Source: an uncultured Armatimonadota bacterium (GTDB taxonomy: Bacteria > Armatimonadota > Fimbriimonadia > Fimbriimonadales > Fimbriimonadaceae). From it: a DNA stretch of 64,000 nucleotides. Positions 1-64,000 of this stretch are shown one piece after another. Both the position numbers and the translations under genes were made by a program. Below the pieces are notes generated by a model that made no database searches, was not told the DNA's origin, and saw only the letters and a list, made by a program, of their open reading frames with translations. The stretch covers positions 1 to 64,000 of the forward strand of contig CAILEM010000153.1 in the NCBI GenBank assembly GCA_903833215.1. The letters run 5' to 3'. Every line of letters starts with the position of its first letter. Position 1 is the first letter of the stretch.

Positions 1-60
1 CGACAAACGATTCGAGGTTAATCGTCGCCATCAAAGCAGGCTGAATCTGATCGGCGCCCT

Positions 61-1959
61 TCACATAGTAAAGACGAATGACCTAATCCTCAAGAATCTC
101 GCAATACCCCCGATTTCGGCCTTTCTCCGCACCCTGCTAGATTGGTTGGGACTAATCTCCACAGCCAACTCAAACCAGAAGGTGCTGCCAATATTGGGTG
201 CACTTCTTAGTCCGATTTCGCCGCCCATCAGCTCGACGAGTTTCTTGCTGATGGATAGGCCGAGCCCGGTACCGCCAAAACGCCGTCGGGTTGAGCCGTC
301 CGCCTGAGTGAAGCTATCGAACACGGCTTCCTGTCGGTCTGCCGGGATGCCAATACCCGTATCAGATATCTCGCCCCGAATTCGAATCTGGGTTGGTGAA
401 ATCGGCTTGTAAGATAACTCAATATCCACATGCCCTTTCTCGGTGAACTTGGTAGCGTTTCCAACGAGATTGATCAGCACTTGGCGTAGGCGCGTCTCAT
501 CGCCAATCAACTTAGCTGGAAAGTCATGAGGAATAGCGAGGTTGAGTTCGACACCTTTTTCGTGGGCATGAAATGAGAGCGCATCCCCGACGTCCTCAAC
601 GAGTCCTAGAAAATCGAACTCCCTCTGGTCGATCGTTAGTCTTCCAGATTCAATCTGAGACACATCAAGGACGTTGCCAATAACTCCCAGCAAAGCATCG
701 CCCGAGACCCGAATAAGATTCACGTACGTTCGCTGATCCTGATCCAGATTGGTGTCCAGCAGAATCGTGGCAAGTCCTAGAACTCCATTCAACGGAGTAC
801 GGATTTCATGGCTGACATTTGCCAGAAACTCAGTCTTGGCACTACTCGCTCTTTCCGCTTCCTCCTTCGCCTGCTTCATTAGTGCAGACTCACGGGTGGC
901 AAAGTCCGCTTCCTGTCTAAGGAGAGCATTCTTGATGGCAATGTCCGTATCCTTGACCAATGAATCTTCGACGATCCTTAGCGAGTCTTTGAGTTCGGCA
1001 ATCGCCCGTTGAAATTGGCCGGCGTCTTCATATGCTCTTGCCAACTGTTTCGACGCTAAACGAACCACGTGCTGCATTAAGAAGGTTTGGCCAACAGCTT
1101 TCGCTCTCTCTAAATATGGGATTGCGTGGTCTAAGTCGCCTTGGTCCAGGTAAGAGCTTCCAAGCTCTTCCATCGTCCCGGCCATAACCATTTCGCGGCC
1201 ATGGCGGATCGAGATTGCCTCTACTTCCGCCATGAGCGCTGCGACCGTCTCTGGGTCGGTTGTCTTACTGAGGGCAACCGCCTTATTCGCAAGTAAGTAT
1301 GCGCGAGGCAAATCATCTGTCGGCCCTTGCGCAAGGCCCAACCCCTTTTCTAGGTAAGCGGCAGCTTCTAAATGACGGCCAGCATCAATCAAGATACTAG
1401 CAATATTATTATATATCGCTATTTTCCTCGACTTGGAGAGGACATCGAGGTATTCCTCCTCTACGAGAAAAGCGTACTTAAGCGCTTGCTCAGGCTTTCG
1501 CATGTTGCCGTGATAAGCGCTCACGGCAATATAAAGCTCGGCGATATCAAGTCGGTCACCGTAGGCCAAGGCAAGTGACTCTGCTTCGGTAAGCACACCT
1601 ACCGCATTGGTTGGGTCCCCCATCTGCATCAGACAGAAGGCCAGGTTCGTGAGGACATACACTCGTTCGATCTGAAATCCGACACGCGTACAAATCTCCA
1701 ATCCATCTCGAAGGAGCGTAACTGCTTCGGATACTTTTCCAAGATCTCGGAGTACTCGAGACATCCCGGCTTGGATACTTACGATTGCGCGCGCATCGTC
1801 TAGCCTTATCGCTATCTCCAGGGCTTCTTCCCCGAGTCGAATAGCGACGTCGGGAGCAATTCCTTCGGGCAACTTTCCAGTCAGTGTGTAGCCAAGAGCT
1901 GCCTCTCGTTCGTCCATCCAACCGTGGGTATTCGTATTCTCGTCGTTCACGGTATTCAC
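61..1959 (-). CDS. TPR-containing cytoplasmic sensor histidine kinase
   Basis: This is a 632-residue two-component histidine kinase with no membrane segment or signal peptide. The N-terminal half (about residues 40-335) is a run of TPR-like helical repeats, followed by a short coiled coil (345-375). The HisKA domain has the phospho-acceptor His384 in a SHEIRTPLN motif. The ATPase domain shows the N box (Asn501), G1 DTGIGI (533-538) and G2 GTGLGL (563-568). The GTG start is chosen because the protein reads cleanly from there. TPR-kinases of this layout usually sense through protein or peptide contacts, so a cytoplasmic signal is inferred. There is no receiver domain, and the last ~35 residues after the FWFEL motif look like a loose tail. 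No response-regulator gene lies in view; one may be just outside the window. Confidence 0.9.
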
Positions 1960-2129
1960 AGGCCGGATTTGGAATCTATTAGGACAACTCTATGTTCGAA
2001 AACCGGCAATCCGTTGGACGTATTGAAATAAATAGCAATATAGGCACTCAGGAACAACCAGAAGCCCCATGGGGGATTCGAACAACGAGGTTATATTGTG
2101 ACCAAATTCTCAATCAATATCCTTCTAAC

Positions 2130-3143
2130 TTAGTGGATTTTGATACTAGAAAAGAACTTAGCCACAGGCTCTGATGTCAGCATGCCTCGCGGCACGGCGA
2201 CGCTAAACATATAGAGCTTGCCCAGTATCACGGCAATGTCCACACGTCCCTCAATGGTATCGTCACTGAACGTTACCGACCGAAACTCGATTTTATCGAC
2301 CGTGTAGTTTCGAAACTCTCCATATGTGACTCTGTCACCTTCGTCGTCCTCGTCGAACTTCTTGTGGATCAGGGCATCAATTCCTGGATCATCAAGTTTC
2401 TCTTCCATTCCGGCGAGTAGGTTGACGACAGCGACTTTGTAAGTGCTGTACCCGAATTCAGCTTCGTGCCCTTCCCCTGTGATATCTTCGTCTTCAAAAT
2501 CCGGATACTCGTCGGTTTTCCGGAATGGATACGGTGCCCACACATCCAATTTGCCATCGGCAAAGGTTGCAGATTCGCCACCTTGCGCCCAGTTTGTCCA
2601 CTTGCCTACGCCCACCTCCGCTGGCAGTTTAAGTGAATCCATCATCTGATCCTGCTCTTCGGTCGCCGGGAGCGTTGGGCCATTGAGCACCAACATGTAG
2701 TTTTGCGAATTGGTCCGGAGGACGTGATATCTGAACGGCACGTTGTCTTTGTTCTTACCAGTGACATCAAGCGTTGGCCATCCTTGTTGGGCACCAAAGG
2801 CAATCTTGGAGACACGGTCATCTTCAAGGTCAATGATGTTGTACACCAGGTCTTCAAGCCTTACGGCAGTGCTGTCATTTGGATCTTCTTTACCAATGGG
2901 AAATCGGATGAGTTTGAGGGAGGAGCCTGGCCAGGCAGATGGGGCGTACGACTCGGATGCCACAGGCTTTCCTGCGGTACCTGTTGAGACGGGCTTTCCA
3001 AAAATGACGGGTGCGGAAAGCATCAGACCGACCTTAGAGACAACGGGCTTCCAATCTGATTTTGAGCTTGCCGTTCCCGGAGCTGGCTTTTGAGGGTTCG
3101 TTTGGGAATGAAGGATCGCGAGAACACACAGTGAGAACAACAT
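2130..3143 (-). CDS. secreted hypothetical protein
   Basis: I do not recognise the family of this 337-residue protein. Residues 1-15 form a short hydrophobic signal-like segment (MLFSLCVLAILHSQ), followed by a Pro/Ser/Thr-rich stretch. The body alternates beta-type segments with acidic patches around residues 215-235 and 265-280. A repeated layout of the kind V-x-R/K-I-x-F-x-S-V-T-F near the C terminus suggests beta-sandwich domains. It is divergent from typA, with a 219-bp gap between them. There is no Shine-Dalgarno before the ATG; a TAAACT box directly abuts the start codon, so the true start may lie slightly downstream. The coding call rests on length, codon pattern and the signal peptide. 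Confidence 0.7.
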   Translation of the reverse strand: MLFSLCVLAILHSQTNPQKPAPGTASSKSDWKPVVSKVGLMLSAPVIFGKPVSTGTAGKPVASESYAPSAWPGSSLKLIRFPIGKEDPNDSTAVRLEDLVYNIIDLEDDRVSKIAFGAQQGWPTLDVTGKNKDNVPFRYHVLRTNSQNYMLVLNGPTLPATEEQDQMMDSLKLPAEVGVGKWTNWAQGGESATFADGKLDVWAPYPFRKTDEYPDFEDEDITGEGHEAEFGYSTYKVAVVNLLAGMEEKLDDPGIDALIHKKFDEDDEGDRVTYGEFRNYTVDKIEFRSVTFSDDTIEGRVDIAVILGKLYMFSVAVPRGMLTSEPVAKFFSSIKIH

Positions 3144-3349
3144 AGTTTAGCCAGCTAAGGAGAACGTGCTTCTTTAGCCTATTCTAACGACGTTCAGCCT
3201 CAATGAGGGGGATATTCGCGATTGGACCCACTCAAACAGGTCAACTTACTAGCGACTTCTGCCCTAGAATTGCCCCTGGGGCGGCCAAACCGAGGTGCAA
3301 GATATTGCCATGTTTTAGCGCCTTAACTTGCCCGGAACACCAGGGGAGG

Positions 3350-3355
3350 TAAACT
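3350..3355 (+). promoter_or_regulatory. -10 box of typA (leaderless type)
   Basis: TAAACT lies 7 nt before the typA ATG, with a TTGCCC -35-like hexamer at 3328-3333 (16-bp spacer). A transcript from this box would begin at or next to the start codon. Confidence 0.6.
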
Positions 3356-3362
3356 GTAGTTT

Positions 3363-5195
3363 ATGCCCTCCCTTATCCGAAACGTCGGCATCATTGCGCA
3401 CGTCGATCATGGAAAGACGACGCTCGTTGACGCCATTTTTAAACAAGCTGGAACCTTCCGTGAAAACCAGCACATGGGCGTGCGAATCATGGACTCAAAC
3501 GACCTGGAGCGTGAGAAGGGCATCACGATTCTATCGAAGGTTGCATCAGTCCACTACAAGGACTATAAGATCAACATCGTCGACACCCCTGGTCACGCTG
3601 ACTTTGGTGGCGAAGTTGAACGCGTGCTCTCGATGGTAGACGGCGTGTTGCTCATCGTCGATGCCCAAGAGGGTCCGATGCCCCAAACACGATTTGTACT
3701 CAAGAAGGCTTTTGAGAATGGCCTCAAGCCGATCGTTTGCATCAACAAGATCGATCGCGAAAATGCTCGCCCCTTGTACGCATACGATCGAACACTTGAT
3801 CTGTTTATCGACCTTGGCGCCAGCGAAGATGATCTCTTCTTCCCGCACCTTTACACGTCAGGCCACGGTGGCTTCGCCAGAGTGAGTCCAGATGGTAGCG
3901 AAAAGGATATGCGCGAACTGTTTGAGATGATTGTGAATGCCGTTCCCCCACCTCGCGTGGAGATGGAAGGACCATTCCTGCTTCAGGTCAACAACCTCGA
4001 CTACAGCGATTACCTTGGACGAATGTTCGGTGGAAAGGTGCTTCGAGGCACTCTCAAGGTTGGAGATCGAGTTCTCCAGCTTCGAGACGGTGCAGCCAAG
4101 CAGTCTGCTTTCAACATCACCAAACTCTGGACGTACGAAGGAATCCAACTCAAGGAAGTGGAGTCCGTGTCGGCCGGCGAAATCGCGATGATGTCTGGCC
4201 TGGACAACGTGTTGATCTCAGACACGATTGCCCACGCTGAAGGTGCGAAAGCGCTTCCTGCGATCAAGGTCGAGCCATCGACATTGTCGATGAACCTTTA
4301 TGCTAACAACTCCCCGTTGGCTGGTAAGGACGGAGGCAAGTTCCTTACGATCCACAAGATTCGAGAGCGAGTTGAGAAAGAAGAAGCAGTCAGCGTTTCG
4401 ATCAAAATCGATCACGAAACCGACAGCGACACCGTTAAGGTCCAGGCTCGCGGTGAACTTCAGCTTGCGATTCTCATCGAAACCATGCGCCGTGAAGGTT
4501 ACGAGATGCAGATCTCGCGCCCTCAGGTTATCCTCAAGCGAAATGAGCAGGGCGGAATTATGGAGCCGTGCGAAATCGCCATTTTGGAGTTGCCAGAAGA
4601 AGCGGTCGGAACCGTCATGGAAGACCTGAGTCGCCGAAAAGGTGAGTTGGTCGACATGCGAAAGAACTCAAATGGAACCACCATCCTTGAGTACGCAATC
4701 CCAACGCGAGGGCTGATCGGCTTCCGATCGAACTACCTCACGATGACGCGTGGTCTCGGAATTGTTTCGTCACTATTCGACGGATATCAGCCATACAAGG
4801 GCGAAATTCTCGGTCGAACCCAGGGATCACTTATTTCCAAAGATCCAGGCAAGCTCACACGATACGCCTACGAAGACGTTATGGAGCGAGGAACGTTGTT
4901 CTACGAAGTTGGAACAGACCTTTACGCTGGCATGATCGTTGGCGCTTGTTCGCGTGACGAAGACATGATCGTCAACGCCACGAAGCAGAAAGCCGCCAAC
5001 AACATTCGCTCTGCCACTTCTGAGCAGACGACGGCGCTGGACCCCTACAAGGAGTTCTCGCTGGAGCAAGCGTTGTCTTGGCTTCGAGACGACGAACTGC
5101 TTGAGGTCACTCCGAAGCAGCTTCGTTTCCGAAAGAAGGTCCTCGACCACAGCGAGCGACGCGTCTCCGAGCGCCGTCACGAAATTCTGGTTTAG
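3363..5195 (+). CDS. typA: translational GTPase TypA/BipA
   Basis: This is a ribosome-associated GTPase of the EF-G/LepA class, involved in stress adaptation and ribosome assembly. The 610-residue length is typical. The P-loop G1 AHVDHGKT lies at residues 12-19, G3 DTPGHAD at 74-80 and G4 NKID near 128. These are followed by the beta-barrel domain, the EF-G-like III and V domains, and the TypA-specific C-terminal region containing YAIPTRGLIGFR and GTDLYAGMIVG. The ATG is preceded by a leaderless-type -10 box. A strong intrinsic terminator follows 25 bp after the stop, so the gene appears to be monocistronic. Confidence 0.98.
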   Translation: MPSLIRNVGIIAHVDHGKTTLVDAIFKQAGTFRENQHMGVRIMDSNDLEREKGITILSKVASVHYKDYKINIVDTPGHADFGGEVERVLSMVDGVLLIVDAQEGPMPQTRFVLKKAFENGLKPIVCINKIDRENARPLYAYDRTLDLFIDLGASEDDLFFPHLYTSGHGGFARVSPDGSEKDMRELFEMIVNAVPPPRVEMEGPFLLQVNNLDYSDYLGRMFGGKVLRGTLKVGDRVLQLRDGAAKQSAFNITKLWTYEGIQLKEVESVSAGEIAMMSGLDNVLISDTIAHAEGAKALPAIKVEPSTLSMNLYANNSPLAGKDGGKFLTIHKIRERVEKEEAVSVSIKIDHETDSDTVKVQARGELQLAILIETMRREGYEMQISRPQVILKRNEQGGIMEPCEIAILELPEEAVGTVMEDLSRRKGELVDMRKNSNGTTILEYAIPTRGLIGFRSNYLTMTRGLGIVSSLFDGYQPYKGEILGRTQGSLISKDPGKLTRYAYEDVMERGTLFYEVGTDLYAGMIVGACSRDEDMIVNATKQKAANNIRSATSEQTTALDPYKEFSLEQALSWLRDDELLEVTPKQLRFRKKVLDHSERRVSERRHEILV

Positions 5196-5219
5196 TTCCG
5201 GAATTTCAAAGTTCGCGAT

Positions 5220-5260
5220 GCCTCCACATAGTCCGCTAGGATCCATGTGGAGGCTTTTTT
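5220..5260 (+). terminator. rho-independent terminator of typA
   Basis: A perfect 10-bp stem GCCTCCACAT / ATGTGGAGGC with a 15-nt loop (5230-5244) is followed at once by TTTTTT. It lies between typA and the downstream amidotransferase gene, so the latter has its own promoter. Confidence 0.92.
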
Positions 5261-5290
5261 GTGGCCAGCGCTACAAGGTTAGCTTCGGGC

Positions 5291-5296
5291 TAAACT
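5291..5296 (+). promoter_or_regulatory. -10 box of the trpG/pabA-type gene
   Basis: TAAACT lies 6 nt before the ATG at 5303, with no Shine-Dalgarno between, which is the same arrangement as at typA. No good -35 is visible. Confidence 0.55.
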
Positions 5297-5302
5297 TGTC
5301 GA

Positions 5303-5914
5303 ATGATTCTCGTCATCGACAATTACGATTCGTTTACTTACAACTTGGTCCAGTACATGGGGCAGTGCAAGGTCGATATCGTTGTGCGCCGCAACGACGA
5401 GGTCACGATTGAGGAAATCGAGGAACTGCGACCAGACGGCATCATGCTCTCGCCGGGGCCGTGCACACCCAAAGAATCGGGTGTCTGCCTCAACATCCTA
5501 ACTGCGGCCCTATCGGACGATCCAGGCGTCTTTGGAGTACCTCTCTTTGGCGTTTGCTTGGGCCACCAGGCGATTGGAGAGGTTGCTGGAGGAATTGTAC
5601 GCCAGGCAAGAAATATCATGCACGGAAAGGCATCCATGATCACGCATGACGGGAAGGGGCTTTTCGAAGGCATGCCGGATCCATTCCAGGGCATCCGATA
5701 CCACTCGCTCATCATCACGGAGGACTCGATCCCAAACGGCTTCATCGTTTCGGCTCGCTCTCTGGATGACAACGAAGTGATGGGAATCCGCCACAAGCAT
5801 CTTCCGATTGAAGGGGTGCAATTCCACCCGGAATCCGTTCTTACTGAGAACGGATTCCGAATCGTGGAGAACTTCACCAAACGGGTCGCAGCCGCGACGC
5901 CGTTAGTTGTTTAG
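5303..5914 (+). CDS. trpG: anthranilate/aminodeoxychorismate synthase glutamine amidotransferase subunit
   Basis: This is a class I glutamine amidotransferase of 203 residues, the usual size for TrpG/PabA. It delivers ammonia from glutamine to a chorismate-using partner for tryptophan or folate synthesis. Visible signatures are the N-terminal IDNYDSFTYN, the oxyanion motif LSPGPCTP, the nucleophile Cys85 in FGVCLGHQ, and the His175/Glu177 pair in FHPES. No trpE or pabB lies nearby, so I cannot say which pathway it serves, and in many bacteria one protein serves both. Its stop overlaps the convergent histidine-kinase gene by 12 bp. Confidence 0.93.
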   Translation: MILVIDNYDSFTYNLVQYMGQCKVDIVVRRNDEVTIEEIEELRPDGIMLSPGPCTPKESGVCLNILTAALSDDPGVFGVPLFGVCLGHQAIGEVAGGIVRQARNIMHGKASMITHDGKGLFEGMPDPFQGIRYHSLIITEDSIPNGFIVSARSLDDNEVMGIRHKHLPIEGVQFHPESVLTENGFRIVENFTKRVAAATPLVV

Positions 5915-7657
5915 TTCTTTGGCTTTCTCGACGTCGAGGTTGGTCGGAATGCGGAACCAGAAAGTGGAACCCTGTCCAACTTCGGACTCGACCCAGATCT
6001 TGCCCATGTGGACTTGCTCAACAAGGTGAAGCACCAGGTAAAGGCCTAGACCTGTACCGTAGATCTTTCTGTTGTCCTCGTTGTTCACGCGGTGGAACTT
6101 CTCGAAGACCTTCGTGAGGTGGTCCTTGGGGATACCGAGACCGTGATCCTGGACTCCGACTAGGAGCGTCTCACCCTCGTTCTTCACGTGGATGTAGATG
6201 TGGCCACCGTTCGGTGAGTACTTGATCGCGTTGTTCAACAAGTTCGTCAGAATCTGATCCAACTTGTCTTCGTCGCCAATAATCGTTGCGGGAAGTTCGT
6301 TCTCAACCTTGAGACTGATCTCGTGCTTATGGGTCGCCTGACGTTGAATCATCGCCGCTTTCTCTAGCAGCGGTAACAGCTCAAAGCGCGTGTAGTTCGG
6401 CTTAAGGCTTTCACCAGATTCAATTCGAGCCGTATTCAACAAGTCGTCGATAAGGCGGCGAAGTCGGTCGCACTCTTGGTCAATGATAGTGTGGAACTCG
6501 TGTCGCTCTTCAGCGCCATAGAAGTCCTCACCGTCAAGAAGGGTCCGCACGAAGCCTTTAATGGCTGTGAGAGGCGTACGAAGCTCATGGGAGGCCATGG
6601 CCACAAAGCTCGACTTCATCTTGTCGATGTTGCGCATCTCAGTGACGTCGTTGAGAATAGCGACGACGCCGAGGTCCTTGCCGTCTTCCCCGCGTACTTC
6701 CGCAGCCTGTACTTCGTAAATTCTTTCTGCGTTGCCGTAGTTAACGAGAATCTCTTTCTTGCCACCCTCTGCATTTGAGCGAGCAGCGTTGAGAACTTCG
6801 TGAAGATCCTCGATAGGAATCTGCTCGACAAGCATCTTACCAATCGCATCACTTCCGAGTGAAAACAGTGCGCGGGCAGTGGCATTGATCTGGCTGAGTC
6901 GTCCCTCAGGAGATACGAGAATCAGACCAGCACTTAGGGATTCAAACGTCTGGAGTAGCTCTTCGCGCTCCTCGATGACCTCACGGTAAAGCTGAAGGTT
7001 CGCGATGATTGAACCGACATTTCGCGCCATTCTTTCGAGAAGGCGGACATCTTCTTCGTTGAAATCCTCACCGTGGCGCTTGTTAAACGCATGGAGAACA
7101 CCGATGGTCGTACGGTCAATGACTCGGTTTTCCTCGTCCCGCTTTTCGATAACAAGCGGAACCGTCACACCGTTCTGGATGTGAAGTAAGCCAAACGGGT
7201 CTTCCTTGGTGCGTGGGTCATTCACCGCATCATGGAAAATGATCGCTTCGGATTGTCGGTATACCAATCCAGAAACGCCATGGGTGGCGCGAACTCGGAA
7301 TAGCTTGAGCCGATCTTCTTCGACGCCATAGCTCGGCGGAATGCCAATTAACTCGCCAGCCTCGCGATCAAAGAACATGATCACGATCTTCTCCGCCTGG
7401 AGAATCATAGCGATACGCTGGACCAATCGACGAAGCGTAACGTCCGCCTCATTGATTGGAGCGACGTCCATCGACACTTCATTAGCTCGTGACGACGACG
7501 ACGGCAAGTTGCGGTCAGTTTCAAGCTGCTTGATCCGACGTTCTGATGCATCCAAAGATGCGTCAAGATCTTTGATCTTCTTCTGCGCTGCGATTAGCTG
7601 AGCGCGAAGTTCAGCCAACTCGTTCGATGGTTTCTCTGCTTCGGACGACACGTGCAT
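5903..7657 (-). CDS. GAF-PAS sensor histidine kinase
   Basis: This soluble two-component kinase has 584 residues. The order is an N-terminal coiled coil (12-50), a GAF domain (about 70-222), a PAS domain (232-342), HisKA with His357 in SHELRTPLTAIKGF, and a HATPase domain with N box NLLNNAIKYS, G1 DHGLGIP and G2 GTGLGLYL. There are no membrane segments, so a cytoplasmic or diffusible signal bound by GAF/PAS is inferred. An alternative start is the GTG at 7651, which sits 7 nt after a TAGATT box and would match the leaderless pattern seen elsewhere in the window. No partner response regulator is adjacent. Confidence 0.94.
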   Translation of the reverse strand: MHVSSEAEKPSNELAELRAQLIAAQKKIKDLDASLDASERRIKQLETDRNLPSSSSRANEVSMDVAPINEADVTLRRLVQRIAMILQAEKIVIMFFDREAGELIGIPPSYGVEEDRLKLFRVRATHGVSGLVYRQSEAIIFHDAVNDPRTKEDPFGLLHIQNGVTVPLVIEKRDEENRVIDRTTIGVLHAFNKRHGEDFNEEDVRLLERMARNVGSIIANLQLYREVIEEREELLQTFESLSAGLILVSPEGRLSQINATARALFSLGSDAIGKMLVEQIPIEDLHEVLNAARSNAEGGKKEILVNYGNAERIYEVQAAEVRGEDGKDLGVVAILNDVTEMRNIDKMKSSFVAMASHELRTPLTAIKGFVRTLLDGEDFYGAEERHEFHTIIDQECDRLRRLIDDLLNTARIESGESLKPNYTRFELLPLLEKAAMIQRQATHKHEISLKVENELPATIIGDEDKLDQILTNLLNNAIKYSPNGGHIYIHVKNEGETLLVGVQDHGLGIPKDHLTKVFEKFHRVNNEDNRKIYGTGLGLYLVLHLVEQVHMGKIWVESEVGQGSTFWFRIPTNLDVEKAKELNN

Positions 7658-7802
7658 GAATCTACCCCCACACGCATGCCTTATGCGCGGGACTTTTCGT
7701 ATTGACTACCCAGCCCAACATGATCGCTACCGTATCCGGTATCGAACTGGAGTCTTCTAGGAAGACGAAGGATACCTGGCATGCGTTCAGTCAATGTGGC
7801 GT

Positions 7803-7808
7803 TATACT
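7803..7808 (+). promoter_or_regulatory. -10 box of the Lon-N-domain gene
   Basis: TATACT lies 8 nt before the ATG at 7817, with no Shine-Dalgarno; leaderless type. Confidence 0.55.
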
Positions 7809-7816
7809 GAATACGG

Positions 7817-8485
7817 ATGGCCCAGGAACTCGAAGAATTACCCCTGTTCCCCCTCAACACCGTGCTCTTTCCTTATGCATCGGTGCAACTTCACGTTTTT
7901 GAGGATCGATACCGGGAAATGGTGCGAAATTGTTTGGAGTTTGATAGGCCTTTTGGCATAGTGCTTATTCGAGCCGGCAGCGAAGTGAGTAAACATGTCG
8001 ATCCTTACATGGTCGGCACCGCAGTGCGAATCTCTCAGGTTCACACCTATGACGATGGACGCATGGATATCCTGGTTCAAGGCGAACGCCGATTCCGCAT
8101 CAGGGAAATTGATGAGTCGCAGGCTTACCTTATCGGCAAAGTCGAACCTGTGATCGAGCACGCAATCGAAGAATCGGACCGTGCTGAAGAATTATTGACC
8201 CGTGCGCGTGAGGATTTCGAAATTCTCATTCAAAGGCTTTTTGCTCGTCAGGAGTTCTCGGTTCAGGTGGTGTTCCCAACCGATCCCGTGGCCCTGTCCT
8301 TCACCATTGCGAACTTGCTTCAGATGGAAAACTTGGACAAGCAGCGCCTGTTGGAAGCCACCGATACGCTTGAGCGCGTCGAGGATCTGCTCCCAATCTT
8401 AGAAACGCAGATTCTAGAAGCAAAACAGCCCAATTACTATCGAATTGGCGGGAATGACCTTCGCGAGTGGATTACTCCTAATTAG
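7817..8485 (+). CDS. LON peptidase substrate-binding domain protein
   Basis: This 222-residue protein consists only of the N-terminal substrate-binding (LAN/LON) domain of Lon protease. It opens with ELEELPLFPLNTVLFPYASVQLHVFEDRYREM, the classic P-L-F-P-L-x-x-V-L-F-P motif. A YLIGKVEPVIE-like strand and a helical C-terminal region follow. It has no AAA+ or protease domain. Stand-alone LON-N proteins are widespread, but their job is poorly defined; a role in substrate recognition or stress proteostasis is inferred. The stop overlaps the stop of the convergent DnaJ-WD40 gene by 4 bp. Confidence 0.9.
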   Translation: MAQELEELPLFPLNTVLFPYASVQLHVFEDRYREMVRNCLEFDRPFGIVLIRAGSEVSKHVDPYMVGTAVRISQVHTYDDGRMDILVQGERRFRIREIDESQAYLIGKVEPVIEHAIEESDRAEELLTRAREDFEILIQRLFARQEFSVQVVFPTDPVALSFTIANLLQMENLDKQRLLEATDTLERVEDLLPILETQILEAKQPNYYRIGGNDLREWITPN

Positions 8486-9651
8486 GCTGCTTCTTTCGCA
8501 GCGACTTCCCACAGCCTAACCAATCGATCTTGTCCGCCCGCGGCAAGGCGAGTTCCATCGGGACTGAATGCAACGCAACTCACTGGGCGCGGCGAACAGT
8601 CGATCCGAACATTTCCGATACCCTTCGCTGCATTCCACAGCCCAACCGTCCCATCGCGACTGCCGCTCGCAAACAACCAGTTGTTAGGATGAAAACTAAG
8701 GGACTCGATCGGCTTGGTATGTCCGAACATCATCTTTACCAATTCGCCTTCTTCCAAGCCAAACACCCTGATGCTGAGATCAACGGCAGCGGCGATGATG
8801 TAACGGTTGTCGTTACTGAAAGCTAGCGAGGTCACGGTGCTACGAATTTGTCTGAAGGTATGAAGTAGTGCCCCCGTTTGAGCATGCCAAAGTTTGACGG
8901 TTGCGTCTGCACTACCGGTGGCCAAGAACTTGCTGTCTTGAGACCACGCCACGGCGGTGACGGCAGCGGTGTGTTCTTGCTTCCGATACTGGACACCGCC
9001 ATCGGCAGTTCGTGTAACAGCCACAGTACTGTGCAACGATCCAGCGGCAACGCTTGACCCATCGGCGCTGATCGCGATGGCACCAACCCACTCCTCGTTA
9101 TTGGTGCGGAAAGATTCCACACGCTCACCTTCGAGGCGGCAGAAGCTCACCTGAGTTTCTGCAGATCCAGCTGCCACCAGACGATCCAACGAAAATGCAC
9201 GCAGCGTACTGATCACACCTGCCTCAACCTTTGTGCGACGAAGCGGCGAAGCCGTATTCTCGTCCCACCAAAGAATTTCGTTGTCAAACGCACTGCTCAC
9301 CAATTGCCCCGTATCGGGCGCAAAGCACAGAGCATAGACAGGAGTCTTATGGGCCTTCAGGCGTTGAATAAGGCGGACGATGACCGGCTTTTGGGGAGTT
9401 CGGGCTGCTGCTTGCGATTCTTCATCGAATCCGCCACCGGCGAGCATGGCATCGTATTCGTTTCGTTTGGCCGCATCAATGAGGGTTTCGAATGCCTCGT
9501 TGATACGCGCCATGTTCTCGTGAGCACGAGGATCGGCACTCACGTCAGGGTGATGCTTACTCGCCAAACGGCGATAGGCTTTGCGTAGCGTCTCCGGCTC
9601 TGCGGTCGGTCCGACGCCAAGGACCTCATAGAAGGAAGTAAGAGTTTTCAA
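8482..9651 (-). CDS. DnaJ-domain / WD40 beta-propeller fusion protein
   Basis: In this 389-residue protein an N-terminal J domain (about 1-70, with the HPD motif at 34-36) is joined by a short linker to a seven-bladed WD40 propeller (about 95-385). Several blades end in the form SADATVKLW, SRDGTVGLW or GQDRLVRLW. J domains stimulate DnaK ATPase and WD40 propellers bind proteins, so a dedicated co-chaperone that presents propeller-bound clients to DnaK is inferred. No zinc-finger or C-terminal DnaJ substrate domain is present. The start codon is TTG (reading MKTLTSFYEVLGV); no Shine-Dalgarno is evident. Confidence 0.88.
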   Translation of the reverse strand: MKTLTSFYEVLGVGPTAEPETLRKAYRRLASKHHPDVSADPRAHENMARINEAFETLIDAAKRNEYDAMLAGGGFDEESQAAARTPQKPVIVRLIQRLKAHKTPVYALCFAPDTGQLVSSAFDNEILWWDENTASPLRRTKVEAGVISTLRAFSLDRLVAAGSAETQVSFCRLEGERVESFRTNNEEWVGAIAISADGSSVAAGSLHSTVAVTRTADGGVQYRKQEHTAAVTAVAWSQDSKFLATGSADATVKLWHAQTGALLHTFRQIRSTVTSLAFSNDNRYIIAAAVDLSIRVFGLEEGELVKMMFGHTKPIESLSFHPNNWLFASGSRDGTVGLWNAAKGIGNVRIDCSPRPVSCVAFSPDGTRLAAGGQDRLVRLWEVAAKEAA

Positions 9652-9752
9652 GTCAGAATCGCGCCATAGATTGTGGCTCAGTCCCTCTTGAAGACGCCCA
9701 AAAAACGTCGTTTCATTCGTAGAATGGGCCAGAAACCCGATATTGCGACATG

Positions 9753-11102
9753 CTATGCCCGAATCAAATCGAGCAACTCTTTAGTTTTCGCTTCCATGAG
9801 CGGGTGATCGCCGCGCGTTTCAACATTCAGTCGGATGACGGGCTCCGTATTGCTTCCACGCAGATTGAACCGCCAAGTCGGAAATTCGATGCTCAAACCA
9901 TCGATTCGGACAATGTCGCCGCCTTGGCTACTGTAGTGGGCTTCCACTCTCTCCAACACCGTCGGAACGTCCGCCACCACAGAATTCACTTCACCGCTAC
10001 ATGGATAATTTCGGATCATCTCACCGACGAGATCGCCTAGTGACCGGCCGCTTTGGCTGACAAGCTTTGCTACCAGCAGAAATGGAATCATTCCGCTGTC
10101 GCAGTACCAGTGGTCCTTGAAGTAGTGATGAGCGCTCATCTCGCCGCCGTAGGTCGCATCTACTGCGCGCATCTTCTCTTTGATAAATGCGTGTCCGCTC
10201 TTGCAGATCACTGCGGTTCCGCCAAGCTTTTCAACGATATCAAGAGTGTTCCAAGTCAGCCGAGGATCGTAGACGATTTTTTGATCCTTATTCGCCAAGA
10301 GGACAGCCTGGGCAAGCAATCCAACGATATAGTAGCCCTCGATAAAGTTGCCGTGCTCGTCGAAAAAGAAGCAGCGATCATAGTCGCCGTCCCAAGCCAC
10401 CCCAAAGTCATGGGTCGATGCCTGGAGGTCAGCAATGGTGCCCTCGCGTTGCTCTTCGAGAATCGGATTGGGAACGCCGTTGGGGAAGTTGCCGTCCGGC
10501 TCAAAGAGCCGCTTGGTTACTTCTAGCGGAAGGTGGGGAAGCAGGACATCGAGAGCAACTCCGGAGGCACCGTTACCTGCATCACATAAAACCTTGAGAG
10601 GCTTGAGGTCTTGGGGATCGACGATGCCCAGCAGGTGCTGAACGAAATCAGCGTAAACATCCTTGTGAATTCGGTTCCCTGAACCGGTTCGTTCCCAGTT
10701 CTGCTCAAAAGCACGCTTCTCGATGTCGTTGAGGCCGGTATCACCGCTAATGGGTCGACTCTCGGCTCGAACCATCTTTAGGCCGTTATAGTCCTTGGGA
10801 TTGTGGCTGGCGGTGATCATGACGCCGCCGTCGTAACCATAATTTGCGGTCGCGAAGTAAACCATCTCCGTACCCACCATGCCAAGTTCGATCACATCGA
10901 CGCCGCCGTCGTTGAGTCCCTTGGAAAGTGCCTCACACAGTTCAGGACCGCTTAGTCGAATATCGTATCCAACACAAACCGTATTTGCACCAACGGCGTC
11001 GGCATAGGCTCTACCAATGCGATAGGCCAGGTCGGCATTCAATTCGCCTGGAACGATTCCACGTACGTCGTAGGCCTTGAAAGCCGGCAGATACTTACCC
11101 AT
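9753..11102 (-). CDS. phosphomannomutase/phosphoglucomutase
   Basis: This is an alpha-D-phosphohexomutase of 449 residues that interconverts hexose 1- and 6-phosphates (AlgC/ManB type) for nucleotide-sugar and polysaccharide precursors. Domain 1 carries the phospho-serine loop TASHNP with Ser99. The metal-binding loop is DGDYDR in domain 2. The sugar-specificity loop GEMSAHHYFKD is in domain 3, where the GEMSxHHYF form is typical of the dual PMM/PGM enzymes. The C-terminal phosphate-binding loop is RGSNTEPVIR. The protein appears full length and intact. Confidence 0.96.
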   Translation of the reverse strand: MGKYLPAFKAYDVRGIVPGELNADLAYRIGRAYADAVGANTVCVGYDIRLSGPELCEALSKGLNDGGVDVIELGMVGTEMVYFATANYGYDGGVMITASHNPKDYNGLKMVRAESRPISGDTGLNDIEKRAFEQNWERTGSGNRIHKDVYADFVQHLLGIVDPQDLKPLKVLCDAGNGASGVALDVLLPHLPLEVTKRLFEPDGNFPNGVPNPILEEQREGTIADLQASTHDFGVAWDGDYDRCFFFDEHGNFIEGYYIVGLLAQAVLLANKDQKIVYDPRLTWNTLDIVEKLGGTAVICKSGHAFIKEKMRAVDATYGGEMSAHHYFKDHWYCDSGMIPFLLVAKLVSQSGRSLGDLVGEMIRNYPCSGEVNSVVADVPTVLERVEAHYSSQGGDIVRIDGLSIEFPTWRFNLRGSNTEPVIRLNVETRGDHPLMEAKTKELLDLIRA

Positions 11103-11198
11103 GGTCTAGGTTCTACCCGAACGGGCCCTTTGGCGTCTCGTACTCTCGTCCTTTATTGCGTCCATGGACAGATCATGGGGCGCCTTTAGCCAGTTAGG

Positions 11199-11204
11199 TA
11201 GGCT
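11199..11204 (+). promoter_or_regulatory. -10 box of nfo
   Basis: TAGGCT lies 7 nt before the ATG at 11212 and supports that start over the upstream in-frame ATG at 11164. Confidence 0.5.
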
Positions 11205-11211
11205 CTCGCCC

Positions 11212-12060
11212 ATGTCAGCACAGCTATTGGGCGCCCACATGCCAACTTCCGGCGGTCTGGGAAACAGCATTCGAAACGGTAAAGCCATCGGGTGCACCGC
11301 GGTGCAAGTGTTCACATCGAGCCCACAACAGTGGAAATCAAAACCGGTGACCGACGAAGGTGCAGACGACTTCAAGGCAGCCTGCCTTTCCACCGGCATT
11401 ACTGAGGTCGTGAGCCATGACAGCTACTTGATAAACCTTTGTGCTCCCGACTTGGCGAAGCGCGAACAGAGCATCGAAGGCATGAAAGGCGAAATCGACC
11501 GGTGCGCTAAATACGGAATTCGCTATGTCGTTTCGCATATGGGCTCTCACGTTGGCCAAGGCGACGAAATTGGGCTCGCCGCGGTTGCCGAATCCACAAA
11601 GCGCGTGCTCGATGAAACGCCAGATTCGGTGACGATCTGCATGGAAACCACGGCGGGACAAGGCACTGCTTTGATGGCCAAATTCGAGCAATTGGCGTGT
11701 ATCCTTGAGGCGCTCAAAGGACACCCACGGCTAGCGATTTGCCTGGATACATGTCACATCTTCGTAGCGGGTTACGACATCCGATCTGAAGAGACTTTCA
11801 GTGCGACGTTTGAGGAATTCGAGCGTGTCATTGGCTTCGACCGCCTGAAAGTCGTTCACTGCAACGACAGCAAGAAAGGCTTAGGTTCGCGGGTGGACCG
11901 GCATGCCAACATTGGAGTCGGCGAAATTGGCATAGGGGCTTTTCAACTGTTGGTCAACGATGCCCGATTTACGAACATCCCAATCCTGTTGGAAACACCG
12001 ACAGAGGACGAAGGACACGAAAAGGACCTTGCGAACTTGAAGGGCCTTCGAACTTCCTAG
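11212..12060 (+). CDS. nfo: deoxyribonuclease IV (endonuclease IV)
   Basis: This AP endonuclease of the Nfo family cleaves 5' to abasic sites in base-excision repair, using a trinuclear zinc centre. The 282-residue length is normal. Visible family motifs are GAHMPTSGGLGNSI at the N terminus, VSHMGSHVG, the metal-binding CMETTAGQGT, the CLDTCHIFVAGYD box, VVHCNDSK, and the C-terminal ILLETPTED. The start at 11212 is preferred because the family begins just before GAH and a TANNNT box lies 7 nt upstream. Its stop overlaps the convergent downstream gene by 4 bp. Confidence 0.96.
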   Translation: MSAQLLGAHMPTSGGLGNSIRNGKAIGCTAVQVFTSSPQQWKSKPVTDEGADDFKAACLSTGITEVVSHDSYLINLCAPDLAKREQSIEGMKGEIDRCAKYGIRYVVSHMGSHVGQGDEIGLAAVAESTKRVLDETPDSVTICMETTAGQGTALMAKFEQLACILEALKGHPRLAICLDTCHIFVAGYDIRSEETFSATFEEFERVIGFDRLKVVHCNDSKKGLGSRVDRHANIGVGEIGIGAFQLLVNDARFTNIPILLETPTEDEGHEKDLANLKGLRTS

Positions 12061-12680
12061 CCAGTGATTCGGTCTCGGCCGACCAAGTGGATTTCCTTGA
12101 GGCGGTCCGTAACGGTTATCCCCGTGGGTTTGGCGGAGGCCAGCCCTGGGGCACCATAGATCGTGATGATTGCGTCTTCAACGACCGGTACGTTGTTGAG
12201 AATTTTGATGACACCGGTGCATTTGGTGACCGGTCCCTCTTTGTAGGTAACCGTAAGCGTGGTGTCTTTTGCCGTCTTCGAAGTCGGCCTCACCGTGACC
12301 TTGGCCTCAAGTAGGTTTGAGGAGGCCGGCCATTTTCGTGACCATTCAATCCCCTGGCGCGCTTCCGTCGCTGTCCACTCCATGCGACTTATTCGGCCCA
12401 TGGTTTCGTTCGGTTCGTCTTCAATCCCCAACAACGATCCATTGGGTTTGAACGAGACAAGCTTCTTCGCTGGTTTCAACTTGGAATCCCACGCCCCCGA
12501 CTCGCACGAAACAACGGTCAACTCTGCCTCCACTCTGACCACGGAATAGGAGAGTTTGTCGTGCCTCTTGATGGTCGTAACATCACTGGTGGTAGTGTCA
12601 ACGACGGTGCGTTCGATGATCCAACGGTCACCTTGAAGGAAACCTGGGGACAATAACACGGGAATCAACCACGTGACCAT
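12057..12680 (-). CDS. secreted hypothetical protein downstream of pyruvate kinase
   Basis: The family of this 207-residue protein is not recognised. A short hydrophobic N terminus (MVTWLIPVLLSPGFLQ) looks like a signal peptide. The remainder is mostly beta-type sequence with no catalytic motif that I can see. It starts 6 nt after the stop of the 92-residue gene upstream and is probably the last gene of the pyk transcript. The extracytoplasmic location is inferred from the N terminus. Confidence 0.6.
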   Translation of the reverse strand: MVTWLIPVLLSPGFLQGDRWIIERTVVDTTTSDVTTIKRHDKLSYSVVRVEAELTVVSCESGAWDSKLKPAKKLVSFKPNGSLLGIEDEPNETMGRISRMEWTATEARQGIEWSRKWPASSNLLEAKVTVRPTSKTAKDTTLTVTYKEGPVTKCTGVIKILNNVPVVEDAIITIYGAPGLASAKPTGITVTDRLKEIHLVGRDRITG

Positions 12681-12686
12681 TTGGGC

Positions 12687-12965
12687 CTACTTCTTGTCGG
12701 CGTCTGGTGCGACTTCGTTCGGACCGAGGTAACCCGCTTTTCGTGCTTGTTCCTCATGGCCAATACTGGACTGGGCTCGGGCTTCCTTGCTTAACAGGAT
12801 GTCACGGCGAGATTCCGCGTGATTCATCTCCTTCACGTGCAACTTGGCCTCTTCACTCTGCTTGAAATAAACCTGCCAAGGACGAATACTCACTATGATG
12901 CCCGCGGCAATAGCCCAGCAAATGATCACTCCATTGACCACAATTTTCTTCTGCATAGGATTCAT
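12687..12965 (-). CDS. small membrane-anchored hypothetical protein
   Basis: This 92-residue protein has one N-terminal membrane segment (about residues 7-27, KIVVNGVIICWAIAAGIIVS) and a charged, probably helical tail rich in Glu, Lys and Ala (about 36-92). It lies 15 bp after the pyruvate kinase stop on the same strand, so co-transcription is likely. No family is recognised. Confidence 0.55.
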   Translation of the reverse strand: MNPMQKKIVVNGVIICWAIAAGIIVSIRPWQVYFKQSEEAKLHVKEMNHAESRRDILLSKEARAQSSIGHEEQARKAGYLGPNEVAPDADKK

Positions 12966-12980
12966 CTGGCTTGGTGCACG

Positions 12981-14390
12981 TTATTTGACGATCTGCGTAA
13001 CGATCATGTTCGTATGGCCCGGGGACCCCGCAGGAATTCCAGCTGTTATGATTACCAGCTCCCCTAGTTTAAGCCGTTTTTCGATAAAAAATTCATCAAT
13101 CGCACGCCGAATAATATCATCTGTGCTTGCTGGCAGTGAAATCTTCACGGTTTCCACACCCCAAACGACTGCCAACTGCCGGTGAGTGTATTCATCCCAG
13201 GTCGCGCAGAGGATGGGTTGGCGAGGTCGGAACTTGCTCACGAGACGTGGCGTTTGTCCGCTCGTACTCGTCGTCACGATGGCTCCCGATCTCAAGCAGT
13301 GAGCCAGATCGCATACAGCGTGGGCGATGGCATCCGTGTGATCAACGCCACCCCTCAGATGCGTTTGGAAATCATCTTCGATACGCGTTCTGTCATAGAC
13401 TGCTTCTGCTTTCTCGGCAATCCTCGCCATTGTCTTGACGCACCCAATGGGATACTTGCCTTGCGCAGTTTCACCACTTAACATCACCGCATCGGTTCCA
13501 TCAAGGATCGCATTTGCAACGTCGGTTGCCTCAGCGCGAGTTGGTCGCGGGTTGTGGATCATGCTTTCAAGCATTTGGGTCGCGGTGATAACCGGCGTCC
13601 CTGCGATTGAGCACTCGTGAATAATGCGTTTCTGCATGATGGGCACATCTTCGATGTCCATCTGAAGGCCCATGTCTCCGCGTGCCACCATCACGAGGTT
13701 CACAATCTTAAGGATGTTCTCGAGGTCACGAATCCCTTCACGCATCTCGATCTTCGCGCAGATGCCCACTCTGGGGTTGAGTGAATCGACAAGCCTGCGA
13801 AGTTCACGGACATCGTTTGCGCTCTTCACGTAGCTGAGGGCAATGAAGTCGACACCTGCGTTTATGGCCTCGACGGTGTCCAGGCGATCTTTGTCCGTCA
13901 TCGCTGGCACGTCAAATACTTTGCCAACGAGCGTGACACCTTTGCGGCTCATCAGGGTCCCGCCGATGACGACCTTCGCTGAGAAGTCCTCCTCCAGCCT
14001 ATCGGTGATGCGAAGTTCTATCTCTCCATCGCCAAGAATCAGGCGACAGCCGGGACTCAATGCATGGAGGATCTCGGGTTGGTGGATGGGTACCGTTGCA
14101 GATCCGGAGGCACCTACGGTGACAACTTTATCTTGTTCAAGATCCACCGAGCCGCCTTGGATGTCGGAAACTCGGAACTTCGGTCCCTGGAGGTCAACGA
14201 GAATGGCGACAGGGCAAACCTTCGATGAAAGTTCACGTACCCACCCAATCCACCGCTTCTTTTCTTCCCACCCGCCGTGGCTACAGTTCAATCTGGCGAC
14301 GTTCATGCCCGCTTCGATCAACTGGCGAATCTTATCTCGGCTATCGACCGCGGGTCCCAATGTGCAAACAATCTTCGTCCGTCTTCTCAT
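12981..14390 (-). CDS. pyk: pyruvate kinase
   Basis: Pyruvate kinase converts phosphoenolpyruvate and ADP to pyruvate and ATP, the final step of glycolysis. The 469-residue length is typical of bacterial enzymes. Motifs in order: TKIVCTLGPAVDS at the N terminus, NCSHGG with the Arg-Asn active-site region, DLQGPKFRV, the catalytic-lysine strand FIALSYVKS, AKIEMREGIRDLENIL, VMVARGDMGLQM, and TATQMLESMIHNPRPTRAEATDVANAILDGTDAVMLSGETA. The C-terminal domain ends with a family-typical VIITAGIPAGSPGHTNMIVTQIV. It leads a likely three-gene unit with two small envelope-type hypotheticals. Confidence 0.98.
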   Translation of the reverse strand: MRRRTKIVCTLGPAVDSRDKIRQLIEAGMNVARLNCSHGGWEEKKRWIGWVRELSSKVCPVAILVDLQGPKFRVSDIQGGSVDLEQDKVVTVGASGSATVPIHQPEILHALSPGCRLILGDGEIELRITDRLEEDFSAKVVIGGTLMSRKGVTLVGKVFDVPAMTDKDRLDTVEAINAGVDFIALSYVKSANDVRELRRLVDSLNPRVGICAKIEMREGIRDLENILKIVNLVMVARGDMGLQMDIEDVPIMQKRIIHECSIAGTPVITATQMLESMIHNPRPTRAEATDVANAILDGTDAVMLSGETAQGKYPIGCVKTMARIAEKAEAVYDRTRIEDDFQTHLRGGVDHTDAIAHAVCDLAHCLRSGAIVTTSTSGQTPRLVSKFRPRQPILCATWDEYTHRQLAVVWGVETVKISLPASTDDIIRRAIDEFFIEKRLKLGELVIITAGIPAGSPGHTNMIVTQIVK

Positions 14391-14455
14391 CGGCTGCTAG
14401 CAGGATATCCGATGGACCCACCGAATGCGGTGCCCGACCCCGTCTGAAGACAGCG

Positions 14456-14461
14456 TAAACT
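14456..14461 (+). promoter_or_regulatory. -10 box of add
   Basis: TAAACT lies 9 nt before the ATG at 14471 and no Shine-Dalgarno is present. Confidence 0.5.
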
Positions 14462-14470
14462 GTTAAGTCT

Positions 14471-15496
14471 ATGGTTAGCCGAGAGTTTTGCCTTCAAATG
14501 CCGAAAGTTGAGTTGCACGTTCACTTAGAGGGTTCGATCCGACCCGAAACGGTATTGAAGCTCTCGGAAAGAAACAAAGTCGAACTCTCAGCCAATACAA
14601 TCGAAGGTCTCAAGGACTGGTACAAGTTCCGGAACTTCCCTCACTTTGTCGAGATCTACGTCGCGATTTCAAAGTGCATCAAGACTCCCGACGACATCGA
14701 GCTGATCGCCCGGGAGTTCATTGAGGGCCAGGCGGCGCAGAACGTTTTGCACACTGAAGCTACGTTCAGTGCGACGACCCTCGACAAGCACAACAAGATT
14801 CCTTGGCCAGATCAACACGCTGCCCTAAAGCGCGCCATCGCCTACGGAAAGGATGAGCTTGGGGTAAGTTTGAATTTCGTTCTCGACATCGTTCGCGGCG
14901 ATCCCGCTGAGCGAGGACTGGAATTAGCACAATGGGCTGTCGGAGCGTTTGGGGACGGTGTCTGTGCCCTTGGCTTATCTGGAATCGAAGGCATCTGTGA
15001 GGCAGAACGCTACGCCGAAGCTTTCAAGCTTGCTCACGATGCGGGAATGCCGATCGTTCCTCATGCTGGTGAAACACGAGGGGCAGACAGCATGGCGGAG
15101 GTGATCAGAGTCACTGACCCGAAGCGCATTGGCCATGGTGTTCGGTGCCTCGAAGATCCCGCCGTGGTGAGGCTCTTACTTGACAAGCAGATTCCGCTTG
15201 AAGTCAATCCTTCTTCCAACGTCTGCCTTGGCGTCTTCCCTTCACTTGAAGAGCACAGTTTGCCTAAGCTCATGGATGAAGGACTTTACGTGACGATCAA
15301 TTCGGACGATCCTCCGATGTTCGACACGACGATCACCGACGAATTCCACAAGTGCGCAAACACCTTCGGGTTTAGCGAAGACATTCTTTGGTCGCTCTGC
15401 CTAAACGCGGCAAACGCGGCCCTTCTGCCGGCAGAAGAAAAGCGAGCCCTCATCGGCCGAATGCGCGAAGGTTTTAACGCTATCGAACGGGAGTAG
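14471..15496 (+). CDS. add: adenosine deaminase
   Basis: This 341-residue amidohydrolase-fold enzyme deaminates adenosine or a related 6-aminopurine compound to the 6-oxo form in purine salvage. The zinc ligands are His16 and His18 in ELHVHLEGS, a third His in VPHAGE, and the Asp in the SDDPPMF motif. The catalytic Glu sits in HAGE, and the IGHGVRC motif carries another active-site His. Some members of this family act on adenine or on other substrates, so the exact substrate is inferred. Its 3' end overlaps the convergent GNAT gene by 17 bp. Confidence 0.92.
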   Translation: MVSREFCLQMPKVELHVHLEGSIRPETVLKLSERNKVELSANTIEGLKDWYKFRNFPHFVEIYVAISKCIKTPDDIELIAREFIEGQAAQNVLHTEATFSATTLDKHNKIPWPDQHAALKRAIAYGKDELGVSLNFVLDIVRGDPAERGLELAQWAVGAFGDGVCALGLSGIEGICEAERYAEAFKLAHDAGMPIVPHAGETRGADSMAEVIRVTDPKRIGHGVRCLEDPAVVRLLLDKQIPLEVNPSSNVCLGVFPSLEEHSLPKLMDEGLYVTINSDDPPMFDTTITDEFHKCANTFGFSEDILWSLCLNAANAALLPAEEKRALIGRMREGFNAIERE

Positions 15497-16013
15497 GTGC
15501 TTCCAACCTAAGCAGAATGGCGGTCTTGTCATCGCCAGGAATGCGCGGCTCGTCGTACTCTTCGACGAGCCGCAGTCCACACTTCTCAAGTACGTTTCGT
15601 GACATCAAGTTTCGCTTCGCGGTTCGTCCGGAAACGGAAGTCACTCCCTGCTTCCAACCTCGCTCGATGAGGGCTCGAGACCCTTCCGTAGCCAAACCGC
15701 GTCCCCAAGCGGATCGTTTGAGTCGATACCCGATCTCCATGTCTACTGGGTTCTTGCGGTCAGGTCGGAAGTGGAACCAGCCGATGAAAGTCAGAGAAGG
15801 CTTTTCCAACGCGATATAGAATCCGAATCCTGGATAATTGCAGTAGTTGCTGATGCATCGGGCAACAGCGTCCCGTTGCTCCGACTCCGTCGGCGGAGCA
15901 TCCGCGAGATATCGCAGAACCTCAGGATCGCTGTCCAAATCCGTTAACAATCTATAGTCGTCGTGAATGAATTCACGCAGGACTAGTCGATCCGTTTCGA
16001 GATGTACCGTCAT
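15480..16013 (-). CDS. GNAT family N-acetyltransferase (RimJ/RimL type)
   Basis: This 177-residue protein begins MTVHLETDRLVLREF, the typical start of RimJ/RimL-type acetyltransferases. It has GWFHFRPDRKNPVDMEIGYRLKRSAWGRGLATEGSRALI as the acetyl-CoA-binding region and a C-terminal N-x-x-S-x-x-V-L-E-K-x-G signature (NLMSRNVLEKCGLRLVEEY). The start at 16013 is chosen over an upstream in-frame codon because that one lies inside the preceding gene and the family begins here. It is the last gene of the fucosidase operon; the substrate is unknown. Confidence 0.88.
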   Translation of the reverse strand: MTVHLETDRLVLREFIHDDYRLLTDLDSDPEVLRYLADAPPTESEQRDAVARCISNYCNYPGFGFYIALEKPSLTFIGWFHFRPDRKNPVDMEIGYRLKRSAWGRGLATEGSRALIERGWKQGVTSVSGRTAKRNLMSRNVLEKCGLRLVEEYDEPRIPGDDKTAILLRLEAPTPVR

Positions 16014-16023
16014 TCGTTTGACG

Positions 16024-16995
16024 CTACTCGTCCCAAAGAGCTTCCCAACCTGAAGCACCCTCCCAGAGGAAAACCTGGCCCTTAATCAAACGACAATTCT
16101 TGTCGATTCCGGCGATCGAAGCCATCTCCGAATCTGTGAGTGGGGCTGAGATCGCGGCATTCCAACTGTCCTTGTATTGCTCGCGTTTGACTGAAAATGG
16201 AATCGGAACCTGTCCACGTTGGACGGCCCAGGCAATACAGACCGCTGCTGAACTCATGCCATGGTTCGCTGCGATTTGCTTAATCACTGGATCCTCAACA
16301 TCCACCGTATCTTCGGGTGTTCGATCGCGCTCGGGTCGGCTTGGCGAACCTAAGGGCGAGTAGCCGATTGGCAAAATGTCGTTCTGAACGCAGTAATTAA
16401 ATAGCTCTGGCTGCTGAAAATGAGGGTGGAGTTCCATCTCATTCGCGGCTGGTTTGATCTCCGAATCTTGAAGAACCTGCTCCAGTTTGTGGATCGTCAT
16501 GTTCGACGTTCCGATATGGCGCACGAGCCCTCGACGGACGAGTTCTTCAAGCTTTCGCCACGTCTTCATGTAGTTTTCGTGGATGTAGGGCTTTGCGTGC
16601 GGATCCCGGGAAGTGACATCCACCTTGGGGGCGTGAAAATTGGGGAACGGCCAATGGATCAGATAAAGGTCGAGGTAATCCAACCTTAGGTCGGAAAGCG
16701 ACTTCTCGAATGCCGGAATGACGTCGGCTTCGTCGTGCTTGTCGTTCCACAGCTTAGATGTAATCCAAAGATCTTCACGGGCGACTCCGCCTTTGATAAT
16801 CTTCTCAAGCGACTCACCGACGAGATCCTCGTTTCCGTAAACGGCTGCACAGTCAATATGCCGGTAGCCCAACTCGGCGGCATCCAGGACGGCGTCGGCA
16901 ATTTGTTGGCCCGAGTATTTGTCTGAGCCAAACGTTCCCAGCCCAATGGCAGGCATTTTGGCTCCGGTGTAAAGGGTCTTTGTTGGAACACTCAC
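16024..16995 (-). CDS. aldo/keto reductase
   Basis: This is a NAD(P)H-dependent oxidoreductase of the aldo/keto reductase superfamily, 323 residues, with a TIM-barrel fold. The catalytic tetrad is complete: Asp48 (YRHIDCA), Tyr53 (AVYGNE), Lys81 (ITSKLW) and His114 (LIHWPFP). The start is GTG overlapping the stop of the upstream dehydrogenase by one base, with a GAGGAG Shine-Dalgarno 8 nt before it, so translation is coupled. Because it follows an alpha-L-fucosidase and a zinc dehydrogenase, a role in oxidising or reducing a released sugar is inferred. Confidence 0.94.
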   Translation of the reverse strand: MSVPTKTLYTGAKMPAIGLGTFGSDKYSGQQIADAVLDAAELGYRHIDCAAVYGNEDLVGESLEKIIKGGVAREDLWITSKLWNDKHDEADVIPAFEKSLSDLRLDYLDLYLIHWPFPNFHAPKVDVTSRDPHAKPYIHENYMKTWRKLEELVRRGLVRHIGTSNMTIHKLEQVLQDSEIKPAANEMELHPHFQQPELFNYCVQNDILPIGYSPLGSPSRPERDRTPEDTVDVEDPVIKQIAANHGMSSAAVCIAWAVQRGQVPIPFSVKREQYKDSWNAAISAPLTDSEMASIAGIDKNCRLIKGQVFLWEGASGWEALWDE

Positions 16996-18059
16996 TAGAT
17001 CAACTCCTCATCAAACGCGATTGCGATTTTCCCACACTTACCTTCCGCCATCAAGGCATACGCCTCACTCACATGCTCCAGGGCGAAGCGATGCGTTACC
17101 AAGTCGGCAGGATGAACGCCCCATCGAACCAATCGCTCGACCAACTCTTCCATCAGCCAAATGCTCGTTACCCATGAACCGTGGATCGTTTTCTGGTCGT
17201 GGATAATGTCGGGCGAAGGCTGGAAGGTACACGAGCCACCCTCGCCGACCATGGCGAGCTTGCCCCACTTTCGGGTGCCTTGAATCGCGGTCAAACGCCC
17301 CTTGTCGTTAGCTGAGCACTCGATTGCTTTTTCGCAACCGTGACCACCCGTCGCGGCAAGAATCTGCTCGACTGCGTCGGGCCCCGCAGGAATGACGACA
17401 TCGGCCAGGCCAAGCTTCTGAGCCAAAGCAAGCCGCTCAGGGACGGCGTCGGTGCCAATGAGTTTGTTTGCGCCTTTCGCCTTGGCGAGCATGAGCGCGG
17501 CAAGTCCAACTGGCCCAAGTCCAGTAACCAAAACAGCATCGTCTCCCGAAATTCCGATTTTTTGGATGGCTTCGTAAACGGTTCCAAAGCCACAAGCTAC
17601 CTGGGCACCATCGGTGTAGCTAAGCGAGTCGGGAAGCAGAACGAGGTCCTTTTCTTCAGCGACGATGTACTCAGCCATGCCGCCATCGCGCTGCCAACCA
17701 TACGCCCGGCGATAAGAACTCGTGCAGGAGATCATGTATCCGCGGCGGCAGTCGTTGCAGACACCGCAGCCGGAGATGTGATAGACGATCACCCGGTCGC
17801 CCTCTTTGAACCGTCGCAAACCTGGTCTGCAGCCAACGATTTGGCCACACGGTTCATGTCCCGCAATCATTCCAGGCTGATAGCCCTCCGGCCCCTTACC
17901 AAGGTGCTCGCGATATATGCAGCGAATGTCGCTGCCACATATCGTGGAAGATTTCATCCGGATGAGGACTTCGCCGTGTCCCGGGGTTGGAACAGGAAAC
18001 TCACGGATTTCTGCGGTGCTATTGCCGGGAAGAACGGCGCCTTTCATCATCGTCTGCAT
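16995..18059 (-). CDS. zinc-dependent alcohol/sugar dehydrogenase (MDR family)
   Basis: This 354-residue medium-chain dehydrogenase has the catalytic zinc ligands Cys41 (TICGSD) and His68-Glu69 (AGHEPCGQ). The structural zinc lobe has four cysteines at 98, 101, 104 and 112. The Rossmann motif is VTGLGPVGLAALMLA. It resembles threonine, sorbitol and related polyol or sugar dehydrogenases. A good AAGGA Shine-Dalgarno precedes the ATG. It lies 10 bp after the GH29 fucosidase gene and overlaps the aldo/keto reductase, so oxidation of L-fucose or a related sugar is plausible but not shown. Confidence 0.92.
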   Translation of the reverse strand: MQTMMKGAVLPGNSTAEIREFPVPTPGHGEVLIRMKSSTICGSDIRCIYREHLGKGPEGYQPGMIAGHEPCGQIVGCRPGLRRFKEGDRVIVYHISGCGVCNDCRRGYMISCTSSYRRAYGWQRDGGMAEYIVAEEKDLVLLPDSLSYTDGAQVACGFGTVYEAIQKIGISGDDAVLVTGLGPVGLAALMLAKAKGANKLIGTDAVPERLALAQKLGLADVVIPAGPDAVEQILAATGGHGCEKAIECSANDKGRLTAIQGTRKWGKLAMVGEGGSCTFQPSPDIIHDQKTIHGSWVTSIWLMEELVERLVRWGVHPADLVTHRFALEHVSEAYALMAEGKCGKIAIAFDEELI

Positions 18060-18069
18060 TCTTTGATCC

Positions 18070-19479
18070 TTAGTTTGTGGGCTTGAGCCCTTCGATTTTT
18101 ATCACGTATGGGTAGGTGTTTGGCTCGATCTTAGGTAGTTCGACAACCAATCCATTCTCGGTTGAATGTGTCGGCAGTTCTCCGTCAAATCCAAGCAAGG
18201 TAACAACCCCACCGGCCATTCCTTTGAGCGTCTTGATCACGGCTTGGGTTCCTGGCCAAGCCAAAGCGATTGCGTAAACCGTGTCGCCTTTGGTTGTAAA
18301 CCGGAAATCCTCTCCGGTGAACGCCGCTCGGTTGGTATCTGTAAACGCTCCCTCTGGAATCTCGGTAGGGCCCTCACCAAAGGTGTGCCAGGGTCGGGTT
18401 CCATAAATCGCCTCCCCGTTCACCTTGAGCCAAGCGCCGATCTCGAGCAGAATTCTCTGTTCTTCCTCAGGAATCGTTCCATCAGGTTTGGGTCCGATAT
18501 TGAGGAGTAGCGCGCCGTTCTTGCTCACCACATCCACCAAATCTTCCACGAGCGACTCCGGAGTTTTGTAGTCTTGGTTGGTGATGTAGCCCCAGGAGGT
18601 TTTGCTTACCGACGTATCGTTCTGCCAGAGCGCATCCCGAATACCGGCAAGCTGTCCGCGCTCGACGTCGAATACCGCCGTGCCCTTAGGATAGGCATCG
18701 TACTTGTAGTTGATCGCAACCCCAAGGCCCCATTCGGCACCGCGATTGTAATAGTGAGCAGCAAACCGCTGAAGGTACGGCTTGAAGGCGTTGTGCTGGA
18801 TCCACCAATCGAACCAAACTAGCTGGGGTTTGTATTTATCAACGATCTCGATCGTTCGGGCCAGCCAGTCCTCCAAGTATTCGGGAGTAGGCGCGGCTTC
18901 GTCGAGATTATGATGGTCCTTGGGGCCGGGAGCGGCAGGACCGTAGAGATCGTCAAAAGCGGGATCTTGGACGTCTGACGGGATTTGACGCCCACCATCA
19001 AAGAACCAAAAATGCTCGGCACGGTGGGTAGAGGCACCGAACACCAATCCCTCAGACCGTACGGCATCGGCGAGGTCACCCATGACATCGCGCTTCGGCC
19101 CCATCTTTGCCGCACACCAGCGCGAGAAACCGGAATCGTACATCGCAAAACCATCATGGTGCTCGGCAACCGGGACAACAAACTTCGCCCCTGCCTCGGC
19201 AAATAGCTTTGCGTAGGAAGCGGGATCGTACGCTTCGTAGGTCATCAAAGGCACGAAGTCTTTGTAGCCAAACTCCGTTTGCGGACCGTAGGTTGCTACG
19301 TGATGTTCGAACTCCCGCGAACCCTGCTGGTACATCTGCCGCGAGTACCACTCACTGCTAAATGCGGGCACAGAGTACACGCCCCAGTGGATAAAGATGC
19401 CGAACTTGCCATCCTCGTACCAGGTCGGAATTTGATAGTTGGAAAGCGACTCCCAGGTCGGTTCAAAAGGACCATTCAT
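18070..19479 (-). CDS. alpha-L-fucosidase (GH29), probably cytoplasmic
   Basis: This 469-residue glycoside hydrolase of family 29 releases alpha-linked L-fucose by a retaining mechanism. Family motifs are GKFGIFIHWGVYSVPAF and SSEWY near residues 25-45, the HHDGFAMYDS box at 107-116, and the nucleophile Asp224 in LVWFDWW. A short beta domain follows at the C terminus. There is no signal peptide, so it probably acts on fucosylated oligosaccharides already imported. It heads a four-gene operon with two oxidoreductases and an acetyltransferase. A TAAGCT box lies 9 nt before the ATG. Confidence 0.95.
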   Translation of the reverse strand: MNGPFEPTWESLSNYQIPTWYEDGKFGIFIHWGVYSVPAFSSEWYSRQMYQQGSREFEHHVATYGPQTEFGYKDFVPLMTYEAYDPASYAKLFAEAGAKFVVPVAEHHDGFAMYDSGFSRWCAAKMGPKRDVMGDLADAVRSEGLVFGASTHRAEHFWFFDGGRQIPSDVQDPAFDDLYGPAAPGPKDHHNLDEAAPTPEYLEDWLARTIEIVDKYKPQLVWFDWWIQHNAFKPYLQRFAAHYYNRGAEWGLGVAINYKYDAYPKGTAVFDVERGQLAGIRDALWQNDTSVSKTSWGYITNQDYKTPESLVEDLVDVVSKNGALLLNIGPKPDGTIPEEEQRILLEIGAWLKVNGEAIYGTRPWHTFGEGPTEIPEGAFTDTNRAAFTGEDFRFTTKGDTVYAIALAWPGTQAVIKTLKGMAGGVVTLLGFDGELPTHSTENGLVVELPKIEPNTYPYVIKIEGLKPTN

Positions 19480-19488
19480 GCTGGAGTT

Positions 19489-19494
19489 AGCTTA
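19489..19494 (-). promoter_or_regulatory. -10 box of the fucosidase operon
   Basis: Read on the minus strand, TAAGCT lies 9 nt before the GH29 ATG; no Shine-Dalgarno. Confidence 0.45.
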
Positions 19495-19703
19495 CTATCT
19501 TGTTTCGCGATCTCGTCGCTAAAAGTGGTTCATCAAGATCACAGTCGCAGTTGATCGGTCTTCGATGCTGCTCCTTACTCTAGGGTGCGTCTCAAATCTT
19601 GAGCGTTCGGCTATCCCAATATTCGTCCGCCGCTCGGCCTCTGCTAGTCCCTGCATCAGGTTCTGATTGATGGCTGGTTCAGGCGCTCACACCGCTTGGT
19701 GCT

Positions 19704-19848
19704 GTCTCTCCCCGATGTCCCGAACCGTCGCTTAATCGTTCGTCATCGATGGACGCGCGCCAAACTAGCGCCTTCGCGCGTCGAACAGTGGCGCACTGAC
19801 TGTCCATCGACGAGCGAACGGCGACGATTATGGACCTCGGGGAGAGAC
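19704..19848. repeat. long imperfect inverted repeat (about 50-bp arms)
   Basis: The left arm 19704-19754 begins GTCTCTCCCCGA and ends CATCGATGGAC. The right arm 19802-19848 begins GTCCATCGACGAGCG and ends CGGGGAGAGAC. The arms pair over most of their length with a few bulges. A second nested palindrome, GACGCGCG / CGCGCGTC (19752-19759 and 19775-19782), sits in the spacer. Confidence 0.8.
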
Positions 19849-20086
19849 GAGTTGGACTTTCCTTTTCCGGAACCCTGCGGGTGGTTGGGGACTGGGCTAT
19901 CACTCCAAACCAATGGATGCTTCCTGTAGCGCCGGAGGTGCGCCCTTATACCAGCCCAGGGTGCAACCCTGTGGAAATCGACGTCAACCAAACCCGAAAC
20001 CCTGTAAGGGTGACCTATCTGTCGCTGGGCACCGCCCAGCGACTTCATTTTGACGTCACAGGTCCGAATCAATGCCTCGCCAACGC

Positions 20087-22507
20087 CTACATGCGATGTA
20101 CGGTTGCCCAGATTTCTCGCTTGGCGTCGAGGTCTCGGAATTGCTTTCGTCCCTCGACGATATCAAGATAGACGGTCGCGATCTCGAAGGGACGCATCGG
20201 GAACTGGATCGTGTTGTCGGTTACTTCGAGTTCGGATGGCGAGCACCCCATCAAGTCGGTTCGGATCGCTCTTGCGATCGTAGAATTGAATCGAACGGTC
20301 GCGATCGACTCGATGCCATCGAACTCGACTAGCCGCAATACAAAGGGGTATTCCCAGTCGGCAGCGTAGCCGTCGATCTTGCTTTGGCCGATCATCTCGC
20401 GATACAGCGCGGTCATGACAACGTTCTCGGGTGTACAGGATGCGAGGGAGAAAGACATAACCTCGGGTTCATCGACTTTGGGCAGGTAGTAACGTCGTGT
20501 GGGGGGCCGAAGGATCTCTTGGGCAGTTCGCCAACGCTCGCTGTTGGTCATCGGACCGTGAGGGATGAGCCAGAACCGTCCGCGACTGTCTGAGTGGAAA
20601 TAGTCTCCGTCCCATGGGTCGTAGGCATTGACCAGGCAATTGATTTCGTTTCCCTCACCCAAAAACCACTGCTGACTTCCACCATGGACGATCAGCAACC
20701 CTCGATCCGGCTGATCCGCGTCGATCAGATCCACCAGAGTCAATGAAGTGAAGGGCTTGTCCACCTCCTCGAACCACTGGGGAGACGTCATCCAATCTCC
20801 AGTTGGGTACTTCTTTGGCCAAGACCCATGTGGATGAACTTCGGAGATGCCGTACGGCTGGTCGGTGATTATGCGAGGTCGGAAGCTTAGTGGGATCGAG
20901 GCCGTAAGCCCAGAATTCATGCCACCGTCTGGACGGTCGATATGAGCAAGCGCGTCAACATCCAACGCTCTCCTCTCTGGCATCAGCGAAATATTTACGC
21001 GCATGTCATTCGGTTGGTGATCGAGGCTGAACCCAACATTTGCGATGTTGAGTCGCTTCTTATCCTTGACCATGCTAAAGCCAAATGCACCCGGCTGTGA
21101 GAAGACGCCATTCGGAAACTCCCGACTCATAAACTGACCGATCCGCTGGTCATCTGAAATCGTCACGATCAGGTCGTCTCGTACAAGATCTTGTTCAAGT
21201 TTGGCCCGGTCGGTGACTTCGCCGGTCAGGACGTAGCCATAGGGCGGAACCTCAACGCATCTACTCACACCCATGGCGACCTGAGCTTTAGTTGCCCACC
21301 CATGCGGATTGAAAACGAAACCGTGGCCGGGTCGCCGTTGGTCCTGCTCGCCGGTGACAAACCTGGGTTTCATTGGGTCGTCACCGAAAGGAGCAACGAT
21401 CCGATCAAGGTTTGCACGGCGAACGTGACGTGAGAGGCTCATACTCTTCTGATAGCTGAAGACTCCGACTCTTCCGCACAGCCCTTCGCACTCGCAATTG
21501 TCGTGATGCTGAGCTTGGAGCAGTTCGCGCCAAGCTTCTTCGAGTTCCCATGTGGGATACACATCCCATTGGGCATAAGGTCGGCCGAGAAGACTGGCTA
21601 TTGCCGCTGTAGTTTCGGCAGTGAGCAACGACGCCTCCGCATCACGTGAATACCGGCGCATGCGATCACCGTTTTTGCCGAGCGTCATGCCATGCCAAAT
21701 GTCGTCCATTGTGTATCGGCGGGTGGGCACGTCCTGTGGGCTCTTCGACAGGTATTCACCGAGGGTGGCAAACGTGACGTCGAATCTCGGATCGCCGAGA
21801 AGCTCCTTTGTCTTCGGTAGCAGAACCTCACTTCGGCACATCCAATCCTGCGTGGGCATGAGTTCCAGCCATTGCAGAATCAGGTCGCCGTTCGCGGTGC
21901 CTGTGGCCGCAAGTTCATCCATCAATATCTGGATGTCTTCTGGCCATTGGTGCAGATTGAGGCGATTTCGCGTCGCCGTCAAAAGGCTCGAGCCATCTTG
22001 GCCCTCCCACCACACAACGGGAACATCCTCTTTCGGAACTTCAGGTGTGTGCCAAGTCCACTGGAAGAACAGCGAGGCGTACTTATAGCCACACGAACCC
22101 AAGATTTGAGGGAGTTGCGGAAAGAAGTCGCACTCCTCCTCCCAAAATGTTTCCGGGCGCTTACCAAGCAGCCGTTTGCAGGTCCTTACTCCGTAGATCC
22201 GCTGGCGCACATTCGACTCGCCGCCATGAAACAAACCATATGGCTGGCCGTATGAGCCGCCGACAATTTCAACGGTTCCGTTATGGACTGCCTGCTTGAG
22301 TTCCGCAAGTGCATCTGGGCATTCGCTCGCCATTTTCTCGTAGCCGACTCCATCGAAATTGACATTCCCCTTCGCCCCAAGTTCCTGACAGAAGTGCAGC
22401 ATGTCGCGCACCGAGCTCGGCAGCACTTCGTACCCCCAAAGCCACTCCATATCGGCCCAATGCATGTGGTTTCCGAAGGTGTAAGTGATAGGAACGCGAT
22501 CCGCCAT
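20087..22507 (-). CDS. GH38-type alpha-mannosidase-like protein
   Basis: This 806-residue protein resembles family 38 glycoside hydrolases. An N-terminal zinc-site-like motif HMHWADMEWLW corresponds to the usual HIDTAWLW. A candidate nucleophile region is EECDFFPQLPQIL. AQHHDNCECEG corresponds to the family AQHHDA zinc motif, and a large beta-domain C-terminal half follows. Several key motifs deviate from the textbook sequence, so substrate and even activity are uncertain. No signal peptide is present. The start at 22507 is chosen over the in-frame codon at 22576 because the latter overlaps the upstream gene, and because TACGAT sits 7 nt before the ATG at 22507. Confidence 0.8.
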   Translation of the reverse strand: MADRVPITYTFGNHMHWADMEWLWGYEVLPSSVRDMLHFCQELGAKGNVNFDGVGYEKMASECPDALAELKQAVHNGTVEIVGGSYGQPYGLFHGGESNVRQRIYGVRTCKRLLGKRPETFWEEECDFFPQLPQILGSCGYKYASLFFQWTWHTPEVPKEDVPVVWWEGQDGSSLLTATRNRLNLHQWPEDIQILMDELAATGTANGDLILQWLELMPTQDWMCRSEVLLPKTKELLGDPRFDVTFATLGEYLSKSPQDVPTRRYTMDDIWHGMTLGKNGDRMRRYSRDAEASLLTAETTAAIASLLGRPYAQWDVYPTWELEEAWRELLQAQHHDNCECEGLCGRVGVFSYQKSMSLSRHVRRANLDRIVAPFGDDPMKPRFVTGEQDQRRPGHGFVFNPHGWATKAQVAMGVSRCVEVPPYGYVLTGEVTDRAKLEQDLVRDDLIVTISDDQRIGQFMSREFPNGVFSQPGAFGFSMVKDKKRLNIANVGFSLDHQPNDMRVNISLMPERRALDVDALAHIDRPDGGMNSGLTASIPLSFRPRIITDQPYGISEVHPHGSWPKKYPTGDWMTSPQWFEEVDKPFTSLTLVDLIDADQPDRGLLIVHGGSQQWFLGEGNEINCLVNAYDPWDGDYFHSDSRGRFWLIPHGPMTNSERWRTAQEILRPPTRRYYLPKVDEPEVMSFSLASCTPENVVMTALYREMIGQSKIDGYAADWEYPFVLRLVEFDGIESIATVRFNSTIARAIRTDLMGCSPSELEVTDNTIQFPMRPFEIATVYLDIVEGRKQFRDLDAKREIWATVHRM

Positions 22508-22514
22508 GTTGTCA

Positions 22515-22520
22515 ATCGTA
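22515..22520 (-). promoter_or_regulatory. -10 box of the GH38-like gene
   Basis: Minus-strand TACGAT, 7 nt before the ATG at 22507, lies in the 40-bp gap after the beta-helix gene. The mannosidase may therefore be transcribed separately as well. Confidence 0.45.
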
Positions 22521-22547
22521 CTCTGCCCAGGAGCACGGAACGTGGCG

Positions 22548-24380
22548 TCAGCCCTTCGATTTACTTCTGGGTCCAACTTGGCTCATATCCCAGACCCTTG
22601 CGCGGCTGTCTGGCCCGATTACCTTCCACACTCGCTTCTTTTGCTGAGTGATTCGGGGTCTATCGAACCAATTCAGAGCTTTCTCCAACGGATTCGTTGA
22701 GACCTCGGCATATTGGTTCAACGTCACTCGGGAGACACCTTTGCTTCCCCCAAAAACGTTGGCGGCGATGCTAGACGCTCCGTCCGGGCTGAGTCGCAGG
22801 TTTAACGAGCCGGGGGAATCGAGAACGTTGTTGCGGATCGTGTAATCCGTGCAACGGGCAAAGTCCATTCGCATGTCGCTTGAGTTGAGGAAAAGGTTCC
22901 CCTGGATGGTGTTGTGTCTGGCCATGTGGTTTTGCGACGGTCGCGTGATTCCAATCGACACATTGCCCTCAACAACGCAGTCATGGGCCTGCTCATCCAA
23001 ATAGTAGGCTGACGCGCCGTATAAGCCCGTATCAATAATGTCTTCCACGAGATTATTTCGGACGGTGACGTGACCAGAAAATCCGAAATAGATCCCGCCA
23101 CCGTCATGCATGGTTAACATCGCTCGCGCAATGTAGTTATCGGAAATGAGATGCCCTTCGCCCGCACCAAGAATCGCGGAATAGCTGGTGTCCGTGACCT
23201 CGTTGTGCGAACAGATCGCATCGCGACCACCCACCCAAAGTCCTATGGCGCTAGGATATTGAATTCCGACATGACTCACGAAGCAATCCTCAACCACCGA
23301 CCGGTCGCCTTCGACCCGGATGCCTCCAGCCCCAGTATCGGACGCGCGACAGTTTTCGACACTGGCATCCGGACAATTCCAAAGCTTGATGCCAGTCCCG
23401 GCGACGGATTGGACACTGATATTTTCAAGTCTTAAGTGTGAGGAGGTAGCCGCCGTTATCGCCCCGTCATATGCACCTGCCCCGAATCCACCCGCCTTTA
23501 GCGAGACGTTTGCGACCTTGAAGTTCAGGTTCTTGAGCGTCACGCCTTGGGCATCAACGAGGCCAAACAATACATTAAGCGTCGGCAAATACGCTTTGAG
23601 GTTCTTAGGATTCTCGCCAGGAAGCGGCCAATAGTAGATCCGCTTCGCTTTGCGGTCGAGGAACCACTGTCCCGGCTTGGTCAGCCCTTGCTTCGTATTC
23701 CAAACAACATATTTCTGGACAGCGAATGCCCCTGGCGGGTGACCACATGGACTAGAGAACCGGATTCCGCCGCTTGAAAGATCAACCGATGCCACACCCA
23801 CGCAGGATTCGTCCCACATGTGATACACGGTCACTTCTGCGCTCGCAGGTTCCAACCATGGGCCAATGTCCGACGGTTTGGCTTTCATCGTCGTCAATTC
23901 CACATCGGTAGGTTTGCGTTTCCACCCGCCCCCTGTGGTGCTCATCCAAGGAACATCGAACACCGACTCGTGCTTGAACTCGCCAGCCGCGGGCATTCGA
24001 GACCTCGGCCGTAGTTGCCCCTCAACCATCAGCATGCGAGCCCCATTCACCGCAACGGGATCTGGTATCGAAGCCGAGAGCAATTTCCCGTCCTCGATCC
24101 AGCCTTTGACCTCAATCCCTCCGTAGAAAGTCGGGTTCGCACCCGATCTCCCCTCGATGGTTAAGCCCGCATAGTCTTTGCCAATCGAAACCATGTTCGG
24201 CAGGATATAGTCGCCAGCAAGCACCTCGATCTTCGCCTGCGGAACGCCTTTAAGCGCAACCATCGCCGCCTCAATAGTCCGCATCGGCGACGATTCACCC
24301 CCCGAAGCGCCGTCGTTTCCGCTTGGGGAAATGAAGATGACTTGTCCCACCGAAAGAACAGCAATCAGCAAGCTGACCAT
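22548..24380 (-). CDS. secreted right-handed parallel beta-helix protein
   Basis: This 610-residue protein has an N-terminal signal peptide (about 1-14) followed by FISPSGNDGASGGESSPMRTIEAAM, the hallmark opening of secreted pectate-lyase-like beta-helix proteins. The middle (about 260-560) is a series of beta-helix rungs of the form x-N-x-I-x-x-x-x-x-G-I-x-V/L (for example ISVQSVAGTGIKLWNCPDASVENC). Such proteins are polysaccharide lyases, hydrolases or binding proteins; the specific activity cannot be read. The ATG lies 6 nt after a TAAACT box. The neighbouring GH38-like gene suggests a shared plant or algal glycan substrate. Confidence 0.88.
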   Translation of the reverse strand: MVSLLIAVLSVGQVIFISPSGNDGASGGESSPMRTIEAAMVALKGVPQAKIEVLAGDYILPNMVSIGKDYAGLTIEGRSGANPTFYGGIEVKGWIEDGKLLSASIPDPVAVNGARMLMVEGQLRPRSRMPAAGEFKHESVFDVPWMSTTGGGWKRKPTDVELTTMKAKPSDIGPWLEPASAEVTVYHMWDESCVGVASVDLSSGGIRFSSPCGHPPGAFAVQKYVVWNTKQGLTKPGQWFLDRKAKRIYYWPLPGENPKNLKAYLPTLNVLFGLVDAQGVTLKNLNFKVANVSLKAGGFGAGAYDGAITAATSSHLRLENISVQSVAGTGIKLWNCPDASVENCRASDTGAGGIRVEGDRSVVEDCFVSHVGIQYPSAIGLWVGGRDAICSHNEVTDTSYSAILGAGEGHLISDNYIARAMLTMHDGGGIYFGFSGHVTVRNNLVEDIIDTGLYGASAYYLDEQAHDCVVEGNVSIGITRPSQNHMARHNTIQGNLFLNSSDMRMDFARCTDYTIRNNVLDSPGSLNLRLSPDGASSIAANVFGGSKGVSRVTLNQYAEVSTNPLEKALNWFDRPRITQQKKRVWKVIGPDSRARVWDMSQVGPRSKSKG

Positions 24381-24386
24381 AGCCCG

Positions 24387-24392
24387 AGTTTA
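24387..24392 (-). promoter_or_regulatory. -10 box of the beta-helix gene
   Basis: Minus-strand TAAACT lies 6 nt before the ATG at 24380; leaderless type. Confidence 0.55.
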
Positions 24393-24620
24393 GTCGAGTT
24401 GAGAGCCTTGCGACACACGAATTTTCGCTCCCTTATACCTAGACCTAGGGGATCCACGGGGAACAAATCATCGCTTGCCAGATCTTCGACCTTGATCTGG
24501 TTGCGTGATGAGTGTCCTCCTTGACAACAGGGTTAGCCAGCGTTTTGCGAGTCGCTTAGATAACTGCATATTCGGTCACTTTTTGGGAGGGAGTGTTGAC
24601 TGGTAACGTCGAAGAGATTT

Positions 24621-24923
24621 GTGCCGTCGGAAATAATGAAAGTCATGCAACAGGTCGCCATATCAGATCGGGCCTACTCAAGACTGCAGCGAGCTGCCGC
24701 TGCGAGGAGTATGACCGTGGGTGCTTATATCGAAGACTTGGTAAGTCAGGATATACCCCCCGCCACAGCAGACAACCACGAACGGATGTTCACGCCAGAG
24801 CGCCTGGCGCTAATCGATGCTGCCGAAGCCGATGCGCTCGCGGGGAATGTTTATACACCGGAGCAGGTTCGAGACTTTATCCAGCAAAAGCACGACGCAT
24901 GGCTTCAAACCCACCCCAACTGA
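24621..24923 (+). CDS. ribbon-helix-helix antitoxin (ParD-like)
   Basis: This 100-residue protein begins with a short ribbon-helix-helix-type segment (VMQQVAISDRAYSRLQRAAAARSMTVGAYIEDLV), the DNA-binding form common in ParD/CopG antitoxins. An acidic C-terminal toxin-binding region follows. The first start is GTG with GAAGAG just upstream; an ATG 5 codons in (24636) is an alternative. Its last 25 bp overlap the start of the toxin gene, which implies coupled translation. Antitoxins of this kind usually repress their own promoter. Confidence 0.82.
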   Translation: MPSEIMKVMQQVAISDRAYSRLQRAAAARSMTVGAYIEDLVSQDIPPATADNHERMFTPERLALIDAAEADALAGNVYTPEQVRDFIQQKHDAWLQTHPN

Positions 24924-25249
24924 CTGTAGTCTACGCCCGCTCTGTCCGACGGGAGCTTGGCGAGATCTGGGATTGGAACGCTAAAGAGTACGGGGCAGTC
25001 CATGCAACCAGTTACCTTCGCTACATCGAGCAATGTGTCAGCGAATTAAGCACGAAGTACATCGACGGAAAATCGATGTCGAAAAGACCCAACCTTATGG
25101 AGATCACGTTTCGGCGGAGCCGTAACCTCAAGGCCCATGCCCATATCGTCATCTACCGCGTTGACCAGACTGGCGGGACTGTCACGATCCTACATATCTT
25201 TCACACTGCTCAGGATATAGAAGGACGAATCGCCGAGGAAGGACTGTAG
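24899..25249 (+). CDS. ParE/RelE-superfamily toxin
   Basis: This 116-residue protein has the compact alpha/beta toxin fold of the ParE/RelE superfamily: LTVVYARSVRRELGEIWDWNAKEYG at the N terminus, then a basic strand FRRSRNLKAHAHIVIYRVD and a C-terminal HIFHTAQD-like strand. The ATG at 24899 is chosen because it gives the family's typical N terminus and length. It overlaps the antitoxin gene out of frame. ParE members poison gyrase and RelE members cut mRNA; which applies cannot be decided here. Confidence 0.88.
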   Translation: MASNPPQLTVVYARSVRRELGEIWDWNAKEYGAVHATSYLRYIEQCVSELSTKYIDGKSMSKRPNLMEITFRRSRNLKAHAHIVIYRVDQTGGTVTILHIFHTAQDIEGRIAEEGL

Positions 25250-25359
25250 CACACTCAAAGCGTTGCTACTGATCGTCGAGTTCAACCAAGACAATCCGCG
25301 TTGCTTGAAACGAGATCTTGGATCTGGCTGGCACTGCAAATCGAAACACCTGCATTCGG

Positions 25360-25743
25360 TCAGCCCCCACTTTCAGGGTGATGGACCTCAGAACGCTGGA
25401 CTCCCTGGGAATCCGGGTCCGTTGATTCCTGAGGAAGGGCATTGCCTTTCGCGCCCTTTTGATCGATCTTCTTCAGCTTCGCCAGTTGAGCCATTTGCTC
25501 GATGGTTAGGACGGTCTGGGGACGCTGTCTTTTGAACTTCTTGAAGTAGAGGTCCTCGATATATTCCTTCAAGGGTGCCTTCCAAGGCTTGTTTTGATGG
25601 TCGTCGATCTTGCGGAGGCTTTTCGGAAGAAATCCGAGTTCGCGTGCCATCTGCACATGCGCATGAGACAACCGATGCCTCTTTCGAGCATCGACCCATT
25701 CTTGGTATTTCGGAGGAAGTTTGGCAGTCTTCTTCTCGGCCAT
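25360..25743 (-). CDS. conserved hypothetical protein of a lysine-rich small family
   Basis: This 127-residue, strongly basic protein begins MAEKKTAKLPPKYQEWVDARKRHRLSHAHVQMARELGFLPK and continues with APLKEYIEDLYFKKFKRQRP. I have seen this layout in small bacterial hypotheticals often found near toxin-antitoxin genes. No function is known to me. An overlapping ORF in another frame (25388-25750) is a shadow. The gene sits between two toxin-antitoxin modules. Confidence 0.7.
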   Translation of the reverse strand: MAEKKTAKLPPKYQEWVDARKRHRLSHAHVQMARELGFLPKSLRKIDDHQNKPWKAPLKEYIEDLYFKKFKRQRPQTVLTIEQMAQLAKLKKIDQKGAKGNALPQESTDPDSQGVQRSEVHHPESGG

Positions 25744-25859
25744 GATTCACGTTATTATGCCTTTCAACTTTGTGAAAACTTGCACGTCAAACGCAGACAA
25801 CATGTCGATATTTCGCTGTCTGACCATTTCCAGCCAGAAATCCAAATATGGTCGTGTCC

Positions 25860-26306
25860 TCACTCCAGTTCCGAGATGCAAACCACCCGAATTGAATCGT
25901 TGCACCTCTTCAGGATAAGATCGTTCGTGAAAAAGACGTCGCACACGGAATTGACAGCTGCTGCGACTTGAATGCAATCTGGTAGCGGTAATCCGAGTTC
26001 CCTACGGGTCTCGCCCGCCAAAACTGCATCGAATTGGTCAATTTTGCAGATATCCACTTCTCTCGTGCTTGTAAGGAATTCCACGAAGCGAGCCTTTGAA
26101 GCCCTATCCTTTGCACCGGCCAAGCATTCAGCAAGAGTAATGGGTGAGGCGACAAGCTCTATCGATAGTTCGGCGGCTAGCCTTACCAATTCACCAACTG
26201 CAGAACCGAAAGCAGCATCATTCTCTATTAGGTAAATGACGGGAGCTGAATCTAGGAATGCCCTTTTGACACCACGAAGAGCCTCGCGAGGCGTCAATGA
26301 CCCCAT
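25860..26306 (-). CDS. PIN-domain toxin (VapC family)
   Basis: This 148-residue PIN-domain ribonuclease has the acidic active-site residues Asp19 (AFLDSAPVIYLIE), Glu60 (TLAECLAG), Asp110 (LPDCIQVAAA) and Asp129 (FFTNDLILK), all in the expected order. VapC toxins cut tRNA or rRNA. Its ATG lies inside the preceding small gene and overlaps it by 13 bp, so the two are translated together. Confidence 0.9.
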   Translation of the reverse strand: MGSLTPREALRGVKRAFLDSAPVIYLIENDAAFGSAVGELVRLAAELSIELVASPITLAECLAGAKDRASKARFVEFLTSTREVDICKIDQFDAVLAGETRRELGLPLPDCIQVAAAVNSVCDVFFTNDLILKRCNDSIRVVCISELE

Positions 26307-26497
26307 TCACTTCGCATCTCTCGCACCCGGTCTTGGGCGTCTGTGTTCACTGACCCCTTTTCTGCTGGCACGAAGCTAAGAACGCTACCTGTTCGTTTCG
26401 TCTGAATTCTGAGCTTCAAGTCATCCATCAGACGAGTCTGCTCACTCGTTGGTAAGGCATCGAACATATCGATTAAGGATTGATGCGTGTGGCTCAT
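26294..26497 (-). CDS. antitoxin partner of the PIN toxin (VapB-like)
   Basis: This 67-residue acidic protein (from the ATG at 26497; an upstream TTG at 26506 would add three residues) precedes and overlaps the PIN toxin gene. No strong VapB fold motif is visible, so the antitoxin role is inferred from size, order and overlap. The C-terminal half (SVNTDAQDRVREMRSEWGH) resembles toxin-neutralising tails. Confidence 0.72.
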   Translation of the reverse strand: MSHTHQSLIDMFDALPTSEQTRLMDDLKLRIQTKRTGSVLSFVPAEKGSVNTDAQDRVREMRSEWGH

Positions 26498-26568
26498 GGG
26501 GTGCAACGATTACTCGGCAACAGAACTTCTACTTAGTATAACGTCATCAATTGACTGCGAAGTTCTGA

Positions 26569-29055
26569 CTATCCAACCGAACCGCCATCAAAAACCAGAA
26601 CTTCGAAAGGCTTGAGTTCGATTGTCAGAGGCTTCTTGGTTGAGCACTCACGGATGGTTTGGATGCGTTGATCGGGGTAGGGGGATTTTAGGGTGTAGCT
26701 GGTTGGGGCGTTGGGTGGGAGTTCGAAGACGACTCTTGGATCGAGGATGATACTTTGGGGTTTGTCATTGGGGTTGCGAAGCATCAGCGTGGCTTTGTGG
26801 GGGTTCCAAGAGGTGTAGCCGTAGACTTGCAGTTGAAGAGGGTCGCCGCCGACCCAGTGGGAGTCGACCAAAACGTCGGCATTGGCTTGGGCCCAATTGG
26901 CAGCATCGGCGACGTCGTCCCAGGCGGCTTGGTCCATCATTGAAGGTGTGAGATAGAGTTCTTGGAGCGACGTGCCGTTTCCGAAATAGGAGCGGGCTTC
27001 GTTTCGGAGATGAGGACCGGTTTTGCCAATGGGTTCGCCCTGGAAGTTCCGGCCGTGAACTAGACCGTGATGCATCACCGAGTTGAGGGGATAGAGCGGA
27101 GATCGGTCAACGAACATCCGTTTGCAGTAGCCGTCTCGGAAGGTCATCCACTTCTCACGCATGTCGCCCTTCCCCGCCCAACCGACGTCGGCGCTGCCGT
27201 TGCGCCAGGTGGAATCGACGTGGTTGAGCCAAAACGGCGACGGCCACGTTCCGACCGTCACGTTGATGAAAACGCTCTTGTTCTCCTGGCGGAGGTTCTT
27301 CGCAATATCTAGGAGCGCCATGAAATGCGGACTCACGCCGTCTCCGGCTCTGTCCCACTTGAATGCATTGACGCCATCCTCGCGCATCAACTTAAGGCAT
27401 CGATCTTGGAACCACTGCTTGTAGCCGGGATAAGCTAGGTCGAGGCTTGCGCCTTTGGGAATGATGCCTAGTTTCTCGGCGTCAGCGGTTCGCTCTTCGG
27501 CACCGCCATACCCTCCGAGTGGGGATATCCAAATTGCGAGGTTGGCATTGATTGCTGCCATCTTCGGTCTGAGTGCCTTGAATCCGCCGGGGAACTTCTC
27601 CTCGTTCTCAACCCAAAGACCCTTGCTAGGGTCGTCCCAACCGTCGTCCACCAGATAGGACTGAACCTTAACACCCCGCTTCTGAGCCAATTCGCGATTG
27701 AACTGGGTTGCCGCATCGAGCATCTTTTCGGCGTCGACGCTGAATCCCAAGTCATACCAACAGTTGTAGTGCAGGAACGGTGAGGAAGGTCGGGCCCGCT
27801 CGCGCTCGATGTAGTAAAGGAAGGACCGGCGAAGCTGCCCCTCGGGGGCAACACCGACGACCGACCCGAAACTGTAGGACTGCTTTGGAGACAGCACGAG
27901 TTTGCAACCAAAGGCGATACGGCATCCGGCATCGTCGGTCTGGGAGATCGCTCCAGGCATCTCGACGCCAACGAACATCCCACTCCCAGCAACTGGGCAA
28001 CCGGGCACAGTACCGATCGTCTTGGCGTCTGGCACTTTGACGTCGGCGAACTCGACACCGTGAATGCTGATCTCCTTCCGGGGCGATGAGAACGCGACGG
28101 TTTGACGAATGTAGTTCGATCCGTCGCGAAGCTCAGCGCGCCATCGAGCTCGGATTCCGGCAGCGGACATAAGATCAGCCTCGATCGCCATTCCGCCTAC
28201 TCTGTCGGCAGCGCGGATGCCGTTTGGGTTTGGTTTCAGCTTCGTAATCTTTGGTTCTGTAAGGCAGGTGAAGGAGTCCGAAGTCAGGTCCAACATCGGG
28301 CTATCGTTGAGAACTTGGTCCAGAATTCTTTCACCTTTGTCGGTGATAACGTTGAACACCTTGTTCTTGTCTCGGAGACCGACCAGGAGGAATTTCTTTG
28401 TCTGCGGGAAGACAACTTCCAACGCTGGCCCCCATGTCATTCCCTGATCGGTCTGCTTATCGATCCAGCACGACACGAATTTGGAACCTTTCGGAAATAG
28501 ATACTCCTTCGCGAACCCCTCATGGGCGTGAGCAGTAACCTGAAGCGACTCTTTGGGGGCAAAACTTAGATGGGCGACTGTGGATTGTCCAGTTGGCCCA
28601 ATGTCGCCGGGATTATTAGTTGGCTCCCCCTTGAGGCTCATTTTGCCGATTCGGATGAGGCTTGGGGCTCCGGGAAAGTCGCTTATGGGATACGAACTCA
28701 GCTCTGTCCAGGCGTCACCATCGGCAGAGGCGAGGGCGACAACGCGGTTTGCTTCAATTCGAATTCCGACGTAGGCGCCGGTGTGAGTGGAGGCTGGTTT
28801 TGTTGCGAGACGGAAGAGTTGGGTTGAGCGCTCGTTAAACGCCTTTGATTCAAGTCGGTTGAGTAGGGACTGAGGCTTAAGGTGGGCATGGCTCCAACTC
28901 CAACTGGCGCTGATTGCGTGGTTACTGAGGCTGAAGAAATTCTTCTTGTGTTCGGCCTGAGCCTTGCCTGGTTGGGGGCCGGGGAATTCGACGCTGGCGG
29001 ACGCGAGGGCTCCGATTGTGATTAATGAAGGGAGGAAAAGGAGGCGCGTCAGCAT
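26569..29055 (-). CDS. secreted GH36-like glycoside hydrolase (alpha-galactosidase-like)
   Basis: This 828-residue protein has a signal peptide (about 1-20, LTRLLFLPSLITIGALASA). A large beta-rich N-terminal half precedes a TIM-barrel with GH36/clan-D features: YLVDDGWDDPSKG, IWISPLGGYGG, DLAYPGYKQW, and the nucleophile candidate Asp568 in FKWDRAGDG. The C-terminal beta domain ends the protein. Substrate is uncertain; alpha-galactosides are the usual choice for this clan. The start at 29055 is chosen over an upstream in-frame codon because the signal peptide begins here and TAACCT lies 7 nt upstream. Confidence 0.85.
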   Translation of the reverse strand: MLTRLLFLPSLITIGALASASVEFPGPQPGKAQAEHKKNFFSLSNHAISASWSWSHAHLKPQSLLNRLESKAFNERSTQLFRLATKPASTHTGAYVGIRIEANRVVALASADGDAWTELSSYPISDFPGAPSLIRIGKMSLKGEPTNNPGDIGPTGQSTVAHLSFAPKESLQVTAHAHEGFAKEYLFPKGSKFVSCWIDKQTDQGMTWGPALEVVFPQTKKFLLVGLRDKNKVFNVITDKGERILDQVLNDSPMLDLTSDSFTCLTEPKITKLKPNPNGIRAADRVGGMAIEADLMSAAGIRARWRAELRDGSNYIRQTVAFSSPRKEISIHGVEFADVKVPDAKTIGTVPGCPVAGSGMFVGVEMPGAISQTDDAGCRIAFGCKLVLSPKQSYSFGSVVGVAPEGQLRRSFLYYIERERARPSSPFLHYNCWYDLGFSVDAEKMLDAATQFNRELAQKRGVKVQSYLVDDGWDDPSKGLWVENEEKFPGGFKALRPKMAAINANLAIWISPLGGYGGAEERTADAEKLGIIPKGASLDLAYPGYKQWFQDRCLKLMREDGVNAFKWDRAGDGVSPHFMALLDIAKNLRQENKSVFINVTVGTWPSPFWLNHVDSTWRNGSADVGWAGKGDMREKWMTFRDGYCKRMFVDRSPLYPLNSVMHHGLVHGRNFQGEPIGKTGPHLRNEARSYFGNGTSLQELYLTPSMMDQAAWDDVADAANWAQANADVLVDSHWVGGDPLQLQVYGYTSWNPHKATLMLRNPNDKPQSIILDPRVVFELPPNAPTSYTLKSPYPDQRIQTIRECSTKKPLTIELKPFEVLVFDGGSVG

Positions 29056-29062
29056 TGGAGTT

Positions 29063-29068
29063 AGGTTA
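29063..29068 (-). promoter_or_regulatory. -10 box of the GH36-like gene
   Basis: Minus-strand TAACCT lies 7 nt before the ATG at 29055; leaderless type. Confidence 0.5.
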
Positions 29069-29116
29069 GCGCCTAGGGGTAAAGGAAAACGAAATTGCGC
29101 TGTCCGCGGTAGGAAG

Positions 29117-29311
29117 AGGCGTGCCTTAATGTCAAACAGTTTTGGCAGAATAGCCTTGTTCTGTAGCCGTGGCATGGTTTGTGGCCACGCACCCAACTCG
29201 CGGTTTGAACCCATTTTTGGTCTTGGCGAACGGTCCGAACGCCGGTACAAGCCAACCGGCGGCTACGGCGGCTGTTGAAACACCAAAACAGTTTGACATT
29301 CAGGCGTGCCT
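29117..29311. mobile_element. MITE-like element, copy 1 (about 195 bp)
   Basis: The ends form 29-bp imperfect terminal inverted repeats: AGGCGTGCCTTAATGTC at the left, and an inverted copy ending GACATTCAGGCGTGCCT at the right. The interior has no ORF of note and contains a GC-rich palindromic core (GAACGCCGG ... CCGGCGGC). A second copy lies 100 bp further on (29413-29611). Flanking duplications were not clear. Confidence 0.8.
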
Positions 29312-29412
29312 CGCTTCTTGCTTCCGCTGTAATCAACCAAAGCATGGTAGGGGAGCGATTCGAAGTCAATTTTGCTTCTTGCTGCCGGTGTGACTGACAC
29401 AGTTGGGTAAGC

Positions 29413-29611
29413 AGGGCACGCCTTAGTTTCAAACAGTTTTGGCAGAGTAGTCTTGTTCTTTAGCCGCGACCCATGGTTTTTGGCAGAGCGCCCAGCTCGC
29501 GGCTTGAACCTATTTTTGGTCTTGACGAACGGTCCGAACGCCGGCACAATCCATCCGGCGGCTACTGCGGCTGTTGAAAGACCAAAACTGTATGACATAA
29601 GGGCACGCCCT
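29413..29611. mobile_element. MITE-like element, copy 2 (about 199 bp)
   Basis: This is the same element as 29117-29311, in the same orientation. It shares the inner blocks CAAACAGTTTTGGCAGA, TTTTTGGTCTTG-CGAACGG and GCTGTTGAAA-ACCAAAAC. Its terminal repeats read GGGCACGCCTTA at the left and an inverted GGGCGTGCCC at the right. The two copies differ at many positions, which suggests they inserted or duplicated some time ago. Confidence 0.8.
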
Positions 29612-29643
29612 GCCCCTACAAATGCGGGTGCTTTGTAGGGGCA
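29611..29643 (-). terminator. 12-bp perfect hairpin downstream of the M60 gene
   Basis: A perfect stem TGCCCCTACAAA / TTTGTAGGGGCA with a 9-nt loop lies 11 bp past the stop of the M60 gene and abuts MITE copy 2. It has no clean T-run, so it may be a terminator or part of the mobile element. Confidence 0.5.
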
Positions 29644-29653
29644 AATTGAACCT

Positions 29654-31852
29654 CTATTTCGGCCAGTCGGTCGGCATCCAGGTTGGGAGGTTGGCGATGG
29701 ATTTCTTGGCGGCTTCGGTGGTGGGAACACCCCAGGCGGTGAAGAAGGGACCTAGGTTCTTTCGGACGAGTTTGGAGAAGCGGACCATCCAGCGGTCGCG
29801 CTTTTCGATGTCCGATTTGGGCTGTTCGCTGGGTCGAAGCGTGCGGTACTCCTCGAAGAGGCGCGTGAAGGGCTCCCAGCCGAATTGCTCGCGGAGCTGC
29901 GCGTACATGGATAGCGCCAGGAATGGGTCGGAACGCCATTTGTCGTAGTGGGCACCATCGGCGAGGTACTTCACGAGGCGCTCGCGGACGGCCTTGGGGG
30001 CCATCGCTGGATGAGCTTCACCATAGTTGGCAGGGGTCACACCGTTCAATTTCTCACTGCCGTAGAGCGAGAAGAAGTTATTCGTCACCTCGCCGGTACC
30101 CTCCCAGGTCCAAGCATTTTGCTGGAAGTTGTGGCCCATCTCATGGTAGAAGCCCCATGTGTGGCCTTTGGCCTTGAGCGTGGCGAGGTCGCAGAAGGTG
30201 TCGGCGACGTCGAGGTGGGTCATTACGGGGTAGCCGCTGTGCATATAGCCGGCGCTGATCTCGATGTCGGGGCAATATCGTTCGGGACGAGGTCGAACTG
30301 GCGCTGCATAGAACGCATAGCAGTTCTTCATCATCTCATCCCAGAACGCCATCAACGCTGCCGGGTCGACGATCTTCTTCGCCGAGCTTAATGGGACTGA
30401 GATCGAGACAAGGTTTCCTTCGAGTTCGGCCCAAGGGGCGGCTGACGTTCCTAATTGCGACTTCCATTGTGCGGCTGAAGTCTTGCCTCGGACGTAACGA
30501 GCGGCAGGCACGGCATGATTGATGGTCACCTGGACCTTATCAAGTCGACACCCGTTCGGAACGTCAATGTAGATCGTCCCGCCGAACGCACTCGCAATCT
30601 GTGTCTGCTCTTGGCTGAGCGGCTTGGTGATGCTGATTGATGGAAAACGTGTCCATTTATCCAGCTGCCACAGAGTGTCTGTGTGGGGCCCGACTCGCAC
30701 GAACAGTCCGCCAGACGTCGCCCCCTCGGGAATTTCGACGAGAACGACTTCACCTGGGGCAGCGTACAATCCGGTTCCATGCCACTCAGGCACCGAGGTG
30801 TCGATCGTCACAGCTTGATTGATGCGCTTTGAATTCGTGACAACGCCAGGAAATGCGGAAGCCGATGGATGGGCTTTGACTTCTTTCGGAGTAAGTGTCC
30901 GCATTGTACGCATGTCGATCCATGCCTTGAGACGCGAGAAGGGTGTTTCAACCGTCACCGGAGTTTGAGCGGTGGGAATGCCATTTCCGGGTTCGGACGC
31001 AGCTCCTTTGATCACTTCCGCAGTGAGCCCTCCTGACGTGGGCGGCGTCAGCGCCAATGCCCTTTCAAGCGTATAGACGGCAGTCGTTCGATCGGCAACC
31101 GAAAGGCCACCTCCCTTGAGCGCACCAAGTGCAGCGTCGGCATTGAAGAGCACCGCACCGGACCTTTCGGGCAGGAATTCTTGATGAGCGGTCCCGTCTG
31201 CAAAGCAGATTCCGTATGGGAAAAGCATGCGGTTGCCGGGATGATCTGCCAACAAATCCAAGCGCGGATTGAGTTGCAACCATCCCCAAGCGGGACCGGC
31301 AATGACGAGACCTCGCCCCTTTTTGACAAAGCGCATCAATGCGATCTGACCGGAAGGATTGTTGTCCAGGGCCCCTGGGGTTGTGCAAACAACGTCGAGC
31401 TGGTCGGCGATCGTTTCCAGCGACTGGGATGACAATGTGGTTGGCACGGCTCCGGCTTGCCGAAGGGGACCTTCCAGAAAGCCGTAACCCAAAAGTCCCA
31501 CTCTGAGTCCATCGAGTCCACCCTTCCCGCCGACCCAAGCCAAGGCATTGCCGAAGAAACGGCCATTGCTGGGGTTCTGCATCGCGAGGCTGGAGAAGAA
31601 CGCCTCGTGGGCGCCGGCAATGACTCGGCCTCTTTCGACGCGAGTCGCAGCAAAAACTGGAACTTGGCCCTTGCTCTGGGTTCCCGTCGCAATGACGAAT
31701 GCATTTCCAGAAACGCTAAGGACACCTACCAACGCTTGGGGCGCGACCAGAGCGGTCACGCCCCGAGTGAGTACATCGCGATCGGCGGAATGATCGGACT
31801 GCGTCGGAGAACTGATCGCCGTTAATAGGAGCACAAGTGCCTGTGTAAACAT
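29654..31852 (-). CDS. secreted M60-family (enhancin-like) metallopeptidase
   Basis: This 732-residue protein has a signal peptide (about 1-16) and a C-terminal gluzincin zinc site His570-Glu571-x-x-His574 (FYHEMGHNFQQ) with a downstream Glu (about 588, TGEVTNNFFS), as in M60 mucin-degrading peptidases. The N-terminal region (about 30-260) resembles the TCAF-like Rossmann/beta domain (VTALVAPQALVGVLSVSG) that accompanies M60 modules. Such enzymes cleave glycosylated proteins. A clear AGGAG Shine-Dalgarno precedes the ATG. It is followed 3' by the paired MITE-like elements. Confidence 0.92.
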   Translation of the reverse strand: MFTQALVLLLTAISSPTQSDHSADRDVLTRGVTALVAPQALVGVLSVSGNAFVIATGTQSKGQVPVFAATRVERGRVIAGAHEAFFSSLAMQNPSNGRFFGNALAWVGGKGGLDGLRVGLLGYGFLEGPLRQAGAVPTTLSSQSLETIADQLDVVCTTPGALDNNPSGQIALMRFVKKGRGLVIAGPAWGWLQLNPRLDLLADHPGNRMLFPYGICFADGTAHQEFLPERSGAVLFNADAALGALKGGGLSVADRTTAVYTLERALALTPPTSGGLTAEVIKGAASEPGNGIPTAQTPVTVETPFSRLKAWIDMRTMRTLTPKEVKAHPSASAFPGVVTNSKRINQAVTIDTSVPEWHGTGLYAAPGEVVLVEIPEGATSGGLFVRVGPHTDTLWQLDKWTRFPSISITKPLSQEQTQIASAFGGTIYIDVPNGCRLDKVQVTINHAVPAARYVRGKTSAAQWKSQLGTSAAPWAELEGNLVSISVPLSSAKKIVDPAALMAFWDEMMKNCYAFYAAPVRPRPERYCPDIEISAGYMHSGYPVMTHLDVADTFCDLATLKAKGHTWGFYHEMGHNFQQNAWTWEGTGEVTNNFFSLYGSEKLNGVTPANYGEAHPAMAPKAVRERLVKYLADGAHYDKWRSDPFLALSMYAQLREQFGWEPFTRLFEEYRTLRPSEQPKSDIEKRDRWMVRFSKLVRKNLGPFFTAWGVPTTEAAKKSIANLPTWMPTDWPK

Positions 31853-31898
31853 CGGTACTCCTATTGTAGGGCGATTTTTCCCCTATCTCACCTTCAAC

Positions 31899-33902
31899 CT
31901 ACTTGGGACCGCCCGTGATTCCCTTCCAATTGTCGGTTCGGAACGGAAATGCGGGGAGTCCAGCCTGGTTATACAGGTTGCTATCCAGATATGCCGCCCA
32001 TGAGTAGCGCACCGCGACGGGCGTACTGACCTTTGGCGAGGAGACGACAACGGAATTGCCGTCGATCTTCGCATTAGCCCAGACCCACTTGTGATCGTCG
32101 CCTGCGATGGCGAAGCCCTTCAGGTCTCCACCCTTGGCAACGAGACCGCCATCGGTGTGGTCGAACGATAATCGGATCGCGCCGGCTTCGGCACTCATCG
32201 ACTTGTAGACCGGACCCGAGCCAGAGACCTTCATGTGATAGGTTCCTGCTTCGGCAACCAACGCAAGGCGCTTTCCAACGTCCTGCTTGTTCTTCGGATG
32301 AATGTCCAGTTGATCGCCCAAGTCGATTGCGGTTGCGATTCCCGCATTGCGAACCGTCTTGGTCGTCATGAACTGCGCTTCACGGAGTTCGGCCCATGCG
32401 TCATCGCCAGGGTTTGCCGGTGGGTTCATAAAGCCAGCGAGCTGAACAATAAGGAACGGGAAAGGTCCCTGGCCAAAGTTTCGGTGCCACGACGAGATCA
32501 TCGTGGGAAGCAATGTTCGGTACTGATACGCTTGGCCCGCATTGCTTTCGCCTTGATACCAGATCGCACCCTTCACGCCGTAAGGCACGATTGGCTGGAT
32601 CATTCCGTTGTAGAGCACGGTTGGAAGATTCGGATTGTCTTGGAACGTGATCGGAAGCGGGTTCTTTGCGGTGACAGCAGTGCCCAGCTTGAGCTTCCAG
32701 TTGCCAGCCAACACAATCTTTGCACCACCGGCTACTTCGAGATTGATCCCATCGGGATCGCCATAGATGCCGCCGGGAGACTGGGTGTCGGTAACCCGAA
32801 CCGCAATCACATTCTTTCCGGCATGGAGGACGTTCGCAGGGATCTTATAACTGCGAGGAACGTTATAGCCGTCGGTGGCTCCGACCTGAACGCCATTTAC
32901 GAAGGTGGCGTCATTGTCATCCACAAGCAGGTGAAGGGTGACGCCCGAGGTATCGACGTCGGCTGGGAATTCGACTTCCTTGCGAAGCCAGACCACGCTT
33001 TGCTGGTTCACCAATTCTGGATATCCGGCTTCCTGGATCATGCCCGGGACCTTCATCGACTTCCATGAGGAGTCATCAAGCTTAGGATCTGCCCAACTTC
33101 GTCCCTCAACGGAGCCTGGGTCATTCTTATCGTACCAAGCCGCGAAAGGATCCTTCGCATTTGCGACAGGATGCTTCTTTTGGTCGACCACAGCCTGAAT
33201 CTGGGCGATGCCAGGTCGGAATTCGGGGAGCTTGTCACCAAGATCCTTCGCGCTTGTCCATGCCTGAGCCGGCGTACCACCCCAGGATGTGTGAATCAGT
33301 CCGATGGGAATCTTGAGATCCTCGTTAAGCTTCTTGCCGAAGAAATAGGCGACAGCAGAGAATCCAGACCAGACACCGTCTTTTCGAAGGTTGTCAGGGG
33401 TGCAAACCAGCCAGTTACCGCCCGAAAAGTCGCGGGGCTCGGCAGCAACCGCTTTCGGTACCGCGAACAGTCGAATGTTTGGATAGTCGGCTTTGGAGAT
33501 TTCCTCTTCGGGATTGACGATATTGCCAATTCCAAATTCCATGTTCGACTGGCCCGAGCAGATCCAGACATCTCCCACCAAGATGTTGGTGAACTTGACC
33601 GTTTGGGGTCCGGAGACGGTCATGGTCAGCGGGGCACCAACCTTGAATGGCCCAACTTTGACCATCCATTTGCCGTCGGCTCCAGTTGTGGTTGAGGCGG
33701 TTTTGTCTCCAACCGTGACGGAGACTTGACTGCCTGGCGCCGCCCAACCCCAAACTGGGTCGCGCATGTCGCGCTGGAGCACCATGTTGTCGGAAAACAT
33801 TGGGCTGACGAAGGGGCGCGTTTGTTGTTGCGCGTATCCCCCTAGCGAAACAGCCGCAGTCAGCGTCAGCGCCGACGCGGCCCTTGAAAGTAGGGTGAGC
33901 AT
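31899..33902 (-). CDS. secreted sialate O-acetylesterase (SASA/SGNH family)
   Basis: This 667-residue protein has a signal peptide (1-24, ending in GYAQQQ). An Ig-like N-terminal domain is followed by the SGNH nucleophile Ser119 in ICSGQSNMEFG and the GAIWYQGESNAG block. A galactose-binding-like beta-sandwich insert lies at about 255-375, and DIHPKNK supplies the catalytic Asp/His. SASA esterases remove acetyl groups from sialic acids or other glycans. The gene sits 46 bp upstream of the M60 peptidase gene on the same strand. TAAACT lies 10 nt before the ATG. Confidence 0.92.
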   Translation of the reverse strand: MLTLLSRAASALTLTAAVSLGGYAQQQTRPFVSPMFSDNMVLQRDMRDPVWGWAAPGSQVSVTVGDKTASTTTGADGKWMVKVGPFKVGAPLTMTVSGPQTVKFTNILVGDVWICSGQSNMEFGIGNIVNPEEEISKADYPNIRLFAVPKAVAAEPRDFSGGNWLVCTPDNLRKDGVWSGFSAVAYFFGKKLNEDLKIPIGLIHTSWGGTPAQAWTSAKDLGDKLPEFRPGIAQIQAVVDQKKHPVANAKDPFAAWYDKNDPGSVEGRSWADPKLDDSSWKSMKVPGMIQEAGYPELVNQQSVVWLRKEVEFPADVDTSGVTLHLLVDDNDATFVNGVQVGATDGYNVPRSYKIPANVLHAGKNVIAVRVTDTQSPGGIYGDPDGINLEVAGGAKIVLAGNWKLKLGTAVTAKNPLPITFQDNPNLPTVLYNGMIQPIVPYGVKGAIWYQGESNAGQAYQYRTLLPTMISSWHRNFGQGPFPFLIVQLAGFMNPPANPGDDAWAELREAQFMTTKTVRNAGIATAIDLGDQLDIHPKNKQDVGKRLALVAEAGTYHMKVSGSGPVYKSMSAEAGAIRLSFDHTDGGLVAKGGDLKGFAIAGDDHKWVWANAKIDGNSVVVSSPKVSTPVAVRYSWAAYLDSNLYNQAGLPAFPFRTDNWKGITGGPK

Positions 33903-33941
33903 CCTGAAAACTAGTTTAGAGTAATTGGACGCTCAGATGAT

Positions 33942-35348
33942 CTACTGGAGGAATATCCGCTCGTTCGAAAGAACAATTCGTGTGAGCACCGCTGGATATT
34001 CGCAGTACTTCTGCGCTCCGTCTGGCTTCACCGAGCCATCCACTTGGGGGTGATACCGCTCGCGCCAGTATCCATCCTTGGCAGCCAGGGCAATCTTCTT
34101 CGCTCCCTCAACGATTCGATCGTGGGCATTCATGCGCTTGCATGCCAGCGCCTCGAGGTACCAAACACGCCCCATTGCAGCAATGTCGTTGTGGAGAGAC
34201 GGAATCGCAAACGGCACGGGCTCATCTTCCCAAGCCTCATAACCGAACGGCTTGGTTACGGGTTGGGTCGGCATCTCTCCCCACCAGAAACTATCGTCGG
34301 GCATCATGCTTGGCCAGAGGTTGTGAAGGTGATGTTGATCGGCAAGTCCGAATGCCACAGCTGCCCAGTTGGTATCCGACATGCCATGGGAGTCGACCAG
34401 TCCGCGCTCAGGATGAATGTACTCACCGAAATGATCACGTCGCCAAAACGCATCAACAAAGCTCTTCGTGAGGAGTTCTGCACGGTGCGACCAGTCGTGG
34501 GCTTCCTTCTTCTTCCCCACCGCGATCAGCAAGCGAGCCATTTCCCGAAAGGCGTGAACGGCATAGCATTGGGTCACACCGTCGAAGCCGTTACGCGGCG
34601 GTAACTCCATGTAGAATCCTGATCCGGCGACGAGGCCATTGGGTCCGATCTGGCTTGCGACAAAGTTCGCGGCGGACTCGAGGGATGGGAGTCGCTCCTC
34701 AAGCCAGGGTGTGTTATGCACGGCATCATGGATTTCAGCAGCTGTGAGAACGTAGCACACGGGGCCAAGCACGTTTAGGGGTCGTGACTGCGTTTCCCAA
34801 TGAGTGAACAGTCCCACCCACTCCCTTGTTTCTTGACTCGAGGGTCGGAGGTGTGGGCGCTTGGGAGGGATGTACGTGAACACGTCCTCTGGCTTTCTAA
34901 GTCCGCGTAGGAAGGTTGTACCAGGGTCGGTTTCTCCCTTAAAGATGGCGAACGGGATGTTTCCATCCTTGCGTTGCGAGCTACGGACGTAGTCGAAATA
35001 ATCCGTCACGAGGCGAGTTTTTCCAAGCAGCAGATAGGCACCTGCCATCTGCCACGAGTCCAATCCGGGCCACGTAGCTCCGCCACCGTACGACATCCCG
35101 TCCGCGCAGATATAGAAGAATCCTGGGTAGAAGTCTTGCGTAGCGGCAGGAAGGAGGTTTCGACGAACGGCCTGCTGCACGCCATTTCGGATGTCTGAAT
35201 CCTTTATCCGTTGGATCTTCGCATCCACATCGGCACCTTCCTCGGGCTCCTGGTAAACAGGTTTCTGCGACCCGAGTGCCAAAGAAAATAGCTCCGATGC
35301 CGCCGCAGCCAACAACCCTCTACGCGATACCGACTTCGTTTCGTCCAA
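33942..35348 (-). CDS. Tat-exported six-hairpin (alpha/alpha)6-barrel glycosidase-like protein
   Basis: This 468-residue protein opens with SRRGLLAAAASELFSLAL, a twin-arginine-type signal. The body has features of (alpha/alpha)6-barrel glycosidases: WPGLDSWQMAGAYLLLGKTRLVTDYF, then ADLVDSHGMSDTNWAAVAFGLAD and FAIPSLHNDIAAMGRVWYLEALA, with aromatic-rich repeats. The exact GH family is not clear to me. The start codon is TTG with TAGAAT 7 nt upstream, which fits the window's leaderless pattern. Confidence 0.82.
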   Translation of the reverse strand: MDETKSVSRRGLLAAAASELFSLALGSQKPVYQEPEEGADVDAKIQRIKDSDIRNGVQQAVRRNLLPAATQDFYPGFFYICADGMSYGGGATWPGLDSWQMAGAYLLLGKTRLVTDYFDYVRSSQRKDGNIPFAIFKGETDPGTTFLRGLRKPEDVFTYIPPKRPHLRPSSQETREWVGLFTHWETQSRPLNVLGPVCYVLTAAEIHDAVHNTPWLEERLPSLESAANFVASQIGPNGLVAGSGFYMELPPRNGFDGVTQCYAVHAFREMARLLIAVGKKKEAHDWSHRAELLTKSFVDAFWRRDHFGEYIHPERGLVDSHGMSDTNWAAVAFGLADQHHLHNLWPSMMPDDSFWWGEMPTQPVTKPFGYEAWEDEPVPFAIPSLHNDIAAMGRVWYLEALACKRMNAHDRIVEGAKKIALAAKDGYWRERYHPQVDGSVKPDGAQKYCEYPAVLTRIVLSNERIFLQ

Positions 35349-35355
35349 GGGTTCG

Positions 35356-35361
35356 ATTCTA
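35356..35361 (-). promoter_or_regulatory. -10 box of the Tat-exported glycosidase gene
   Basis: Minus-strand TAGAAT lies 7 nt before the TTG start at 35348 and supports that unusual start codon. Confidence 0.45.
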
Positions 35362-35396
35362 CTTGACGGGGATTAGGCTAGTGGGCCATGGGATTG

Positions 35397-35936
35397 TTAG
35401 GGTCTGGAAGGCTTTGTCTTGGTGGTAGCTTGAGTTCTGCGAAGGAGTTCGTCGAGTTTCACTTCGCAGGGCACGTTGGAAGCCCGCTTGGTATCTAGTC
35501 TTTCGGTGGTCAAGGTGTGGGAACCCTTGAATATCACGGCGGACGTCGTGATGCCGCCGACCAACTGGTCGAGCGAAAGCACCTTCGACGATTTTCGGTC
35601 GAACACATATGTTGGCCAGTTCCAGGGTGAATGCCCACCCGAATTCTCCATGCTCCAAACGAAGAACTGTGAGTCAGGTGTCCAGGCACCCTCAACAACT
35701 CTTTTGCCGTGGTCGCCGCCAGGCGAACCGAAATCACGTTGGCAGATGGATTTGCCACCTACAGCCCGAATTTCCACGGAGCTCTCGGCCGGGTTTTTGC
35801 TAGAGGGTTGAATGATCGCCAAGAGCTTTCCGTCTGAAGATAAGAACCGGCCTACCATCGAACTCTGGCTGCTTGGCAGTGCCGACTGGAAACCCAGCAA
35901 GGGGAAAAAGATGGACGACAACAAAAGACTAACCAT
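35397..35936 (-). CDS. secreted hypothetical protein, possible beta-propeller fragment
   Basis: This 179-residue protein has a signal-like N terminus (MVSLLLSSIFFPLLGFQS) and short repeated beta-type motifs (GRFLSSDGKLLAIIQPS, EGAWTPDSQFFVWSME), as in WD40/TolB-like blades. It has only two or three blades, so it is either a fragment or a small variant. Family and function are not recognised. It lies downstream of the large SEDS-PBP gene on the same strand, but 81 bp away. Confidence 0.55.
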   Translation of the reverse strand: MVSLLLSSIFFPLLGFQSALPSSQSSMVGRFLSSDGKLLAIIQPSSKNPAESSVEIRAVGGKSICQRDFGSPGGDHGKRVVEGAWTPDSQFFVWSMENSGGHSPWNWPTYVFDRKSSKVLSLDQLVGGITTSAVIFKGSHTLTTERLDTKRASNVPCEVKLDELLRRTQATTKTKPSRP

Positions 35937-36017
35937 TAATTCTGTTCACGAACTCAGAGCCATTCTATTTACGTGCGAGGTTGCCTGCAGTTACACGCCT
36001 TTTTGGCATAGCAAATC

Positions 36018-39000
36018 TCATTTTCCTTTGCCCTTCTGAATCTCCATCCGCTTCAAAAAGCCGACCAAAATCGGCATGGAGCGTTTGATGAGATCGCCTT
36101 TAACCATGACGTCGCCTTCGGCGCGTTTGGCGCTCCGAATACTGAAGAATCCGGAAATGCTGTGGCCAGGGGCGAAGCCGGTGGCCTCGTCGTATTTACC
36201 GACCGTGAACATCAGCATCTCGCTTTCCATCGCCTTCTTGCCCATTCCATCATCGATGGTGCCTGTCTTCATCGCAATTCGATAACCGGCTTTGGCGACG
36301 GTCGCTCGAATCTCGGCAACGTCATCGGCAGGGATGGTTGTGATCTCGAAGAGGGGGTTAAGCAAGTGCGCTTTACGCCATGCAAATGTGTTCAGCGGTG
36401 CCGGCATCGCCTCCTTGATCGGCGTAGCGTTTGTGCTGAGGGTTGGTTGAACCTTCTTGCCGGTCGTAAGACGTGCGAAATTCGCTGCCATTGTCACCGC
36501 GTTCCATCGGCACTCACCCCCGCCGATCATATACCGGACCAATTGGCCATCAAGGTCGGTCAAGTTGGTTGTATCTGCCCAGTGAACTTCGGGAAGGCCA
36601 AGGTTCTTGAATGTCTGCTTGGAGGACTTATTGAGGTCGAAGGGGGCGAGGAATCGCTTCTCAAGGCCATCGTCCCAGCGCTTTGCTTCGTTGATGTTGA
36701 AAGGAACGACGCTTGGCCCAAAGCACTGCTCAATGCCCTTAAAATATGCGGTGTCGGCAAGCTCAATGCTCGACAAAGTCGTGGTTCGAGGGAACACCCG
36801 TCGTAACGCCAGATGTGGGAGAAACGCCATACGAGCCCCGCCCATCGACACTGGACCACCGGCTGACGGAGTCAGGATCTTTGCAAGTTCCTGTTTCATT
36901 TCCGCAGGATGCGACTTATCGGCAACGAGCCCAAGGGTCGAGGTAACGATCGCAGGCCAGGTTCGGGAATCTTTGAGGTAGGCGAACATGTCGACGTCAG
37001 ATCGAGGATTCTCCCTAGATCCAAGTCCCTTGCCTTGCTTCAGGTGGATGTCACCGAGATTCCGGTAGGCACGTCGAGTCTTTCCATCCTTGTCGACGTA
37101 TGTCTCAACACCGGCAGCTTCGCTTACATGAAGCTTGGTGAGGTCGAACGTTTTGCTATCCAACTGTGAATTCAGAGCTGAGAAACCGAGTGGCTTGATG
37201 GTGGAACCAATGGTTCGATTGACCAACGTCCAACTTGAACGAGCAGCGATCATGGCGTCAGATTCATTGGAGAACCGATTCTCAACCTTTGAGAAATCCT
37301 CACGTGGGTCGCATTGGGGGATCGATGCCAACGCTCGAATCTGTCCGCTTGATGAATCCAACACGGAGATCGCAGTGAACGGCAGTCCATCGGGCATCGG
37401 CGCTCCTCGATCAATAAGCCGGGACCGAGAACGTCCCCATGAACGCAACTCGGTGAGCAGATCGTGTTGAAGCTGCATGTCCACCGAAAGCTGCAAGTCT
37501 TCGTCTTTCTTCGAGCCAAGTCGAACAAGGTCGTCACCAATCTCGCCGATGGTGAAAGCCAACGGAAAGTCAGCGCCCTGTGGATAGGTTCGGCCAAAGC
37601 GACCATTGCGCCAAACGACACTCGCGAGTTTCGCTTCGGTTGCACCAAGGTAGTGGATCGACAACTTCTGCGGCACCCCGTCTGGTCCCGTGTATTCCAG
37701 CGAGACGATGTCCGATTCGTTGATCTCAAGCTCGTTGAATTTCAGGTCCGGACGTTTGCCATTCACCAAGATGGTGCCCGGCTTGCCGAAATTCTTCCAG
37801 CGCAGCAAGATCTTCTCGCCATCAAGCTTGATTCCGCCGTAGTCGATCATCCGCGAACCCTTGGAACCTTTGCGATCATCGAGTTGCTTCAGGTCAATGC
37901 TCTGAGCAATGATCGGCTTTACCGGACGGCCCAGATAGATTTCGCTGGGTCCGCGTCCCGACTCCAAGATAATTGGCACGCGACTTCCGCCAACGACAAG
38001 TTGCCGGCGGCGGATCATTCCGGTTGCGAGTTCCGAACCGTGCCAGGCAACGCCCAAGTCCTTCTCGAACGGCGACTTCAGGAGGAAGAATCGCTTGTCG
38101 ACAACGAGGGTGGACCCAGCACCTCTCGCCTCCATGATCGGGGTCCTTGTCACTTCGCCAGCATCGAACCCTGCGACCAACTGTCGGATAAAACTGGAAG
38201 CTCCTTTCACGGCCGCGGTCTTCTCAAGGGAGATCTGCTTCAGTCCAGCCTGCTGACGAGCATCGTCCACGGTGTGCTGAATGGCTGCGAGCGTGGACGA
38301 ACCCATATTGAAGGGCTGTGCAGGGTCGCCAGAGGTTGCCGACAGATTCACGGCCAACCAAACAAAGCCAACTGCGAGCAGCGCCGGGAAAGCCCACCAA
38401 GCCAGCGCGTTTGCTTTAGCATCCTTCCGCGCGATCGGATCGATCTGTGAACTCCACGTACCAGGGAAGGCGATCAACAGAATCGCCGCCACCAAAAGTG
38501 TCAGGTTCAGAATCAGGTCTTTCCACGAATTCAGCGAAAGAAGCGGCACGTTCTGCCCGGTAAATGGAATCAACCACAGGTTCGCAAGCGCCATGTAAAC
38601 GGTCGCGCATCCGATGACCCCAGCGATAGCATATAGCCCGCGCGCATTGGCCTTTTGATTCCGCGAGCTGGCTGCCAACCACGCACACCTGAAGATTGCC
38701 AGGGACAGCAGCAGAAGCAAACCAATGACCATCACTCCGGCGAGCTTGCCGTGCTCACCGACCAGATAAACACTAAAGGCGGCATCGGACAGCGTGGTTG
38801 GGTAGGTCATACCTACGTTTCTCAATGGGGCAGCAAAGTATCCGACACCACTACCCCGCTGGTAGGCAATCATCTGCCATCGCTGGTGCAAAGTCTCCTG
38901 CATGTGGTGCGCGGAAAATGAAGTGCGGCCGGTATCGGGGTCGACCATCAGGTGCTCGGCGGCGAGTGGATCGGTTGCGACCAAGCGATAGGGAAATGCC

Positions 39001-41318
39001 GTGCTTTTGATCACTTTGGCGGCGATGGGGTTTGTAAGCAACCGCGAACCAATCGGAACACAGAAGGCAATACCAAATAGAACGACGCCAAGAATGGCGA
39101 CGAGTCCCAGCTTGGAACCAGCCGAGCGTAGGTTTACGTTGCGTTCTTGGTTTCCTCCCGCCTTCCCGAATCCGGCGATCAAGCCACCCACGCAAAGCGC
39201 AACGGTTACGGGAATGAAAAAGAGAAATGTTCCGGGATCCAGAATGAACAGCAGGATGGAAGCAGACCAGAGCAGCGGATTTCGATCCCAGAGATTCCGC
39301 TTTGACAGGACCTTTTGTAGCCAGGGAAATCGTTCTGCGAAACTACCAAGTCGAACTTGAGCGGTCGGCTGATTGACTGGAGTTTCAGCAAATTCGTCGT
39401 CCTTCGCCTCTCCTACGCCATCAAACACCAGTCCAAGAATCACAAAGAGCACTCCGACCAGGACCATGTCAGGCATCGGAAAATGGACGAGCTTTTGAAC
39501 GACCATCAGGAAGGCAAAGGTCGTGGCCGAACCATAGGCGCACCTTGACATGAACCGCCAGGGCCGGTCTGAAGCCTTTCGTAAGAACCCGACGGTCCAC
39601 TCTCCGACATTCTCGGTCCAACGCTGTTTCACACCCGCCTGTTTGGCGCGAACGACAGCAAACGTAAGGATTCCGATGAACGGCGGAATCAGACATCCAG
39701 GGATCAGCGCCTTGGTCCAGGCACTCCGGAAAGTCGCGGCAGACACCGCATCCATGTTGAAGGGCGGCAAAATCGACACTCGAAAAGCCAAAACCAACCG
39801 CACGGCGAGCACGGCAGAAGTAACGACCCACAGCACAAATGCCGCATGGGACGAGGCGACGTTAACAGGTACACGTCTGCCCCGTGACTTCGGCAGGAAT
39901 GGAATTCGGGCAAACGAGCCAACACATACCAGCAACCCAACGACAAGCGCAATCACGGGAAGCAACCAAGGCATTCCTTGGTCTCGCAGAGGATCGGCAA
40001 GAGCGAATATCGGAGCGACTGAGCCGCCACCAAGAACCTGATTTTCGTTCGGAACCACAGGCTTGGAAGCATCCGAGCTGTTACTGCCGATGGCCAGTTT
40101 GGTTCCATCGTCGGATACGGTTGCGGTAGCTAGGAACCCTTCGTTCAGGTTTCCAGTATCAAATATGTATCCGTTTCCGTCCTGTCCCAAATCCGCGGAA
40201 GCGAGTTGCACCGTGTGGTCGCGCGAACGCAATACGTCAGATGGGGGCAAGGGATAGGCACGGGGCGGATCGAACAGAAACCTCAGTTGAGCGTGACCAC
40301 CCTCAGTCGACTCCGCTGTCGGCGGCAAAACCAGGCTACTTCGGTTGTCGCTTCCGAAGATGTCCAAGCGAAAGACGCCCTCAATTGCTGCCACCGCTGG
40401 GGCGATAGGTGCTTCCGTACGTGCCGTACCCGTCGGGAAATTTCTATAGAGATCGTTATAGGTGTCATCGGGATCAGATAGCGCTCCCTGAGCAATCTTA
40501 GCCCCTGATCGGAAAACGACTCCAAGTGCAGATTCGCCGTCTTTTCGCTTGTAGCGAACGAGCTGAACTTGGTCGAGAATCGAGTCACCGAGGTCATCGC
40601 GAGCGGCAAGCGCCCTGATGAGTTGCTTATTACCTGTTGCATTGAGCGCGTCTCGCAACGATGATCGATCTAGGAGGGGAGCCTTCTTCGTTTCTCCGTC
40701 GAAATCCCCGGATCGGATCTCAACCTGGTTTGCTTCAACCGAAATTGAGAACGCTACTCCCGGTCCAGTGAAGAACTTCGGGCTAGTGCGACGATCTGAG
40801 CGTTTACGTTGAACGTACCGAAATTCAGCCTTCTCACCAACTTTCAGCCAACCACCGACGGTGTCGTTTACACAAATACGATTGAGTCGAACGACATCAA
40901 TGGATTGATGAGCGCTGGCGCGATACGAGAGGATTCGTTTGCCTTCAGTTTGGTCGGGCCGTAGATCGATCCAAGCTCCCGATGGCAACGCAAACCAACG
41001 AAAGGCTCGCTTAACCTCAGCTTCGCTGTCGACAAGGTTGCTCGAAATTCGGACGTTTGATGTGTCACCCGATATAGATGGAACGGTGACCGCAACACCT
41101 CGATACTCGATATGCCTTACAAGCTTGTGAACGGTTTCGCCGGGAAATCCGAGGTAGGAGATCAGCAGAATGGCGATGAGGAATCCCGAAGATCCGACAT
41201 AGGCACCCGTTATCACTCTGCCCAAGGCAACCGACTCTGTTCGACGTGCTCCGGGCATCAAGAAATAGCCCAGATAAGCGAGCGTCAACAGGAACAGAAG
41301 CAGAAGAAGCAGACCCAA
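36018..41318 (-). CDS. giant SEDS (RodA/FtsW)-penicillin-binding transpeptidase fusion protein
   Basis: This 1,766-residue protein joins two peptidoglycan-synthesis enzymes. Two N-terminal membrane segments (1-21, 42-58) are followed by a ~390-residue extracytoplasmic domain (60-448). About ten further membrane segments span 450-990. The SEDS hallmarks are a QMIAYQRGSGVGYF block (815-828), an Asp845 in TTLSDAAFSVYLVGEHG that matches the catalytic Asp loop of RodA/FtsW, and IPFTGQNVPLLSL (917-929). The C-terminal part (about 1000-1766) has the PBP transpeptidase SxxK nucleophile Ser1372-Lys1375 (GSTIKPLG) and the KTGT motif (1684-1687). The middle SxN motif is not obvious. A beta-rich, FHA-like insert lies at about 1105-1230. 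The start codon is TTG with GGGGAGA upstream. It is the last gene of a four-gene operon. Confidence 0.9.
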   Translation of the reverse strand: MGLLLLLLFLLTLAYLGYFLMPGARRTESVALGRVITGAYVGSSGFLIAILLISYLGFPGETVHKLVRHIEYRGVAVTVPSISGDTSNVRISSNLVDSEAEVKRAFRWFALPSGAWIDLRPDQTEGKRILSYRASAHQSIDVVRLNRICVNDTVGGWLKVGEKAEFRYVQRKRSDRRTSPKFFTGPGVAFSISVEANQVEIRSGDFDGETKKAPLLDRSSLRDALNATGNKQLIRALAARDDLGDSILDQVQLVRYKRKDGESALGVVFRSGAKIAQGALSDPDDTYNDLYRNFPTGTARTEAPIAPAVAAIEGVFRLDIFGSDNRSSLVLPPTAESTEGGHAQLRFLFDPPRAYPLPPSDVLRSRDHTVQLASADLGQDGNGYIFDTGNLNEGFLATATVSDDGTKLAIGSNSSDASKPVVPNENQVLGGGSVAPIFALADPLRDQGMPWLLPVIALVVGLLVCVGSFARIPFLPKSRGRRVPVNVASSHAAFVLWVVTSAVLAVRLVLAFRVSILPPFNMDAVSAATFRSAWTKALIPGCLIPPFIGILTFAVVRAKQAGVKQRWTENVGEWTVGFLRKASDRPWRFMSRCAYGSATTFAFLMVVQKLVHFPMPDMVLVGVLFVILGLVFDGVGEAKDDEFAETPVNQPTAQVRLGSFAERFPWLQKVLSKRNLWDRNPLLWSASILLFILDPGTFLFFIPVTVALCVGGLIAGFGKAGGNQERNVNLRSAGSKLGLVAILGVVLFGIAFCVPIGSRLLTNPIAAKVIKSTAFPYRLVATDPLAAEHLMVDPDTGRTSFSAHHMQETLHQRWQMIAYQRGSGVGYFAAPLRNVGMTYPTTLSDAAFSVYLVGEHGKLAGVMVIGLLLLLSLAIFRCAWLAASSRNQKANARGLYAIAGVIGCATVYMALANLWLIPFTGQNVPLLSLNSWKDLILNLTLLVAAILLIAFPGTWSSQIDPIARKDAKANALAWWAFPALLAVGFVWLAVNLSATSGDPAQPFNMGSSTLAAIQHTVDDARQQAGLKQISLEKTAAVKGASSFIRQLVAGFDAGEVTRTPIMEARGAGSTLVVDKRFFLLKSPFEKDLGVAWHGSELATGMIRRRQLVVGGSRVPIILESGRGPSEIYLGRPVKPIIAQSIDLKQLDDRKGSKGSRMIDYGGIKLDGEKILLRWKNFGKPGTILVNGKRPDLKFNELEINESDIVSLEYTGPDGVPQKLSIHYLGATEAKLASVVWRNGRFGRTYPQGADFPLAFTIGEIGDDLVRLGSKKDEDLQLSVDMQLQHDLLTELRSWGRSRSRLIDRGAPMPDGLPFTAISVLDSSSGQIRALASIPQCDPREDFSKVENRFSNESDAMIAARSSWTLVNRTIGSTIKPLGFSALNSQLDSKTFDLTKLHVSEAAGVETYVDKDGKTRRAYRNLGDIHLKQGKGLGSRENPRSDVDMFAYLKDSRTWPAIVTSTLGLVADKSHPAEMKQELAKILTPSAGGPVSMGGARMAFLPHLALRRVFPRTTTLSSIELADTAYFKGIEQCFGPSVVPFNINEAKRWDDGLEKRFLAPFDLNKSSKQTFKNLGLPEVHWADTTNLTDLDGQLVRYMIGGGECRWNAVTMAANFARLTTGKKVQPTLSTNATPIKEAMPAPLNTFAWRKAHLLNPLFEITTIPADDVAEIRATVAKAGYRIAMKTGTIDDGMGKKAMESEMLMFTVGKYDEATGFAPGHSISGFFSIRSAKRAEGDVMVKGDLIKRSMPILVGFLKRMEIQKGKGK

Positions 41319-41375
41319 GATTTGTGTATCTCCCCGTGAACAAACCGATACCGTCAGCCCGATTCATTCGTTGCG

Positions 41376-43106
41376 TTAAGCTGGACGAATGATGTGAAGC
41401 CCGGATTCGCTTGGCGCGTACAGTTCTCGGAAATCACTCAGACTTGGCCCCGTATCCCGCACCGTCAGCATGATTTGAGAAAGTGAATCGACATGAGGAT
41501 GCGGCTTTGCATCGTAGGCTGGTGGAGTTACATCGCCAAATGCCTTCACCGCTCGACGCCAAGGGTCGACAACGAGCTTTCGATCAGGAAACGCCTTCGC
41601 CATTGCCTCTGAGAGGCGAGCAAGATTTGTGAGCATCGCATCGAACATTTTTTGATCGTTGCATTGCCGAGCCAAGCCGATGTTCGAAAGCGTGTAGTCC
41701 ACCAGGTAGGCGAAGGCCAAAGCCCATGCGTCGCCTCGTGGACGAGTGAGAACAATGTCATGGCAGATTGTTGCAGTCCGATTGACGAGTTCGGAATACA
41801 CCTGCTGGAACTCTGCATCGCTTCGTTCTAGCTGTTGAATTCTCTGTTGCGCATTGCGCACGTCGGTTTGGCTTGAAGCCAACTGAGACTGAGTCTTCTT
41901 GAGTTCGTCCCCCAAACGGTTGGACTTCTCTCCTTCCCGCTTCAGTTGCTCTTTGAGAGACTCTGTTTCCGTTGCGCTCGCGTTTGCTCTCGCAACCGCG
42001 ACGTCAATCTGCTTTTGGAAACTATCATGATCCTCTTTGAACTTCCGGTATTTCTCTAGCTTTTCCAGATCCTTTGTCAGAGAGTCGGACCGGTTGTATC
42101 GGTCGATCATTTGCCCAACAATGAATTCGTCACCGCTCGGGATGTGATTAGCGTCCCATCCGAGCCGTCGAATTTCGTCGCGAACCTTTTCAACGAGTTC
42201 ACGCTCATTTGCGCTGACCTTGAATCGGTCAGCTGCATCCACAGGAGACTTAGTCGAAGCTTTGGCCTTGGTTGGGGAAGACGCACGCGATTTAAGGATG
42301 TAACCACCAGCTCCGCCGACCAACAGCATGACAATTCCAGTCGCAACAAGGGGGATCGGATCTGATGAGCCTGACTTCTTGTCATCTGCAACGGTCTTTT
42401 TCTCGTCTCCGTTGCCTGTATCCGTAGGCTCCGGCTTCGTTGAATTGGTGGGGGCCACCGGGTCTCCTGCAGACGTCGGTTCCGCTACACGAACCCAAAG
42501 GAGCCCCTGCTTCTTGTCGAGGTTGATCGTGAACGACGGTTTGGCCTTCAGTCGATTCAGGACCGCAGCCCATGCTTTGCCATCGGAGATCGCACCACCC
42601 TTGTCAGACAAGAGCACGAGCAGCGTAGACGGCACCTTGGATAGATCTTTCGCAATGTCAATGAAGACCTTCTCGCTGTCAGCATCAAGCTTGGCTTCTT
42701 CCCCTTTTATCGCAAGGGTGAGTGTTTTCGGGATCGTATTGTTGTGCTTGAACGCTACCGAGACCTTTCCGTCGATGGCAGGTGAAAAATCGAATTCGGC
42801 AGCGAGAGGCAGTTCATGGTCTGCGGGTTTATCTGCCACCAACTGCCCAACATCCTTCGGCAGTTTTGACTTGGCAACCCAAGCGTCGAACGCTGGCTTC
42901 TGAGCCGCATCAACAAGTTCCCAAGCGGCACCATGTGTGAGCATGAACTTGTCTTTGCCTGCTAGGATCACCAGTCGATCTTCGGCTAACTTGCAGAAAT
43001 GGGTGTTCTCCCACCCGGCCCGAGCCATGGTGGCCATCGTACAGAGGAGAAGCGCCCCGAAGCTGCGGCAACTCAAAGCTATTCGTCGAGGAGCATGGCT
43101 GGCCAT
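41376..43106 (-). CDS. membrane-anchored coiled-coil protein of the SEDS-PBP operon
   Basis: This 576-residue protein has a signal peptide (about 1-30), an extracytoplasmic domain (31-250) and a low-complexity Pro/Thr/Lys linker (210-248). A single membrane segment (251-272, PLVATGIVMLLVGGAGGYIL) precedes a cytoplasmic coiled coil (about 343-440) and a C-terminal helical domain. The outside half and inside half are thus linked through one helix. Family not recognised. Its ATG lies inside the upstream ATPase gene (28-bp overlap), which indicates tight coupling. A role linking the cytoplasmic ATPase to the wall enzymes is inferred from the layout. Confidence 0.85.
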   Translation of the reverse strand: MASHAPRRIALSCRSFGALLLCTMATMARAGWENTHFCKLAEDRLVILAGKDKFMLTHGAAWELVDAAQKPAFDAWVAKSKLPKDVGQLVADKPADHELPLAAEFDFSPAIDGKVSVAFKHNNTIPKTLTLAIKGEEAKLDADSEKVFIDIAKDLSKVPSTLLVLLSDKGGAISDGKAWAAVLNRLKAKPSFTINLDKKQGLLWVRVAEPTSAGDPVAPTNSTKPEPTDTGNGDEKKTVADDKKSGSSDPIPLVATGIVMLLVGGAGGYILKSRASSPTKAKASTKSPVDAADRFKVSANERELVEKVRDEIRRLGWDANHIPSGDEFIVGQMIDRYNRSDSLTKDLEKLEKYRKFKEDHDSFQKQIDVAVARANASATETESLKEQLKREGEKSNRLGDELKKTQSQLASSQTDVRNAQQRIQQLERSDAEFQQVYSELVNRTATICHDIVLTRPRGDAWALAFAYLVDYTLSNIGLARQCNDQKMFDAMLTNLARLSEAMAKAFPDRKLVVDPWRRAVKAFGDVTPPAYDAKPHPHVDSLSQIMLTVRDTGPSLSDFRELYAPSESGLHIIRPA

Positions 43107-45544
43107 AACATCTCCCTCAGGTCCTTTGCGTCTTCTGACCCATATATCGACTCCTTGAGTTTAATCATCTGTCCTGAGCTTGTGGAAACCATTAGGTGAC
43201 TCGTGGTCTTCGGCGGCCGGACTTCGATCACCAAGTGGTTACAACTCATCAATGTTCCCATCACAGACCCACCAGGCTTCTTTTGCGAATCAACTCGGAA
43301 ACCCTTGGAGGGTAGATAGTAAACCACCTGGGCGTCAAAGATCGCCCTTGGCACTTCAACTCGCTTCGCCGAATTGAGTTCATCCATATCGACAGCGTAT
43401 GGGTCACCACCACCCGAGAGCGTGACAATCAACTGCCCGTGAATCGCGTCAGGATTCTGCATCACAGGATTGCTGGAGTACCAATCGAGGGCTCCGTAGG
43501 CACAACCATCTTTTAGATTCGAACCGCTGAGTTCGACGGCAAGATGCTCAATGGCTGATGGCATTTCGTCGCCTTCTCGATCCTTGGTGAAGTCTTTGAT
43601 CTTTTGGAACAGCGACGTCTTTGGTTTGGCGACGATCTTAGCCGCCTTTGCATTCGTTGATCCGAGTTCTTTGAGTCTCTCTTCGGTGAAGATACTGCCG
43701 AATCCCGACTCTTTGAGGAGCTTGTTCAACCGGGCTTTCAGTGGCTTGAACTGCGAGCCCTGTCCAGCGAGAATTAGGTGAGTGCGGACGTGTTTCGGTT
43801 TGTAGCCGGGGTTGCCTTTGATGGTCGTCCGTGACCCCATCATAAAGGCGAGAGCCTCAACGGCACTTTCAAATTCAATCGTATCGTTTCCGCTGACGTG
43901 CGCCTGAGCAAGTTCGATAAGCACCTCATCAAGATTCTCCAGAACATAAGCTTCGACTTCACGCTCAAGTTCCGACCAAATCTGTTCGAATTCCTCTGAA
44001 TACGGGTCAGCGGGTAGATGTGACGAACCCTTCCCCGCCGTTGCCAGAGCCTTCGAATTACCGGTACTGCGCGCCGTGGATCGAAGTCGATTAGGGCTTT
44101 CCAACGCGTCGGAAATCGCAGATCTGATTTGTGCACGTTGAGCCAGAGTCAGGAGGACATCGTAGATCGCCGATGCTTGGTCCAAGGTGATTTGCGCTAC
44201 GTAGTCCGCGATCTCCGCGATCTCGGGTCTCGGCCCAGCATCGGGGATGGAGACTCCAGTAGCTGATAAGTCGAGCTCACGTTTGTACATGTCACAAATT
44301 CGCTCGAAATCGAGCAGGCGTCGGCTCTGGGCGGAGTCTTCTGGGATCTGGACCGTGCTTCGGGTCGTAAAGCGCAGCGGTGAGCGATCAATCTCCTTGA
44401 GTCGTCCCGCCTCTTCCGGACTGAGCGTGGCGAAGGAGTCAAGCGTCTTTCTAAGGTTCGCGTCGATGAGTCGCTCAAAGAACTTGGCGAGAATGAAGGT
44501 CATCTTCGCACCACCGCTGGCACGTCCGGTCCTCGCATCGACATACACGTGCTTCATCACTGCCGTCGATTCAGGACGCAAACCTCTGGCTCGCTTTTCA
44601 TTGTCGCTCGCGTCTTTGTGGGTGACTGCCATGAGCGTCAGATCGGTCGTGCCTTTGCCAATATCGATCGTCAGGTATTTCTGCTCCATGCCCTGCATCT
44701 CAGAGCCAGTGAGCCCGGTATCCGGCTGAACCTTGGCGATGTAGTAGAACACAACCGCATCGGATTCGGTAATCGTCTCAACCTCGCAACCAAGCGTCTG
44801 CTTCACGGATTCTGCGAGCACTTCACGATGGAAGGGACTATATGTGTTCGGCACGGTCAGAACCACGACGCAATCCCGCCAGTTGGGCATTCGGTTGAGT
44901 TCATCCCGAAGATCAGGATGGGGTCGAATGAAGTTCTCCAAGATGAGGCAAACCTGGTTCTTGATGATTTCGACAGGGTGGAGCTTTATCCAGTCGGCCC
45001 GCCCTTCCGCCATAACTTCATAGTGCTTCTCGAGCCCCACACCCGACTGAAAGATCAGCTTGGCATTAGGAAGCAGGGTGCTGGATGGAAACGGAGCCGA
45101 TGTGTCATCGATGAACTTGAAGAAGCACCTGTTGGAGTTTCTGGCCATGTCCGCTTTTGATCCACTCGATCGAGCTTCGCGAATGTACTGCTCAAAGTCG
45201 AGAAGCGGAGTTTGGCAATGGCCGTCAGGCAAGACTTCTAGATACCCGTACTGGGGATGCTCGCGAGATTGCACAGGCTCGGATGTCTGAAAGAGGGTGT
45301 TCACCGCGTAACGACTCTTCAGGCGATGAGATGGGCGGTCATATCGATCTCGCAGAAGGTCAGGAACCGTTGCGAGTGCTCGCAAGAAGTACTGCAGCTC
45401 AATTTGACGGTATTCGGTTTGCCCTGGCACCCCCACAAACGCGACGGTGGAATCCGACCCAAGATCGAGCGAAATCCGAAACATTTTGCTTCGGTCGACG
45501 GGCTTCGCTATCTGTGGCTCAAGGTTTGTGTCTTCGGGGTTCAT
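43079..45544 (-). CDS. Hsp70/actin-superfamily ATPase of the SEDS-PBP operon
   Basis: This 821-residue cytoplasmic protein has the three nucleotide-binding motifs of the actin/Hsp70 fold: phosphate-1 ISLDLGSDST (24-33), phosphate-2 YLTIDIGKGTTDLTL (290-304) and the adenosine motif HLILAGQGSQF (589-599). Long helical inserts lie between them. It is larger than MreB or FtsA and is not a normal DnaK because it lacks the peptide-binding domain layout. No membrane segment is visible. Co-location with a SEDS-PBP fusion suggests an MreB- or FtsA-like scaffold role, but that is an inference. It overlaps its neighbours on both sides (4 bp upstream, 28 bp downstream). Confidence 0.85.
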   Translation of the reverse strand: MNPEDTNLEPQIAKPVDRSKMFRISLDLGSDSTVAFVGVPGQTEYRQIELQYFLRALATVPDLLRDRYDRPSHRLKSRYAVNTLFQTSEPVQSREHPQYGYLEVLPDGHCQTPLLDFEQYIREARSSGSKADMARNSNRCFFKFIDDTSAPFPSSTLLPNAKLIFQSGVGLEKHYEVMAEGRADWIKLHPVEIIKNQVCLILENFIRPHPDLRDELNRMPNWRDCVVVLTVPNTYSPFHREVLAESVKQTLGCEVETITESDAVVFYYIAKVQPDTGLTGSEMQGMEQKYLTIDIGKGTTDLTLMAVTHKDASDNEKRARGLRPESTAVMKHVYVDARTGRASGGAKMTFILAKFFERLIDANLRKTLDSFATLSPEEAGRLKEIDRSPLRFTTRSTVQIPEDSAQSRRLLDFERICDMYKRELDLSATGVSIPDAGPRPEIAEIADYVAQITLDQASAIYDVLLTLAQRAQIRSAISDALESPNRLRSTARSTGNSKALATAGKGSSHLPADPYSEEFEQIWSELEREVEAYVLENLDEVLIELAQAHVSGNDTIEFESAVEALAFMMGSRTTIKGNPGYKPKHVRTHLILAGQGSQFKPLKARLNKLLKESGFGSIFTEERLKELGSTNAKAAKIVAKPKTSLFQKIKDFTKDREGDEMPSAIEHLAVELSGSNLKDGCAYGALDWYSSNPVMQNPDAIHGQLIVTLSGGGDPYAVDMDELNSAKRVEVPRAIFDAQVVYYLPSKGFRVDSQKKPGGSVMGTLMSCNHLVIEVRPPKTTSHLMVSTSSGQMIKLKESIYGSEDAKDLREMLWPAMLLDE

Positions 45545-47154
45545 GGATTTTCAAGAGATCTAAGTTCGCGTTGAGGCAAGGCTAAGAATCGAACGTGAAT
45601 CTTGGCGTGTTGGTTCCGCCCCAAACCAAGTTCGCGCTCAATAGCGATATCGAAATGACCTCCGCTCGACGGACGTTCCTGCCAAACAAGTTTCACCACC
45701 GTTGGTAACTCCGTCAGTTTAGCTCTGTCAGATGATGGCATTCCCACGCATTCCAATCTGGCGTCCCACTGGAGGACCGCCGTCCGGCAAAAAAGCTTTC
45801 GAACGAGGAATGGTGGCAGGGTAACCACCGCAGCTAACTCGCCTTCAGTGGTTGGCATGCGTAAGATGAAGTCCGATGTGGCATTTTTCGGTAATGCGGG
45901 AAGCGCAAAGGAGGTGACATATCCAGGAAGCCAGAAGCAAAATCGAACTTTCTTTGACAGCCTGATATAACTCCAAATCAACAAGACAAAAAGGCCGACA
46001 AGTCCTCCGACAGCCTTCAGCATCGAGCGCATTCTTAGCCCAGCGGGTAAGGTTACGTCTTGATCAAGCTGGACCCGAAACTCTTGCCTTCCCAATATCG
46101 GATTCGACGCGGAAGCAGCCACGAAGAGTGAGGCCACCGCCGAATTGCCGCGAAGGGTTCTCATTGATAACGAATTTGCCCCTGACACAATAAATGGTTT
46201 TGCAGCAACGCGTTGCCCGGATTCCATGGCTCCCGGGGGCTCCAAAGTGAAGAAGGCAGATAAGCCGATAAGTTCACGTGGGGAGTTGAGAGCCACCTTA
46301 AGACCCTCCCCAGAATCCTCGACGCTCAAACCGAGGTGCGAAAGCTGGTTCTGGACATTGAGGGCTCGAACAGCTGTCGTCTTGGGTACCGCCTTGAATA
46401 CCCGAACCGAAACGGTATCCGCCCCCTTCCCGAATGTCCGCATGAGCCAAGGCTCCGAAGAACCGTATTTGCCTTCCAAGGATAGCGATTGATCGACAAG
46501 CCGCTGTTTATCTCGAATCCGGTTGCGCGCTTTGTCCGAAAGGAGAATGCCTACGGATGAAGGATCAATTGACCGCCCATTGAAATCTCTGGGGTCATCA
46601 CTGATGACAATGACGTACGTATCTTGGATCTTGAGTCCAGGAACATTTGCCGTTGAAAGGGCTGGATTCAATGCAAGAGATGAGGTGTTTGAGTAGGTGC
46701 GTGTTCGCACCTGCAGTGCCGCAGCAAGCCGTTTACGCGACATCCAATTGTTGGCCCAAACCACTCGCTTGACGTACAAATCTTCCGGCTTTTCAAGCTG
46801 GCCAGCCATTCCAGGTGTAGTGGATCGGGGGACTAGGCCGATGCCATATTGGACCAAGGTGATGTAGTCCTTCCCCTGTCGGAACCAGGAATCTTGTCCC
46901 AAACGGCCCGGACTGAGCAGCAGATCTTGAACTTCCTTTTCTGCTGAGGCCAACGCGATTTGCTTCTCAGATACCGGAATGAATAGGTTGCTCGTTGCCG
47001 ACATCGCAGCGCGCGCATCTACAAGCACGATGAAATGCCTTCGGCCCTCCGGAATCTGGATCGTCGATGAAGGCCCCCGTGCAAATGCCGGGGTCATAAC
47101 GACGAAGAGGCTTGCAGGCAACAAAACCATCCGCCTGCAAACCCGTTTCGCCAT
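45541..47154 (-). CDS. membrane VWA-like protein of the SEDS-PBP operon
   Basis: This 537-residue protein begins with a signal peptide (about 1-26). Then comes a von Willebrand A-like domain with a central strand HFIVLVDARAAMS (degenerate MIDAS, Asp near residue 47) and a second strand TYVIVISDDPRDFN. An intermediate beta region leads to one membrane segment at about 380-399 (GGLVGLFVLLIWSYIRL). The C-terminal ~130 residues are probably cytoplasmic. The start at the ATG 47154 is chosen over TTG 47157 because TAAAGT lies 6 nt before it. The stop overlaps the ATPase gene start by 4 bp (ATGA). Confidence 0.78.
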   Translation of the reverse strand: MAKRVCRRMVLLPASLFVVMTPAFARGPSSTIQIPEGRRHFIVLVDARAAMSATSNLFIPVSEKQIALASAEKEVQDLLLSPGRLGQDSWFRQGKDYITLVQYGIGLVPRSTTPGMAGQLEKPEDLYVKRVVWANNWMSRKRLAAALQVRTRTYSNTSSLALNPALSTANVPGLKIQDTYVIVISDDPRDFNGRSIDPSSVGILLSDKARNRIRDKQRLVDQSLSLEGKYGSSEPWLMRTFGKGADTVSVRVFKAVPKTTAVRALNVQNQLSHLGLSVEDSGEGLKVALNSPRELIGLSAFFTLEPPGAMESGQRVAAKPFIVSGANSLSMRTLRGNSAVASLFVAASASNPILGRQEFRVQLDQDVTLPAGLRMRSMLKAVGGLVGLFVLLIWSYIRLSKKVRFCFWLPGYVTSFALPALPKNATSDFILRMPTTEGELAAVVTLPPFLVRKLFCRTAVLQWDARLECVGMPSSDRAKLTELPTVVKLVWQERPSSGGHFDIAIERELGLGRNQHAKIHVRFLALPQRELRSLENP

Positions 47155-47160
47155 CAAACC

Positions 47161-47166
47161 ACTTTA
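47161..47166 (-). promoter_or_regulatory. -10 box of the SEDS-PBP operon
   Basis: Minus-strand TAAAGT lies 6 nt before the VWA-gene ATG. Confidence 0.5.
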
Positions 47167-47172
47167 CGTTCA

Positions 47173-47190
47173 AGAACCTAAATAGGTTCT
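47173..47190. promoter_or_regulatory. 18-bp perfect palindrome upstream of the SEDS-PBP operon
   Basis: AGAACCTA-AA-TAGGTTCT is an 8+2+8 perfect inverted repeat. It sits 6 bp upstream of the -10 box, where it would cover the -35 region, so it may be an operator. It could also be a short terminator for osmC, but no T-run follows. Confidence 0.5.
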
Positions 47191-47220
47191 CTCAGAGTGG
47201 CATCGATCTCAAGAAACTTG

Positions 47221-47634
47221 TTAAGCCTTGAGCTTGGCGTCCAACGTAATCTCGGCGTTGAACAACCGGGATACGGGGCAGCCTTCTTTTGCAGCCTTCG
47301 CTGCGGCATCGAACTTCTCAGGATCTGCCCCAGGAATGGTTGCCACCAAATCCAAATGGAACTTGGTGATCGTAAGGTTCTCCATTGTTGCCGACGCTGT
47401 TGTTTCAATACTTTCTGCGGTTAGCCCGACTGTGCTCAACTGGTTGCTAAGTGCCATTGAGAAGCAAGCTGCATGCGCCGCCGCAAGCAACTCTTCGGGA
47501 TTCGTGCCGATCCCGTCCTCAAATCGCGTTTTGAAGCTGTATTGACTCTCGCTGAGTACACCGGACTCCGTGGACACGGTTCCATTGCCCTCTTTCAGAT
47601 TTCCTTTCCAAACTGCGCTACCTTTTCTTACCAT
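47221..47634 (-). CDS. OsmC-family peroxidase
   Basis: This 137-residue OsmC/Ohr-type peroxidase reduces organic hydroperoxides through two cysteines, visible in HAACFSMALS and EGCPVSRLF. It has the standard RFEDGIGTNPEELLAAAHAACF block. The start at 47634 is chosen because a strong Shine-Dalgarno AAGGAG lies 8 nt upstream and the family begins with VRKGSAVWKGNLKEGNG. The longer in-frame reading upstream is not needed. Confidence 0.93.
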   Translation of the reverse strand: MVRKGSAVWKGNLKEGNGTVSTESGVLSESQYSFKTRFEDGIGTNPEELLAAAHAACFSMALSNQLSTVGLTAESIETTASATMENLTITKFHLDLVATIPGADPEKFDAAAKAAKEGCPVSRLFNAEITLDAKLKA

Positions 47635-47793
47635 TGGTTGATCTCCTTTTCTGTTATCGGCATGTGGGATGTCATAGACTTCCACCTTCGACTTCATAGT
47701 TCTACGCGAAAAATCTGCGCACGTCATGATGCCTGCTGAAACTTAATGGTTTGCTAATCCGGGCACTCTCCGCGCGATGTGGAATTCGAAAGC

Positions 47794-47799
47794 TAAACT
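47794..47799 (+). promoter_or_regulatory. -10 box of the glutaminase-like gene
   Basis: TAAACT lies 7 nt before the GTG at 47807; this would make the ATG at 47777 non-functional. Confidence 0.4.
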
Positions 47800-47806
47800 A
47801 GGAGCC

Positions 47807-50392
47807 GTGGCTCTAGGAGATCGCTTGAACCTTCGACCTTATTTGAAAGCACTCGGTATCACAACCCTCGCGTTCGTGATCGCGGGAGAACGCTTAGATG
47901 CGCAATCCACACCTTTTCGGCCGCCTGCCGTTCCTCTGATCACTTTCAACCCGTACTTCAGCATTTGGTCTGAAGCAGACCGCCTTACGGACGACGTCAC
48001 TCGGCACTGGACCCACCATCCACACCCTCTCACAAGCCTCATTCGCATCGATGGAAAGGCTTATCGCGTTATGGGTGTAACACCCAAGGACTTGCCTGCA
48101 CTGCCGCAAGTTGGGTTGCGAGTTACGGCTACGCGAAGTGTTTATGAATTCGATAATGGGCAGATTCACCTGACGCTGTCGTTTAAGTCCCCAGCCCTTC
48201 CAGACGACCTAGAGGCGCTCACCCGCCCGGTGAACTACATTGAATGGACAGTCAAGTCTGCCGATGGCAAAGAGCATGGCGTCTCTATCTTTGACAGCAC
48301 AAGTTCCCTCCTTACCGTCAATTCTCCTGACCAAAAGGTCGTCTGTGGAAAAGAGACGATGGGTGGGCTAACCGCTCTCAAGACAGGCACTGAGGACCAG
48401 CCCGTTCTTCAAACCAGCGGTGATGACACACGAATTGACTGGGGCTACGCCTATTTGGCTGCCCCCACCAAGCAAGTCACTTCGGCGATCGGATCCCTAA
48501 GTTCCTTAACATCAGCCTTCTCATCAACAGGTTCTTTGCCTACAACGGTTGATGCTCGCTTGCCTCGCGCCGCGAATGATGAAGAACCAACCCTCGCTCT
48601 TGCATTCGATCTCGGCAAAGTCGGTACCAAACAGATTAGCCGGCATGTCCTGATGGCCTACGACGAGGTCTATTCGATCAAATACTTCGGCCAGAAGCTA
48701 CGCCCTTACTGGCGACGAAACGGAGCCACACCCGCGAAGTTGCTTCAAGATGCGGAGCGGCTGTTCGATTACGAATCCAGTCAATGTGAAATCTTCGACA
48801 AGCTGATCGGTGATGACATGACACTCGCTGGCGGCGCCAAGTACGCCCAGGTTGCTGCTCTCGCCTATCGTCAATGTCTCGCGGGAACGGGCATCGCAGC
48901 TGACGCTAACAAGCAACTGCTGATGTTCACGAAAGAGAACACCAGCAACGGGGATATCGCCACCGTCGACGTTATCTTCCCGATGTCCCCGATGTGGATT
49001 CTGTTCAACCCAACATTGGCCAAGGCATCCCTTGTTCCCATCCTGAGCTATGCCGCATCCGATCATTGGAAGTTCCCGAATGCGCCCCATGACCTGGGCA
49101 CCTATCCCATCGCAAAAGGCACCGATGATGGTGGCGAGGGGATGCCGGTGGAGGAGAGCGCCAACATGCTCATCATGTGCGACGCAATCGCACAGTCGGA
49201 AGGCAATGCTAAGTGGCTCACCCCTTGGTGGCATAAGCTCGTTCAGTGGGCTGAATATCTTGAGAAGTACGGACTTGATCCAGAAGATCAGCTTTGCACC
49301 GACGACTTTATGGGGCACTTGGCCCACAACTCCAACCTGTCGATCAAGGCGATTCTCGGCCTCGCCGCTTACGGGGATCTTTGTCGTATTCAAGGTGATG
49401 CAGCAACCGCCCTCAAGTACGACAAGATCGCGAAGGCAGACGCGATCCACTGGATGAAGGTCGCCGATGAAGGCACGCACTCATTGCTGGCATTCGATAA
49501 GCCGAATACCTGGAGCCAGAAGTACAACCTCGTGTGGGATCGCATTCTAAACCTCAATGTTTTCCCCGCGTCGGTTGCGAAGAAGGAGATTGAGTACTAC
49601 AAGTCGGTGATGCAGCCCTACGGCGTACCGCTTGATTCACGCACACACCTGACGAAGACCGACTGGTCGTACTGGAGTGCAACGATGGCAACCGATCTCG
49701 ATGGATTTGAAACATTGACGGCGCCGATCTACGACTATCTGACCCACACCAGCGCACGTTCGCCACTTGCGGACTCGTACCTGACTGACGATATCAAGAG
49801 CGACGGAATGCACGCCCGACCTGTCATGGGTGGCATCTTCATCAAGATGCTTGCCGACCACGCCACATGGCAAAAATGGATATCGTTCGATAATAAAGAG
49901 AAGCCGGGCACTTGGGCACCGCTCCCCAAAGCGCCGAAAGTCACGGAGATAGTTCCCAGTTCAAGAACCACACCTATTGCTTGGAAGTACACGACTGAGC
50001 GGCCATCAAGTGAATGGTTCGGCATCGTATTCAACGATTCAAGTTGGAAAGTCGGAAACGGACCATTCGGTTCCGATGGAACACCGGGCATCGCACCCAA
50101 GACAGCTTGGACAAGCGAAGACATCTGGCTCCGGAGAGAGTTCACGATGCCCGCTGCCGACGGCGAGATTCAGGGGTTGATTTATCACGACGAGGATGTC
50201 GAGGTGTTCTTCAACGGAGTGCTCGCATTCAAAGAGTCGGGCTATTCGAACTCCTATGACCCCATCGAAATTACACCAGCGGCTAGGGCGCTGTTGAAGA
50301 CCGGGGCCAAGATCGTGATGGCTGTTCACTGCCACCAAACGTCGGGTGGGCAGGGTGTCGATGTCGGGCTTGTGAAAGTGACAAAAGGCTAG
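47807..50392 (+). CDS. secreted DUF4965/DUF5127 glutaminase-like protein
   Basis: This 861-residue protein has a signal-like N terminus and the opening FRPPAVPLITFNPYFSIWSEADRLTDDVTRHWT, followed by regions typical of DUF4964/DUF5127/DUF4965 (fungal glutaminase A relatives). These include SAIGSLSSLTSAFSS-type blocks and a C-terminal helical domain with DFMGHLAHNSNLSIKAILGLAAYG. A galactose-binding-like C-terminal domain (about 710-861) is present. Three starts are possible: ATG 47777, GTG 47807 and TTG 47825. I chose 47807 because TAAACT lies 7 nt upstream. The substrate is not certain. Confidence 0.85.
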   Translation: MALGDRLNLRPYLKALGITTLAFVIAGERLDAQSTPFRPPAVPLITFNPYFSIWSEADRLTDDVTRHWTHHPHPLTSLIRIDGKAYRVMGVTPKDLPALPQVGLRVTATRSVYEFDNGQIHLTLSFKSPALPDDLEALTRPVNYIEWTVKSADGKEHGVSIFDSTSSLLTVNSPDQKVVCGKETMGGLTALKTGTEDQPVLQTSGDDTRIDWGYAYLAAPTKQVTSAIGSLSSLTSAFSSTGSLPTTVDARLPRAANDEEPTLALAFDLGKVGTKQISRHVLMAYDEVYSIKYFGQKLRPYWRRNGATPAKLLQDAERLFDYESSQCEIFDKLIGDDMTLAGGAKYAQVAALAYRQCLAGTGIAADANKQLLMFTKENTSNGDIATVDVIFPMSPMWILFNPTLAKASLVPILSYAASDHWKFPNAPHDLGTYPIAKGTDDGGEGMPVEESANMLIMCDAIAQSEGNAKWLTPWWHKLVQWAEYLEKYGLDPEDQLCTDDFMGHLAHNSNLSIKAILGLAAYGDLCRIQGDAATALKYDKIAKADAIHWMKVADEGTHSLLAFDKPNTWSQKYNLVWDRILNLNVFPASVAKKEIEYYKSVMQPYGVPLDSRTHLTKTDWSYWSATMATDLDGFETLTAPIYDYLTHTSARSPLADSYLTDDIKSDGMHARPVMGGIFIKMLADHATWQKWISFDNKEKPGTWAPLPKAPKVTEIVPSSRTTPIAWKYTTERPSSEWFGIVFNDSSWKVGNGPFGSDGTPGIAPKTAWTSEDIWLRREFTMPAADGEIQGLIYHDEDVEVFFNGVLAFKESGYSNSYDPIEITPAARALLKTGAKIVMAVHCHQTSGGQGVDVGLVKVTKG

Positions 50393-50395
50393 ATG

Positions 50396-50432
50396 CTATT
50401 GTAGGCCCCCAAGTTGCGGGGGCCTACAATAG
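50396..50432. terminator. bidirectional terminator hairpin
   Basis: A perfect 15-bp stem CTATTGTAGGCCCCC / GGGGGCCTACAATAG with a 7-nt loop lies between convergent genes. The stop codon of the minus-strand gene (50424-50426) falls within the right arm. No strong T-run follows on either side. Confidence 0.72.
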
Positions 50433-51134
50433 TGAGTCCAGTTCCGCTTCTGCTATCTCGCGCTCACGTTGGGCCATTTCGAGCCGTTGCCGCAATGCAT
50501 CAGGGGTTGATCCTGAAAATCCATTGGCTCCCACACTCCACTGCTGCATGCGCTCGTCTTCGCGTTGGATACGGAAGCAGATGCGAGACATGAGATCCGC
50601 ATCTTCTTCCCATCCTTGAAGCACCTTCTTACCTTGTTCGTCACGCAAGACGACGGGTTCGCATACCGCTACGGCCGCACTCATTGACGTGTCCAAAACT
50701 GTCTGGACCTCTGCTGCAAATCCTGGATTTGAAACGCTCACGCCATGCAAACCTTGTCGAGCATCGTGCCATGTCCGGGCCGCCTGTTCTAGTGCCTGAA
50801 TGACCGGAGTTGGAACAGCTGCCTTTAACCGAGATTCGGAGTGCAGTAGCTTTAGGCGCTTCACTCTTAACCAACGATCATAAGCGAGACGAACCTCGGG
50901 TCTTTGGCGGCCAAGTTGGTTTTTCCGGACGCTTCTAATGGAAAAAAGGGTGAGCCAAGCCAAGAATGCGCCCGCAAAGAAGGTCCATTCTGGTCCGTCT
51001 GTCATGGCAATGAGGCAAAAAACCACTATCGCTAGGGGCCAATCCAAACGTTCTGAGATAACCCCCGAAGAGGGGGAATCTACCTGTTGAAGAAATGCCT
51101 CCAACATCGGAATTGACTCGTTTCGATTTGCCAT
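50424..51134 (-). CDS. two-TM membrane protein of unknown function
   Basis: This 236-residue protein has two adjacent membrane segments (about 32-48 and 53-68, WPLAIVVFCLIAMTDGPEWTFFAGAFLAWLTLF). A long cytoplasmic helical tail follows, rich in Arg, Glu and Gln, and ends in a coiled-coil-like heptad pattern (about 200-236). Family not recognised. A TAATCT box lies 10 nt before the ATG and a GAAGGT Shine-Dalgarno-like sequence sits closer. Its stop codon is inside the shared terminator hairpin. Confidence 0.68.
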   Translation of the reverse strand: MANRNESIPMLEAFLQQVDSPSSGVISERLDWPLAIVVFCLIAMTDGPEWTFFAGAFLAWLTLFSIRSVRKNQLGRQRPEVRLAYDRWLRVKRLKLLHSESRLKAAVPTPVIQALEQAARTWHDARQGLHGVSVSNPGFAAEVQTVLDTSMSAAVAVCEPVVLRDEQGKKVLQGWEEDADLMSRICFRIQREDERMQQWSVGANGFSGSTPDALRQRLEMAQREREIAEAELDSLL

Positions 51135-51196
51135 GACGACCTTCAGATTATGTACGGCTGTGGGTTGTGAGGGATTTCATGTGACTACAATGGGCT

Positions 51197-51622
51197 GTGA
51201 GGCTGAAAGGAATGACCCCAATAATCGCATCAGGAACAGCGTATCTTGCGGCATTGTGTCTCCCGTCGTACTCATTCATCTCGGCGGATCAAAGTGAACG
51301 GATTAATCAGCATGGGCTGCAATCCCTTTTTTCGCCGCCGATAGGGATGGCCGTTGTCGTGAACATCCTCTATTTTCTCGTCATCTGGATCAAGTTCTAT
51401 CGCAGTGCGCCAAAGGCTTCGGCAGCGGCAGCGTCCGTTGTTTTAGCGCTCGTAACGATGACCACTGGGTTCGGTTGCATCCTTGGAGACCCTCAGCCAG
51501 GGTCCCGAACGCAGTACGGATTGGGAACATGGATGTGGTTGCTCGCCCTCGGATTAGCGATCTTTGCCAACTCACCTTCGACAAACGAAGTTCAGAGGGG
51601 GCCAACACCGTCAACCAAGTAG
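51197..51622 (+). CDS. small multi-pass membrane protein
   Basis: This 141-residue protein is predicted by eye to have three or four membrane segments (about 8-28, 50-70, 75-95 and 110-128). No family is recognised. The GTG at 51197 is uncertain; an ATG at 51212 is an alternative, but its AAAGGA is too close to serve as a Shine-Dalgarno. It is divergent from the two-TM protein. Confidence 0.5.
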   Translation: MRLKGMTPIIASGTAYLAALCLPSYSFISADQSERINQHGLQSLFSPPIGMAVVVNILYFLVIWIKFYRSAPKASAAAASVVLALVTMTTGFGCILGDPQPGSRTQYGLGTWMWLLALGLAIFANSPSTNEVQRGPTPSTK

Positions 51623-51739
51623 TTCAACCATACTATATATAACTACGGTTGTATGAATCACGTTTGAATAACGGCATGGCGCTTTGTAGGGTTGCCTGCA
51701 ACTTGGACTGTCTCGTCGTTGAAGGTACAACAATCGGAG

Positions 51740-52363
51740 ATGACTGACACTTTCCGGTATTTCTGGGCGAAAGACCGACCAGGAATTAGACTGCCTGAGT
51801 CGGGGTTGCTGGTCGAAGAACGACGATCCGAGTTTTCTGGCGCCTTGGGATTTCGTCCTGGCATTGGTGGCTGCGTCATTTGGTTCGAGTCATCCGGTCG
51901 ATTCGTAGACTGGCCCGAATTGATTGAGCGAATAACAATTCAAGCCCGCAAATCGAAATACAGCTTCGCGGTGGTTGATTGCGAGTTGCCTGTTCCAGAG
52001 GAACTTCGGGCTGCCCTCGAACAGGCGGGCTTTGCTGGCGAACCGCCGGCACGAGCACTTCGCTTCGACGCCCCGGACGATCTTCAGCCATACCTTGACT
52101 GGAGCGGGAGAGTTACGTCCCTTGCCCAGGGAAAAGGCAGCGAATCGATCAACGCCAAGCTGTTTGGCGTCATCGCAGAGAATTTCCCAGCCGAGGGGCA
52201 CTATTCGGAAGTTCAGGTGAACGAGATTCTCAACCGGCATCACCTCTTTGGCGATCCGGCGGGGGTTCGCCGCGAACTCGTAGACCGGGGTTACATCGCT
52301 CGCACTCGGGACTGCCGCGATTATTGGAAGGTTGAAGACCCAATCATCATTGGCAGAACCTAG
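51740..52363 (+). CDS. hypothetical protein with a C-terminal DUF2087 domain
   Basis: In this 207-residue protein the last ~70 residues (INAKLFGVIAENFPAEGHYSEVQVNEILNRHHLFGDPAGVRRELVDRGYIARTRDCRDYWKV) match the DUF2087 pattern found at the end of some transcription-related proteins. The N-terminal half is not recognised; it may be a GyrI-like or unrelated alpha/beta domain. The start at 51740 is preferred over a TTG at 51692, but the Shine-Dalgarno is weak. Confidence 0.65.
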   Translation: MTDTFRYFWAKDRPGIRLPESGLLVEERRSEFSGALGFRPGIGGCVIWFESSGRFVDWPELIERITIQARKSKYSFAVVDCELPVPEELRAALEQAGFAGEPPARALRFDAPDDLQPYLDWSGRVTSLAQGKGSESINAKLFGVIAENFPAEGHYSEVQVNEILNRHHLFGDPAGVRRELVDRGYIARTRDCRDYWKVEDPIIIGRT

Positions 52364-52401
52364 CTGGTGACAGCGTAAATGAATGCCACCAGTTAATCAA
52401 C

Positions 52402-53748
52402 CTAAAGAGAAGAAATGACTTCGGAAAGTTGGTCTAGGCTCATGTTCCAGCCTATCTCCATACCGCCGAGCATCATGGTTCCCTGCTCCGAGAATGCGGA
52501 GTTGTAAGAGTTTACGGTGACTTTGGTGGTGTCTCCAAGATCCTCGAACATCACAAATGTGCCTCCTTGAATCGCGACGGAACCATCAAAGCCAGCCACG
52601 CTGTTCACCCATCCAAAGCTTTGGTTCGGTTCAACGTCGGTGATCTCTGAAATCATCGCATGCTCCATTCCGTCTGGGCTTCGCATCACTAAAGTGATAT
52701 ATCCGCCGGGCCTAAGGTCAATCTCGCATTTCGGGCAAGTGTAGGGTCGTGGGGTGAACCATACACCCAAGTGTTGCGGCTCTGTCCAACACTTCCACAC
52801 CAAATCGACGGGTGCCTTGAACTCGCGAACCAAGCTCACCGTCCTATCTGCCAGGGTGGCACCCACCAAGACGCCAAGCTTGTGAATCGTCGTACTCCAA
52901 CCACCCAGATGCGCCGCCCGCGCCTCCTCAGACCAGAAGCCGGATTGCACAAAGGTCATTGTTGTACAGCCTTCATGCTCACTGAGCTTGACGCTGACGA
53001 GGGTGGTGGGCTTGAATGAGCCGTCTTCCTTCTCCCAACGATGGCTGTATTCAAGGAGCGTCATCGGTTCGACGCGAAGATACTCCCCTTCGGCCTTTAG
53101 GGCGTATCCGGTGGGCGTGAACATGGTTGAGTGCCATCGACCACCGGGGACAAGGTCATCGCTCGAACGTTCCATCGTCAAGCCCATGGGGCAACCCCAC
53201 TGACTAATCTGGTCTTCTTCGGTAATCGCCTTCCAGACCGTCTCAAGCGGCGCCTTGAACTTGCGGACGATTACGAGGTCGATTCCCGCTTTATCCTGGT
53301 CAGCTACATATTCATCGAGGCGACTCATTGTCATCGTCAGCCCTTCCTCTGCGCCGAATTCATCGATTACTCGCTGTCGTTCTTCTGTGGATGGGAAAGT
53401 GAGACGGAACTGCATCTCAGTCTCACCCTCCTTACGCAGAAATTTAACGTTGACGGTGAATCCGACTACGTCATCCTTCCCAGCGTGTTCGTAGGCGATT
53501 TCGTCGCTAGTGATCCTTGTGAAGCGAACGAGATTAGGAAAGTCAGTTCCATCCGGGCCGTGCATGGTGAAACGCCAGGTGCCGCCGGGCTTGAAGTCCA
53601 TTTCGTGGGTCGTTGTGCGAAACCCGGTGGGGCCCCACCAATGGGTGAGGTGTTCGGGGTTCGACCACATTCTAAGCAGTAGCTCAGAAGAGGCTTTGTA
53701 GGTTCTTGTGCAGAAGATTTCGCGAGAGGCATCTATGGAAGGGGTCAC
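52402..53748 (-). CDS. triple AHSA1 (SRPBCC/START-like) domain protein
   Basis: This 448-residue protein consists of three tandem AHSA1/ATPase-homologue-type SRPBCC domains: about 8-152, 157-300 and 308-448. Each opens with the pattern R-x-F-x-A-P-x-x-x-V-W-x-x-x-T-x-P (TRTYKASSELLLRMWSNPEHL, VRKFKAPLETVWKAITEED, VREFKAPVDLVWKCWTEPQHL) and has a W-W/W-F-x-P motif. Single-domain forms are common; a triple fusion is less usual. The start overlaps the ArsR gene by 4 bp (ATGA), so the two form one operon. Ligand unknown. Confidence 0.9.
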   Translation of the reverse strand: MTPSIDASREIFCTRTYKASSELLLRMWSNPEHLTHWWGPTGFRTTTHEMDFKPGGTWRFTMHGPDGTDFPNLVRFTRITSDEIAYEHAGKDDVVGFTVNVKFLRKEGETEMQFRLTFPSTEERQRVIDEFGAEEGLTMTMSRLDEYVADQDKAGIDLVIVRKFKAPLETVWKAITEEDQISQWGCPMGLTMERSSDDLVPGGRWHSTMFTPTGYALKAEGEYLRVEPMTLLEYSHRWEKEDGSFKPTTLVSVKLSEHEGCTTMTFVQSGFWSEEARAAHLGGWSTTIHKLGVLVGATLADRTVSLVREFKAPVDLVWKCWTEPQHLGVWFTPRPYTCPKCEIDLRPGGYITLVMRSPDGMEHAMISEITDVEPNQSFGWVNSVAGFDGSVAIQGGTFVMFEDLGDTTKVTVNSYNSAFSEQGTMMLGGMEIGWNMSLDQLSEVISSL

Positions 53749-54083
53749 TTTGTTGAGTCCTTTTGTTGTATTTCGGCAAGGTAGGCGTCTAGTCGGTCAA
53801 AAGTCTGTTCCCAAAACTGACGGTATTCCTCGATCCAAGCGCTTGCCTGCTTGAGGGGTTCCGCGTCGAGAGTGCAGGGCCGCCACTGCGCGCTTCGGCT
53901 CCTCTTGATGAGGCCCGCTTGTTCAAGCACTTTAAGGTGCTTGGTCACAGCAGGTGCCGTCATCGCAAACGGCTGCGCGAGATCTTTCACCGAAGTTTCG
54001 CCTTGGGCCAAGCGCGATAGAATCGCACGGCGAGTTGGATCCGCGAGCGCAGCAAACGTTCGATCGAGTTGAGCAGTGGACAT
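53745..54083 (-). CDS. ArsR-family HTH transcriptional regulator
   Basis: This 112-residue winged-helix repressor of the ArsR family begins STAQLDRTFAALADPTRRAILSRLAQGE and has the recognition helix region APAVTKHLKVLEQAGLIKRSR. No metal-binding cysteines are present. Its 3' end overlaps the downstream triple-AHSA1 gene, a pairing seen often for ArsR regulators in this class. The start at 54083 (ATG) is chosen over a TTG at 54095, which lies within the palindrome. Confidence 0.93.
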   Translation of the reverse strand: MSTAQLDRTFAALADPTRRAILSRLAQGETSVKDLAQPFAMTAPAVTKHLKVLEQAGLIKRSRSAQWRPCTLDAEPLKQASAWIEEYRQFWEQTFDRLDAYLAEIQQKDSTK

Positions 54084-54090
54084 ATAATTC

Positions 54091-54116
54091 ACCAACTAGT
54101 TAATTAACTGATTGGT
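54091..54116. promoter_or_regulatory. palindromic operator for the ArsR/AHSA1 operon
   Basis: A 26-bp inverted repeat with a perfect 12-bp centre AGTTAATTAACT (54098-54109) and flanks ACCAA/TTGGT lies just before the ArsR start. It is the natural candidate for self-repression. Confidence 0.65.
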
Positions 54117-54179
54117 ATCATACATCATAGCAATCCAAAATGCAATTTTTCTCTTGATCGGGAAGCCGAGACCACGACG

Positions 54180-56393
54180 CTAGTACTTCAAAACCAATGT
54201 GCCGTGCACATTAAGCTCGGGAATGAGAGTTCGGAGTTTGGAGTCTTGAACTTGAAAATCTAGCTTCAAAAGATCGGCAAGGCCCGTGGAATCAGGAGTG
54301 GAATACCACACGCTTTTGGGTGGTATTCCAGCGGGTAGGTCGAGGACGGCCTCGAAATTCTCAACCGGCCTATCAGGCACGATCTCAACCGGCCAGCGAC
54401 CTTCTTTTCCTGTTCGAAGGATTTGGTAAGTTATCGTGCGCTGGGACGGGGAGCCGAATGCCCTCACGAAGCAACCATCCAGAGCTATTTCAGATTCAAC
54501 GTTAAACACATCCTTGCCATGCGTCAATCCGAATAGGAGAGCATCATGTCGATTGTAAGCCCGTAGAATTGAGTTCAATTCGGTTGATATGGGTTTGTGG
54601 TCTGGATAGTATAGGGATTGGAGCGCATGCATGGTGCCAGTCTTTTCATCCGGCTCTCCAGCGACCATCAGCGTCCCACCACCAGTCATAACCGCACCCA
54701 TGGTCCGCCGCAGGCTGTGTGGCGTCCAAGTCGATCTTCCTGGCTCCATATCGGCTGGATACACTTTGAGCACGACGCGCTGATTGAGTCGACTCCGACG
54801 AGCGTAGGCGATGTCGGTCAGCCCATCGAGCCGATCGGTGTGACCTCTCCAAATTTCCATGAATAGAAAGTCGGTTGCGTCGACCATTTCTTCGATTCCA
54901 AACTCGTTGACGCTATTGAACGAAACAAGGCCATTTGGCTTTATTCGGTGCGTCAGAGACCTGACGTCGCCAACAAAGTCGTGGAGCACACTTTTCAGGA
55001 GATCACCCGTCCGGGGACTGCCTTTGGCATAAAACCTTGTTTGAGACGAGTCGCCATAAGTGTCCACCTCAAATCCGTCGAAAGAAACCAAGCTTCCCTT
55101 GTTCCCTTCAAGCGCTGAGGCGAATTGCTTCATGACGTACTGGTTCCATGAGGAACCTGGCGACACGTTCATCAGCCAAAACCACTTAGGCTTATGTTCC
55201 AAGTCAGCCTTGTCTTCGGGCATGATCGCACCATTGAAGATTTTCGGCACGCCTCGGTCATCAGTCATCGGATCTGGGTGTGCACGATAGATACTCTCCG
55301 ATGCAGCATAGGCAGCGACATAGGCTAACGAGAGAATGTTCGCCTTATGTCCGGCATCAATCTTGTGCTGAACGTCACGTGCGTCAATCGATACGTGAAA
55401 GGGCTCGGATAGATACCGTTCGGTGGTTGGAGCGTACAACCCATGGGCAGGAAAATAGTCGTAATATTCGACGGCGTTCACCCCTAGGTCAGCAAGCATT
55501 CGCGCCTTAACCGAGTAGTCCCCGCCGTGGTTGCTGTAGGTCGCGAAGAAGCCGTAGCGCAGATCATCGGCAATGTTCTTCGCAACGGTCAGGATGGTTT
55601 CCCCTTGGGCGACGGCCTTACCGCCTCGCACCAGTTCTACACGCGCGATGTACCCTCCCGGCCGTAGAACATCTCCGACTGGAATGGCATTCCTTCCAGC
55701 CTTGGGTTTCGTCTCTGCTGTGGCAATGACGGTGCCAAACGGATCGAGTACTGTTAATTTCAGCTTCGCATCGACCAGAAGATCTTGAGTTAATTCGACT
55801 TCGACCTGGTTACGTTCACCGGGGAGAAACCAGACCTTTTCGGAACGAACAGCAAAAGTGGGCACTTTCTGCCGGTGAGCGATCGTTAGTGGCCGAAGGG
55901 GCGTGGGCCATTGAGTTGACGAATGTGAACTTCGGCGTGGTTCGAGGTTGGCAAGGTCCAGGACCGAATTTTGGTCTTTGTCTATTGTGGACACATTAGG
56001 GTCAGAAACCCAGATTTGGTCCCCTTGGCTATTTTCGACCACGTATTTGTAGCGGAACTCACCACCTTTTGCCTTTACACCGGTCCACCAGATCGCACCA
56101 CCGCCTTGACGCATCGAATACTTGAGGTCACTCACCTTGCCGTTCGAATTGTCGGCAAATCCGTTGAAGTTCCCTGCAAGGTAGACCCGTCGTGTTCCCG
56201 GAGGTGGAAGATAGCGAAAGAAGACTTGGTTACCAATCTTGATCGGTGAGCCCGCTTGGCGTACCTCGTTGGGAACAACATCTGATTGTGCTTTGGCCGG
56301 GGGGTAAATCGCCTTCCAGACTTTGTCCCACGAATCTTGTTGGCTATCAAGGCTGCATCCTATAAGGAGTAGAGCGAGTGCAAACATATTCAT
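54180..56393 (-). CDS. GH66 lipoprotein glycosidase with a CBM48 domain
   Basis: In this 737-residue protein a lipobox LLIGCSL (residues 9-15) marks a lipoprotein. A CBM48-type glycogen-binding domain (about 50-135) is followed by a GH66 catalytic domain with the nucleophile candidate Asp439 and Asp444 in SFDGFEVDTYGD and the acid/base Glu513 in FLFMEIWRG. GH66 members are dextranases or cycloisomaltooligosaccharide glucanotransferases. The gene overlaps the GH31 gene by 4 bp (ATGA), so an isomaltose/dextran-type substrate is likely. Confidence 0.88.
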   Translation of the reverse strand: MNMFALALLLIGCSLDSQQDSWDKVWKAIYPPAKAQSDVVPNEVRQAGSPIKIGNQVFFRYLPPPGTRRVYLAGNFNGFADNSNGKVSDLKYSMRQGGGAIWWTGVKAKGGEFRYKYVVENSQGDQIWVSDPNVSTIDKDQNSVLDLANLEPRRSSHSSTQWPTPLRPLTIAHRQKVPTFAVRSEKVWFLPGERNQVEVELTQDLLVDAKLKLTVLDPFGTVIATAETKPKAGRNAIPVGDVLRPGGYIARVELVRGGKAVAQGETILTVAKNIADDLRYGFFATYSNHGGDYSVKARMLADLGVNAVEYYDYFPAHGLYAPTTERYLSEPFHVSIDARDVQHKIDAGHKANILSLAYVAAYAASESIYRAHPDPMTDDRGVPKIFNGAIMPEDKADLEHKPKWFWLMNVSPGSSWNQYVMKQFASALEGNKGSLVSFDGFEVDTYGDSSQTRFYAKGSPRTGDLLKSVLHDFVGDVRSLTHRIKPNGLVSFNSVNEFGIEEMVDATDFLFMEIWRGHTDRLDGLTDIAYARRSRLNQRVVLKVYPADMEPGRSTWTPHSLRRTMGAVMTGGGTLMVAGEPDEKTGTMHALQSLYYPDHKPISTELNSILRAYNRHDALLFGLTHGKDVFNVESEIALDGCFVRAFGSPSQRTITYQILRTGKEGRWPVEIVPDRPVENFEAVLDLPAGIPPKSVWYSTPDSTGLADLLKLDFQVQDSKLRTLIPELNVHGTLVLKY

Positions 56394-58759
56394 TCACCCG
56401 TCAAAAGAAACGACTCTTCGAACTCTCGTCCAACTGGATTTACCTTTCTGCCAGTCAACGAAGGCTGGCCAAGGAATTGAATTTGAAACGCTTTGCGCCG
56501 AAATCCAGGAAACATAATGCCGGTCGTTTTGCCTCGCACTCCTAAGGTTGTGCCGCAACGCGTAACCGTAAATTCCGTTGTCAACCGCTCACCTCTTTCA
56601 AAACCGAAGGACTCTCCATCATCTTCGTAGAGAATTGAAGTAAATACGCCGTCAGCCTCGGGAATCGCTATGAGTAGCTCCAAACACTCAGGACGGTAAT
56701 CCATGGTTGAGAGAGGACTCGTTTGCCACATCGGAATTACGTGTCCAGACTTCACGAACAGTGGAAGCGTGTCGAGAGGTGCACTCACAACGAGAGTTCC
56801 ACCAGCATAGCGAGTCCCTGTCCACCAGTCGAGCCATCCACCCTCGGGCAAAATAACAGTCCTTTCCAAAGCCCCTTTTTCGACAACAGGTGCCACGATA
56901 ATCGAAGGTCCAACAAGGAACTGGTCACCAACAGCTCGACATGCAGGATCCGCTTGGTAGTCCCAAGCCATCGGTCGCATGACGGGAGCGCCGGATAAAG
57001 TGCTTTCGACAAAGGCAGAGTACAGATAGGGCATAAGCCGATATCGAAGTTCGATACTGCATCGACAAACATTCTCAACTTCTTCGCCAAAGCTCCATGG
57101 ATACTGAGCCGCATTACCGGCCGCATTGTGGTTTCGGCAAAACGGGGTGAGGCAGGCCGCCTGGTACCAGCGGGCAAGAAGCTCTCCCGTTGTGTTTTCA
57201 CCAAATCCCCCGATGTCGGAACCAACAAAGGACTGTCCAGACATTCCCAAGCCGAGACTCATCGGAATGCTCACAGCGAGGTGATCCCAGCGCGACATAT
57301 TGTCACCGAGCCAATTAGCAGCATATTTCTGAATGCCAGCGGAACCGGCTCGGCTAAGGACAAAGGGTCGCTTGTCCGGAATGGCCCTTCGTAGTCCCTC
57401 GTAAGTGGAGAGCGCCATCAATGTCGCGTAACCGTTGTGAAGGTCCCGATGCGGAATCTTGCCGCCATCGAACATCATGGAATCGCATGGGATATCACCG
57501 GTTGCCGGCTCGTTCATATCATTCCAAATCCCCGCGAGCCCACTCCTAACGTGCATCGCGTTTAGGCTGCCCCACCACTGTCGCGCTTTCGGGCTGGCAA
57601 AGTCTGGAAATGCCGTTCGCCCTGGCCAAACCTGCCCCTGATAGACGGCACCACCGGCCGTCTTGCAGAAGACATCCTCACTAAGGCCCGACTCATAGAT
57701 ATCCCACCCTGGATCTACTTTGACGCCGGGGTCGACGATGGTAACCACACGGAACTGCTCTCTATCCAGTTCACACAGCATTTCTCCGTGATCTGGATAG
57801 CGATCTTTGTTCCAGGTGAACACCCGATACTCATCCATGTGATCGATATCGAGCCAAAGAGAATCGCAAGGAATGTTTTTGAATCGAAAGGTGTCCGCTA
57901 GATCGAGAATTTCCGCCTGACTGTAAGGGTGCCACCGACAATAGTGATGGCCGATCGCCCAGATCGGTGGTGGCGTCATTCGACCTGTCAGTTGAGTGTA
58001 TTGCTCAACGATGCCTGGCAAGTCTGACCCAAGAAACACGTACTCGATATAGCGCCCGCCGGTGAAATGGATACACGTTGATTGAGCATTTTCAAAGGAG
58101 TAATGAGCGCGATGCAAGTTATCAACGAAAAACCCCGCTGCTCGCCCTTCTTCGTCGAGCGATTGATAGAACGGAATGGAGCCGTAATACGGATCAAATT
58201 CAACGCTGGTCGGATCTGTTCTGGGATCGCCTTCCGCGAGTCCCGTTGTGAACTCTCCCGCACTGTTCGGGTTGAGAACATCCGTATTCCAAAGCGTGAA
58301 ATCGCGCCCCTTTCTGTTCAGTGCTCCTGTCTTCTCTCCGAGACCGAGGATGACGTCATTGGCTGAGGCAAGGCGGTGAAGGATAAAGCCATCATTGAGG
58401 TGACGGTAGAACCCGTCATCGCTGGATTGAAAGACAACACTTCCGTCGAGTCGACGAACGGAAACTTGAAACGAAGACTTTGTGACCTGAACGGTGGCGA
58501 ATTTGGACTCAAGGATGATCTCAACCGCTGTATCTTTGATCCTAATCGGTGATTCAGTGGGATCGGCCTTATCTACTGCAGAAAAAGATGCTTCCTTGCT
58601 CCAAGGGTGCCGAACCTCCATTCGAAGAACTTCATTTTCAAGGAACACGAAATCGACTTCAGCATCTTGAGTCGATATGCAAACTCCACCGGCTATCGGG
58701 TGCCAAGATTGGACTTTCCCAAGTTCCGAGAAATACCGAAGGTCTGGAATCGCTTTCAT
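56390..58759 (-). CDS. GH31 alpha-glucosidase
   Basis: This 789-residue family 31 enzyme has the GH31 motifs WLDIDHMDEYRVFTWN (302-317), the nucleophile Asp414 in GIWNDMNEPA and the acid/base Asp in WLGDNMSRWDHL. It carries an N-terminal beta domain and a C-terminal domain. GH31 enzymes are alpha-glucosidases, isomaltases or transglucosidases; the GH66 partner favours alpha-1,6-glucan. No signal peptide is present, so it acts in the cytoplasm, while the GH66 is outside. Confidence 0.95.
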   Translation of the reverse strand: MKAIPDLRYFSELGKVQSWHPIAGGVCISTQDAEVDFVFLENEVLRMEVRHPWSKEASFSAVDKADPTESPIRIKDTAVEIILESKFATVQVTKSSFQVSVRRLDGSVVFQSSDDGFYRHLNDGFILHRLASANDVILGLGEKTGALNRKGRDFTLWNTDVLNPNSAGEFTTGLAEGDPRTDPTSVEFDPYYGSIPFYQSLDEEGRAAGFFVDNLHRAHYSFENAQSTCIHFTGGRYIEYVFLGSDLPGIVEQYTQLTGRMTPPPIWAIGHHYCRWHPYSQAEILDLADTFRFKNIPCDSLWLDIDHMDEYRVFTWNKDRYPDHGEMLCELDREQFRVVTIVDPGVKVDPGWDIYESGLSEDVFCKTAGGAVYQGQVWPGRTAFPDFASPKARQWWGSLNAMHVRSGLAGIWNDMNEPATGDIPCDSMMFDGGKIPHRDLHNGYATLMALSTYEGLRRAIPDKRPFVLSRAGSAGIQKYAANWLGDNMSRWDHLAVSIPMSLGLGMSGQSFVGSDIGGFGENTTGELLARWYQAACLTPFCRNHNAAGNAAQYPWSFGEEVENVCRCSIELRYRLMPYLYSAFVESTLSGAPVMRPMAWDYQADPACRAVGDQFLVGPSIIVAPVVEKGALERTVILPEGGWLDWWTGTRYAGGTLVVSAPLDTLPLFVKSGHVIPMWQTSPLSTMDYRPECLELLIAIPEADGVFTSILYEDDGESFGFERGERLTTEFTVTRCGTTLGVRGKTTGIMFPGFRRKAFQIQFLGQPSLTGRKVNPVGREFEESFLLTGE

Positions 58760-58835
58760 TTAGTTTTCAATCGGGGGAGTAAATCGCCCTGATGGCGACT
58801 TGGGATGGTGGAGCCAATCCCAAGTCGTATCGAGG

Positions 58836-59057
58836 CTAATGACGATCTTGGCCGGACCGAGTCTGGTTCTCAAGAAATCGCCTCTGCGATTCCGGCATGT
58901 TTGCCTTTTTGAGTTCATCCAGCTTCTGTTCAGTTGTTGGTGCAGGCTTGAGTGGCCCCGTCCGGGCCGCGATTGGCTTTTCTTGCTGGCCAGAACAACC
59001 AGCAAGAAGAAGTACAAGCACGCAGGAAACGGACATGAAGTAGGTTTTTATTCTCAC
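58836..59057 (-). CDS. small lipoprotein
   Basis: This 73-residue protein has a signal peptide and lipobox (VLLLAGCSG, Cys about 21) and a short charged tail. Its start overlaps the stop of the pseudopilin gene by 4 bp (ATGA), and GH31 follows 76 bp downstream. A partner role for the pilin or a surface lipoprotein is possible; nothing more can be read. Confidence 0.75.
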
Positions 59058-59947
59058 TTCATCTTCGCAGCGTCAATTCCGTACTGTGTACAGGAATCTC
59101 CCCATGTCGCCTTAACCCAAGTGCATTGATCGTAAATGTCGGTGGTTAAGGCTTGGGTGAGCTTCATGCCCTTTGCATGACCATCAAAGAAACCGAAGTT
59201 CGAGAAGCCATTGCCTTCGGTAAGTGCACACGAGATCGGACCGGGTCCCCAATCGCCGTTCTCGGAACAGCCGTATCTCGCCTCGTAGCCAAAGAAGTCC
59301 TCAGCCGCCCAGCGTGCACCAACGATCGCGGCAGTACCCGCGATGTTGGAAAGGGATGTGATCGAGCCAGCCTGTCCTTCGTATCCAGATCCGCCAGACC
59401 AAGCGTAGAAATTGCCCCACCACGAATCGCTATTGGTTCCGTGACCACTGCCACCGCCGTTCTCATTCAATCCGGCCGATCGGTTGATGGCGTAACTTCG
59501 TGCAAACCGACCTGTTTCGTCGCCCGCTGTTCCGTTCGGATTGGAGACGACACCGCCAGAGGTGGACCAAGGCTGTGAATGAAGTGGGCTCTGGAAAATG
59601 CCACCACTACCGGACGTCTTGTTGTATGAGGTCGCCGTCGAGCCGGTGTTATCTCGTCCACCATTCTTGATGTAAGGCAAAATTTCGTCCTTCCAAACGA
59701 GGCCCTGGGCATCACTTCCGATGCCTCCCGCCCCAACGGTTTCCACTCGAACGAGTGGTCCTCGATCATCAACATCGCCTGCGTATAAGATGAGGCCCAA
59801 CGTGATGTTCTTTACATTGCTAAGATCTGAGGTCTTTTTGGCAGCCAATTTTGCCTGGGCAAATACTGGGAAGAGGATCGCGGCGAGGATCGCGATGATC
59901 GCGATAACGACAAGTAGCTCGATGAGCGTGAATGCTTTTCGTTGCAT
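59054..59947 (-). CDS. DUF1559 pseudopilin (type II secretion/type IV pilin-like)
   Basis: This 297-residue protein begins [32 protein letters not shown], the class III prepilin signal with the Phe/Glu+5 pilin helix. It ends with an [13 protein letters not shown] motif, the F-x-DGH signature of DUF1559 proteins, which are frequent in Planctomycetota and Armatimonadota. The start at 59947 is chosen because the prepilin motif begins there and an AAGGACC Shine-Dalgarno-like site precedes it. It lies between a regulator and a lipoprotein in the alpha-glucan locus. Confidence 0.93.
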
Positions 59948-59972
59948 AATTGATAGGTCCTTCGTTGGCTTA

Positions 59973-61082
59973 TTAAGGTGTAAGGTCGTGTGACAGCTGG
60001 CTAATGCCAGCATCAGCGGGGACGAAAATCGCCGGAATTCGGTGGATAGCTGGAACTGTCCACTCTCCGGCAATCTGGGAAAGCAAAATCTTCGAGGCTG
60101 TTCGGCCAATCTCACTGGCTTGGGTATAGATGCGATGTACCTGCCAAGGCCGACCCAGCAATTGCTTTGGCCAATCGTTAAATGTGGCGATTTCTAGGTC
60201 ATCCGGTAGTGAGAGCCCCATTCGATCTACTGCGGTAAGGGCCGCAGCACAGAACATATCTTGGGTGCAGAGCACAGCCGTAATGGGGTCTGACGACTTC
60301 ACCATCGTAAAGATCGCATCGTGTACGGCTTGGCTAAACCAGCCTGAAGAGTCAAACTCCAGCGAAGCAGGAAATCTACGATCAATTCCGACCGTGGACA
60401 GTTGATGCTCACTCATGAAGTCGGTGTAGGCATTGATCCGCTCGACGGATGCAGAAACTTGAGGTTTATCAAAGGCGAGTAACGCAATCCGCTTGTGACC
60501 ACGTGACACCAAATACTTCAGCGCTTCATGGGCGGCATTTGCACTGTCACTTATGACGGCATGTGCGTCAACCCCTTTTGGTACACGGTCAATCAAGACA
60601 AGTGGCACATTGCGCTTTGACAAATCGGTGAGGGCTGAGGTCGACTTAGAATCACCCGTCGGCCAGCAGATAATCCCATCCGTTTCGCAAGGCATTCGGG
60701 TGAGGAAGTCGGCCTCACGAAGAGGGTCAAGCTTAGAATCGCACCATAGAAGGCTATGGGACTGCCCCAATCCTTCATGGAGCCCACCGAGAAGGTCTGC
60801 CCTGGGAAAATCCTTCTGAAGGGCAACCTGATCCAAAACGAGAGCAATCCGCCCGGTGGAGGTTTCCAACTTGGCGCAGACGATCGTTCCACGTCTTCCA
60901 TCTCGAGTCACCAGTCCAAGACGATGCAGTTCTGCCAGTGCCTTATGGGCCGTAACCTTGCTCACACCACAGATCTCAGCCAACGCTGCATCGCTCGGCA
61001 ACCGATCATTCGGTCCCAACCGACCGCTGTGGATGTCGGCGATGTATCCGTCTGCAATTTGACGCCATCGTGAGTCTTGCAC
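59973..61082 (-). CDS. GntR-LacI chimeric transcriptional regulator
   Basis: This 369-residue protein joins an N-terminal GntR winged helix (about 1-70: [43 protein letters not shown]) to a LacI-type sugar-binding domain (about 75-369, [13 protein letters not shown]..., [14 protein letters not shown]). This AraR-like layout regulates sugar operons. The GTG at 61082 is chosen over a GTG at 61097 because TATAGT lies 6 nt upstream and the longer form would start inside a palindromic region. It probably controls the downstream pilin/lipoprotein/GH31/GH66 genes. Confidence 0.92.
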
Positions 61083-61088
61083 GATTAC

Positions 61089-61094
61089 ACTATA
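61089..61094 (-). promoter_or_regulatory. -10 box of the GntR-LacI regulator gene
   Basis: Minus-strand TATAGT lies 6 nt before the GTG at 61082. Confidence 0.45.
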
Positions 61095-61118
61095 CACCGA
61101 AATTCATTTTGGTATATG
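61090..61118. promoter_or_regulatory. imperfect palindrome overlapping the regulator promoter
   Basis: On the plus strand the order is CTATACACCGAAAT, TC, then ATTTTGGTATATG; the arms pair loosely (TATAC-CC-AAAT / ATTT-GG-TATA). This is a candidate autoregulatory operator for the GntR-LacI protein. It overlaps the -10 box. Confidence 0.4.
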
Positions 61119-61195
61119 CCAATAATGATTTTCCCGAATTTCGATCGCCCACCTGGTTCAAAACGGAATTGATCGTAGTGAGCCTTGGCGGTAAA

Positions 61196-61588
61196 TCAAG
61201 CGCGGTGAAGGTTTAGACCAACCGCCTGAACGAGATCTCCGTTGATGAAGATGGAGAATTGATAGGCACCAGGAGCTTCAAAGACGAGGTTCCGTAGCTC
61301 CACAGTAAAGTCCAGCATATCCCTCGTTTGGCCGTTTTGCTCGCACGGCTGGATCGCATCCAAAACTCGGTCGAGCCGTCTCCCGTCGGGATCGATGAAG
61401 TCCACCGCTAGTTGGAAATGATCGGAGTCGAACGCGTCTGGAATGGCCACGGTGCAAACAAGCACCATCCTCGGATGTTGGTGCGGAAACGCTCCCGCCC
61501 AAAGATGCCTAAAAGTGCGATGCACGTTGATGTTGCCGACACCAGTAATCGCGGCATCCTCGCACAACACAGCAAGCTTGAAGTCCAC
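61196..61588 (-). CDS. DUF6941-like hypothetical protein
   Basis: This 130-residue protein begins MDFKLAVLCEDAAITGVGNINVHRTFRHLWAGAFPHQHPRM and ends with a beta-sandwich-like stretch FEAPGAYQFSIFINGDLVQAVGLNLH. It resembles small bacterial proteins grouped as DUF6941. Function unknown. It lies 99 bp upstream of the GntR-LacI gene on the same strand. Confidence 0.62.
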   Translation of the reverse strand: MDFKLAVLCEDAAITGVGNINVHRTFRHLWAGAFPHQHPRMVLVCTVAIPDAFDSDHFQLAVDFIDPDGRRLDRVLDAIQPCEQNGQTRDMLDFTVELRNLVFEAPGAYQFSIFINGDLVQAVGLNLHRA

Positions 61589-61840
61589 TACTAGATTCTA
61601 GCAATCGGATGGTGAAAAACTTGCACTCACTCTTCGGATTTATCGTTACAAATATGAACCTCTGAATGGCTACCACTCTGTTTCTTAGCGACTCGCAATG
61701 TCGCCTGCAAACATCGAAAGACAGGGCAAGTTCTTATGCCCCAATGGCGCGAACTCGTGGTTTGTAATTGCGTCCTATATCCAAATATCGCGTGAAAACG
61801 CTTAGGCTTACGAAATTGATGCACGCGCTGGATGGTTTGA

Positions 61841-64000
61841 ATGCTTCTCACTGAATTCGCACTTCTTCTTATCTCGCTGTCCCACCAATCCACACCCCCA
61901 AACTGGGTTCAAACCCACATGGCAGTGCCCAGTGAAGTTGAACAATGCATCCCCCTCGGTCAAAAGTCGGCCAAGGATTTGCTCCATATATCGGTTTCGC
62001 TTCCCTATCGCGACCAAGAGGCAATGCAGCAGTTTGCTGACTCGGTTTCCGATCCTCATAGCCCAAATTACGGACAATTCATCACGCCTAAGGAGGTTGG
62101 CAGTCGCTATGGGCTCGCGAATTCAGCAGTCACCAAAGTTGTCGACTATCTGAAGAGCTACGGAATGAAGATTCGGCTTGTCGGAGATAACCGGCTGGCC
62201 ATTCTTGCCGATGCGACGGTGAACCAGGCTCAAGCCGCATTTCATACTTCGATCACCGAATTCTTGCCTTTGAACGGAGCGGATGATCTAACTGCAAAGC
62301 GATTTGCCTACGCGACAGCGCCAAGTGTTCCGAACGCGATCAGCCCTTACGTCATCTACATCGGAGGGCTAGAGAATTTCACGCAACCGATCCACCACAC
62401 TTCGATTACGGCAGCTCAACTCCGGACTTTGTATTCGTTTGCACCGACCTATGCAAAGGGTAATCGTGGGCAAGGTCGAACCATTGGAATTTCAAACTGG
62501 GCTGGATACCGGCTCAATAACCTCGCCCTCGAATACTCCCATTTCGGGTTGCCAACACCTCCCGGAGGGGTTGGCAAAAACATCGTGATTCAGTCGATTA
62601 ACAACATGGATGGACGCACGATTTCAGAAGACGCCGAGGGTGACCTGGACATTCAATGTCCACTCGCGATGGCCCCACTCGCGACCTTGATCATCTACGA
62701 TGATGCGGGTGACAACGATATGGTTGGGGTGCTCACCCAAGAGGCCAACGACAACAAGGCGGACATCATTTCAGAGAGCTATGGCTGGAGCGGCGGAACG
62801 ATGGAACTGTATGCTGCAGCAAACAACCAACACCTCTCAATGACCGCCCAAGGCATAACCTATATGTGTTCCTCCGGCGACACAGGCACATGGGGACTCA
62901 TTCAAATGGCGTATCCAGACGATGATCCCGAAGTCCTGACAGTTGGGGGAACCACAGTGACGGTCGACATTTTGGGAAATCGAAAGAGCGAAGTCGGTTG
63001 GACGGGCAGCGGCGGGGGATATTCCATTCGCGCGGACACATTTGACCGATTGCCCGCCTACCAAAAGGGAAAGGGGGTGCCAACGAAGTACGACTACCGA
63101 CTCGTTCCCGACCTGGCGCTCGATGCAGACCCCTACACGGGCTACGAGATTTACTTTAAGGGTGCGCTCTCCATCATCGGAGGAACGAGTTGCTCAAGTC
63201 CAACCATGGCTGGTGCTCTCGCCGCTTGCGAGCAGCAAATTATCGCCGGTGGCGGTCTCAAGAAGAGTCCATCAGGCAAGCAGCGATTCGGGCGGATCCA
63301 AGACCTGCTGTACTCCTTCAACGGAGACCCGACAATCTTCAATGACATCACCTCCGGAACCAACGGTTCGCTTCCCGAAGGGGGCATCTCTGCAGCCGGT
63401 CCAGGTTGGGACACCGTCACTGGTTGGGGCACGATGATCTTCTCCGGGTTCGTTAACAAGATCCTAAAGGTCGCGACGATGTCGAAAGTGGCGCTCTCTG
63501 CCACATCAGTTTTGGGAGGAAATTCGGTCACCGGTACGGTAACTCTTAAGATTCCGTCCCCTTACGGCGGAACCGTGGTGAACCTCAAGACGAGTAACGC
63601 CAATGCGTCGGTCGCAGGTTCGGTCGTTATTCCGGCCGGCTCTTCAACCGCAACCTTCACGGTTCATACCACTCCCTTGGCAACCACCGGCACCACAGTG
63701 GTTACCGCTACAACGAACAACACATCGGCAACAGCATCCCTCACCATCAAGCCGATTGACGTCGCCACCGTCTCGATCACACCGTCCTCAGTGGTCGGAG
63801 GCGTGTTTGCGGTCGGCACCGTGCAATTGAATGGTCCTGCTCCAGTCGCCAATTTCTCCGTCAACCTGACGTCGAGTACCCCTAATGCCACTGTGCCACC
63901 CAAAGTTACGTTCTCCTTGGGGTCCAATGTGAGCGGATTCAAAGTGATCACCAAGGTTGTCGCAAGCACCATAACAGCGACGATCAGCGCCAAGCACGCA
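61841..64000 (+). CDS. sedolisin-family (S53) serine-carboxyl peptidase with Ig-like repeats, 3' truncated by the window
   Basis: The reading frame is open for 720 codons to the end of the window with no stop. A short signal-like N terminus (LLTEFALLLISLSHQ) leads to a pro-domain (about 20-190) and the S53 catalytic domain. The catalytic Glu266-Asp270 are in EDAEGDLDIQ, the oxyanion Asp347 is in SSGDTG, and the nucleophile Ser450 is in GGTSCSSPTMAG. From about residue 545 the sequence becomes tandem Ig-like repeats (SKVALSATSVLGG..., ATVSITPSSVVGG...). These usually act as adhesion or spacing modules on secreted proteins. A GGATGG Shine-Dalgarno-like site lies 5 nt before the ATG. Confidence 0.92.
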   Translation, partial: MLLTEFALLLISLSHQSTPPNWVQTHMAVPSEVEQCIPLGQKSAKDLLHISVSLPYRDQEAMQQFADSVSDPHSPNYGQFITPKEVGSRYGLANSAVTKVVDYLKSYGMKIRLVGDNRLAILADATVNQAQAAFHTSITEFLPLNGADDLTAKRFAYATAPSVPNAISPYVIYIGGLENFTQPIHHTSITAAQLRTLYSFAPTYAKGNRGQGRTIGISNWAGYRLNNLALEYSHFGLPTPPGGVGKNIVIQSINNMDGRTISEDAEGDLDIQCPLAMAPLATLIIYDDAGDNDMVGVLTQEANDNKADIISESYGWSGGTMELYAAANNQHLSMTAQGITYMCSSGDTGTWGLIQMAYPDDDPEVLTVGGTTVTVDILGNRKSEVGWTGSGGGYSIRADTFDRLPAYQKGKGVPTKYDYRLVPDLALDADPYTGYEIYFKGALSIIGGTSCSSPTMAGALAACEQQIIAGGGLKKSPSGKQRFGRIQDLLYSFNGDPTIFNDITSGTNGSLPEGGISAAGPGWDTVTGWGTMIFSGFVNKILKVATMSKVALSATSVLGGNSVTGTVTLKIPSPYGGTVVNLKTSNANASVAGSVVIPAGSSTATFTVHTTPLATTGTTVVTATTNNTSATASLTIKPIDVATVSITPSSVVGGVFAVGTVQLNGPAPVANFSVNLTSSTPNATVPPKVTFSLGSNVSGFKVITKVVASTITATISAKHA

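Follow-up and report, generated by a model that had tools for sequence, protein, structure and literature searches.

The well-studied SEDS-bPBP peptidoglycan synthases work together with an actin- or tubulin-based scaffold. The divisome core (FtsA-FtsQLB-FtsWI) is an ATPase-regulated SEDS-bPBP with single-TM coiled-coil partners. The Rod complex (MreB-MreC-MreD-RodZ-RodA-PBP2) couples a SEDS polymerase and a bPBP via membrane linkers to an actin-superfamily ATPase (PMC13327600). Single-ORF SEDS-bPBP fusions are already known (PMC10449877). VWA proteins and Hsp70-like ATPases occur together in TerY-P and VWA-Hsp70 conflict systems such as the CoCoNuTs, and TerY-P has been associated with resistance to tellurite and with defence against phages (PMC11090510). 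In the FtsZl1/Tubulin_2 systems the gene for a VWA protein shares its operon with those for a cytoskeletal NTPase, for kinases and for envelope proteins. FtsZl1 operons that also encode VWA proteins, kinases and OmpA proteins have been proposed to be membrane-remodelling machines (PMC2875224; Makarova and Koonin 2010).

The operon analyzed here lies in a window (the whole stretch of DNA studied) of 64,000 nucleotides from an Armatimonadota genome, denoted G000; the other G-numbers are the Armatimonadota genomes compared with it. It resembles the Rod complex in its parts, but its ATPase appears Hsp70-like, its SEDS and PBP domains share one chain, a VWA protein is added, MreB is encoded elsewhere in the genome and no MreC-, MreD- or RodZ-like gene was recognised, none of these Pfam families being present among the operon and flanking genes. 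Like the divisome core it pairs an ATPase, a SEDS-bPBP and a single-TM coiled-coil partner; however, FtsA is the worst of the three matches tested for the ATPase, and the canonical FtsW/RodA pair is located elsewhere. With the TerY-P and CoCoNuT systems it shares the combination of VWA protein and Hsp70-like ATPase, although its predicted output is a wall synthase and not nucleases. The exact four-part combination was not found in the open-access papers searched.

Layout of the operon and its SEDS-bPBP fusion

Between 36018 and 47157 four frames follow one another (Table 1), neighbouring frames having overlaps of 4 and 28 bp and one gap of 57 bp, and the minus-strand run claimed in the preliminary description is confirmed in all these details. 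From the coordinates, the 28-bp overlap of ATPase and linker genes is identical in G000, G019 and G017. Chance ORFs are ruled out because related frames are intact in three other species of the genus (28-69% identity for the ATPase, 27-62% for the fusion) and in one distant Armatimonadota species. The G+C content of the operon, 54.2%, is intermediate between those of its flanks (55.3 and 53.1%), where most genes code for enzymes acting on sugars and peptides (M60 peptidase, SASA esterase, glycosidases, OsmC, glutaminase-like).

Table 1. Genes of the operon and features of their predicted products (genes in window coordinates, features in residues)
Feature	Position	Description
VWA-like membrane protein	45541..47157, minus strand	538 aa
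VWA-like protein, architecture	TM ~380-398	signal peptide; periplasmic alpha/beta (VWA-like) + beta region; TM; cytoplasmic tail domain
Hsp70-like ATPase (putative)	43079..45544, minus strand	821 aa
ATPase, phosphate-1	26-32	LDLGSDS
ATPase, motif	230-235	TVPNTY
ATPase, residue	260	E260
ATPase, phosphate-2	294-301	DIGKGTTD
ATPase, adenosine motif	592-595	LAGQ
Linker protein	41376..43106, minus strand	576 aa; single-TM coiled-coil
Linker, N-terminal part	~30-250	signal peptide, then periplasmic domain (range given)
Linker, TM	253-271	
Linker, coiled coil	~345-450	cytoplasmic; followed by conserved C-terminal domain ending GLHIIRPA
SEDS-bPBP fusion	36018..41318, minus strand	1,766 aa; TTG start
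Fusion, N-terminal part	~60-445; TM ~452	2 TM; periplasmic domain (range given); TM
Fusion, SEDS core	~494-953	D694, P840, D845, PFTGQ
Fusion, PBP part, TM	~972-990	
Fusion, PBP part, pedestal	~1000-1260	periplasmic
Fusion, PBP part, transpeptidase	~1270-1766	S1372-T-I-K1375; S1451; K1684-T-G-T

In the largest product, the SEDS-PBP fusion, both domains are backed by profile comparison, whereas its predicted catalysis is backed only by the conserved catalytic Asp, SxxK and KTGT motifs. Aligned with hhalign, the fusion matches 14 bPBPs with a probability of 98 (E 1e-13) and 15 canonical SEDS proteins with a probability of 68 (E 4.7e-5), D845 falling on the conserved catalytic Asp. In the PBP part the Pfam match is weak (E 0.0047, below the cut-off) and TIGR03423 (PBP2) gives E 1.4e-6. 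Divergence of the SEDS part is strong enough to hide it from Pfam, PF01098 finding no match in the window fusion. When the fusion alignment was searched as a profile against the PDB, no match was obtained. By our own reading, the hydropathy profile fits ten SEDS helices and one PBP helix, preceded by an additional periplasmic domain at the N-terminus. Residues ~1120-1225 look FHA-like, an appearance to which Pfam lends no support.

In E. coli RodA, D262 is catalytic, the P257A variant is inactive and D159 has also been named (PMC10449877). The five-residue spacing of P840 and D845 is that of RodA P257 and D262, and D694 is the positional counterpart of D159, the pairings D694/D159 and P840/P257 being our own reading of the alignment. 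P840 is present in four of the five fusion relatives; the SxxK (1372-1375), KTGT (1684-1687), D845 and D694 are invariant in all five. The SxN motif is degenerate (S-x-T/D) and the SEDS GGSS motif is lost. Between G000 and G019 the identity of the fusion peaks at 84% in the bin covering the SEDS catalytic loop (residues 801-900), compared with 62.5% overall, and reaches 78% around SxxK (1301-1400), a pattern to be expected where an active site is constrained; this conservation of the catalytic loop argues for the fusion being an active enzyme.

To present the fusion itself as the novelty would be too strong, since such proteins have been published and the phylum contains further lineages of them: in G137, G209, G222, G223, G225 and on contig C34 of G147. 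These are likewise single ORFs carrying both domains, of ~1,000-1,120 aa, with Pfam matches to both (strong in five, weaker in the G147 protein), whereas the operon fusion is far more diverged and has ~450 extra N-terminal residues with a periplasmic domain. In 12 other genomes the operon fusion profile gives scores of 17-25 bits over stretches that are short and mostly of PBP type; five of these low-scoring frames were examined, and they have Pfam SEDS as well as transpeptidase domains and belong to a different fusion lineage.

The ATPase and its membrane partners

The ATPase lacks TM segments and is cytoplasmic. Residues D27, G29, P232, E260 (Hsp70-type), D294, G296, G298, T299, D301 and G594 are invariant in seven ATPase relatives, and ~220 aa follow the adenosine motif in the window protein. 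No Pfam family matches the latter, HSP70 included. By hhalign it is closest to DnaK (E 2.5e-4), followed by MreB (E 0.003, probability 10) and FtsA (E 0.016, probability 3); its profile matches, all weak (best E 0.015), are nearly all Hsp70s. The listed MreB_Mbl matches of G000 do not include it, and membership of the MreB/FtsA families is not supported. A protein of G147 that fuses a VWA region with an Hsp70 domain scores 23.0 bits with Pfam HSP70 (cut-off 20.6), matches DnaK structures (E 4e-4) and matches the operon ATPase HMM (E 3e-20). As all three match, this protein bridges the operon ATPase to known families. The analogy with the actin filaments of MreB and FtsA is thus not sustained; judged from these sequence comparisons, whose scores are low, a putative Hsp70-like ATPase is better supported than an actin-like filament. 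AlphaFold models of ATPase and VWA protein, built from 2-sequence alignments, had mean pLDDT of 31 and 38.

For the membrane protein designated VWA-like, weak Pfam VWA matches occur in the G007 homologue only, and the DxSxS motif is intact in G019, in both G007 copies and in G147, but the window protein has no Pfam VWA match and its MIDAS is degenerate, with DARAA in place of DxSxS. By our own reading of hydropathy the VWA and PBP domains are outside the membrane, and the ATPase and the coiled coil inside. In G007 the VWA protein and the ATPase form one polypeptide (L014, 1,263 aa), and in G147 the VWA tail domain is placed N-terminally on the ATPase. That two lineages have tail and ATPase joined in this way is the strongest indication that the two parts may be in contact. 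Pfam and PADLOC matches of the linker to MscS_porin, JetC or LmuB were rejected, as they reflect coiled-coil similarity only.

Distribution of the operon in Armatimonadota

A search for mre and fts genes, suggested in the preliminary description, located canonical SEDS, bPBP and MreB genes outside the operon. G000 has two canonical SEDS (FtsW/RodA) genes and three transpeptidase-domain genes away from it, two strong MreB matches and, on contig C147, a 404-aa ORF taken as FtsA from its start and length. As FtsW/RodA, bPBPs and MreB are thus all encoded besides it, the operon synthase is accessory.

Among 61 relatives, and then among 113 genomes of the order, the ATPase was found only in G000, G019, G017 and G007, all of one genus; the fusion was found among the 61 relatives in the same four genomes. 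Profile searches of 291 Armatimonadota genomes added, for both proteins, the distant species G147. Full-length relatives of ATPase and fusion are thus confined to one and the same set of 5 genomes out of the 291 searched, and in each of these they are clustered; the scattering that would have refuted the preliminary description is not seen. As four of these belong to one genus, independent evolutionary support comes essentially from two lineages. The order VWA protein, ATPase, linker, fusion is common to G019, G017 and G007, with the linker split into two genes in G019 and G017 and an additional 248-aa ORF between linker and fusion in G017. In G147 the ATPase is followed by a linker-like gene, which matches the linker in place and layout, similarity in sequence not being detected, and then by the fusion.

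Outside the phylum the searches covered one close-relative contig scan, viral contigs and plasmids. In the contig scan the ATPase query matched only the G019 genome record, and the viral contigs searched gave no match. A match on a Caballeronia plasmid was attributed to chance, its neighbourhood consisting of GC-rich low-complexity frames in which no VWA, SEDS or PBP gene was recognised, and plasmid Hsp70 matches were set aside as generic.

Between G000 and G019 MreB is 96% identical, DnaK 91% and one bPBP 67%, with 69% for the operon ATPase and 34% for the VWA protein, which has the lowest value among the three operon products compared. The G007 ATPase is only 28% identical to that of G000 although a bPBP of the two genomes retains 58%; therefore, the G007 copy is either fast-evolving or no simple orthologue.

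Proposed mechanism and alternative readings

We propose, as a reading of the sequences that we consider somewhat probable, that the operon encodes an accessory, self-contained peptidoglycan synthase complex in which a VWA protein senses and an Hsp70-like ATPase switches. In the model, the periplasmic VWA-like protein would sense or bind a ligand in the envelope. The signal would pass through its TM segment to the cytoplasmic tail, which would bind the ATPase. An ATP-driven conformational change of the latter would then be relayed by the membrane-spanning coiled-coil linker, so that the synthase would be switched or positioned. The SEDS part of the fusion would polymerise lipid II and the bPBP part would cross-link it, both in the same chain. 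The genes, their domains, topology, order and co-occurrence, the natural VWA-ATPase fusion and the conserved catalytic motifs are supported by sequence; we infer the direction of signalling, the physical complex, the catalytic activity and the time at which the cell uses it. As for the earlier proposal of an alternative synthase with its own ATPase and linkers, the conserved, co-clustered gene set can be read in that way, whereas the actin-filament analogy is not supported.

Such a complex would suggest that wall synthesis can be driven by a route other than the known machines for elongation and division. A four-gene set of synthase, ATPase and linkers, separable from the canonical machinery and tied to a VWA-like protein by natural gene fusion, would make it possible to test directly how an ATPase in the cytoplasm controls wall synthesis across the membrane. 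If the proposal is true, it would also connect TerY-P and VWA/Hsp70 modules, whose known roles are mostly in stress and defence, with the cell wall. We raise only tentatively, as possible though not expected, the further idea that peptidoglycan synthase machines include a third class. In it an Hsp70-like ATPase would allosterically switch a single-chain SEDS-bPBP on a periplasmic VWA signal; TerY-P phosphosignalling would be an optional upstream element, and the VWA-ATPase pair could alternatively have a tubulin-like protein as its partner.

The synthase could instead be dedicated to development or shape, building a stalk, bud, spore coat or polar cap in one life stage only. Its accessory status agrees with this, and the carriers in the genus are larger-genome species (4.9-6.2 Mb). 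However, other large-genome congeners are devoid of the operon and no developmental genes were recognised nearby, which leaves this reading rather unlikely.

We regard as improbable a stress or anti-phage module, in which VWA proteins and a TerY-P phospho-switch would sense envelope damage and the synthase would reinforce the wall. The module of G147 lies directly downstream of a complete TerY-P triad, comprising two TerY, one PP2C and two STK_OB kinase genes (E ~1e-77, 2e-16 and ~1e-74, respectively). Direct repeats of 672 and 610 bp in this region are exact, which shows that the doubled TerY and kinase genes either were duplicated very recently or are an artefact of assembly; the contig has a G+C content of 62-63%, equal to that of other contigs of this genome, whose stated contamination is 6%. 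The patchy occurrence within the genus (4 of 20 genomes) and the low conservation of the periplasmic VWA protein also fit a conflict role. The triad, however, accompanies only the G147 version of the locus, TerY being absent from the window genome and from the same-genus genomes. In PADLOC the window ATPase and VWA protein match no family and the linker matches only via its coiled coil. Furthermore, no nuclease or known effector is present, and the flanks have the enzymatic character described above.

That the ATPase polymerises like MreB or FtsA, so that the synthase would be guided by a cytoskeleton and travel with its filaments or along them, seems decidedly unlikely. The ATPase has the motifs of the actin-superfamily fold, and one actin-family structure appears among its weak profile matches. 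The module also keeps company with cytoskeletal proteins: a second locus of G007, without SEDS-PBP, contains Tubulin_2 and, adjoining it, a diverged, paralogous pair of a VWA protein and an ATPase of the same family, as well as a coiled-coil protein, which is the likeness to FtsZl1 systems if FtsZl1 is assumed to be of the Tubulin_2 family. Tubulin_2 occurs in 84 of the 291 genomes of the phylum, but has no match in the window genome, and an HMM search of seven other Tubulin_2 loci found neither an operon-type ATPase nor the VWA protein. Against filaments stands the profile comparison favouring Hsp70 over MreB and FtsA, and no feature pointing to polymerisation was found in the sequence.

A catalytically dead fusion, acting as scaffold or receptor, would account for its extreme divergence and degenerate SxN and GGSS motifs, but is very improbable given that SxxK, KTGT, the SEDS Asp and D694 are kept in all five relatives and that, between G000 and G019, the bin with the catalytic loop is the most conserved of the protein.

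Tubulin_2 locus

At a locus in the same-genus genome G007, a gene for a Tubulin_2 protein (PF13809) is followed by a VWA gene, then by genes for an ATPase belonging to the operon's family and for a coiled-coil protein of 719 aa; the synthase is absent from this locus. The Tubulin_2 protein in G007 may be an alternative partner of the VWA-ATPase pair, in place of the synthase.

Features and their locations
Feature	Location
Tubulin_2 locus, G007	L015 6041-15612 (G007:C1, ~2893-2903 kb)
Linker, single gene	window 41376-43106
Linker, two overlapping genes, G019	L012 10209-12087
Linker, two overlapping genes, G017	L013 11352-13263
Further single-chain SEDS-bPBP fusions, Armatimonadota	L046 7739-10984; L099, L101, L102, L104, L106
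Complete TerY-P triad, TerY and kinase genes each doubled	L026 1877-9028 (G147:C342)

Linker and neighbouring genes

The linker ends in GLHIIRPA in the window and AHAVHV in G007, while the gene in the same place in the distant species G147 ends in DHIGIV; the C-terminal peptide of the linker might be a docking tail.

In G017, a 248-aa ORF with a C-terminal hydrophobic stretch separates the linker from the fusion (L013 10186-10932). In G019, a beta-lactamase-fold/NamZ exo-muramidase fusion gene and the VWA gene are arranged divergently (L012 16195-18558 for the former). Elsewhere in the window (52402-53748), a 448-aa protein combines three AHSA1 stretches with a polyketide-cyclase-like domain.

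Fusion and TerY-P triad in G147

Among the further single-chain SEDS-bPBP fusions, the one on G147:C34 also carries an N-terminal helix-hairpin-helix region. Exact direct repeats of 672 and 610 bp in the C342 triad locus of G147 suggest that the doubled TerY and kinase genes result from recent duplication or else from an assembly artefact.
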